Below, one piece after another: positions 1 to 33,932 of a stretch of DNA of 33,932 bases (positions within the stretch are counted from its first letter, which is position 1; every line of letters starts with the position of its first letter). A program made the position numbers and the translations under genes. Below the pieces are notes generated by a model. The model saw only the letters and a program-made list of their open reading frames with translations. It made no database searches and had not been told where the DNA came from. Origin of the DNA: Bacteroidota bacterium (GTDB lineage: Bacteria; Bacteroidota; Bacteroidia; Bacteroidales; VadinHA17); NCBI GenBank assembly GCA_003250475.1, contig QKGI01000078.1, forward strand, positions 1 to 33,932. The letters run 5' to 3'.

Positions 1-690
1 GTGGTCGAGATAGTGGCCGAACGGGGTGCAGAGGTCAAGTACAGTACTGTACAGAACTGGTATCCCGGCGACAAGGATGGTAAAGGAGGTATCTTTAACT
101 TCGTCACCAAGCGCGGGATGTGCAAGGGTGATGATTCAAAGATCTCATGGACCCAGGTGGAGACAGGCTCAGCCGTCACATGGAAGTACCCGTCATGTAT
201 CCTCAGGGGAGACAACAGCGTAGGCGAGTTCTATTCCGTGGCTGTCACCAACAACTACCAGCAGGCTGACACCGGGACAAAGATGATCCATATAGGAAAG
301 AACACCAGGAGTACCATCGTGTCAAAGGGTATCTCTGCCGGCTTCGGCCAGAACAGCTATCGCGGACTGGTGAAGGTGCTGGGTAAGGCTGAAGGAGCAC
401 GTAACTTTTCGCAGTGTGACTCACTGCTGCTTGGAGACAAATGCGGGGCACACACCTTCCCCTACATAGAGGTGGACAACCCGTCGGCTGTGGTGGAGCA
501 CGAAGCCACCACCTCGAGGATAGGCGAAGACCAGATATTCTACTGTAACCAGAGGGGAATATCCACAGAGGATGCCATAGGACTGATTGTCAATGGTTAT
601 GCCCGCGAAGTCATCAATAAGCTGCCGATGGAGTTCGCCGTGGAAGCGCAGAAACTGCTGCAGATAAGCCTTGAAGGCAGTGTTGGTTAA
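1..690 (+). CDS. sufB: SufB, Fe-S cluster scaffold subunit (C-terminal part; 5' end outside window)
   Basis: This is the C-terminal half of SufB, the scaffold subunit of the cytoplasmic SufBCD complex that assembles [4Fe-4S] clusters. The reading frame is open at base 1. The GTG there lies inside the protein, because full SufB is about 470-495 residues and only 229 are visible. The visible part carries the family core: a [13 protein letters not shown] stretch, the [20 protein letters not shown] block and [13 protein letters not shown]. Cys139 and Glu168 of the fragment are 29 residues apart, the same spacing as Cys405 and Glu434 of E. coli SufB, which I recall as residues needed for cluster assembly. 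sufC starts 25 nt downstream in the same direction, so this is the head of the visible suf operon. Confidence 0.96.
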
Positions 691-715
691 TAAAAGATTA
701 TAGTACAGACAAAAT

Positions 716-1513
716 ATGAACAGCGAATTTTTAATACAGATAAAGGAACTTAAAGCCTCAATTGATAATAAGGAGATCCTCAAGGGTGTCAGCCTTGAGG
801 TAAAACCCGGAGAGATACATGCCATCATGGGTCCCAACGGCAGCGGCAAGAGTACCCTTGCCAATGTGCTGACCGGTCGTGAGATAGCGAAAGTAACTCA
901 TGGCACGGTGGTCTTTGAGGGCAAGGACCTTCTTGGTATGTCACCGGAAGAGAGAGCACGCGAAGGTATCTTCCTTTCCTTCCAGTATCCGATAGAGATA
1001 CCGGGTGTAAGCATGGTCAACTTCATGAAGACGGCTATCAATGAGCAGCGTAAGCACAGGGGGCTGGAACCGTTGTCAGCTTCCGACTTCCTGCGCCTGA
1101 TGCGTGAGAAGAAGGAGCTTGTGGAGATAGACTCTGCCCTGACGAACAGGAGTGTCAACGAGGGCTTTTCGGGAGGAGAGAAGAAAAAGAACGAGATCTT
1201 CCAGATGGCTATGCTCGAACCGAGACTTGCGCTCCTGGATGAGACAGACTCAGGGCTGGACATAGACGCTCTCAGGATAGTGGCCAACGGCGTCAACAAA
1301 ATACGCAGGCCCGATACTTCTGTGATCGTCATTACCCACTACCAGAGACTGCTTGACTATATAGTACCTGATTTTGTACATGTGATGTACGACGGGCGGA
1401 TTGTAAGATCGGCAGGACCGGAACTGGCTCTCGAGCTAGAGGAGAGAGGATACGACTGGATAAGGAAAGAAGCAGACGTCAGCGAAGAGACATGGACTAC
1501 AGACCGGAAGTAA
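716..1513 (+). CDS. sufC: SufC, Fe-S assembly ABC-type ATPase
   Basis: SufC is the soluble ABC ATPase that drives conformational change in the SufBCD scaffold; it is not a transporter. The 265 residues match the family length. Visible motifs are Walker A GPNGSGKST (39-47), the ABC signature FSGGEKKKNE (151-160), Walker B LALLDETDSGLD (171-182, Asp175/Glu176) and the switch His208 in ITHY. The ETDSGLD form after Walker B is typical of SufC. The ATG at 716 follows sufB by 25 nt and gives the usual N-terminus just before the first strand. The 3' end overlaps the sufD start by 22 nt, which implies tight translational coupling. Confidence 0.97.
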   Translation: MNSEFLIQIKELKASIDNKEILKGVSLEVKPGEIHAIMGPNGSGKSTLANVLTGREIAKVTHGTVVFEGKDLLGMSPEERAREGIFLSFQYPIEIPGVSMVNFMKTAINEQRKHRGLEPLSASDFLRLMREKKELVEIDSALTNRSVNEGFSGGEKKKNEIFQMAMLEPRLALLDETDSGLDIDALRIVANGVNKIRRPDTSVIVITHYQRLLDYIVPDFVHVMYDGRIVRSAGPELALELEERGYDWIRKEADVSEETWTTDRK

Positions 1514-2850
1514 TAAAAGCTCTGACGGAGCTATGGTCCGGCAGCTATAAGACATTCCTGAAGGACTCTCCCGATATCTATAACAGGTACCGTGCCGGTG
1601 CCTTTGACGATTTCCTGCGTATGGGTATCCCCGACAGGAAAAACGAAGCCTATAAATACACCAACCTGGAGAAGTCGTTCGGGTACAGGTACGAGAAATA
1701 CTATTCACCCGTTCCTGCGGATTTCAAGGAGGCGGAGAAATTTCACTGCGAGGTCGAGGATCTCGATGTGTGGAATATGGTATTGCTCAATGGTTTTTTC
1801 CCTCACGGTGAAGAGGGGCTGGTGATGCTACCGGGAGGCATCTGGGTAGGAAGCATGAAGGCAGCTGCTAAACAGTTCCCTGCCCTGGTTGAAAAGCACT
1901 ATAACAAATATGCCAGTAATGAAAACGACGGGCTGGTGCCCCTGAACACGGCACTGGCCTCTGACGGGCTCTTTCTTTATGCCCCCCGTAAAACGTCATA
2001 CACCAAGCCGATACAGATTGTCAACCTGCTTCACTCCGACAAGGATATCTTTGCCCAGGACCGTAACCTGGTCATCGTCGAGGAGGGAGCCCAGCTATCG
2101 CTGCTGGTATGTGACCATGCACTTTCGCCGCAACACTACCTTACCAATACGGTGACAGAGGTCTTCGTGGGACAGAACGCCCGATTCGAGATCATCAGGG
2201 TACAGAACCAGCATAACAACTCCGGGAAGATAACCCACACCTTCATCCACCAGGAACGTGACAGCTACGCCTCGTCGAACAACATCACACTACACGGCGG
2301 GCTGGTACGGAATGCCACCTGGCACAGCCTGGAGGGTGAGAACAGCGAGACACACAGCTATGGTCTCTTCTTCGCCGACAAGCAGCAACATGTTGCCAAC
2401 TTCGTGAAGGTTGACCACGCAGCACCCAATTGTAACAGCACCCAGCTATTCAAGGGTGTACTGGATGATAATTCGAGCGGGGCTTTTAACGGACGGATCA
2501 TGGTGCACCAGAACGCCCAGAAGACTAACGCGTACCAGAGCAACAACAACATCATCCTCTCAGACACAGCCAGGATGGACACCAAACCTCAGCTTGAGAT
2601 CTATGCCGATGATGTCAAGTGCAGCCACGGTGCCACTGTCGGTCAGCTTGATGAGGATGCCCTCTTCTATCTCCGCTCCCGCGGGATAGATGAACATGAG
2701 GCAAAGCTGATGCTCATGTTCGGTTTTGCCCATGATGTGATCAAGAATATATCTATCGAAGCACTGCGTGACCGGATAGACAACCTTGTTCTGCAGCGTC
2801 TCCGCGGCGAACTGTCGCGATGTGCCTCGTGCGCCATACAATGCAACTGA
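1492..2850 (+). CDS. sufD: SufD, Fe-S scaffold partner subunit
   Basis: SufD pairs with SufB in the SufBC2D complex and takes part in building clusters. The 452-residue protein has a helical N-terminal region with an RKNEAYKYTNL segment and a C-terminal right-handed beta-helix core. The CSHGATVGQLDEDALFYLRSRGI region is diagnostic; His379 in it corresponds to E. coli SufD His360, part of the SufB/SufD cluster-forming interface. It starts inside the end of sufC. The last residues form a Cys-rich tail, RCASCAIQCN, with three cysteines, which I do not associate with the E. coli or Bacillus proteins. The 3' end runs to the sufS start region, so the two genes overlap or abut depending on which sufS start is used. 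Confidence 0.96.
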   Translation: MDYRPEVIKALTELWSGSYKTFLKDSPDIYNRYRAGAFDDFLRMGIPDRKNEAYKYTNLEKSFGYRYEKYYSPVPADFKEAEKFHCEVEDLDVWNMVLLNGFFPHGEEGLVMLPGGIWVGSMKAAAKQFPALVEKHYNKYASNENDGLVPLNTALASDGLFLYAPRKTSYTKPIQIVNLLHSDKDIFAQDRNLVIVEEGAQLSLLVCDHALSPQHYLTNTVTEVFVGQNARFEIIRVQNQHNNSGKITHTFIHQERDSYASSNNITLHGGLVRNATWHSLEGENSETHSYGLFFADKQQHVANFVKVDHAAPNCNSTQLFKGVLDDNSSGAFNGRIMVHQNAQKTNAYQSNNNIILSDTARMDTKPQLEIYADDVKCSHGATVGQLDEDALFYLRSRGIDEHEAKLMLMFGFAHDVIKNISIEALRDRIDNLVLQRLRGELSRCASCAIQCN

Positions 2851-2858
2851 ATGATATA

Positions 2859-4085
2859 ATGAAGCTTTCAAAAAGCATTGAAGAAATACGGTCCGACTTC
2901 CCTATCCTGTCGACAAAGGCATACGGGAAGCCGCTCGTATATCTTGATAACGGCGCCACCACCCAGAAGCCTGAACAGGTCATCAGGGTTATTAATGAGC
3001 TCTACAGGACTACCAACGCCAACGTGCACAGGGGTGTTCATTACCTCTCCGACAGGGTATCAGAGCGCTATGAAGCCGCACGTGAGACTGTCAGGGCATT
3101 TATCAACGCACAGAAAAAAGAGGAGATAATCTTTACAGCCGGCACCACCGCATCAATCAACGCAGTAGCATTCTCCTTCGGTGAAAGGTTCGTCGGCAAA
3201 GACGACGAGATTATCATCAGCGGCATGGAACATCATGCCAATATAGTTCCCTGGCAGATGCTCTGCCAGAGGAAGTCGGCCAGGCTGAAGGTCATACCCT
3301 TTTCAGACGACGGTATCCTCGACCTTGAGTCCTTCCGTGGCATGCTCACCGGGCGAACACGGATAGTGGCAGTGGCACACGCCTCCAATGTACTCGGTAC
3401 CGTCAACCCGGTCAGGGAGATAGTCAGGGAGGCACACAGCCATGGCATACCTGTGCTGGTCGACGGTGCCCAGGCCATACAGCACGGCATAGTCGATGTG
3501 ACCGATATCGGCTGTGACTTCTATGTCTTCTCCGGGCATAAGGTGTACGGTCCCAACGGCATAGGTGTGCTGTATGGGAAGGAGGAACTCCTTAATGAAA
3601 TGCCTCCTTACCAGGGAGGGGGAGACATGGTTGCCAGTGTCACCTTTGAAAAAACCACGTACAATGACCTGCCATTCAGGTTCGAGGCTGGTACAACCAA
3701 CTTTACGGGAGCAATAGGAATGGCCGCCGCCCTCGACTATCTCTCTGCCCTCGGCCGTCAGGCTGTGGCAGAAAGGGAACAGGCCCTGCTGGCCAGGGCA
3801 ACAGCAGGACTATCATCTGTGGGTGGTCTTCGCATTTATGGAACAGCCCCGGACAAGGTGTCTGTCATCTCTTTCCTTATCGGAGGGTTACACCCCTATG
3901 ACACCGGCATGATACTTGACAAGATGGGTATAGCCGTTAGAACAGGTACGCATTGCGCCCAGCCCCTGATGGAACGGTACGGCATAACAGGAAATATAAG
4001 AGCCTCGATAGCGTTTTACAACACTGATGAAGAGATCGATGCGCTGGTGAGTGGTGTAAGGAAAACAGTTGAGATGCTGGCATGA
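2859..4085 (+). CDS. sufS: SufS, PLP-dependent cysteine desulfurase
   Basis: SufS is a class II cysteine desulfurase that takes sulfur from cysteine and passes it as a persulfide to SufE. Three in-frame ATGs exist, at 2820, 2841 and 2859. I choose 2859 because it gives 408 residues and the N-terminus KSIEEIRSDFPIL seen in the family; the two earlier ATGs lie inside sufD. With this start the PLP lysine is Lys228 (SGHKVYGPNG) and the catalytic cysteine is Cys366 (RTGTHCAQP), close to E. coli SufS Lys226 and Cys364. The YLDNGATTQKP and GMEHHANIVPW blocks are also family hallmarks. sufE follows after about 10 nt. Confidence 0.96.
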   Translation: MKLSKSIEEIRSDFPILSTKAYGKPLVYLDNGATTQKPEQVIRVINELYRTTNANVHRGVHYLSDRVSERYEAARETVRAFINAQKKEEIIFTAGTTASINAVAFSFGERFVGKDDEIIISGMEHHANIVPWQMLCQRKSARLKVIPFSDDGILDLESFRGMLTGRTRIVAVAHASNVLGTVNPVREIVREAHSHGIPVLVDGAQAIQHGIVDVTDIGCDFYVFSGHKVYGPNGIGVLYGKEELLNEMPPYQGGGDMVASVTFEKTTYNDLPFRFEAGTTNFTGAIGMAAALDYLSALGRQAVAEREQALLARATAGLSSVGGLRIYGTAPDKVSVISFLIGGLHPYDTGMILDKMGIAVRTGTHCAQPLMERYGITGNIRASIAFYNTDEEIDALVSGVRKTVEMLA

Positions 4086-4095
4086 ATATTTGATT

Positions 4096-4521
4096 ATGAC
4101 ATTAAACAAGATACAGGATCAGATCATTGAGGAGTTTGCTGTTTTCAGCGACTGGATGGAGAGGTATGAGTATCTCATCGAACTGGGCAGGTCTCTGCCC
4201 CCCTTTGACGAGACGCACAAGACCCCGGAGTACCTCATTGAAGGCTGCCAGAGCAGGGTGTGGTTATACCCTGCATATGAAGACGGGGTGATTACCTTCA
4301 CTGCAGAGAGCGATGCCCTCATCACACGCGGCATAGTGGCTCTCCTCATAAGAGTCTTCTCAGGCCACACTCCTGATGAGATTCTCGGCGCTGACATCTA
4401 TTTCATCGAAAAGATAGGCCTGCGGGAGAACCTCTCCCCGACCCGTTCAAACGGCCTTCTTGCCATGATGAAGCAGATGCGGCTTTATGCCCTTGCATAC
4501 AAATCAAAACAGGAACGTTGA
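4096..4521 (+). CDS. sufE: SufE, sulfur-acceptor protein
   Basis: SufE accepts persulfide sulfur from SufS and delivers it to the SufBCD scaffold. The frame is open from 4069, but the ATG at 4096 removes a segment overlapping sufS and gives a 141-residue protein of normal SufE size. With this start the acceptor cysteine in IEGCQSRVW is Cys51, the same number as in E. coli SufE. The fold start is recognisable (IEEFAVFSDWMERYEYLIELG), as is the YLIEGCQS loop. The stop codon overlaps the next ATG in a TGATG arrangement, which suggests coupled translation with the sufT-like gene. Confidence 0.95.
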   Translation: MTLNKIQDQIIEEFAVFSDWMERYEYLIELGRSLPPFDETHKTPEYLIEGCQSRVWLYPAYEDGVITFTAESDALITRGIVALLIRVFSGHTPDEILGADIYFIEKIGLRENLSPTRSNGLLAMMKQMRLYALAYKSKQER

Positions 4522-4841
4522 TGAACACTCAAGAGATACAAGAGACTGAAGCACGAATTGTCGGAGTGCTTAAAAGTATCTTTGACCCCGAGATACCGGT
4601 AAATATTTACGACCTTGGACTTATATACGAGGTCAGGGTAGACGAGGAACAGATAGCGCATATCACCATGACGCTCACCGCCCCAAACTGCCCAATGGCT
4701 GAGGATCTCGTTGAAGAAGTAAAGTACAAGGTTGCCGGTATCAGAGGGGTTAAGGACTGTGATCTCAACCTGACGTTTAGTCCGCCGTGGGACCGCAGCA
4801 TGCTGACTGACGAAGCCAAACTTGAATTAGGATTACTCTGA
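4521..4841 (+). CDS. sufT: SufT-like DUF59/MIP18-family Fe-S maturation protein
   Basis: This is a 106-residue DUF59 (MIP18/PaaD-like) protein. Members called SufT help maturation of [4Fe-4S] proteins, and its place in the suf operon supports that role. Visible hallmarks are the DPEIPVNIYDLGLIY segment near residues 20-35, MTLTAPNCPMAEDL with conserved Cys57, and a C-terminal LTFSPPWD(R). The ATG at 4521 shares one base with the sufE stop; a TTG at 4518 would add one residue. queG follows after 10 nt. The gene name is by family and context; other DUF59 proteins act as PaaD subunits, but no paa genes are present here. Confidence 0.88.
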   Translation: MNTQEIQETEARIVGVLKSIFDPEIPVNIYDLGLIYEVRVDEEQIAHITMTLTAPNCPMAEDLVEEVKYKVAGIRGVKDCDLNLTFSPPWDRSMLTDEAKLELGLL

Positions 4842-4851
4842 GACAGTAGCT

Positions 4852-5805
4852 ATGACTGACGCACGTAAAATAGCGCTTACCTGGAAGATCCACGAAAGCC
4901 TGAAGGCTGAAGGATTCGATATTACCGGTATTGCCCAGGCTTCACCACATCACGAAGACAGCCAGCATATCAGTGAATGGATCGGAGCCGGAAAGAACGG
5001 CACGATGTCATATCTTGAAAGAAACCTCGATAAACGCGGTGACATAACCACCCTTGTTGAAGGAGCAAAGTCAGTGATCGTTGCAGGACTGCGCTACTAC
5101 AGCAACGAGGTTCCCGCCGGCGAGGATAACTACTTCGTCAGCCGTTATGCCAGGGTTAAAGATTACCACGTGGTGATACAGGAGAAGCTTGACAGGGTGC
5201 AGAAAATCATTAAGAAGGAAGTCCCTGACGCAGTATCCAGGGTATTCTGTGATGCCGGGCCCCTGACTGAAAAGGCCTGGGCCATCCGTGCAGGACTGGG
5301 ATGGCGGGGACGTCATAGTATGGTTATAAACAAGGATATCGGATCGTTCTTTTTTCTGGGTGAGATTGTCACCACTGTAGAGTTCCTGTATGATGACACC
5401 TCGGCCAGGGATCGCTGTGGCGATTGCACGCTCTGTACCGAGGCCTGTCCTACAGGTGCCATATGTGAAGACCGGACAATAGATGCTCGTCGCTGCATCT
5501 CATACCTTACGATAGAACATGAGGGAGAGCTGCCTGAAGAGTTCAGGGGCCTGACAGAAAACATAATCTTTGGCTGCGACAGGTGCCAGGAGGTATGCCC
5601 CTGGAACAACAAAGCCGTTCCATACACCGACAAGGAACTTGCTCCAGAGATTCCTGTCACATCGCTGACAAGAACAGACTGGCTGAACATGACTCCTGAA
5701 GACTTCAAGAAGACATTCAAAATGTCACCGATAAAACGGACCGGCTATAAGATGATCAGGAGAAATATCGATTTTATAAATTATTCCTCACCTGAAAAGG
5801 GGTGA
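4852..5805 (+). CDS. queG: Epoxyqueuosine reductase QueG
   Basis: QueG reduces epoxyqueuosine to queuosine in the wobble base of GUN tRNAs, using cobalamin and two [4Fe-4S] clusters in the cytoplasm. The 317 residues include the N-terminal cobalamin-binding region with CDAGPLTEKAW, where Asp134 matches the catalytic Asp134 that I recall for the Streptococcus thermophilus enzyme. The ferredoxin-like cluster motifs are C189xxC192xxC195xxxC199P and C242xxC245xxxC249P. The protein ends without the C-terminal HEAT-like extension found in longer QueG proteins. It is the last gene of the suf transcript, so an Fe-S client appears to be made together with its assembly machinery. Its 3' end overlaps the convergent phosphodiesterase gene by 18 nt. 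Confidence 0.95.
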   Translation: MTDARKIALTWKIHESLKAEGFDITGIAQASPHHEDSQHISEWIGAGKNGTMSYLERNLDKRGDITTLVEGAKSVIVAGLRYYSNEVPAGEDNYFVSRYARVKDYHVVIQEKLDRVQKIIKKEVPDAVSRVFCDAGPLTEKAWAIRAGLGWRGRHSMVINKDIGSFFFLGEIVTTVEFLYDDTSARDRCGDCTLCTEACPTGAICEDRTIDARRCISYLTIEHEGELPEEFRGLTENIIFGCDRCQEVCPWNNKAVPYTDKELAPEIPVTSLTRTDWLNMTPEDFKKTFKMSPIKRTGYKMIRRNIDFINYSSPEKG

Positions 5806-6999
5806 TATTCTGTCACGGTTACCATCATTAGGCGCCGGGTTCAGACCCATGATGTCCGTCACGATATTATAGACATCAATATTAAAGAGGGTATCTGCGG
5901 CGAACCCTCTCCTGAAAGCGGGCCCTTCAGCGTAAAAGATGGCGTGCATATCTCTCCATTTCCAGTCGTAACCGTGGTCACCCTTCGAGTAACGACCCGG
6001 CTCAGGCCTCAGCCCGGCAGTCCAGCCGGGATCCGCAATCAGCACCACTGCAGGTATGCGCGGATGGGTTCCGTAATGCAGGTAGGGAGGCAGATCTTCT
6101 TTACGGTAAGCCTTCATACCGTGTTGCAGATTGAGATAATAAAGAACACTATCTGTCATCCCTTCGACAGGTTCAACTGCCCAAACAGGGTTTCCTCCGT
6201 ATATCCTCCTCACCATCGCCTGGGGTAGTGTATCCATGATATAATTGTACCTGGATTCGTCTACTGCACCCATGCCATGGTCTGACAGAACGATGAGGTT
6301 AATATCTTTTGCATGAGGCAGGGAGGCAATACCTGTGCGGAGCGTTCCGACCAGGCTGTCAAGGCTCCTGACAACAGCGCCTGTTTCAGGTGAGACAGGG
6401 CCATATGTATGGCTTGTTGCATCCGGCTCCTCGAAATAAAGAGTGATGAAATGAGGCCTTCTTTCCGCAGGAAGGGAGAGCCACTTCAGCACCGTGTCAA
6501 CACGGTCACCGAAAGGAACCTCATCATCATAGGTCTTCCAGTAGTCGGGATGAATACCCTCTATTGGCGCCTCAGAGCCTACCCAGTAGAAAGAGGCTGA
6601 CTTAACTCCCTGTTTATGAGCAGTAACCCATATCGGCTCCCCTCCGTAAAAGTCGCCATCCGAGACCATGGCACGGTCACCGATACGATATACAAGGTCA
6701 AGATCAGGGGCGTAGAAGCTGTTGTTCACCAGCCCGTGATGATCAGGATAGAGCCCGGTGGCAATAGTGTAGTGATTAGGGAAAGTCTTGGTGGGGAACG
6801 AGGGTATCAGTCTCCCGGCCATCACCCCTTTAGCAGCTATGTCATCAAGCACAGGGGTGCCGTAGATAGAATCATAATCCCACCTGAAGGCATCAAGTGA
6901 CACCATGACCACATACGGGGTATCAGTCTTCTCTTTATTACAGCCAGTAAAAGAAAGAATTGCTGGAAGCAGGGCAATCAAATATCTGTTAAGTCTCAT
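5788..6999 (-). CDS. NPP-type nucleotide pyrophosphatase/phosphodiesterase lipoprotein (alkaline phosphatase superfamily)
   Basis: This is a 403-residue two-metal hydrolase of the alkaline phosphatase superfamily, closest to the NPP family that cleaves nucleotide phosphodiesters and pyrophosphates. The N-terminus has a lipoprotein signal with lipobox SFTGC (Cys20), so it is probably anchored in a membrane facing the periplasm or cell surface. The metal and catalytic residues are visible: Asp36 (SLDAF), nucleophile Thr72 and Asn75 in PTKTFPNH, Asp193 and His197 in EEPDATSHTYG, Asp240 and His241 in LSDHGMG, and a late KGDHGYD histidine. The TGLYPDHHGL block is typical of the family. Substrate is unknown; phospholipid or nucleotide phosphodiesters are both possible. 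Confidence 0.9.
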   Translation of the reverse strand: MRLNRYLIALLPAILSFTGCNKEKTDTPYVVMVSLDAFRWDYDSIYGTPVLDDIAAKGVMAGRLIPSFPTKTFPNHYTIATGLYPDHHGLVNNSFYAPDLDLVYRIGDRAMVSDGDFYGGEPIWVTAHKQGVKSASFYWVGSEAPIEGIHPDYWKTYDDEVPFGDRVDTVLKWLSLPAERRPHFITLYFEEPDATSHTYGPVSPETGAVVRSLDSLVGTLRTGIASLPHAKDINLIVLSDHGMGAVDESRYNYIMDTLPQAMVRRIYGGNPVWAVEPVEGMTDSVLYYLNLQHGMKAYRKEDLPPYLHYGTHPRIPAVVLIADPGWTAGLRPEPGRYSKGDHGYDWKWRDMHAIFYAEGPAFRRGFAADTLFNIDVYNIVTDIMGLNPAPNDGNRDRISPLFR

Positions 7000-7081
7000 C
7001 AGGGATGGATATTGTTTTCAGCATTGAAAATAATAACAATTTTTAATTTCAGATGTTCCTCAGGATTAATGAAATTCCAGC

Positions 7082-7089
7082 TAATTTTG
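7082..7089 (+). promoter_or_regulatory. Candidate Bacteroidota -7 promoter box for the isochorismatase-fold gene
   Basis: TAATTTTG fits the Bacteroidota TAnnTTTG -7 consensus and lies 22 nt before the ATG at 7112, in the AT-rich gap between two divergent genes. I see no clear -33 TTG partner, so this is a consensus match only. Confidence 0.4.
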
Positions 7090-7111
7090 AGTTAATGTTA
7101 AAACCTGCATT

Positions 7112-7681
7112 ATGAAACAGATACTGTTATCACTGGTACTGATATCAATGCTCGGTGTTGCCGTAGCGCAACCGCACTATGCGCTTCTGGTAATTGACAT
7201 CCAGGATTTTTATTTCCCGGGAGGACGATCGGAGCTTGTTAACCCGGCCATTGCTGCCGGGAAGGCTACAGAAGCCGCCGCTCATGCCAGGGCAGAAGGA
7301 CAGCCGGTGATATACATAAAACATCAGGCATCATCAGGGATGGAGATCAATGATATTGTCAGGCCCGCCCCGGGTGATGCTGTCTTTGTCAAGAAAGAGG
7401 TAAACAGCTTTCTCGGGACCGCACTGAAGGAACATCTTGACAGTCTGGGTACCGACACACTGGTGATCTGCGGGATGCAGACGCACATGTGCGTGGAGGC
7501 AGCCGTGCGTGCCGCACATGATCTCGGATACCGGGTTATCCTTCTGCACGATGCCTGTGCCACACGTAACCTGACGTATGGTGACCGCGAGGTGAGCGCT
7601 GCCGATGTGCACGCATCGACGCTGGCGACACTCAAAAGCTATTCCCAGGTTATCTCCGTAAAGGAATGGACCGGGAATTGA
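7112..7681 (+). CDS. Secreted cysteine hydrolase, isochorismatase-like fold
   Basis: A 189-residue isochorismatase-superfamily hydrolase with a Sec signal peptide (residues 1-20, cleavage after AVAQ). The family hydrolyses amides or vinyl ethers such as nicotinamide, N-carbamoyl compounds or isochorismate. The Asp-Lys-Cys catalytic set is visible: Asp29 (LLVIDIQDF), a Lys at 94-95 (FVKKEVNSF) and Cys127 (GMQTHMCVEAA). The THMCVE cysteine motif with the preceding VICGMQ strand is characteristic. The signal peptide is unusual, because most nicotinamidases and isochorismatases are cytoplasmic, and it points to periplasmic substrates. The substrate cannot be read from the sequence. The divergent neighbour is the NPP-type lipoprotein; both may act on nucleotide-derived compounds outside the cell, which is inference. 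Confidence 0.87.
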   Translation: MKQILLSLVLISMLGVAVAQPHYALLVIDIQDFYFPGGRSELVNPAIAAGKATEAAAHARAEGQPVIYIKHQASSGMEINDIVRPAPGDAVFVKKEVNSFLGTALKEHLDSLGTDTLVICGMQTHMCVEAAVRAAHDLGYRVILLHDACATRNLTYGDREVSAADVHASTLATLKSYSQVISVKEWTGN

Positions 7682-7745
7682 TCCGTATGTGAATTGCATT
7701 AAAAAGACCACCATTCTTTCATACCCTGCCGGCTATCACAGACCC

Positions 7746-7783
7746 TCAGACCTTCAGACATCAGACCTTCAGACCTTCAGACC
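7746..7783. repeat. Short tandem repeat tract, five TCAGAC units
   Basis: The hexamer TCAGAC begins at 7746, 7754, 7761, 7769 and 7777, with 7-8 nt periodicity and CT mostly filling the gap (unit CTTCAGAC). The tract lies between convergent genes and is followed by a T-rich stretch. It is too short and too regular for CRISPR and looks like a microsatellite. Confidence 0.8.
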
Positions 7784-7818
7784 TTTTTATAACCTCTGCA
7801 CGCAGGCCATGGAAAGCG

Positions 7819-8526
7819 CTATTTTTCCATTGCCCTTGCACGGAGGTCCGGTGGCATTTTTTCAATGGCGTACCTGAGTGCTGTGCGGGGCATGACAGCC
7901 TTATGCCGCATGACATATCCGAATACCTCCTCCCGGAACGGCTTGCTCGCCTCCTTAAGCATCCAGCCATAACCTTTCTGCACCATATCGTCCCTGTCAG
8001 TAAGAAGTATGTCTGCTATCTCAAAAATATCAGGAAGAAACATGCCCTTCCGGGCAGGGATGATCAGGGAGACTGCTGCCGCTCTTTTCACCCACCGGTT
8101 TTCAGAGCGGGCCCATTTTTTTAATTCACCGGTAAATTCAGGATACATCTGAATGAAGCCTCCGACAGTATGATTGCACAGGGTGTCACATGAGGCCCAG
8201 TTATTCACATAGTGATGAACCCAGTTTTCAAGTACGGCAAAATCATCCGGGACAAATTGCCTGGCCAGTTTCTCAGACCACATACAGGCAATGAATGTCT
8301 CCTCCATCATTCCGGACTGCCACAGGGTATCACACATCGAGAACACTTCTTCTTTCGTAAGCTGCCTGACCAGCTTATAACCGGCTTTCCCGATCTCACC
8401 CACTGTCTTTGACCTGACACCATACATGGAGACCTGCTCCCTGAAATATCTCTGTCCCGTCTGCCTGACCTTTACATCCGATGCTTCAACGAGCTCCTTA
8501 CGGATTTTTCCGAGTATCCTGTTCAT
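7819..8526 (-). CDS. AlkD-like DNA alkylation repair protein (HEAT-repeat DNA glycosylase)
   Basis: A 235-residue all-helical protein of the AlkC/AlkD HEAT-like superfamily. AlkD excises bulky or cationic alkylated purines without base flipping. Residues line up with Bacillus cereus AlkD: Trp110 and Asp114 (NWASCDTLC) against Trp109 and Asp113, Arg148 (RWVKRAA) against Arg148, and Trp188 (GYGWML) against Trp187. The WVKRAA-VSLI and MVQKGYGWMLKEA helices are strong family signatures. The start is 10 nt downstream of the stop of the membrane/NTPase gene, so it is probably the last gene of a four-gene minus-strand operon. The other operon genes show no obvious DNA-repair role. Confidence 0.9.
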   Translation of the reverse strand: MNRILGKIRKELVEASDVKVRQTGQRYFREQVSMYGVRSKTVGEIGKAGYKLVRQLTKEEVFSMCDTLWQSGMMEETFIACMWSEKLARQFVPDDFAVLENWVHHYVNNWASCDTLCNHTVGGFIQMYPEFTGELKKWARSENRWVKRAAAVSLIIPARKGMFLPDIFEIADILLTDRDDMVQKGYGWMLKEASKPFREEVFGYVMRHKAVMPRTALRYAIEKMPPDLRARAMEK

Positions 8527-8536
8527 TGCATTAATG

Positions 8537-10249
8537 CTATTTTTTCAGGGCTACTATCTCTTCAGCAATCTTCCACGGGTCACCTGTTCCCACATCTATG
8601 ACCTGTGCCTCAGCGATGCCATACTTCTCTATCACTGAGCCGGTAAGGCTATTTCTGACAGCTATTATTATGGTGGCAGAGGTATTCTGAATCAGCTCAT
8701 CAATACGGTTGCTCCATCCCTGGCCTCTCAGCTCCAGCGGGCCTGCCTCGTCAACTATAATCACCTCCCTGTCACTGTTGGCATATGGGTCCAGGGCATT
8801 CTGTCCGGCAACTACCCCCTCCTGTGACACAGTGAACCTCTCCACTCCAATGGTCTCGCTGCCTGTCAGTCTCAGAAAAGGTTTCCGTACTCCTGAGGAG
8901 ATATCCGAAATATCGTATCCGGTTGTTATACCGTCCTGGATAATGCGAAGAGCCAGTATGCCGCCAGTCTTGATGCCCTTCTCATTCAGAAGAGTACACA
9001 GCTTGATAAGCCAGGCAGTCTTGCCTTCACCTATGGCCCCGGTAATAATATATATCTTTCTTTTCTTTACCCGCTCATACCGTATCTCTGTCAGCCTTCT
9101 TTCAACGCGTGTGATCATCCTGTTAAGTATAGATACCGGTCTCTTAAATGCTGTCTTCAGATCCGGCATATCTGCAATCATTGTCGGCAGGCTGGCAGCA
9201 GATAATTCAAGAGCCACGGGCAACTGTCTGAAATAGGTACGGCTGAAGAGGCTGCGGATCTTCGGATTATAAAGCTCTGTGCCCAGTGCCGAAAATCCCA
9301 CAATGATTATAACAGCCCGGAAATTCATCTGGATGCCTATGAGTATGGCTTTGGTCAGATCATTCTTCCCGGGCTGGAATGCCGTAAACGCCAGGGCCGA
9401 GAGCATTGTTATGATGACAAAAGTGATCCAGAAACCCGGTTTCGACAGTTGTCTCATGGCGCGTTTGTAGCGCAAGGCAAGGATGGTGATCAGCGGTATC
9501 ACAGCGATGACCCACCATATCCAGTTGAGTAGACTGACTATAAGAAGCATGCCTGCAACAAGCAGTATATCAGCCACCAGCCATCCGGCAGAATAGTCAA
9601 ATTGCGAATCCGGCTTTTTCGGAGATGCCCTGATTATGGCAGGTTCGGGCAGTGGTCCTTCCGGGGGCAGCGCAGATATCTTGCGGCCGGTGATGATCCC
9701 GGCAACGGCAGTCACGGCTCCAAATAGTGCATATATCACAAGGAGAAGGATCAGGGGAGCCCAGAAAGCATCAAACTGCAGGTTCAGCTGCCTGGATGCA
9801 TAATCAGTAATGTTCTTGTAAATATCAACAAGATTACCACCATAGAAGATAATCATGTTGAATATCTTCTGGAAGAGGTTCCATGACATGGCGAGCATTG
9901 ACCCGATAATGAACCCAAGAAATGTTCTTCCAAAGATACGGATCGACGTTTCAAGCAGCAGTGATTCCATTATTATGGCGAGCATCGGCCCGAAGATGAT
10001 GGCACTTGGTGACATTGTCTTCATGAGAGCACAGATGATCCCGGCTCTCCAGTAGAGTCCATGTTCACGCCACCTGTAACTGACAGAGATAAGGATAACC
10101 AGGGCAACAGCGGTAAGGAGGTTACCGCTGAAAGGTACACGCAGGTTATGCAGGAAGCTTCCGAGAACAATCTCAGCTGCAGCCCATATGGTGCCGATGA
10201 TGGATGCCTTTATCCACTTATCGCTAATAATCGTCTTATCTCTGGTCAA
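8537..10249 (-). CDS. Multi-pass membrane protein fused to a THEP1-type NTPase domain
   Basis: The frame is open to a TTG at 10309, but that start overlaps the upstream gene by 32 nt. A TTG at 10249 gives a 570-residue protein beginning TRDKTIISDKW, which I prefer; no ATG exists before the first membrane helix. Residues about 12-190 form a cluster of hydrophobic helices with a KTMSPSAIIFGPMLAIIMES segment that resembles ECF-transporter S components. A Pro-rich linker follows, then a second helix cluster (about 220-345). The C-terminal 175 residues are a THEP1/NTPase_1 P-loop domain: Walker A GAIGEGKT (404-411), a TGGILALRI strand, and Walker B VIIVDEAGPLEL (Asp500/Glu501). The NTPase assignment is strong; the transporter idea is inference. 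The second helix cluster is only vaguely EcfT-like and lacks a clear Ala-Arg-Gly coupling motif. Confidence 0.8.
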   Translation of the reverse strand: MTRDKTIISDKWIKASIIGTIWAAAEIVLGSFLHNLRVPFSGNLLTAVALVILISVSYRWREHGLYWRAGIICALMKTMSPSAIIFGPMLAIIMESLLLETSIRIFGRTFLGFIIGSMLAMSWNLFQKIFNMIIFYGGNLVDIYKNITDYASRQLNLQFDAFWAPLILLLVIYALFGAVTAVAGIITGRKISALPPEGPLPEPAIIRASPKKPDSQFDYSAGWLVADILLVAGMLLIVSLLNWIWWVIAVIPLITILALRYKRAMRQLSKPGFWITFVIITMLSALAFTAFQPGKNDLTKAILIGIQMNFRAVIIIVGFSALGTELYNPKIRSLFSRTYFRQLPVALELSAASLPTMIADMPDLKTAFKRPVSILNRMITRVERRLTEIRYERVKKRKIYIITGAIGEGKTAWLIKLCTLLNEKGIKTGGILALRIIQDGITTGYDISDISSGVRKPFLRLTGSETIGVERFTVSQEGVVAGQNALDPYANSDREVIIVDEAGPLELRGQGWSNRIDELIQNTSATIIIAVRNSLTGSVIEKYGIAEAQVIDVGTGDPWKIAEEIVALKK

Positions 10250-10277
10250 ACAGCAGTAATGGATTGATAAGTGATTA

Positions 10278-11219
10278 TCAGAAAGGATCGCATTCCCTGT
10301 AGGCCTCAATAACCCTGGTCACACCCTCCGGACCTTTGATACTGCGGCCATGTTCCATGCAGATCACTCCTTCATAATCACGCGAGTGAAGATAACTGAA
10401 TATATTCTTATAATTGATCTCACCGGTGGATGGTTCGTTACGTCCGGGATTGTCACCCACGTGGAAAGCAGCTATCTGGTCCCAGCATGCATCGATGTTT
10501 GGAATCAGGTTGCCTTCTGTGATCTGCTGGTGATAAATATCTTCAACGATTTTCACAGCTGGGCTGTTGACCGCTTTGCACACCTGGTATGCCTGGGGCA
10601 TCCGTGTCAGCCAGAGTCCCGGGTGGTCACGGAGGGTGTTAAGAGGTTCCAGTACCAGTGTAATACCTTCCGGCTCGGTCAGTTCGGCACAGTATCTCAG
10701 GTTGTCAATGACATTGGCAAGCTGCAGCTCGGGGTGGATCTTCTCATCGTACCTGCCCGGCACTATGAGAGCCATTTTAAATCCTGTACGGTTGGCTATG
10801 TCAATCCCCTCTTCCATCTTCATAGACAGGAAATCACGCACCTCCCTGTGAGGAAGCACAAAAGATGCCTTGGAAAAATCGGCATATAGAACCCATGGCC
10901 CCATAAGCAGCCCCATGCGTTGTATCATAGAGGCGATACGCTCCTGCTCCCCCGGGTTACGTCCGGGCAGGCCGTTGTCAAAGACGGCCCTGAAACCCTT
11001 ATCGGCAATGAACTGGATATTATCAAGAGGGTCGTCGCTTCCGCACAGTTCACGGAACATACCTATCGAAGGGGCATAGGCCAGCCTGAACGGCTTGTCA
11101 ACAACGGCTGTGGGTACAGCCCGTTCTCTTCCGGAGACGAGTGCCGGAGCGGCTAAAAGCGCTGCCCCGGCTGCAGCTGTGCTGCTGATAAAACTACGTC
11201 GTGATCTTTTATCCATCAT
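10278..11219 (-). CDS. Tat-exported TIM-barrel sugar isomerase/epimerase (hydroxypyruvate isomerase-like)
   Basis: A 313-residue protein of the AP endonuclease family 2 (xylose isomerase-like) TIM barrel, closest in look to hydroxypyruvate isomerases. The N-terminus has a twin-arginine signal (KRSRRSFISS, Arg7-Arg8) followed by an Ala-rich hydrophobic segment, so the folded protein is probably exported. Metal-site features are LVLEPLN (Glu), VEDIYHQQ (Asp, His), a FHVGDNPGRNEPSTGEINY loop that is strongly hydroxypyruvate-isomerase-like, and CMEHG (Glu). Met1 and Met2 are adjacent, so the exact start is uncertain by one codon. It follows the Gfo/Idh/MocA oxidoreductase by 14 nt; such pairs often act on one sugar or polyol, here outside the cytoplasm. 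The substrate is unknown. Confidence 0.88.
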   Translation of the reverse strand: MMDKRSRRSFISSTAAAGAALLAAPALVSGRERAVPTAVVDKPFRLAYAPSIGMFRELCGSDDPLDNIQFIADKGFRAVFDNGLPGRNPGEQERIASMIQRMGLLMGPWVLYADFSKASFVLPHREVRDFLSMKMEEGIDIANRTGFKMALIVPGRYDEKIHPELQLANVIDNLRYCAELTEPEGITLVLEPLNTLRDHPGLWLTRMPQAYQVCKAVNSPAVKIVEDIYHQQITEGNLIPNIDACWDQIAAFHVGDNPGRNEPSTGEINYKNIFSYLHSRDYEGVICMEHGRSIKGPEGVTRVIEAYRECDPF

Positions 11220-11233
11220 TATAACAATTTGGT

Positions 11234-12562
11234 TTATTCACCCGGAACGGGTACGCTCTTTGAAACATCAACAGGCCCCATCTCAAACACCTTTGGTCCG
11301 AGTTTAAGCTCTGAGTTCATCATCTCATCCCATGTGACCTTCTTGCCGGTATATGCCGAGACCCGTCCCATCATGCCTGCCATGGTCGAATATGCAATGG
11401 ATTCTGCTTCATTTAATGGCCTGCCGGTCCGTATGGCAGTTACAAAATCTATATGCTCCTGATCATACGGGCTTCTTATAAGCTGATCGGTCATTTTGCC
11501 CTCATCATCGAGCTTATAGCCTTCATACTGCCATAATACTTCTCCTGCCTGATCCCATATGGTATTCTGACAGTTGGATGTTCCTTTTGTTCCCTGTATC
11601 CATTCCGAGACATTGTTATCGCATCCGTTAATCTGGCGGCACATACTGTGGACATGGAATCCGCCGTCATATATGAAGTCAGTGCTGAAGAGGTCATACT
11701 GGTCACCTGTGACACGGCGGTGACGTGCTCCGAACGATACTGCCGAAACAGGCTTCCTGCCGGTAAACCAGTTAATAACATCTATATTATGAACATGCTG
11801 TTCAATGATGTGGTCTCCTGACAGCCAGCACCAGTTAACCCAGTCGCGTATCATGTATTCCATCTCCGACCATGAGGGGTTTGGTTCACGATACCACAGC
11901 TGACCCTGGTTCCAGTAGCAATTGGCAGAGACAATATCACCTATCGTACCTTCCTGCACCTTGCCCCATGTCTCCACATAGTCATGCTGATGATGGCGTT
12001 GTGTACCTGTTACCACGCAGAGATCCATGCCCCTGGCCTTCTCCCCTGTGGCAAGGATTTGCCTTACACCCACCGGATCCACTGCCACAGGCTTCTCCAT
12101 GAAGACATGCTTTCCGGCAGTGACAGCAGCCTCAAAATGCTCAGGACGGAAATAAGGAGGTGTGGCCAGGATGACAATATCGACACCTGACTCTATAACC
12201 TTCTGAAAGGCGTCGAAGCCTGTGTAACAATTCTCATCGGCTATCTCAACACCCTCGCTAACCAGTCTCTCGCGACATGCCGTCACCCTGTCGGTGAAAA
12301 CGTCACCGAGAGCTGCTATTGTAAGGTTGGGCCCTGCATGAAGGAAGTTAAGGGCGGCACCGGTACCCCTGCCGCCGCAGCCTATCAGCCCCGCCTTAAG
12401 AAGCGGACCGTCAGGAGCCGAATCCAACATTACAGGAAGTATCACTTCCCTGCGTTTTGCGGATGTGCAAGAGGTTATCAGTGCCGGGGCGACAATACCT
12501 GCAGCTCCGGCGGCAGCTGCAGTGCCAAGAAAGCTTCTTCTGGTAAAGGATGATTTTTTCAT
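11234..12562 (-). CDS. Tat-exported Gfo/Idh/MocA family oxidoreductase
   Basis: A 442-residue NAD(P)-dependent dehydrogenase of the Gfo/Idh/MocA family, which oxidises or rearranges sugars and polyols. The N-terminus has a twin-arginine motif (FTRRSFLGT, Arg8-Arg9) and a hydrophobic stretch ending in LITSC, which fits a lipobox with Cys32. It may therefore be a Tat-exported lipoprotein. The Rossmann motif is GLIGCGGRGTG (Gly61, Gly63, Gly66) and the sugar-binding Lys is in MEKPVAVDP. A substrate-binding C-terminal domain contains WYREPNPSWSEMEY and IEQHVHNIDVINWF. In some Tat-exported members (glucose-fructose oxidoreductase) the cofactor is carried out bound. It heads the operon, with a promoter-like box 17 nt upstream. 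Confidence 0.9.
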   Translation of the reverse strand: MKKSSFTRRSFLGTAAAAGAAGIVAPALITSCTSAKRREVILPVMLDSAPDGPLLKAGLIGCGGRGTGAALNFLHAGPNLTIAALGDVFTDRVTACRERLVSEGVEIADENCYTGFDAFQKVIESGVDIVILATPPYFRPEHFEAAVTAGKHVFMEKPVAVDPVGVRQILATGEKARGMDLCVVTGTQRHHQHDYVETWGKVQEGTIGDIVSANCYWNQGQLWYREPNPSWSEMEYMIRDWVNWCWLSGDHIIEQHVHNIDVINWFTGRKPVSAVSFGARHRRVTGDQYDLFSTDFIYDGGFHVHSMCRQINGCDNNVSEWIQGTKGTSNCQNTIWDQAGEVLWQYEGYKLDDEGKMTDQLIRSPYDQEHIDFVTAIRTGRPLNEAESIAYSTMAGMMGRVSAYTGKKVTWDEMMNSELKLGPKVFEMGPVDVSKSVPVPGE

Positions 12563-12579
12563 AAGTCTGGTTGAGGTTT

Positions 12580-12587
12580 CAAAGTTA
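12580..12587 (-). promoter_or_regulatory. Candidate Bacteroidota -7 promoter box for the oxidoreductase operon
   Basis: On the minus strand this reads TAACTTTG, a TAnnTTTG match, with 17 nt between it and the ATG at 12562. It sits in the 173-nt gap upstream of the four-gene operon. No clear -33 element is visible. Confidence 0.4.
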
Positions 12588-12735
12588 CTATTTATGTTTT
12601 CTGTAATCAGTTGTCTGTTAAAGGTTTTTTGCTGCCGGTAAACACCGGTGCATTGAATTGTAATTATTATCTGGAAAAGGAGATGCCAACAAAGAAGCCA
12701 GGGAGGAATGAGATGGCATAATATGGTCGGATCCG

Positions 12736-14187
12736 TTACTTTTTTGTGCTTTCATAGCTTAACACTACTCTGAATCCTACGTAAAAACAATCGGAATACC
12801 ACCAGATGCTCTTCGGCATCTGGGGATCCGTTTTCAGCCACTCTTCAGTACGGGTGTGGTCACGCGCTGCACTCCTTACCCCGGCAGCACCGTCACGGTA
12901 TGACCCTCCCCTTATAACATGTTCACCAGTCCCATCGTACAGATCAGAACAAAACTCAGCAACATTTCCGCTCATATTTTTCAATCCCCACGGGTTTGCT
13001 CTTACGGCAGAAGGCTCCATGGTCTTTGACGGGCTGTTTTCATGGTAAATCACATAGGAATTTATTACCGATGTGTCAGGTTTCCCTCCAAATATTCCTT
13101 TCTTCCCGAACCTGGCCGGATCACCATCAAAGAAATAAGGTGTCTGTGTCCCTGCCCTGCAGGCGTATTCCCATTCGGCCTCGGTAGGCAGGCGGTAATG
13201 TTTTCCTGTGACATTTGACAACCACTTGCAGTAAGTTTCCGCAGCATGCCAGCTCATGGAAATTGCCGGTCTGCGGCCCATCCCCCAGTTCTGATCCGGT
13301 TTTCCGTAGGGTGGTGTAGCCCCGCTTATTGCATCAACATCTTTTACTCTCGTTCTCGCCCCCTCAGTATCTGTTGAGCGGCCCTCGGTTGCAGTCTGCC
13401 TGTAAAATTCCATGTACTCATCCCATGTGACTTCCGTCTCCGCAATAAAGAATGAGTCGACCACCACTTCACGGGCGACTTCATCGGGATCACGCAAAGG
13501 CTCATCCTCAGGGCTCCCCATAGTAAAAGACCCCCCGGGGAGTGCAATCATCCTGAACGACACGGCAGAGCCCGGTATCTGCTCTTCAAAATCGCCAAAA
13601 GATATCAGTTCGGCCGGTGCATTGAAGATAGTGTCAGACCTGGTTGCTCCGGTACCAAAACCTGTGTTGCTGCCGTGGAGGTATCCTTCCATATAATGCC
13701 CTGTATTCAGATGACAGCTTATACATTGCAAATCTTCACCTTTTTTGCGGAGCTGGCTGTAGTAGAGATGTGCTTCCGACCCCTCGCGGCTAAGTACAGC
13801 AGGAAAAAGGTTCGCATGGCATTTTATGCAGGAGAGGTTATATACGTGCATCGTGGCGCGCTCTGTTGTTGAGGCTGCCTCCCAGTCAAAATCCGCTGAG
13901 TCTTTTGTCCAGTTACTCCAGAGGTCGCGCAGTCCCGTCCTGGTCTTTTCCACCAGATAGCCCTCCCCTTCAGGTGGCAGATGACATTCGGTACAGGAGA
14001 CATGATAACCCGAGCGGGTGGTATAGTGGGGTCCCTGCTTCCAGCTAAGGATGGCCTGCGGATGCACATGACACGAGGCACAGAAAGCATTCGTCGAGGT
14101 AGCCTTAACGGCCTTCCCTGTAAGAAAAAAAATGAGTGCTCCTGCAATAATTCCAGAAATAAACCACAAGACGATCTTCCTCTTCAC
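12736..14187 (-). CDS. Tetraheme NapC/NrfH-type cytochrome c fused to an FGE/sulfatase-modifying-factor-fold domain
   Basis: A 483-residue two-part protein starting at a GTG. Residues 5-23 form a membrane anchor. Four CxxCH heme sites follow at 36-40 (CASCH), 65-69 (CTECH), 120-124 (CIKCH) and 155-159 (CISCH), the pattern of NapC/NirT/NrfH quinol-oxidising cytochromes. Residues about 209-478 are an FGE-sulfatase (SUMF1) domain: PGGSFTMGSPEDEP, VTWDEYMEF, RLPTEAEWEYACRAG, NMSGNVAEFCSD, VIRGGSYRDG and YVGFRV. The two cysteines that bind copper in true formylglycine-generating enzymes are absent from the RGGSYRDGAAGVRSAARDH region, so sulfatase activation is unlikely. The domain may bind a ligand or partner. 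Hemes and the C-terminal domain should lie on the periplasmic side. No nitrite-reductase partner gene is nearby. Confidence 0.9.
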   Translation of the reverse strand: MKRKIVLWFISGIIAGALIFFLTGKAVKATSTNAFCASCHVHPQAILSWKQGPHYTTRSGYHVSCTECHLPPEGEGYLVEKTRTGLRDLWSNWTKDSADFDWEAASTTERATMHVYNLSCIKCHANLFPAVLSREGSEAHLYYSQLRKKGEDLQCISCHLNTGHYMEGYLHGSNTGFGTGATRSDTIFNAPAELISFGDFEEQIPGSAVSFRMIALPGGSFTMGSPEDEPLRDPDEVAREVVVDSFFIAETEVTWDEYMEFYRQTATEGRSTDTEGARTRVKDVDAISGATPPYGKPDQNWGMGRRPAISMSWHAAETYCKWLSNVTGKHYRLPTEAEWEYACRAGTQTPYFFDGDPARFGKKGIFGGKPDTSVINSYVIYHENSPSKTMEPSAVRANPWGLKNMSGNVAEFCSDLYDGTGEHVIRGGSYRDGAAGVRSAARDHTRTEEWLKTDPQMPKSIWWYSDCFYVGFRVVLSYESTKK

Positions 14188-14226
14188 AAAAGCAGTATTA
14201 GGGTTGTCAAGATAATAAAAAACAAA

Positions 14227-14243
14227 ATCCGGTCAACCCGGAT
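14227..14243. promoter_or_regulatory. Perfect inverted repeat in the divergent intergenic region
   Basis: ATCCGG-N5-CCGGAT (arms 14227-14232 and 14238-14243) lies 40 nt upstream of the cytochrome fusion gene and 77 nt upstream of the nucleoside-hydrolase-like gene. It could be an operator shared by both divergent promoters or an RNA hairpin. The 6-bp arms are short, so chance is possible. Confidence 0.4.
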
Positions 14244-14297
14244 ATGAATGAACCACGACTGTAAAAACTCTGCAGGTAACCTTTCAGGTGAAATTAT

Positions 14298-14305
14298 TAC
14301 ATTTG
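14298..14305 (+). promoter_or_regulatory. Candidate Bacteroidota -7 promoter box for the nucleoside-hydrolase/GH20 pair
   Basis: TACATTTG matches TAnnTTTG and lies 14 nt before the ATG at 14320. It supports 14320 as the start over the upstream ATG at 14248, since the box would otherwise be inside the gene. The -33 partner is not clear. Confidence 0.45.
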
Positions 14306-14319
14306 GAAAAAGGCAAATA

Positions 14320-15657
14320 ATGAGACGCACCCTTCTTCTCTTCATCGTTTTCCTGGTCATGATCCCGGCAGGGGCACATCCGTGGAAACCCCGTCACTAT
14401 GTTATTATTGACAGTGACGGAGGTATTGACGACCTTAAAGCTATATGCATGTTGATGTCATCTCCTGATGTAAGGATACTTGCCATTACCGCTTCTGACG
14501 GCTTTTTTGAAGCTCCTGTTGCCTACAGAAAGATCAGGGATCTGGCAGACGGTATGTGGCATGAGGGATTACCGGTGTCAGAAAAAGAAAGAGCAGTAAA
14601 CTTAATTGAGGATATCCTTGTTTCCGAGACCACCCCTGTGACATTTATTGCCATGGGAACACTGAAGACGGCAGCTGAGGCAATGGAACGCTCAGACCTG
14701 TTCACAAAGAAAGTGACCCGTATACTGTGGAGCAACAGCGGGCTTCCGGGAAGAGAAGGCTTTAATTTCAGGTCTGATCCGGATGCTGCCGCAAGTGTGC
14801 TGGCCGGAAGCCTGCCTGTAGTTGTTACCGGCAGCGGTGGAGAGGGATTCTATGATGATCAGCTCCTCCGGGAGATAGATTCTATACGGACACCGGGGGC
14901 AGAACGGGTTGAGGCGCTTATCAGATCGATGCCCTCACACGAGTTTGTCTATACAGCTTTTGATGAAATGCTGGCACTGCTGCTGCACTATCCCGAACTC
15001 TTCAGCCAGACTGCCGCCGAAGGAAAAGCCATCTACCGTGCTCCGGCAGATATATCCGCCCTGCGAAGAGCAGCAGTGGCCATACTCAGGGGGGAGACGG
15101 TTGCCAGGATGCAGGTTGTCAAGACCATGCCCTCCGACACAGCATTCTATATGTCAGATCTGCAGCCGTTTGTTGAAGAGATTCGCAACAGTTACGGTGA
15201 AGATGAATGGACCTCAGGTGTTATAGCAAATGAACTGCACCGGCACCTTGGCGTTTTTGCAATAATAGGTGTAAAGATGGGCATCCGGGCAAGGGAATAC
15301 TTCTGTACCGGTGTTGATGAGATGAGTGTCACCACCCATACCGGCTCCATTCCGCCCCTGAGCTGCATGAACGACGGCATACAGGTCAGCACCGGCGCCA
15401 CTCCAGGCCACGGATTGCTCACTGTCAGCCAGGAAAAACCATTTATAGCAGCTGCCGACTTCACCCATAAAAACCGGACCATACGTATCTCCCTGAATAA
15501 AGAACTGGCTGACAGGATATCATCGGAGTTGAAAGAGATAAATTTCATTTACGGACTTGACAGCGATATTTACTGGGAGCTTGTAAGACAAAACACGATC
15601 AAATATTGGCAGCAGTTCAACAGGCATGAGATTTTTAATATTGAAATAATCAAATAG
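14320..15657 (+). CDS. Exported nucleoside hydrolase-like protein (IUNH fold)
   Basis: A 445-residue protein with the inosine-uridine nucleoside hydrolase fold. The frame is open from 14248, but the ATG at 14320 gives a proper signal peptide (MRRTLLLFIVFLVMIPAGAH), so I start there. The calcium-binding Asp cluster is DSDGGIDD (31-38), close to the family DTDxGxDDA. A VTFIAMGTLKTAAEAME segment corresponds to the family's core strand before the second metal loop. Family members cleave the N-glycosidic bond of nucleosides. The C-terminal ~150 residues are longer than in classical enzymes (about 315 residues) and I do not recognise them. The GH20 gene follows by 8 nt, so the two are co-transcribed and both act outside the cytoplasm. 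Confidence 0.8.
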   Translation: MRRTLLLFIVFLVMIPAGAHPWKPRHYVIIDSDGGIDDLKAICMLMSSPDVRILAITASDGFFEAPVAYRKIRDLADGMWHEGLPVSEKERAVNLIEDILVSETTPVTFIAMGTLKTAAEAMERSDLFTKKVTRILWSNSGLPGREGFNFRSDPDAAASVLAGSLPVVVTGSGGEGFYDDQLLREIDSIRTPGAERVEALIRSMPSHEFVYTAFDEMLALLLHYPELFSQTAAEGKAIYRAPADISALRRAAVAILRGETVARMQVVKTMPSDTAFYMSDLQPFVEEIRNSYGEDEWTSGVIANELHRHLGVFAIIGVKMGIRAREYFCTGVDEMSVTTHTGSIPPLSCMNDGIQVSTGATPGHGLLTVSQEKPFIAAADFTHKNRTIRISLNKELADRISSELKEINFIYGLDSDIYWELVRQNTIKYWQQFNRHEIFNIEIIK

Positions 15658-15665
15658 CAAATATC

Positions 15666-17306
15666 ATGAAGCTATCAATCATTTCCCTGGTCATGGCTAC
15701 CACTGCACTACTTACCTCATGCCGGCCTGCCGGGGCAGATGAGCCGGCTATTATACCACAACCTGTTGATATTGCCTGCCATAACGGGGTATTCGTCCTT
15801 AAACCCAAGGGGCACATCACCTGGTCCGGTAACAGTGAGGCAGCAGGCGTGGCAGAATATCTTGCCCAGCTATTGCGTCCGGCAACAGGATATGAACTGT
15901 CAGCAGGAGAAGGTACTGACGGGGATATAAGCCTCATTATTGATACCTCCCTTGTCTGGAAGCCGGAAGAGTATATACTGGAGGTGGCAAAAAGGAGGGT
16001 GACCCTTACCGCAGGAACACCCGCGGGATTATTCCGGGGCGTACAGACAGTCAGGCAGCTGCTGCCGCCTGAGGCATCTGGCAATACCGTGGTCAGCGGT
16101 ATAAGATGGGCCATGCCCTGTGTGACGGTGACTGACTATCCGAGGCTTGAATGGAGAGGGATGCACCTTGATGTAAGCCGTCATTTCTTTGATGTCGGGT
16201 TTATCAAGAGATACATAGACATCATTGCCATGCACAAGATGAACGTGTTTCACTGGCACCTTGTTGACGACCAGGGCTGGCGTATTGAGATAAAAAAATA
16301 TCCCCGTCTCACAGGTATCGGTGCATGGCGTGTTGACAGGGAAGACCAACCCTGGCGCTCAAGACAGCCGCAGCAGCCAGGGGAAAAAGCCACATACGGT
16401 GGCTATTACACCCAGGAGGAGATAAAGGAGGTGGTGGCCTATGCTGCTGAGAGATACATTACCGTCGTACCCGAGATAGAGATGCCGGCTCACGTCAGCT
16501 CGGCGCTGGCAGCATACCCTGAGTACTCATGCACAGGAGGACCCTTCTCGGTTCCGCCAGGGAGCATCTGGCCCATAACTGATATATACTGTGCAGGGAA
16601 AGATGAGACTTTTACCTTTCTCGAAGATGTGCTTTCGGAAGTGATGAGTCTTTTCCCCTCGGAATATATACATATCGGCGGCGACGAAGCAAACAAGACT
16701 GAATGGCGTAAATGCCCCCATTGCCAGCAGAGAATAAGAAAGGAGAAACTTAAAGATGAGGACGAACTGCAGAGTTACTTTGTCAGGCGCATAGAACAGT
16801 TCCTTAATTCAAGGGGGAGAAGACTTATAGGATGGGATGAGATACTTCAGGGTGGACTTGCCCCGGAAGCCACCGTGATGTCATGGCGGGGTTTCGAGGG
16901 AGGGGTGGCATCAGCCAGATCGGGTCACAACGCCGTGATGACTCCCGTGTCTCACTGTTACTTCAATATTTACCAGGGAGACCCCGCAACAGAGCCGTTA
17001 TCATACCGTGGCCTTCTTACCCTGGAGAAGGTCTACTCGTTTGAGCCTGTGCCCGCCGAACTGACACCCGGACAGGGGAGTCTTATCATCGGGGCCCAGG
17101 GTTGCCTGTGGACTGAATTTGTGACTGATGGCAGAGGAGCTGAATATATGTTACTGCCAAGACTTACGGCCCTCTCGGAGGTAGTATGGTCTCCGCCGGA
17201 AAAAAGAAACTGGGAAGACTTCAGCAAACGCCTTTTGATGATGACAAAAAGGTTTGACAGTATGGGACTGAATTACTCAAAAGCTTCCTTTAATAGAGAG
17301 AACTGA
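15666..17306 (+). CDS. Beta-N-acetylhexosaminidase lipoprotein, glycoside hydrolase family 20
   Basis: A 546-residue GH20 exo-hexosaminidase that removes terminal GlcNAc or GalNAc. The signal ends in lipobox LLTSC (Cys19), so the enzyme is a lipoprotein. An N-terminal GH20b-like domain (about 27-155) precedes the TIM barrel. Barrel signatures are WRGMHLDVSRHFF, FHWHLVDDQGWRIEI and HIGGDEANKTEW, with the catalytic Asp340-Glu341 pair used in substrate-assisted catalysis. GWDEILQGG and GAQGCLWTEF near the C-terminus complete the active-site set. Substrates could be chitin oligomers, peptidoglycan or host glycans. It is the second gene behind the nucleoside-hydrolase-like gene. A GC-rich inverted repeat lies about 50 nt after the stop. 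Confidence 0.95.
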   Translation: MKLSIISLVMATTALLTSCRPAGADEPAIIPQPVDIACHNGVFVLKPKGHITWSGNSEAAGVAEYLAQLLRPATGYELSAGEGTDGDISLIIDTSLVWKPEEYILEVAKRRVTLTAGTPAGLFRGVQTVRQLLPPEASGNTVVSGIRWAMPCVTVTDYPRLEWRGMHLDVSRHFFDVGFIKRYIDIIAMHKMNVFHWHLVDDQGWRIEIKKYPRLTGIGAWRVDREDQPWRSRQPQQPGEKATYGGYYTQEEIKEVVAYAAERYITVVPEIEMPAHVSSALAAYPEYSCTGGPFSVPPGSIWPITDIYCAGKDETFTFLEDVLSEVMSLFPSEYIHIGGDEANKTEWRKCPHCQQRIRKEKLKDEDELQSYFVRRIEQFLNSRGRRLIGWDEILQGGLAPEATVMSWRGFEGGVASARSGHNAVMTPVSHCYFNIYQGDPATEPLSYRGLLTLEKVYSFEPVPAELTPGQGSLIIGAQGCLWTEFVTDGRGAEYMLLPRLTALSEVVWSPPEKRNWEDFSKRLLMMTKRFDSMGLNYSKASFNREN

Positions 17307-17358
17307 ACCTCTTCCTGCAATCTGCCGGAGAACCATAGATAATTTCATTGTCAGCCAC

Positions 17359-17381
17359 AGCCGGCCGGCTGTTAACCGGCT
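17359..17381. terminator. Candidate bidirectional terminator between convergent genes
   Basis: AGCCGG (17359-17364) pairs with CCGGCT (17376-17381) around an 11-nt loop, and a 12-bp palindrome AGCCGGCCGGCT overlaps it. A pyrimidine-rich CCTTTCTT follows. It lies between the GH20 and transporter genes, touching the transporter stop codon. The T-tract is weak. Confidence 0.4.
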
Positions 17382-18309
17382 AGCCTTTCTTATGGACTTT
17401 ATCCTGGTTGAATTCACCCAGTAATTTTGCCTTGTTGTATTTCTTGACCACAACTCCGTACAGAAGAGCCGTCCAGAATGAAAACAGGGCGTAAACCAGT
17501 GCCGGCTTGACCATCTCGTTACTCTGTATAAGCGTGCCGGCAACGAGTAGCGCGAGGGTTGTATTCTGAAGAGCCACCTCAACGCCAATGGTCCATGAAG
17601 TTCTCAGTCCCGCCTTCCCGACGATACCCATAATCATGCCTGCAGCAAAACCGGCAAAATTTATTATTACAGCATACGGGAGTATGTGCCACAGGTCTGC
17701 ATAAGTGATGCCTGAACCACCCTTTGACTCGTCAGCAAAAGCAATTATTCCATAAACACCCGCAAAAAGGATTATCATCACTGTCCTGACAGGCTTCTGG
17801 ATTCTTTCTGCAATCTTCTCTCGGAAATACCTCAGAAAGACACCTGTCATGGCCGGCAGTAGCGTGATAAAAAATATCTGAAGGAATGTCTCCATCAGTG
17901 GGAGCTCAAACGGTGAATGCCTGCCGGTAAAGAGAGTCAGGCCGAGATTCACAAGCAGGGGTATGGTTATAAGGGTGATCAGGCTGTTAACCGAGATCAG
18001 GGATACTGATAGCGCAACATTGCCCCGGAACAACACGGTTACAAATCCCGAGGTAGTTCCTCCAGGGCATGCGGAAAGTATTATGAATCCTACCTTTATT
18101 GCCGGCGGAAGATCTGTAAGACTTACTATTCCAAAGACAATAAGCGGTAACAGGATCATCTGTGAAAACAATCCAAGGATAAATGACTTTGGTGAGCGGT
18201 ATATCTGCCTTAGATCATCAAAATTAATCGACAAACCGACCCCAAACATGATGGTTGCCAAGACGCCGCTGACAAGTAAATCGATGTATGTCAGGTTCAT
18301 TCCTGCCAT
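17380..18309 (-). CDS. Bile acid:sodium symporter (BASS) family transporter
   Basis: A 309-residue integral membrane protein with about nine or ten hydrophobic helices, a length typical of the BASS/SBF family. The N-terminus DLLVSGVLATIMFGVGLSINFDDL and the ILSACPGGTTSGFVTVLFRGN segment are the family's recognisable parts; the latter sits in the crossed-helix sodium/substrate region. Bacterial members move organic anions such as bile acids, pantoate or keto acids with sodium. Substrate cannot be assigned here. The gene stands alone, convergent with GH20 and divergent from the NUDIX gene. Confidence 0.9.
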   Translation of the reverse strand: MAGMNLTYIDLLVSGVLATIMFGVGLSINFDDLRQIYRSPKSFILGLFSQMILLPLIVFGIVSLTDLPPAIKVGFIILSACPGGTTSGFVTVLFRGNVALSVSLISVNSLITLITIPLLVNLGLTLFTGRHSPFELPLMETFLQIFFITLLPAMTGVFLRYFREKIAERIQKPVRTVMIILFAGVYGIIAFADESKGGSGITYADLWHILPYAVIINFAGFAAGMIMGIVGKAGLRTSWTIGVEVALQNTTLALLVAGTLIQSNEMVKPALVYALFSFWTALLYGVVVKKYNKAKLLGEFNQDKVHKKG

Positions 18310-18438
18310 TATTGAGAATATGTAGTTTGCATCCGGCGTTCCGACTCTGGCATACGCTCTGGTTTGGTTGGAGAGGTAAAGAAAATGATTTCATTCTTCT
18401 TTCCTAAGTAATTCGGTGCATTTTTATATTTTTAAACC

Positions 18439-19062
18439 ATGTCACAGATCAATACCCGGGAAAGTTTAAGGATCACCCGCCGTATACAGGCCATAGCACA
18501 GACCGGACTGCATTATGCGGATAACGACTTTGACCAGCAGCGCTATGAGGAGCTGAGAGAGCTTAGCGTGCAACTCGCATCAAACCTTACTGATGCGCCG
18601 GCTGACAGGATACGTCATCTTTTTACTGATGATACAGGTTTTCAGACCCCGAAAGTAGATATCAGGGCGGTAGTATTAAATAACGGCAGGATACTGATGG
18701 TAAGAGAACGGTCCGATGGCAGGTGGTCATTACCAGGCGGTTTTGCAGACATCAACTACTCGCCAACAGAGGTAGCCGTGAAAGAGGTAGCCGAAGAAAC
18801 AGGCCTGGAAGTAAGAGCTAATCGTCTTCTTGCAGTTATCGACACTGACAAACATAATTTTCCTCCTCTTGAATTTCATTTTTACAAAATGTTTATCCTG
18901 TGTGACCTGATCGGCGGTGAACTAAGAGGAAGCTGTGAGACTGAGGAAGCGCAATTCTTCGAACCGGACAGGTTGCCGGAGCTGTCTGAGAAACGCAATA
19001 CCAAAGAGCTTTTTGCTCTTATCAGGGATTTGCTAAAGACTTCAGATGCCTATATCGACTGA
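18439..19062 (+). CDS. NUDIX hydrolase with N-terminal NUDIX_N-type helical domain
   Basis: A 207-residue NUDIX pyrophosphohydrolase of the COG1051 type. Residues 1-60 are a helical domain (RRIQAIAQTGLHYADNDFDQQRYEELREL) of the sort found in NUDIX_N-containing ADP-sugar hydrolases. The NUDIX box starts at LPGGFADINYSPTEVAVKEV and continues AEETGLEV. It departs from the consensus GX5EX7REUXEEXGU: Tyr replaces the first Glu and Lys replaces the Arg. I recall this ADxxxSPxEVxVKE form as common in this subfamily, so the EExxEE metal site is probably intact. Likely substrates are ADP-ribose or related nucleoside diphosphate compounds. Confidence 0.92.
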   Translation: MSQINTRESLRITRRIQAIAQTGLHYADNDFDQQRYEELRELSVQLASNLTDAPADRIRHLFTDDTGFQTPKVDIRAVVLNNGRILMVRERSDGRWSLPGGFADINYSPTEVAVKEVAEETGLEVRANRLLAVIDTDKHNFPPLEFHFYKMFILCDLIGGELRGSCETEEAQFFEPDRLPELSEKRNTKELFALIRDLLKTSDAYID

Positions 19063-19232
19063 ACATCAGGCCACGACTTCTGCTTCATTCCTGAAAATAC
19101 TATTGCCAGTTTTGTTCCTGAGGTTAACATAAAGAAAGTTAAAACCCTATCTATATTTATGTTAATTATTTGTTTTTCTGATTATCGGATCATTTAAAGA
19201 TTACATTTACAGCCACATAAAAATCGATAAAC

Positions 19233-20300
19233 GTGAAATCATTAAAAATTGGAAATCTTGTAGTTGCTGTTCCAGTGATACAAGGCGGAATGGGCGTGGG
19301 AATTTCACTGTCAGGACTGGCATCTGCGGTTGCCAATGAGGGAGGTGTAGGTATAATATCAAGTGCCGGTCTGGGATTACTATATAAGAATTTTTCAGCT
19401 AACTACCTTGAAGCAAGCATTGCAGGGCTTAGGGAAGAGATCCGGAAAGCGAGAGAAAAAACAAAAGGAATTATTGGTGTCAACGTGATGGTTGCAATGA
19501 CAAACTTTGCTGATATGGTAAAAACTGCCATAGCTGAAAAAGTAGATATTCTTATTGCCGGAGCAGGACTCCCGCTTGATATGCCATCATTTCTGAAAAA
19601 GGGGAGTATAACCAAACTGATACCTATTGTGTCATCAGCAAGAGCTGTAAAAATAATCTGTGAAAAGTGGAAAACAAACTACGATTATCTGCCTGATGCC
19701 GTCATCGTTGAAGGTCCGAAAGCCGGAGGCCATCTGGGCTTCAAAGAAGAACAGATAAATGACAATGACTATACTCTGGAAAAGCTTGTACCTGAAATTG
19801 TCAGCGAACTTAAGCAGTTTGAAGATAAGTACAATCAGCCTATCCCGCTGATTGCCGCAGGGGGCATTTATACAGGGAAGGACATACATGAAATTCTGAA
19901 GCTGGGAGCATCAGGTGTTCAGATGGGAACGCGGTTTGTCACAACAACGGAATGTGACGCATCCATGGCCTTTAAACAAACGTATATTAACGCAGAAGAG
20001 AAAGATATTGAGATAATTAAAAGTCCTGTAGGAATGCCTGGGCGTGCTATACTGAGCAATTTTATTGAAAAGGTCAGGCTGGGCAAAAGACAACCCAAAA
20101 AATGTCCGTTCAAATGTATCAAGACATGCGAGATTTCAAGAAGTCCGTACTGCATCATAGTTGCACTTATCAATGCTCTTAAAGGGAATTTCGAGCATGG
20201 TTATGCCTTTGCCGGATCAAATGCCTTCAGGTCAACAGGAATTTTTTCTGTTAAAGAAGTATTTCAGTCTCTTCTGGAGGAGTACAGGAAAGAAGACTAA
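19233..20300 (+). CDS. Nitronate monooxygenase-like FMN oxidoreductase with C-terminal Cys cluster
   Basis: A 355-residue flavin TIM barrel of the nitronate monooxygenase / 2-nitropropane dioxygenase family, starting at GTG. The N-terminus PVIQGGMGVGISLSGLASAVA and the GPKAGGHLGF motif with catalytic-type His167 identify the family, as does the FMN phosphate loop AAGGIYTGKDI with GASGVQMGTRF. Unlike classic enzymes the C-terminus has Cys291xxxCys295xxxCys299 and Cys307 in a CPFKCIKTCEISRSPYC stretch, followed by a GYAFAGSNAFRSTGIF segment. I recall similar Cys-rich tails in homologues from anaerobes; they may bind a metal or Fe-S cluster. The physiological substrate is unknown. The gene appears monocistronic. 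Confidence 0.9.
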   Translation: MKSLKIGNLVVAVPVIQGGMGVGISLSGLASAVANEGGVGIISSAGLGLLYKNFSANYLEASIAGLREEIRKAREKTKGIIGVNVMVAMTNFADMVKTAIAEKVDILIAGAGLPLDMPSFLKKGSITKLIPIVSSARAVKIICEKWKTNYDYLPDAVIVEGPKAGGHLGFKEEQINDNDYTLEKLVPEIVSELKQFEDKYNQPIPLIAAGGIYTGKDIHEILKLGASGVQMGTRFVTTTECDASMAFKQTYINAEEKDIEIIKSPVGMPGRAILSNFIEKVRLGKRQPKKCPFKCIKTCEISRSPYCIIVALINALKGNFEHGYAFAGSNAFRSTGIFSVKEVFQSLLEEYRKED

Positions 20301-20585
20301 CGAAGAGAGTCCTCCGGTTTCTTATCAGAAGCAACCCGGAATAATTTTCCTGGTCAAAATACCTTAAGCTGCAACAATATCAACTGTCTTCTTCAGGCTG
20401 AAGGAGATCTAAGATGTAACAGGCCACCCTGAATTTTAATATTGTCCACATTCAACATGATGCCTGGATTCTGATATCCCGGACAGCTGAGAGAGAGAAA
20501 AGCCTGTATGACTGCAACTTATCAATAACTCCACATTTATGTGAAAAATCTAAATAAAATGAAAATCAGATTACAGTCTCTTTTG

Positions 20586-20593
20586 TAAATTTG
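20586..20593 (+). promoter_or_regulatory. Candidate Bacteroidota -7 promoter box for the small outer-membrane protein gene
   Basis: TAAATTTG matches TAnnTTTG and lies 33 nt before the ATG at 20627. The 3' half overlaps the left arm of an inverted repeat. No convincing -33 element is visible. Confidence 0.45.
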
Positions 20594-20617
20594 GGTAACT
20601 AAAATATTAACCCAAAT
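20589..20617. promoter_or_regulatory. Perfect inverted repeat overlapping the promoter box
   Basis: ATTTGGGT (20589-20596) and ACCCAAAT (20610-20617) are perfect 8-bp arms with a 13-nt AT-rich spacer. The left arm covers the end of the -7 box and the right arm ends 9 nt before the ATG. It could be a repressor operator or a 5'-leader hairpin. Confidence 0.5.
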
Positions 20618-20626
20618 CTAACTGTG

Positions 20627-21097
20627 ATGAAATATTTACTGTCTGTTGTGATCTTTGCCCTGTCAGCATTAACACTGAAGGCGCAATATGATTATGTACC
20701 GGGTGAGTCTGCCCCTCCTGAGAAGCGTGCTGCCGTTACTGTAGGCGTACTCCAGGGTGGAGGAGCACTTGTAGGATTCGATTTCGAGTATCTGATAGCG
20801 CCCAGATTCGGACTGCAGCTCGGCGGAGGATATATCGCTTACGGGGCAGGTTTTAACTACCACCTGAAGCCGGCCATTAACAGCTCATTCATTAACTTCG
20901 GATACTGGCACCAGGGCTTTGGTGAGACATTTACACAGGATATTGCCGGGGCAACCTTTACATTCAGAGCCAGGAGACTCCTTTCAGCCTCACTTGGGAT
21001 GGGTTTTCCCCTCAGCCAGGGCCCGGGCTGGAACTCCAGTGTGGAACAACCACCGGTAATGCTCCTTTATTCCATCGGCATTTATTTCCCATTATAA
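20627..21097 (+). CDS. Small secreted outer-membrane beta-barrel-like protein
   Basis: A 156-residue protein with a clear signal peptide ending in LTLKAQ. I use the ATG at 20627; a GTG one codon earlier is also in frame. The mature part alternates Gly/aromatic-rich strands (GFDFEYLIAPRFGLQLGGGYIAYG, then ASLGMGFPLSQ) and ends in YSIGIYFPL. The alternating strands and aromatic C-terminus fit a small outer-membrane barrel of about eight strands, though the last residue is Leu and not Phe. I do not recognise a specific family. It is a single gene with its own promoter-like box and an inverted repeat upstream, so it may be individually regulated. Confidence 0.75.
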   Translation: MKYLLSVVIFALSALTLKAQYDYVPGESAPPEKRAAVTVGVLQGGGALVGFDFEYLIAPRFGLQLGGGYIAYGAGFNYHLKPAINSSFINFGYWHQGFGETFTQDIAGATFTFRARRLLSASLGMGFPLSQGPGWNSSVEQPPVMLLYSIGIYFPL

Positions 21098-21128
21098 TTA
21101 AAACCCCGGTACGAAGAAAAATCCTGTC

Positions 21129-21147
21129 AGGCCATTGATTATGGCCT
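21129..21147 (+). terminator. Perfect hairpin after the outer-membrane protein gene
   Basis: AGGCCAT-TGATT-ATGGCCT forms a perfect 7-bp stem with a 5-nt loop, 31 nt after the stop codon. There is no immediate T-run, so it may be an mRNA 3'-end stabiliser and not a true intrinsic terminator. Confidence 0.4.
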
Positions 21148-21341
21148 CATATCTGCCTTTGCCGTCAATTGCCATATCAGGTTGTAAAATATCAGAACAT
21201 CAGCACAGGCATTGCCTTAAAAGACTCTTCAAGAAACAAACATAAGCCTGCTGCAACCGGCAGTAGCAATTAAGGTGTATATTAGTGTCAGGAACAGGGG
21301 GAGGGAATTTCCGTAAGTTAACCTGGTAATAAATATATAAC

Positions 21342-21737
21342 ATGGCAGAGAAGTATTGTTTTTCAAAGACATTAAAGGGGAGAGACCTTGAGAATGTAAT
21401 TGAACTGGTGAAAGAAGGGCTGAAAACCGAGGGGTTTGGGGTGGTCTCTGACATTGATCTGTCGGAGACCCTTAAAAACAAGATAGATGTTGATTTCAAA
21501 CCATACAGGATACTTGGGGCCTGCAACCCTCATTATGTACATAAGGCGTTGCTGTGCGAGGACAAGCTTGGGGTCTTCCTCCCATGTAATGTTATAGTCG
21601 AGGAACATGAACCGGGAGTTATTGAGGTGAGTGCCGTTGATCCGGTGGCATCAATGGTCGCAGTTGAGAACGGGTCACTTCAGACAGTTGCGTCCGAGAT
21701 ACGTGATAAACTAGCCAGCTTCATAGGGAGGTTATAA
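21342..21737 (+). CDS. DUF302 domain protein
   Basis: A 131-residue protein that is almost entirely one DUF302 domain. The family features are an N-terminal strand and helix (LENVIELVKEGLKTEGFGVV), the YRILGACNPHYVHKAL segment where the Cys-Asn-Pro turn is typical, LGVFLPCNVIVEE and a VDPVASM motif near residue 105. No signal peptide is present, so it is probably cytoplasmic. The biochemical function of DUF302 is not established to my knowledge. The ThiF-like gene starts 20-40 nt downstream in the same direction, so the two are probably co-transcribed. Confidence 0.9.
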   Translation: MAEKYCFSKTLKGRDLENVIELVKEGLKTEGFGVVSDIDLSETLKNKIDVDFKPYRILGACNPHYVHKALLCEDKLGVFLPCNVIVEEHEPGVIEVSAVDPVASMVAVENGSLQTVASEIRDKLASFIGRL

Positions 21738-21776
21738 TAAAGAGATGTTCATGTAGATTTGCAAACACAGGAAGTG

Positions 21777-22496
21777 ATGGGCCCGCTTACCATTGAGGAG
21801 GAATCGCGTTACCGCCGCCAGATGATCATTCCCGTGCTGGGAGTCACAGGGCAGGAAAAGCTGAAAAAGGCTTCAGTTGCCGTTATAGGCGCAGGCGGAC
21901 TGGGGTCGCCGGTGCTGATGTACCTGGCCTCCGCCGGCGTCGGCACCATTGGAATTGTAGACGCCGATGAGGTCAGCACCGGGAATCTTCACAGACAGAT
22001 ATTGTATGTGACCGGCGACGTCACCAGGTCAAAGACCGAAGCCGCTGCCGGGAGACTCAGACAGATAAACCCGCATACGGACATTTTGACTTTCCCTGTC
22101 CGGTTTACAGAAGAGAATGCCAGGGAGATACTCTCACATTTTGATATTGCCGTAGATTGCTGCGATAACTTTTCTACCCGCTATCTGCTCAGTGATATCA
22201 CCCGGGCCATAGGCATTCCCATGGTTTACGGAGCTGTCAGCCAGTTCATGGGGCAGATTTCTGTACTGAATTACCGTAACGGTCCCTCCTACAGGGATCT
22301 GTACCCGGAAGAGCAGCATATCCCTGCCGGCGCCAGCCCCTCAGAGCAGGGAGTTGTCGGGCCACTTCCGGGGATTATCGGATCCTTCCAGGCCTGCGAA
22401 GTCATTAAGATTATCACCGGGGCAGGAGAGGTAATTTCAGGCAAAATGCTGCAGATTGATGCACTCAATCTAAGGGCGGAGATCATCTCCATATAA
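21777..22496 (+). CDS. ThiF/MoeB/HesA-family E1-like adenylyltransferase lacking zinc cysteines
   Basis: A 239-residue E1-like enzyme. Family members adenylate the C-terminal glycine of a small ubiquitin-like sulfur carrier such as ThiS or MoaD. The ATG at 21777 has an AGGA just upstream; a TTG at 21759 would add six residues. Visible motifs are Arg14 (RYRRQ), GAGGLGSP (38-45), VDADEVSTGNLHRQ with Arg73, and the CCDNF strand end with Asp130. Where MoeB/ThiF have a CxxC zinc pair (CYRCL), this protein has Ser171-Tyr-Arg-Asp174. The second CxxC is missing because the chain ends earlier, and no catalytic Cys precedes GVVGPLPG. No sulfur-carrier gene is nearby. It may still adenylate a substrate. 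Confidence 0.9.
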   Translation: MGPLTIEEESRYRRQMIIPVLGVTGQEKLKKASVAVIGAGGLGSPVLMYLASAGVGTIGIVDADEVSTGNLHRQILYVTGDVTRSKTEAAAGRLRQINPHTDILTFPVRFTEENAREILSHFDIAVDCCDNFSTRYLLSDITRAIGIPMVYGAVSQFMGQISVLNYRNGPSYRDLYPEEQHIPAGASPSEQGVVGPLPGIIGSFQACEVIKIITGAGEVISGKMLQIDALNLRAEIISI

Positions 22497-22541
22497 AGAA
22501 AATTAATGTTCCGGACATGCTGGCCGGATGACCTGCAGGCA

Positions 22542-23336
22542 TCAACTTACTCCCCTGAATATTTTACCGATTATCAGCATCAGCAACCTGTAGGGTAAAA
22601 GCGAACCGACTACGTAACTCAGCCTTACCGTCCGGCTTGGAATGATAACCATGTGGCCTCTCTGCATACGGTCGAGAATATATGCCGCCGCAGCATCAGG
22701 TTCTATAAGATTTGAGCGTGCAATGAAACCCATCTCTTTTACTCGTTTCCTTACCCGGTGGTTGGTTACGATAGGCCCGGGCATCGCTACGCTGACATGC
22801 ACACCCGTGCCGCGCAACTCTTCACTGATGCCCAGAGAAAAATGATAAATGTATGATTTGGTTGCCGAATAGATGCTTTTGTAGGGCATCGGCAAGAATC
22901 CTCCGAAACTGCCGATATTGAGGATAAAGGCTCTCTCCCTCTGCTTCAGTTCGCCAACGAAAGTGTTTGTCATCAACGTGATACACCTGAGATTGAGGAA
23001 GATACTCTCTTCAATCTGGCCATTGCTGTACTCCCCTATCTCTCCCCCGTATCCAATGCCAACATTGTTTATCAGCATATCAATGCCAAGCTTCTGTTCC
23101 GAGACATATCCCTTAATCTCGTCAGGAGCCCCTGACAAAGACAGGTCGGTTTCGTGAAAGTGTACTGAAATGCTATGCCTGGAAGCAAGGTCGAGTGACT
23201 GTTCAGGAAGCCCTGTTCCCGGCAGGGCAATCAGGAGAAGATTGTGTCCTTGTAAAGCCAGCCTTTCTGCAAGCGCCTTACCGAGGCCGGAGCTGGCTCC
23301 TGTGACTATCGCATAATGATCACTGGCCATAATCAT
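22542..23336 (-). CDS. Short-chain dehydrogenase/reductase (classical SDR)
   Basis: A 264-residue classical SDR oxidoreductase. The cofactor motif is TGASSGLG (12-19), followed by LINNVGIG. The catalytic set is Ser143 (NIGSFGG), Tyr156 and Lys160 (YSATK). Its start shares an ATGA with the stop of the upstream epimerase, so the pair is translationally coupled; this also favours the first Met over the Met two codons later. A hydrophobic C-terminal segment (VRLSYVVGSLLPYRLLMLIIGKIF) suggests membrane association, as in SDRs acting on lipids or steroids. Substrate is unknown; a lipid or isoprenoid is plausible. Confidence 0.92.
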   Translation of the reverse strand: MIMASDHYAIVTGASSGLGKALAERLALQGHNLLLIALPGTGLPEQSLDLASRHSISVHFHETDLSLSGAPDEIKGYVSEQKLGIDMLINNVGIGYGGEIGEYSNGQIEESIFLNLRCITLMTNTFVGELKQRERAFILNIGSFGGFLPMPYKSIYSATKSYIYHFSLGISEELRGTGVHVSVAMPGPIVTNHRVRKRVKEMGFIARSNLIEPDAAAAYILDRMQRGHMVIIPSRTVRLSYVVGSLLPYRLLMLIIGKIFRGVS

Positions 23337-24331
23337 TTTAGTTGTCGCTGTTGTTTAAGCCATTCCAGGGTAATCATCGCTCCCTCCCTGAAAGAAGTCT
23401 GCTGATATCCCAGCTCGGTCACCGCCTTCTCGCTGCTGAGACTCCAGTGGTTAAGGTATTTCTTCACCCATGGTGCGGTTATCAGGGGAGGGATCCCTGT
23501 TATCGATGTCTGCCATTCCATGATTCTTGCTGTTGCAACCATCAGCCATACAGGCATGTGGATGAGCCAGTTCCGTTTCCCCGTCACCTCTGCAAGTATG
23601 CTGAAGAACCGGTCAAAAGTCAGGTTCTCGCCACCAAGGGCATATCTCTCCCCTGGTCTTCCCTTCTCAGCAGCGAGAATAAAACCCCGCACCACATCAT
23701 CAACCAGGACGTAATTACCTATGCATGTTCCATCACCCGGAACGATATGCCATTTGCCCAGGGCAAAGAGCCTGATCATCCTTGTCACCGAGTTGCTCTC
23801 ATTGACAGGCCCTGGCCCGTATACCCTGGGAGGGTTTACGATCACTGTCTCCATGCCATCCCTGCAATACTGAATGACAAGACTTTCGCAGGCCGCCTTA
23901 GTCTCCTCATACTCATTGAAAAAAGGCACACTCCTCGGATAGCTTTCGTCTATCGGATCTGGTCCCGGTGACGGTCCTATGACTGCTGCAGAGGAGGTAA
24001 ATATAAAACGTTTTACTCCTGCCTTGAGCGAAGCCCTGAGAAGGTTTTCCGTACCGGTGACATTCACCCTGTATGGCAGGGTCTTGTCTTTAGACCATGG
24101 CTTGGCATAGGCGGCAAGGTGAAACACTGTATCACATCCCGCCACTCCCTCTTCAAGTGCTGAGATGTTTTCAAGATCTCCAATGACGGCAGTCAGACCT
24201 TTCAGCCCGGAGATTGATGATAGCTTACCTGGTGACCGGACAAGACATTTGATAGTATGCCCCTGTTCTGCAAGTCTTTCCGCCAGTCTTGAACCGATAA
24301 AACCGTTGGCACCTGTGAGAAAACAGTTCAT
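23333..24331 (-). CDS. NAD-dependent epimerase/dehydratase family protein (extended SDR)
   Basis: A 332-residue extended SDR. The N-terminus has the NAD(P) motif TGANGFIGSRLAERL, and HLAAYAKPW and FTSSAAVIGP follow. The catalytic Tyr-x3-Lys is in NEYEETK. The pattern resembles dihydroflavonol-4-reductase and 3-beta-hydroxysteroid-dehydrogenase-like proteins. It forms a two-gene unit with the SDR downstream through a 4-nt overlap. The start codon overlaps the arm of a perfect inverted repeat described separately. Substrate is unknown; the pairing suggests consecutive reductions or epimerisations on one lipid-like or sugar substrate. Confidence 0.92.
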   Translation of the reverse strand: MNCFLTGANGFIGSRLAERLAEQGHTIKCLVRSPGKLSSISGLKGLTAVIGDLENISALEEGVAGCDTVFHLAAYAKPWSKDKTLPYRVNVTGTENLLRASLKAGVKRFIFTSSAAVIGPSPGPDPIDESYPRSVPFFNEYEETKAACESLVIQYCRDGMETVIVNPPRVYGPGPVNESNSVTRMIRLFALGKWHIVPGDGTCIGNYVLVDDVVRGFILAAEKGRPGERYALGGENLTFDRFFSILAEVTGKRNWLIHMPVWLMVATARIMEWQTSITGIPPLITAPWVKKYLNHWSLSSEKAVTELGYQQTSFREGAMITLEWLKQQRQLK

Positions 24332-24350
24332 AGAGTATCAAAATACTCTA
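24331..24350 (-). promoter_or_regulatory. Perfect inverted repeat spanning the epimerase start codon
   Basis: TAGAGTAT-N4-ATACTCTA forms perfect 8-bp arms. On the minus strand the second arm ends with the A of the ATG, so a hairpin in the transcript would sit directly on the start codon. It could alternatively be a repressor operator. Confidence 0.55.
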
Positions 24351-24386
24351 TAAATGTATGAATATTTGGAAAACCTCTCTCCTATG

Positions 24387-25940
24387 TCAGTGTTTATCTG
24401 CATATAACCCCTCCCTTGACAGCAGATGGTCAAGGTTGGCCAGTCCATATACAATCACGGCGGTAACCACAGAAGCATGTTCCTGGTATTCAGCAATGCT
24501 TTTATCGTAGGTATCACGTTCTGTGTGCCATATCTCGCTATAGTTGAAATTATAACCCTTGACATCGGGCTCGTCAAAACGAAATGTGGGAACTCCATTC
24601 ATCGCAAAATGAGCATGATCTGAACCGCCGGCGGTAACGGGCCTGGGACGTGGCGGATCGGTACGTTTCTTAAGTGTAAATGGGAAATCCGGGTTAATGC
24701 CCGACAGTGGTTTGCACACCTTCTCAAAGTCGTCAAACATGGCTTCAGGAACAGTAATGCCCATTATCGGAGTAGGGCCGCCGTCACGGTTGAAATAGCC
24801 GGAAATTTGTGTCAGTTTTCCCGGGTTACCCTCCACCCAGTGCTTTGATCCGAGCAACCCGAACTCCTCCCCTGCCCACAGACAGGCCAGAATGGTTCGT
24901 TCAGGCTTACCTCCGGCAGCCATGATCAGACGTGCAGCTTCCATCACCGGGCTCATACCGGAACCGTCATCAACGCCTCCTGTAGCCACGTCATAGGCAT
25001 CGAGATGTCCTCCCATCATTACATACTCTTCAGGATATTTTCTGCCTCTTATCACACCTATAACATTATAGTATTTGACCGGACCCGGTTTGAAATGATT
25101 ACGAATATCGAACTCCAGCAGGAAATACTGTCTCTCTCTGGCCATCTGTGCTATGATATCATACTGGTGCTCGTCAAGTTTAATGTCACAGACTGTCGGG
25201 AGGTTGTCAAAGGTCATACGGTCAAGGTTTTTCCTGTCATAAAGAGCCCTTATGGGTACCTCCGAAGACTGTATGACACCAAGAATGCCGGCCTCACACA
25301 TCTCACGATAGAATAATGCGGGTTCCTCCTTCAACGGCAGTGTCTCCTTGGGGGGATCGAGACGGCTCATCATGTTTTCACGCATTATTTCACGGTTTAT
25401 TTTAGCCACCGAGTCGTTGTACGCAATAATGGTCAGCCTTGCCGAGTCAGCGCCGGCTGACCGGTCGATTGGCCAGCCGTTGTTCTTTCCGCCTATAAGG
25501 ACCCATGCTCCTTTAAGTGCTCCCTTCATTCGTTCGAATTCCTCCCGGCTCCTGGGTTCCAGCAGAACATGGCCGCGTTGTACTCCCTTTGTGCCTGAGG
25601 TATACGAAGGGGTGGCAAAGTGAAGTATCATACCGTTGTCTGACAACATCCGCCCAAACCACGGGCCGCGGTTGAAACCTACCGGCACCGTCCCTGCCTC
25701 ATCCATAATAACCTCCATTCCCCATCTCCTGAACTCCGAGGCGCACCATTCGGCAGCATTCTCATATGCATCGGAACCGATAAGCCTCCCGCCAAAACGG
25801 TTCGAAACAACATCAAGATGATGCATGGTCTGATTATCAGTTGTACCTATCCCGATTATCCGGTCTGTAACCTTGTTCTGCTGGGCATAGATGCCTGCTG
25901 TGCATAATATCAGCAACAGTGAGAGAGTATGTCTTTGCAT
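24387..25940 (-). CDS. Secreted M28 family metallopeptidase
   Basis: A 517-residue zinc peptidase of family M28, which includes aminopeptidases and carboxypeptidases. The frame is open to 25961, but the Met at 25940 begins a proper signal peptide (QRHTLSLLLILCTAGIYAQ), so I start there. Probable two-zinc ligands are His312 (GGHLDAYD), Asp324 (GGVDDGSG), Glu359, a later Asp near 386 (NRDGG) and His472 (WHTERDTYD), with Glu358 (AGEEFG) as catalytic base. Residues about 100-250 form an inserted PA-like domain (VLLEPRSREEFERMKGAL). The signal peptide and AQ cleavage site indicate a periplasmic or secreted enzyme. Confidence 0.92.
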   Translation of the reverse strand: MQRHTLSLLLILCTAGIYAQQNKVTDRIIGIGTTDNQTMHHLDVVSNRFGGRLIGSDAYENAAEWCASEFRRWGMEVIMDEAGTVPVGFNRGPWFGRMLSDNGMILHFATPSYTSGTKGVQRGHVLLEPRSREEFERMKGALKGAWVLIGGKNNGWPIDRSAGADSARLTIIAYNDSVAKINREIMRENMMSRLDPPKETLPLKEEPALFYREMCEAGILGVIQSSEVPIRALYDRKNLDRMTFDNLPTVCDIKLDEHQYDIIAQMARERQYFLLEFDIRNHFKPGPVKYYNVIGVIRGRKYPEEYVMMGGHLDAYDVATGGVDDGSGMSPVMEAARLIMAAGGKPERTILACLWAGEEFGLLGSKHWVEGNPGKLTQISGYFNRDGGPTPIMGITVPEAMFDDFEKVCKPLSGINPDFPFTLKKRTDPPRPRPVTAGGSDHAHFAMNGVPTFRFDEPDVKGYNFNYSEIWHTERDTYDKSIAEYQEHASVVTAVIVYGLANLDHLLSREGLYADKH

Positions 25941-26066
25941 TGCATGAATTTTGGATGGCAATCTAATAATTAACCCCGTAACTCAGACACGGGTGACCTG
26001 CCTTCTTTAACAATTTAAATAAATTTAACCAATGCCAGAATTCATAAAAAATAGAAGGATATTTAT

Positions 26067-26074
26067 TAGATTTG
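26067..26074 (+). promoter_or_regulatory. Candidate Bacteroidota -7 promoter box for the SQR-like gene
   Basis: TAGATTTG matches TAnnTTTG and lies 39 nt before the ATG at 26114, in an AT-rich stretch. No clear -33 element is seen. Confidence 0.4.
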
Positions 26075-26113
26075 AATAACTCTAGTTAGAATAATCTTAA
26101 ACGAAGCTTTATC

Positions 26114-27571
26114 ATGTCAAGGGTTGTTATTTTAGGTGCAGGCATATCGGGACATACTGCTGCAGCCCATATCCGCAGGAAGCTGGGCCGTGCTCATGAA
26201 GTGGTTGTGGTCAGTCCCTCTGAATACTGGCAATGGATACCATCCAATATCTGGGTTGGAGTTGGCAAGATGACTATTGACCAGGTCCGGTTCAAGCTCA
26301 AGCCTCTTTATAAACGGTGGAACATTCAGTTTGAACAGGCTAAAGCCCTTGAAATTCATCCGGAGGGAGATGCTTCCGGAGACAGGGCATTTGTATCCAT
26401 AGAATATACCGAACCTGCACGCCGTGGTGAAAAAGCAAGGATAGAATATGATTATCTTATCAACGCCACGGGACCTAAATTAAACTTCGAAGCAACGGAA
26501 GGCCTGGGCCCGGCTAAATTCACACATTCGGTCTGCTCATGCGATCATGCCACGGAAACATGGAAGGGACTTCAGGAATGCTTTGAAAGGATGAAACAGG
26601 GAGAGAAGCTCACCCTGCTCTTCGGCACAGGCCACCCGGCCGCCACCTGCCAGGGAGCCGCTTTTGAATATGCTCTCAACGTGGCCTACGAAATAAGACA
26701 ACGGAAGCTTCTCGATAAAGCCGAGATGATATGGATTACCAATGAATATGAACTGGGTGACTTTGGTATGGGAGGTGCATTTATCAAACGGGGAGGATAT
26801 ATCACCTCCACAAAAGTATTCTCCGAATCAGTGATGGCCGAATATGGCATCAGGTGGATCAAGCGTGCCGGCGTCACCAGGGTTGAGGAGGGTCTTGTGC
26901 ACTATGAGACCCTCGACGGGAAGAAGCAGACCCAGCGATTTGATTTTGCAATGCTGATACCCGCATTTTCAGGTGTCGGCATGAAAGCCTATAACAAACA
27001 GGGAGAAGATATAACAACCACTCTCTTTGCTCCAAACGGTTTCATGAAGGTTGACGCTGACTATTCAGGCAAACCCTTTGAGGAATGGGGCGTTGAGGAC
27101 TGGCCTTCGATATACCGGAACCCGGTATACAAAAACCATTTTGCCCCTGGCATAGCATTTGCGCCGCCTCATCAGATATCCAAACCGATGAAGAGTCCTG
27201 ACGGACTCCTGATAACCCCCTCTCCCCCCAGGACAGGTATGCCATCAGGAGTGACAGGTAAGATCATAGCGCTTAACCTTGCGGACCTGATCAATAAAGG
27301 CCGTACTGACTTTAAACATAAAGCATCAATGGGTAAGATGGGGGCAGCCTGCATTGTCTCCGCAGGATTCAGCATGCGCAAAGGACAGGCAGCTACCATG
27401 ACCGTCTTCCCCATCGTGCCAGACTGGGAGAAATATCCGCAGTGGGGCCGTGATCTCAGCTACACGGTAGGTGAAATAGGCCTTGCCGGACATTGGATCA
27501 AACTTCTGCTCCATTACCTGTTCCTTCATAAAGCAAAAGGATATCCGTTCTGGTGGCTCCTTCCCGAATAA
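26114..27571 (+). CDS. Sulfide:quinone oxidoreductase-like FAD flavoprotein
   Basis: A 485-residue two-Rossmann flavoprotein of the sulfide:quinone reductase / NDH-2 family, which passes electrons to the quinone pool at the membrane. The FAD motif is GAGISG (8-13), with YDYLINATGPKLNF as the second nucleotide-binding element. Cysteines are 141, 143, 156, 179 and 413. Cys179 (GHPAATCQGAAFEY) and Cys413 (GKMGAACIVSAG) sit where SQR redox cysteines are expected; the partner for the Cys128-type position may be Cys141 or Cys143. The C-terminal amphipathic stretch WIKLLLHYLFLHKAKGYPFWW looks like a membrane-binding helix. Activity on sulfide is likely but not proven; related proteins act on other sulfur species. 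A 52-residue gene follows by 29 nt. Confidence 0.85.
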   Translation: MSRVVILGAGISGHTAAAHIRRKLGRAHEVVVVSPSEYWQWIPSNIWVGVGKMTIDQVRFKLKPLYKRWNIQFEQAKALEIHPEGDASGDRAFVSIEYTEPARRGEKARIEYDYLINATGPKLNFEATEGLGPAKFTHSVCSCDHATETWKGLQECFERMKQGEKLTLLFGTGHPAATCQGAAFEYALNVAYEIRQRKLLDKAEMIWITNEYELGDFGMGGAFIKRGGYITSTKVFSESVMAEYGIRWIKRAGVTRVEEGLVHYETLDGKKQTQRFDFAMLIPAFSGVGMKAYNKQGEDITTTLFAPNGFMKVDADYSGKPFEEWGVEDWPSIYRNPVYKNHFAPGIAFAPPHQISKPMKSPDGLLITPSPPRTGMPSGVTGKIIALNLADLINKGRTDFKHKASMGKMGAACIVSAGFSMRKGQAATMTVFPIVPDWEKYPQWGRDLSYTVGEIGLAGHWIKLLLHYLFLHKAKGYPFWWLLPE

Positions 27572-27600
27572 TTTACAGTTGAACTGAAATAATTATAGTT

Positions 27601-27759
27601 ATGGCCAAGAATATTGTACGCGGATTTAATGAGGAGGCATATCCCCCCATCCCTACCAGAGCAACAAAGTTCTGGCGCCGTAGTATCATGAAGCAGATCA
27701 TCATGTTCTTTGTACTCAACCTGAGGATTATGAGGATCATTGTCGGCGGTCACTCATGA
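27601..27759 (+). CDS. Small 52-residue protein downstream of the SQR-like gene
   Basis: An ATG-to-TGA frame of 52 codons starting 29 nt after the SQR-like stop. The peptide is basic, begins AKNIVRGFNEEAYPP and has an amphipathic/hydrophobic helix (MKQIIMFFVLNLRIMRIIV) with several Arg/Lys residues. This suggests membrane-surface attachment or contact with a partner. I do not recognise a family. The same strand, the spacing and sensible amino-acid composition support it being real. A 148-nt overlapping frame on the other strand is less credible. It is a plausible accessory to the flavoprotein. Confidence 0.6.
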   Translation: MAKNIVRGFNEEAYPPIPTRATKFWRRSIMKQIIMFFVLNLRIMRIIVGGHS

Positions 27760-27815
27760 CCCCGGGCAGGTTGCATCTGTTCCTTTTCATGTAACGATAA
27801 TCTGCATATTGTTCT

Positions 27816-28265
27816 ATGTACCAGAAAGATTACATTCTGAGGATGATTGAGATGCTCGGCGATTTGCTTGCCGCGATCTTCGGGCTTGTAAGGAAAGGTG
27901 AGTATGTCCAGGCCTCCGGTAAGATTGAAAGGATTTACTATGACATGCTTAAGGAAGATGCTTCCTTCTTCAGATCGATTCCAAAAGAAGATCTGACGAG
28001 GAAGCTTCTCGAGGATCATAACTATACCAACGGTCATCTTGAGATACTTGCCGAGCTGTTCAATGCCGAAGCAGAGTTGCAGCTTGCCCGGGGCAATACC
28101 CCGGGTTGTCTGGAGTACTCGGAAAAGTCGTTACTGCTTTTCGAATTCATCGACCTCCGGCAGAAGACTCTCTCGATGGATAGGATTGACAAGATGAGAA
28201 GGATCCGTGAACGTATTGATAACCTACACCTTTCAGGGGAGAGTGGAACTGCCGGGCAGAAATAA
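27816..28265 (+). CDS. Helical DUF6483-like protein
   Basis: A 149-residue, almost entirely helical protein with no signal peptide or membrane segment. The N-terminus YQKDYILRMIEMLGDLLAAIFGLVRKG resembles DUF6483-type proteins, and NAEAELQLARGNTPGCLEYSEKSLLLFEF looks like a TPR-like helical pair. The C-terminus is charged (RIDKMRRIRERID). The function is unknown. It follows the 52-residue gene by 56 nt on the same strand and may be part of that transcript. The DUF6483 name is my recollection of the family's N-terminal signature and needs a profile search. Confidence 0.7.
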   Translation: MYQKDYILRMIEMLGDLLAAIFGLVRKGEYVQASGKIERIYYDMLKEDASFFRSIPKEDLTRKLLEDHNYTNGHLEILAELFNAEAELQLARGNTPGCLEYSEKSLLLFEFIDLRQKTLSMDRIDKMRRIRERIDNLHLSGESGTAGQK

Positions 28266-28286
28266 AGGTGAAGGGAAGCGGAAGGT

Positions 28287-28979
28287 TCAGCCGAGGGCAG
28301 CGATCCTGTCTGCCAGTATAGCGACTCCCTTTCCGGCACCTTCGGCAATATATTCCGTCTTATGATATGTGTGCACCATCACCTGTTTGGGGTCAATAAT
28401 AAAAACAGGAGTGGAAGCCGGAACATAGTGTATCAGCCCTGCAGCCGGATATACATTGAGTGACGTCCCGATAACAGCAAAAAGCTCAGCTTTGGATGCT
28501 ATGTCAGCAGCTTTTCCCATAGCAGGCACCGCCTCCCCGAACCAGACAATGTTCGGCCTAAGTAAGCTGCCGTCCGTTGCTATCTCTCCATGCATGATAT
28601 CACGATACCCTATCTCCATGATAAGATTGGGGTTGCTGCTGCTGCGCGCCTGGGTAAGCAACCCGTGCAGGTGAAGCACCCTGGTACTTCCTGCCCTCTC
28701 ATGCAGATTATCAATGTTCTGGGTGATGATATACACATCATAATCCTTTTCCAGTGCAGCCAATCCCATATGACCCTCATTGGGTACGGCATTCTCCAGC
28801 TGCCGGCGTCTCTGGTTGTAAAACTCCTGGACGAGCTTCGGGTTACGGTTCCATCCCTCAATCGACGCCACCTCCTCAACCCTGTATTGCTCCCACAACC
28901 CGCCACTGTCGCGGAAGGTCTTCAGGCCGCTTTCAGCACTCATACCCGCACCTGTGAGGACTACCAGCTTCTTAAGCAT
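28287..28979 (-). CDS. Sir2-family NAD-dependent protein deacylase lacking zinc cysteines
   Basis: A 230-residue sirtuin of the CobB/SIRT5 type. The frame is open to 29051, but the ATG at 28979 begins at the first Rossmann strand (KKLVVLTGAG), which fits the family. Visible motifs are GAGMSAESGLKTFRDSGGLW (11-29), ITQNIDNLHERAG with Gln87, Asn88 and Asp90, and catalytic His105 in LHLHG. Tyr54 and Arg57 (FYNQRRR) match Tyr92 and Arg95 of E. coli CobB, residues for succinyl/acyl-lysine recognition. The four zinc cysteines are absent; the region reads ARSSSNPNLIMEIGYRDIMHG. I recall such zinc-less forms in other Bacteroidota. Likely role is desuccinylation or deacetylation of lysines. Confidence 0.92.
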   Translation of the reverse strand: MLKKLVVLTGAGMSAESGLKTFRDSGGLWEQYRVEEVASIEGWNRNPKLVQEFYNQRRRQLENAVPNEGHMGLAALEKDYDVYIITQNIDNLHERAGSTRVLHLHGLLTQARSSSNPNLIMEIGYRDIMHGEIATDGSLLRPNIVWFGEAVPAMGKAADIASKAELFAVIGTSLNVYPAAGLIHYVPASTPVFIIDPKQVMVHTYHKTEYIAEGAGKGVAILADRIAALG

Positions 28980-28980
28980 A

Positions 28981-29002
28981 ACAATTGAATTTGTTGAATT
29001 GT
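28981..29002 (-). promoter_or_regulatory. Imperfect palindrome upstream of the sirtuin gene
   Basis: ACAATTGAA (28981-28989) and TTGAATTGT (28994-29002) form 9-nt arms with 8 matches around a 4-nt spacer, starting 1 nt upstream of the sirtuin ATG. It could be an operator or leader hairpin. AT-rich composition makes chance more likely. Confidence 0.3.
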
Positions 29003-29128
29003 AAGCGAAGCTAAAGGTAATAAAGTCATGGATCAGATAAAAATTTGACATGGATACTGTATATGTCTGTTTTTTTTCTTTCTTTAGTAAAGACAGAAGT
29101 CTGTTCGTCGCATTAAACCTGAACGGGA

Positions 29129-31360
29129 ATGAACTTTATCCTTATTAAGAAATCACAACCGGCCAGATATCTGCTTATTGGTGCTATCCTACTTTTAGCA
29201 GGCCCCTGTTATTCTCAGGAATATTATAACGTTCCCCGGCTCAACGGTGCGATTAAATTTGACGGCGTGCCTGATGAAAAGGAATGGCACGCCGTTGAGG
29301 AAGTCCCTCTCGTTGTTTACCTGCCGGACTCTGGTGCTGAGCCTTCTGAGAAAAGCATCCTGAAAATTGCATATGATAACACATATATTTACATAGGCGC
29401 CTGTCTCTATTACGGTGATCCGTCAGATATGCGTGCCATCGGAAAAAAGAGAGACTATTCAATGCCTACCTCAGACTGGCTGGGAGTGTTCATTGATTCT
29501 TTTAATGACAGGGAGAACAGTATGATGTTCTGGACCAATCCAAACGGAGTGCGTACCGATGGCACGACAAAAAACGATGTGGCCGACCCCTCAAGCGATT
29601 TCGGCTTCAGCTGGAATACTTTCTGGGACGCAGCCTCGGTGATAAATGACCGGGGATGGTCTGCCGAAATACGGATACCTTTCTCAAGCCTCAGGTTTCA
29701 GACTACAGACAACGAGACAATAATGGGTCTGACACTGGTGAGGTACATGCCATCCACGGGGGAATTTATTACATTCCCTTCCGTGTCTGCGGAATTCCCA
29801 AACGCTTATATGAAGGCATCACTTACAGCTCCAGTAAGGTTCAGAAACATAAGCCCGAGAAAAACGGTATACCTCAGCCCTTATTTATCAGGGGGTGTTG
29901 AACGGTTCAATGAACTCAATGAATCCGGAACTGAATATGTGGCATCCACCAAAGCCAAATACGATGCCGGTGCTGACCTTAAGTACAGCCTCACCAATAA
30001 CCTTACCCTCGATGTGACAGTGAATACCGATTTTGCACAGGTTGAGGCCGACGATCAGAAAATCAACCTAACCAGATACTCACTGTACTTCCCTGAAAAA
30101 AGAGTCTTCTTTCTTGAGAAGGCTGATGTGTTTGATTTTTCATTCCTGGGAGGCAACAATCTTTTTTACAGTCGCCGGATCGGTCTGAGCGATGGTCAAC
30201 CTGTCAGGATCTACGGAGGAGCGAGGCTAACCGGCAGGGTTAAAGAATGGGATCTTGGTGTTCTCGATATGCAGACAGCAGCCTTTGACGACACACCCGG
30301 AGAAAATTTCGGAGTGATAAGAGCCAAGAGAAAGATCCTGAATAAGAATTCATACCTGGGAACGATGGTGACCAGCCGCCTGGGAACAGACGGCACATAT
30401 AACCTGGCGTATGGATTGGACGGGCAGGTGAGAGTGGTTGGCGACGACTATTTAACTGTCCGGTGGGCACAAACATTTGAGAATGACTCAATAAACAGGA
30501 TATTAGACCTGGCACCGTCACGCCTTTTGCTGAACTGGGTCCGCCGCAAACAAAAGGGTTTTGCTTATGATCTGGCTTACACATGGTCAGGAGACCGGTT
30601 TAATCCGGGTATTGGCTTTGAAATAAAAGACAACTACCAGGGATGGAGAGCTATCTCCCAGTATGGATGGTTTCCCGGGCAGGAATCCCCCCTCAGGTAC
30701 CATAAGATAATGCTGACAGGTTATACGTTCTGGAACACAGCCACTCGCCTGCGTGAGACTGTTAACACTGTTATGACATGGTACTTCGAAGGGAAAAAGG
30801 GTAACTACGGAGATATCTCTCTTAACTGGTTACTTGAGGATCTGTATGACGAGCTGACACTGGGGAATGACCAGGCTTCAGTACCTGCCGGAAGATATTC
30901 GTTTGCATATTTGAGCGGCAGCTACTACACAGCATATGCCAACGCCCTGTCAGCCGGTTTCACTGCTGAAGCAGGCAGGTTTTACGACGGGACAAAGATA
31001 TCTATATATACCGCACCCACTTTGAATATAGGATCTGACATCGACATCGGACTTACATACTCTTTTGACTATGTTACCTTCCGAAGTCGCAACGCCAGCT
31101 TTATCAATCACATTGCCGGATTTAAAGGACTGTGGACCCTGACAACCAAAACCTCGCTGATAGCTTTTATCCAGTATAACACAGCAGTTGACAGAATTGG
31201 GTCTAATTTACGTTTCAGATACAATCCGCGGGAGGGGAATGATCTTTATATTGTGTGGGATGAAGGACTGGTCACCAACCCCGGGCGTGAGATACCGCGA
31301 CTGCCACTGACTTCAGGCAGAACATTATTATTAAAATACACCTATACTTTCCGCTTTTAG
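29129..31360 (+). CDS. DUF5916 outer-membrane protein with N-terminal CBM9-like domain
   Basis: A 743-residue secreted protein. The signal peptide (about residues 1-29) ends at CYSQ. The N-terminal domain (about 35-235) resembles carbohydrate-binding module family 9: IKFDGVPDEKEWHAVEE, a SDWLGVFIDSFNDRENSMMFWTNPNGV segment and WSAEIRIPFSSLRF. The remainder matches DUF5916: TLDVTVNTDFAQVEADDQKINLTRYSLYFPEKRVFFLEKADVF, then aromatic beta-strands to a C-terminal YTYTFRF with terminal Phe, as in outer-membrane barrels. Such proteins are common in Bacteroidota; function is unknown, possibly sugar or metabolite binding or transport. It is a single gene with no clear neighbours in function. Confidence 0.92.
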   Translation: MNFILIKKSQPARYLLIGAILLLAGPCYSQEYYNVPRLNGAIKFDGVPDEKEWHAVEEVPLVVYLPDSGAEPSEKSILKIAYDNTYIYIGACLYYGDPSDMRAIGKKRDYSMPTSDWLGVFIDSFNDRENSMMFWTNPNGVRTDGTTKNDVADPSSDFGFSWNTFWDAASVINDRGWSAEIRIPFSSLRFQTTDNETIMGLTLVRYMPSTGEFITFPSVSAEFPNAYMKASLTAPVRFRNISPRKTVYLSPYLSGGVERFNELNESGTEYVASTKAKYDAGADLKYSLTNNLTLDVTVNTDFAQVEADDQKINLTRYSLYFPEKRVFFLEKADVFDFSFLGGNNLFYSRRIGLSDGQPVRIYGGARLTGRVKEWDLGVLDMQTAAFDDTPGENFGVIRAKRKILNKNSYLGTMVTSRLGTDGTYNLAYGLDGQVRVVGDDYLTVRWAQTFENDSINRILDLAPSRLLLNWVRRKQKGFAYDLAYTWSGDRFNPGIGFEIKDNYQGWRAISQYGWFPGQESPLRYHKIMLTGYTFWNTATRLRETVNTVMTWYFEGKKGNYGDISLNWLLEDLYDELTLGNDQASVPAGRYSFAYLSGSYYTAYANALSAGFTAEAGRFYDGTKISIYTAPTLNIGSDIDIGLTYSFDYVTFRSRNASFINHIAGFKGLWTLTTKTSLIAFIQYNTAVDRIGSNLRFRYNPREGNDLYIVWDEGLVTNPGREIPRLPLTSGRTLLLKYTYTFRF

Positions 31361-31432
31361 CATTCCGGCCTGACTGTTAATATCAGTTCATGACATCCGA
31401 TTTTTTCCTAAATTGTATCGATATATGCTGTT

Positions 31433-32131
31433 ATGAGACTCTGGATTATTATAGTGATGATCTTTCCCGGCTTTCTATTCTGCCTGCAGAAAGATCAGTA
31501 TGCTATAGAGCGTAACCGCATGGTTAATACCCAGATCATTGCAAGAGGTATAAGTGATGGCGGCACACTACAGGCTATGCGCAAGGTGCCGCGACATCTC
31601 TTTGTTCCTTCGTTATATGCACGGGAAGCATACAGCGACAGGCCTCTGCCAATTGGATACAATCAAACTATATCGCAACCTTTCATTGTGGCATATATGA
31701 CTGAGCTGGTGCGACCGTCAGGAGGGAAAAGAGCCCTTGAGATAGGGACAGGATCAGGTTACCAGGCTGCAGTGCTGGCAGAGATAGTGGATACGGTTTA
31801 TACAATTGAGATAGTCCCTGAGCTTGCACGAGAGTCAGCAGCAAGACTGGAACTCCTCGGTTACCGTAATATAATATCAAAATTTGGTGACGGCTATACT
31901 GGATGGCTGGAACATGCACCGTTTGATATAATCATTGTGACGGCAGCAGCCGATCATATCCCGCAGCCGCTTAAAGAACAGCTTGCCGAGGGAGGCAGGC
32001 TGGTCATGCCGGTAGGGAATCCGGCTACAGTACAGGAACTGGTTCTGCTATTTAAAAGAAAGGGAAAGATCACGGAACAGAGGCTCACACCAGTAAGGTT
32101 CGTACCATTGAAAAGAAACAGGGAGAAATGA
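31433..32131 (+). CDS. pcm: Exported protein-L-isoaspartate O-methyltransferase
   Basis: A 232-residue SAM-dependent methyltransferase of the PIMT family, which repairs isoaspartyl residues in damaged proteins. The family signatures are clear: MRKVPRHLFVP, the ISQPFIVAYMTE block (80-91) and ALEIGTGSGYQAAVLAE with Glu103 and Gly105/107/109 for SAM binding, then DIIIVTAAADHIPQPL and GGRLVMPVG. The N-terminal hydrophobic segment (1-17, with Cys17 but no good lipobox) looks like a signal peptide or anchor, so the enzyme may act outside the cytoplasm. SAM supply there would be a puzzle. A GC-rich terminator follows the gene. Confidence 0.93.
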   Translation: MRLWIIIVMIFPGFLFCLQKDQYAIERNRMVNTQIIARGISDGGTLQAMRKVPRHLFVPSLYAREAYSDRPLPIGYNQTISQPFIVAYMTELVRPSGGKRALEIGTGSGYQAAVLAEIVDTVYTIEIVPELARESAARLELLGYRNIISKFGDGYTGWLEHAPFDIIIVTAAADHIPQPLKEQLAEGGRLVMPVGNPATVQELVLLFKRKGKITEQRLTPVRFVPLKRNREK

Positions 32132-32171
32132 CGCTTAACCGGATGTGATGAAAGCGTTAAACACCAAAGGT

Positions 32172-32200
32172 AACAGGTCAGCCCGGGAGGGCCTGTTTTT
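32172..32200 (+). terminator. Intrinsic terminator after pcm
   Basis: AACAGG (32172-32177) pairs with CCTGTT (32192-32197), with an inner CCC/GGG stem, and a T-run ends at 32200. It lies 40 nt after the pcm stop and separates it from the regulator gene. Confidence 0.75.
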
Positions 32201-32209
32201 GCATAAATG

Positions 32210-32238
32210 ATCAGATATTACCTCTTTTAATCAGATAT
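32210..32238 (+). repeat. 9-bp direct repeat upstream of the TPR-LuxR gene
   Basis: ATCAGATAT occurs at 32210-32218 and again at 32230-32238, 20 bp apart and ending just before the ATG at 32240. The spacing of about two helical turns could fit a tandem regulator site, but it may be chance in AT-rich DNA. Confidence 0.3.
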
Positions 32239-32239
32239 A

Positions 32240-33790
32240 ATGACATTTCAGACCTCACCTCCAAGGATCCATCTCCTTACAATAACTATCCTCCTGCTTG
32301 TTCCGGCAACCTTCATCTGTCCACAGGGTAATAACCCGGCTTATATTGAAAAAACACAAAAGGCAGAAGCGCTTTCTGATGAAGGGCAGTTTACTGCCGC
32401 CCGTATTCTGTATGAGGAGGCACTTGAGAATGCTGTCAGTGATAATGACACCAGACAACAGGCCTGCTTCAATGACCGCATCGGAAGATGCCTGTCAATG
32501 GAAGGCAGAGACATTGAGGCGTTGAAATACTTCACGGCATCAGTTAACCTGGCATCGGTTATAAATGACAGTACATTGCTGGGCATTGCGTTAAATCATA
32601 TGGGCATATCATATGAGTATTCCGGTCACATCGACTCTGCCTTCAACTATTTCCAGGAGGCGCTGAGGATCAGGGAGGCTCTTGATGATCATGCGGGGAT
32701 GGCAGAGAGCTATCGCAACATTGCACAGGTACTCAGGGTGTTGAGGCGGCTGCCGGAAGCCCGTCGTTACTGCCGCATGGCTCTGGAGATGTCAGATGAG
32801 ACTACTCCATTTAAGACCATAGCCAATATCTACAACGAGACGGCATACCTCTATGAGCTTGACAATATTCTCGATTCCGCCAGACTGTTCTATAACAAAC
32901 TGATCTCCATTTCATCCGAAAATGACTATTACCAGGGCATCTCGGTCGGTTATTCCAACCTGGCTTCAGTTTTTGAGCGTCAGGGTGATTGCGGGGAGGC
33001 GCTCAGGCTTAAGCAGATCGGATTGACGATTGACAAAAAGTTCAATGACAGATATGGAATCCTGAACTCATACAGGGGAATTGCTGACTGCTATGCCATT
33101 ATGGGTAACTTCGAGACATCACTGATTTATCTCGATTCCGCATCAGAGATTTGTGACAGCACCTGGCTTTCCGAACGCAACGGAATCGAACAATCTAGGT
33201 ACTTTGCATACCGGGGTCTGGGTAACTACCGTAAAGCACTTGCGCATTTTGAAGAATCGGTCATTCTGAAAGACAGTCTTTTTAACGAGACAAAAAGAAA
33301 AAACATCGCGGAGATACTCACCCGCTACGAGACCGAAAAAAAGGAGCAACAGATCGAACTTCTGAATAACGCCAACGAGATAAGAGCATCCAAGATAAGG
33401 TCACAACGAATTATAATCATCGCAATACTCTCACTATCCATCGCCCTCGCTGTAATCAGTTTCCAGATAATAAAAAGGAAAAACGAACGCATCGAAAGAA
33501 TGGTCCTCGAGCTGAAGAATTATATGCTGACGGTCAGAAACGACAGACCGGAGCCCGGCAATAACAGGATTTCAGGAAATATGAGGATACAGTCGCTGAT
33601 GGATCAGTTCAGCTTCACCAGGCGTGAAGCTGAAATTATGTGCCTGATCCTTGAGGGAATGACCAATGAAGAAATAGCTGAAAGGCTTTTTGTCTCAACC
33701 AACACAATTAAATTCCATATTAAGAACATCTATATAAAGCTTGATGTAAAGAACAGGATCCAGGCACTCAGAAGAACATCGTACGAGTAA
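32240..33790 (+). CDS. Membrane-anchored TPR regulator with C-terminal LuxR-type HTH
   Basis: A 516-residue one-component regulator. Residues 10-27 are hydrophobic (LLTITILLLVPATFICP), a signal peptide or first membrane helix. Residues about 30-350 are TPR-type repeats (ALNHMGISYEYSGHIDSAFNYFQEAL, YRNIAQVLRVLRRLPEARRYCRMAL and others), predicted to be periplasmic. A single membrane helix is at about 390-410 (IIIIAILSLSIALAVISFQI). A short basic coiled-coil and a LuxR/GerE HTH (about 457-513) follow: FTRREAEIMCLILEGMTNEEIAERLFVSTNTIKFHIKNIY. The HTH would be cytoplasmic. This architecture is frequent in Bacteroidota but ligands are mostly unknown. Targets may include the gene starting at the right edge. 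Confidence 0.93.
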   Translation: MTFQTSPPRIHLLTITILLLVPATFICPQGNNPAYIEKTQKAEALSDEGQFTAARILYEEALENAVSDNDTRQQACFNDRIGRCLSMEGRDIEALKYFTASVNLASVINDSTLLGIALNHMGISYEYSGHIDSAFNYFQEALRIREALDDHAGMAESYRNIAQVLRVLRRLPEARRYCRMALEMSDETTPFKTIANIYNETAYLYELDNILDSARLFYNKLISISSENDYYQGISVGYSNLASVFERQGDCGEALRLKQIGLTIDKKFNDRYGILNSYRGIADCYAIMGNFETSLIYLDSASEICDSTWLSERNGIEQSRYFAYRGLGNYRKALAHFEESVILKDSLFNETKRKNIAEILTRYETEKKEQQIELLNNANEIRASKIRSQRIIIIAILSLSIALAVISFQIIKRKNERIERMVLELKNYMLTVRNDRPEPGNNRISGNMRIQSLMDQFSFTRREAEIMCLILEGMTNEEIAERLFVSTNTIKFHIKNIYIKLDVKNRIQALRRTSYE

Positions 33791-33847
33791 GTTCAGGCTG
33801 GAAGATAATTCATTACCACACTTATTAACTGATCTCTTTCATCAAAA

Positions 33848-33863
33848 CTACCCGTTAGGGTAG
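33848..33863. promoter_or_regulatory. Perfect inverted repeat after the regulator gene
   Basis: CTACCC-GTTA-GGGTAG, 6-bp arms with a 4-nt loop, lies 58 nt after the regulator stop and 53 nt before a possible next start. It has no T-run, so an operator or 5' hairpin is as likely as a terminator. Confidence 0.35.
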
Positions 33864-33915
33864 GACGTAGCATTTGCTCCCTGCCGAAATTTATTCGCTC
33901 AAACTGATGCTTCTC

Positions 33916-33932
33916 ATGAAGAAAAGACCCGG
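33916..33932 (+). CDS. Possible start of a further gene, truncated by the window end
   Basis: An ATG followed by codons for Lys-Lys-Arg-Pro runs off the window after five codons. The basic start could open a signal peptide. Only position and the upstream inverted repeat support it, so it may not be real. Confidence 0.2.

Follow-up and report, generated by a model that had tools for sequence, protein, structure and literature searches.

What does a membrane protein do when it carries a THEP1-type NTPase on the same chain? The question is raised by a fusion gene on contig QKGI01000078.1, analysed here as a window of 33,932 nt (the whole stretch of DNA examined), within which all positions are given unless another locus is named. 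A preliminary description of the gene had listed two hydrophobic helix clusters, a proline-rich linker and a P-loop domain with the motifs GAIGEGKT and VIIVDEAGPLE; all are present, in a reading frame on the minus strand that is open up to 10309, with homologue alignments beginning at the TTG codon at 10249 (Table 1). The gene is the third in a row of four tightly spaced, co-directional genes and occurs as a single copy in its own genome. Twelve homologues of the same design, from Bacteroidales or Bacteroidetes MAGs, share 48–79% identity with it; the whole fusion is covered in ten, and two end at contig edges, one of which (L006) still extends into the NTPase. Across these MAG homologues the membrane part is better conserved than the NTPase, and close relatives keep the gene order around the fusion gene, whose occurrence is far beyond chance. 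Two further proteins of the window also combine domains, one joining a nucleoside hydrolase domain to an FmdE domain and the other a NapC/NirT-type cytochrome to a formylglycine-generating-enzyme-like (FGE-sulfatase) domain.

Table 1. Features of the window and of loci from the family survey (locus prefix L), with their positions
Feature	Position	Strand	Residues or size	Basis or remark
S-T-THEP1 fusion gene	8537..10249	minus	570 aa	TTG start 10249; stop 8537-8539
S-component-like membrane domain	9659..10231	minus	7-197	structural match 5edl
Variable Pro-rich linker	9602..9658	minus	198-216	low pLDDT
EcfT-like membrane domain and cytosolic helices	9062..9601	minus	217-396	VIA, TIGR02454, hhalign
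THEP1-type NTPase domain	8540..9061	minus	397-570	PF03266; 1ye8, 2i3b
Walker A, GAIGEGKT	9017..9040	minus	404-411	conservation analysis
Walker B region, VIIVDEAGPLE	8732..8764	minus	496-506	sequence, conservation analysis
GFO/IDH oxidoreductase	11234-12562			co-directional with fusion gene
Xylose-isomerase-like	10278-11219			co-directional with fusion gene
DNA alkylation repair	7819-8526			co-directional with fusion gene
Nucleoside hydrolase and FmdE domains	14248-15657	plus		one protein
NapC/NirT-type cytochrome and FGE-sulfatase-like domain	12736-14187	minus		one protein
THEP1 fused to MobA-like nucleotidyltransferase	L079:7968-9023			genome G010
Putative heavy-metal-chelation gene (DUF4213/DUF364)	L078:8344-9153			overlaps S-T-THEP1 start
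Lone S-like proteins	L124:2852-3433, L131:16891-17469, L137:4636-5208, L140:5537-6145

The C-terminal domain is certainly a THEP1, a predicted NTPase. PF03266 (NTPase_1/THEP1) matches residues 401–544 with an E value of 8.9e-19 and a score of 68.4 bits (cut-off 23.9), and the predicted model of the domain aligns with 1ye8 at Z 18.6 and with 2i3b at Z 16.3, which bears out the earlier THEP1 assignment. A match to PF03205 (MobB) was sought for the window protein and none was found; one split THEP1 homologue reached E 0.007 for that family, under the cut-off.

For the membrane part, an AlphaFold model of the full chain was obtained from an alignment of only 13 sequences (pLDDT 64.5). In this predicted model, residues 7–197 match 5edl with a VIA Z score of 13.7 (rmsd 3.4, 164 aligned residues), the next rows for the membrane part falling at Z 6.7–6.9; Foldseek recovers the same match at a probability of 1.00. 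We take 5edl to be YkoE, and PF09819 (ABC_cobalt) to be the YkoE family. Among split S homologues there are matches to PF09819 (E 4e-4) and PF09605 (E 6e-3), both under cut-off, the best split S homologue reaching 20.9 bits for PF09819 against a Pfam cut-off of 25.2. No PF09819 match was returned by Pfam for the window protein itself, and a sequence search of solved structures with the family profile gave no relevant match. DUF4131 was considered for the window membrane part and rejected, the Pfam match being weak and unconvincing; Pfam offered no better family. Within the S domain, E26, G30, G42 and G137 are invariant family-wide, and H34 and K77 nearly so. The model thus supports the fold of an ECF substrate-binding (S) subunit for residues 7–197, in keeping with the ECF-like helices proposed before, and neither helix cluster matched a known non-transporter family.

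The second helix cluster is more difficult. Residues 200–396 were modelled alone, yielding a weak model (pLDDT 61), for which all of the top eight VIA rows (8bms, 7nnu, 7nnt, 5d3m, 4rfs, 5x3x, 6zg3, 4huq) are EcfT/CbiQ structures at Z 8.5 to 6.8, the highest unrelated row standing at Z 5.8. Foldseek returned nothing significant with this model, placing 4huq_T at rank 11 (E 3.1), and the EcfT set is separated from other matches only by the VIA second look. At the sequence level, four of the five stand-alone T homologues match TIGR02454 (ECF_T_CbiQ), with E values between 2.9e-5 and 2.1e-3; the best of these lies under the curated cut-off. Against ten fetched CbiQ records, hhalign gave E values of 2.5e-4 to 3.9e-3 (7.4e-4 for the family, 2.5e-4 for the stand-alone T), as compared with 0.05 or worse for control membrane families. 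R311 and P355 are conserved in the T domain, and past I315 P355 alone reaches at least 60% conservation among 48 aligned members; a coupling-arginine motif of the Ala-Arg-Gly type, sought over the same 48, is not conserved. The three methods agree on a remote homology of residues 217–396 to EcfT, with none decisive singly, so that we hold the relationship with moderate strength. The preliminary description had doubted an EcfT-like second cluster: its doubt stands as regards the coupling motif and yields as regards EcfT-specific similarity.

To place the fusion in a wider context, related genomes were searched and the neighbourhoods read, giving 62 loci with S or T genes. THEP1 is fused to the C-terminus of S-T at 19 of these (the window is additional) and to the N-terminus, as THEP1-S-T, at five; it is a separate gene near S/T at 16 (11 adjacent, five within three genes), and the fetched stretch contains no THEP1 at 22. 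The association of THEP1 with S-T is conserved, in three arrangements, and the gene-fusion argument is strong because the C- and N-terminal fusions have different domain orders. The possibility that the NTPase is an unrelated neighbour thus gives way to a conserved fusion or partnership. At L074, L075 and L082 the operon order is molybdoenzyme, S, T, TonB receptor and THEP1, all as separate genes; further TonB receptors occur at L078, L080, L124 and L131. Only 2/62 loci have an ABC ATPase no more than three genes away, and from sequence and neighbours we judge the two to be MlaF-type (represented by its N-terminus) and PstB-type in a phosphate (Pst-like) operon. No EcfA/EcfA' pair was found within three genes of S/T at the 62 loci. 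These domains and their conserved partnership support the earlier suggestion that THEP1 takes the place of the ABC ATPases, and from them we infer transport itself.

Several variants of the family were also observed. In the reversed THEP1-S-T fusions (L072, L073, L083, L142, L143) the T part is shortened, and none of them has molybdenum neighbours; L072 adjoins a phosphate (Pst-like) operon. These fusions possibly serve another substrate. S-like proteins of approximately 191–203 aa occur at four loci with no adjoining T or THEP1 (Table 1), the one at L124 in a cluster with a cytochrome b, a multihaem cytochrome, a two-component pair and a NapA-type molybdoenzyme. At L151 (G536) and L152 (G396), THEP1 is retained at the position where relatives have S-T and THEP1, and S-T is gone; both genomes contain molybdo-hydroxylases and lack MoaC. 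A putative heavy-metal-chelation gene overlaps the start of S-T-THEP1 at L078, with the TonB receptor upstream.

The neighbourhoods also connect the family with molybdenum, a link absent from the preliminary description and new in the present analysis. A molybdoenzyme, of several kinds, or a cofactor gene such as MobA/MocA lies within the fetched stretch at 24 of the 62 loci. Psr-type enzymes occur at L084, L119–L121, L123, L126 and L133, and a Psr-type operon together with MobA at L065 and L067; NapA-type molybdoenzymes are found at L074, L075, L124 and L131, a Fer4 subunit with a TorD/NarJ-type chaperone at L082, and the xanthine-dehydrogenase type at L068 and L069 (with XdhC/MocA) and at L071 and L147 (without). 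MobA is a neighbour at L116, L140 and L148; a lone THEP1 overlaps a MobA-like gene at L145 and a MOSC-domain gene at L146; and at L079 the THEP1-MobA fusion of Table 1 sits beside the S-T gene and FdhD. The nearest relatives outside the window's close group are L012, where a DmsABC-type operon directly follows a fused homologue of the same architecture, and L013, which is similar. No molybdenum genes were found in the fetched stretches of the loci nearest to the window, and the window's fusion gene has as its immediate neighbours genes for a sugar-type oxidoreductase, an isomerase and DNA repair, likewise with no molybdenum genes among them. YeeE/YedE-type genes also recur near S-T (L065, L084, L119–L123, L126, L127, L133, L134), mostly adjoining Psr-type operons.

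We scored 80 hand-picked and phylogenetically related genomes, 46 with S-T and 34 without (the latter rechecked with the membrane profile), for MoaC, MoaE, MoeA, ModB, bis-MGD enzymes and molybdo-hydroxylases; MoaA, sulfite-oxidase-type enzymes and EcfA were outside this genome-wide scoring. PF01568 matches of approximately 28–41 bits in frames of approximately 1000–1055 aa, which we take to be ActB-like, cofactor-free relatives, were excluded from the molybdoenzymes. All 32 genomes with MoaC have molybdoenzymes. Among the 48 that lack MoaC, S-T is present in 22 of the 26 with molybdoenzymes as compared with 6 of the 22 without; the Fisher p value of 9e-5 is only indicative, the genomes being related and hand-picked. 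Genome profile searches found no MoaC, MoaE or MoeA in 20 S-T carriers with molybdoenzymes, G347 and G355 among them being single-contig genomes, and the best ModB-type matches in these 20 score below 70 bits, where the cut-off is 182.6. These carriers therefore have no cofactor synthesis by the known route and, with neither molybdopterin synthesis nor molybdenum insertion by the known pathway, would need the cofactor ready-made. Four genomes with molybdo-hydroxylases have neither MoaC nor S-T (G253, G404, G396, G536), and six S-T genomes have neither tested class of molybdoenzyme. The window's own genome contains MoaC, MoaE and MoeA, as well as a ModB-like permease adjoining moaC/moeA.

These data suggest, at about an even chance, that S-T-THEP1 is an ECF-like, single-chain importer of molybdenum cofactor or molybdopterin in which THEP1 replaces the ABC ATPases. 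The protein would move its substrate inward, with THEP1 as motor or coupling device; the molybdenum cofactor (Mo-molybdopterin) or a precursor of the molybdopterin type is the most probable substrate. Passage over the outer membrane into the periplasm would, for some relatives, depend on a TonB-dependent receptor, and the S domain would bind the cofactor at the inner membrane. NTP binding and hydrolysis by THEP1 could then act through the cytosolic helices of the T domain, releasing the cofactor inside, where MobA or MocA would add a nucleotide before its entry into molybdoenzymes. For the window's genus, itself capable of cofactor synthesis, the importer would be a second, salvage source; local context gives molybdenum no support there, and the substrate in this genus may be a different one. 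A wider reading, to which we lean somewhat less, is that of a new transporter class: ECF-like S-T driven by THEP1, with or without a TonB receptor, importing intact molybdenum cofactor and so enabling auxotrophy in genomes that lack MoaC, MoaE and MoeA and keep enzymes of the nitrate-, polysulfide- and DMSO-reductase types and the xanthine-dehydrogenase type.

Plain molybdate import was our first guess, moved to second place by the absence of MoaC, MoaE and MoeA from the 20 carriers, since imported molybdate would be unusable there by the known route. In that reading the transporter is the same and its substrate is molybdate, tungstate or a chelate, the TonB receptor and S-T-THEP1 replacing ModABC. 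The molybdoenzyme neighbours, the many carriers with no ModB-type permease, and the chelation gene and TonB receptor at L078 would suit it; however, ligands of ECF S subunits are mostly small organic compounds, and the window genome already has its ModB-like permease. We consider it unlikely, favouring cofactor import because the 20 carriers would need a ready-made cofactor, a TonB receptor is present at some loci and the folds are those of importers. Those folds, like the TonB receptor within the operon, also speak against a membrane platform for cofactor maturation or insertion, in which THEP1 would act as MobB does, as an adaptor GTPase of MobA. Such a role would account for the THEP1-MobA fusion and for the MobA/MocA genes that adjoin S-T or THEP1, and MobB structures (4oyh, 4nkr) are among the P-loop matches of the NTPase domain; but at Z 7 many other P-loop proteins match at least as well, and the presence of S-T in genomes that have no cofactor synthesis would be left unexplained, which makes the platform a rather unlikely candidate.

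The molybdenum link would be incidental if the protein imported some other vitamin-like compound, a thiamin precursor being one example, as with YkoE (the protein of 5edl, the closest S-component structure). The window's genus and the N-terminal fusions, with no molybdenum neighbours, fit this reading, and substrates may differ among subfamilies; repeated linkage to MobA and to several unrelated types of molybdoenzyme, together with the co-occurrence of S-T and molybdoenzymes in MoaC-less genomes, nevertheless renders it improbable for the family. Least probable by far is a membrane sensor or regulator with THEP1 as its switch, the alternative named in the preliminary description, for which the checks brought up no support. 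THEP1 enzymes are slow NTPases, and histidine kinase genes lie near L081 and L124, as would befit a sensor; the chain has no output domain, however, and S, T and TonB receptor form a transport set. Counting against cofactor import itself are the capacity of the window's genus to make its own cofactor, the window's neighbours outside molybdenum metabolism, the four cofactor-lacking genomes with molybdoenzymes and no S-T, the six S-T genomes with neither tested molybdoenzyme class, the weak T-half model, the missing coupling-arginine motif, the fact that THEP1 is not a known transport motor, and the 22/62 loci with no THEP1 in the fetched stretch.

If cofactor import is correct, bacteria would share the molybdenum cofactor as a nutrient, a group of genomes from the same phylum would be predicted cofactor auxotrophs, and THEP1, which to our knowledge is not known as a transport motor, would gain a physiological function as one. 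The literature searched contained no description of THEP1 together with molybdenum or with cofactor uptake or salvage, and no importer of molybdenum cofactor. Work on nematodes states as an open question how the fragile molybdenum cofactor crosses membranes (PMC9793310); the present family would possibly be a long-sought route for the ready-made cofactor into cells.

Among known systems, ECF transporters share with this family the S-type fold, an EcfT-related domain, separate S and T genes at some loci and a vitamin-type logic; they differ in that the family has THEP1 in place of nearby EcfA ABC ATPases and, in the window, unites the S, T and NTPase domains on a single chain, with no EcfT coupling-arginine motif. 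Since nearby EcfA ABC ATPases and that motif were sought and not found, S-T-THEP1 is not a strict member of the ECF transporters. The YkoE-type S component (PF09819) is what the S half resembles most closely in structure, and it is weakly matched in sequence by split homologues, under the cut-off, and its genomic context is different. ModABC, WtpABC and TupABC, the molybdate/tungstate ABC transporters, would serve the same enzymes but have no components found in common with the family, the ModB-like permease of the window genome being additional. MobB resembles the NTPase as the P-loop partner of MobA, and a THEP1-MobA fusion exists, but the window's NTPase matches THEP1 far better. With THEP1/NTPCR (PF03266; 1ye8, 2i3b) it shares the fold, Walker A and B and a score above the Pfam cut-off; whereas the solved structures are single-domain, the THEP1 of this family comes together with ECF-like membrane domains, either on one chain or as a separate partner.
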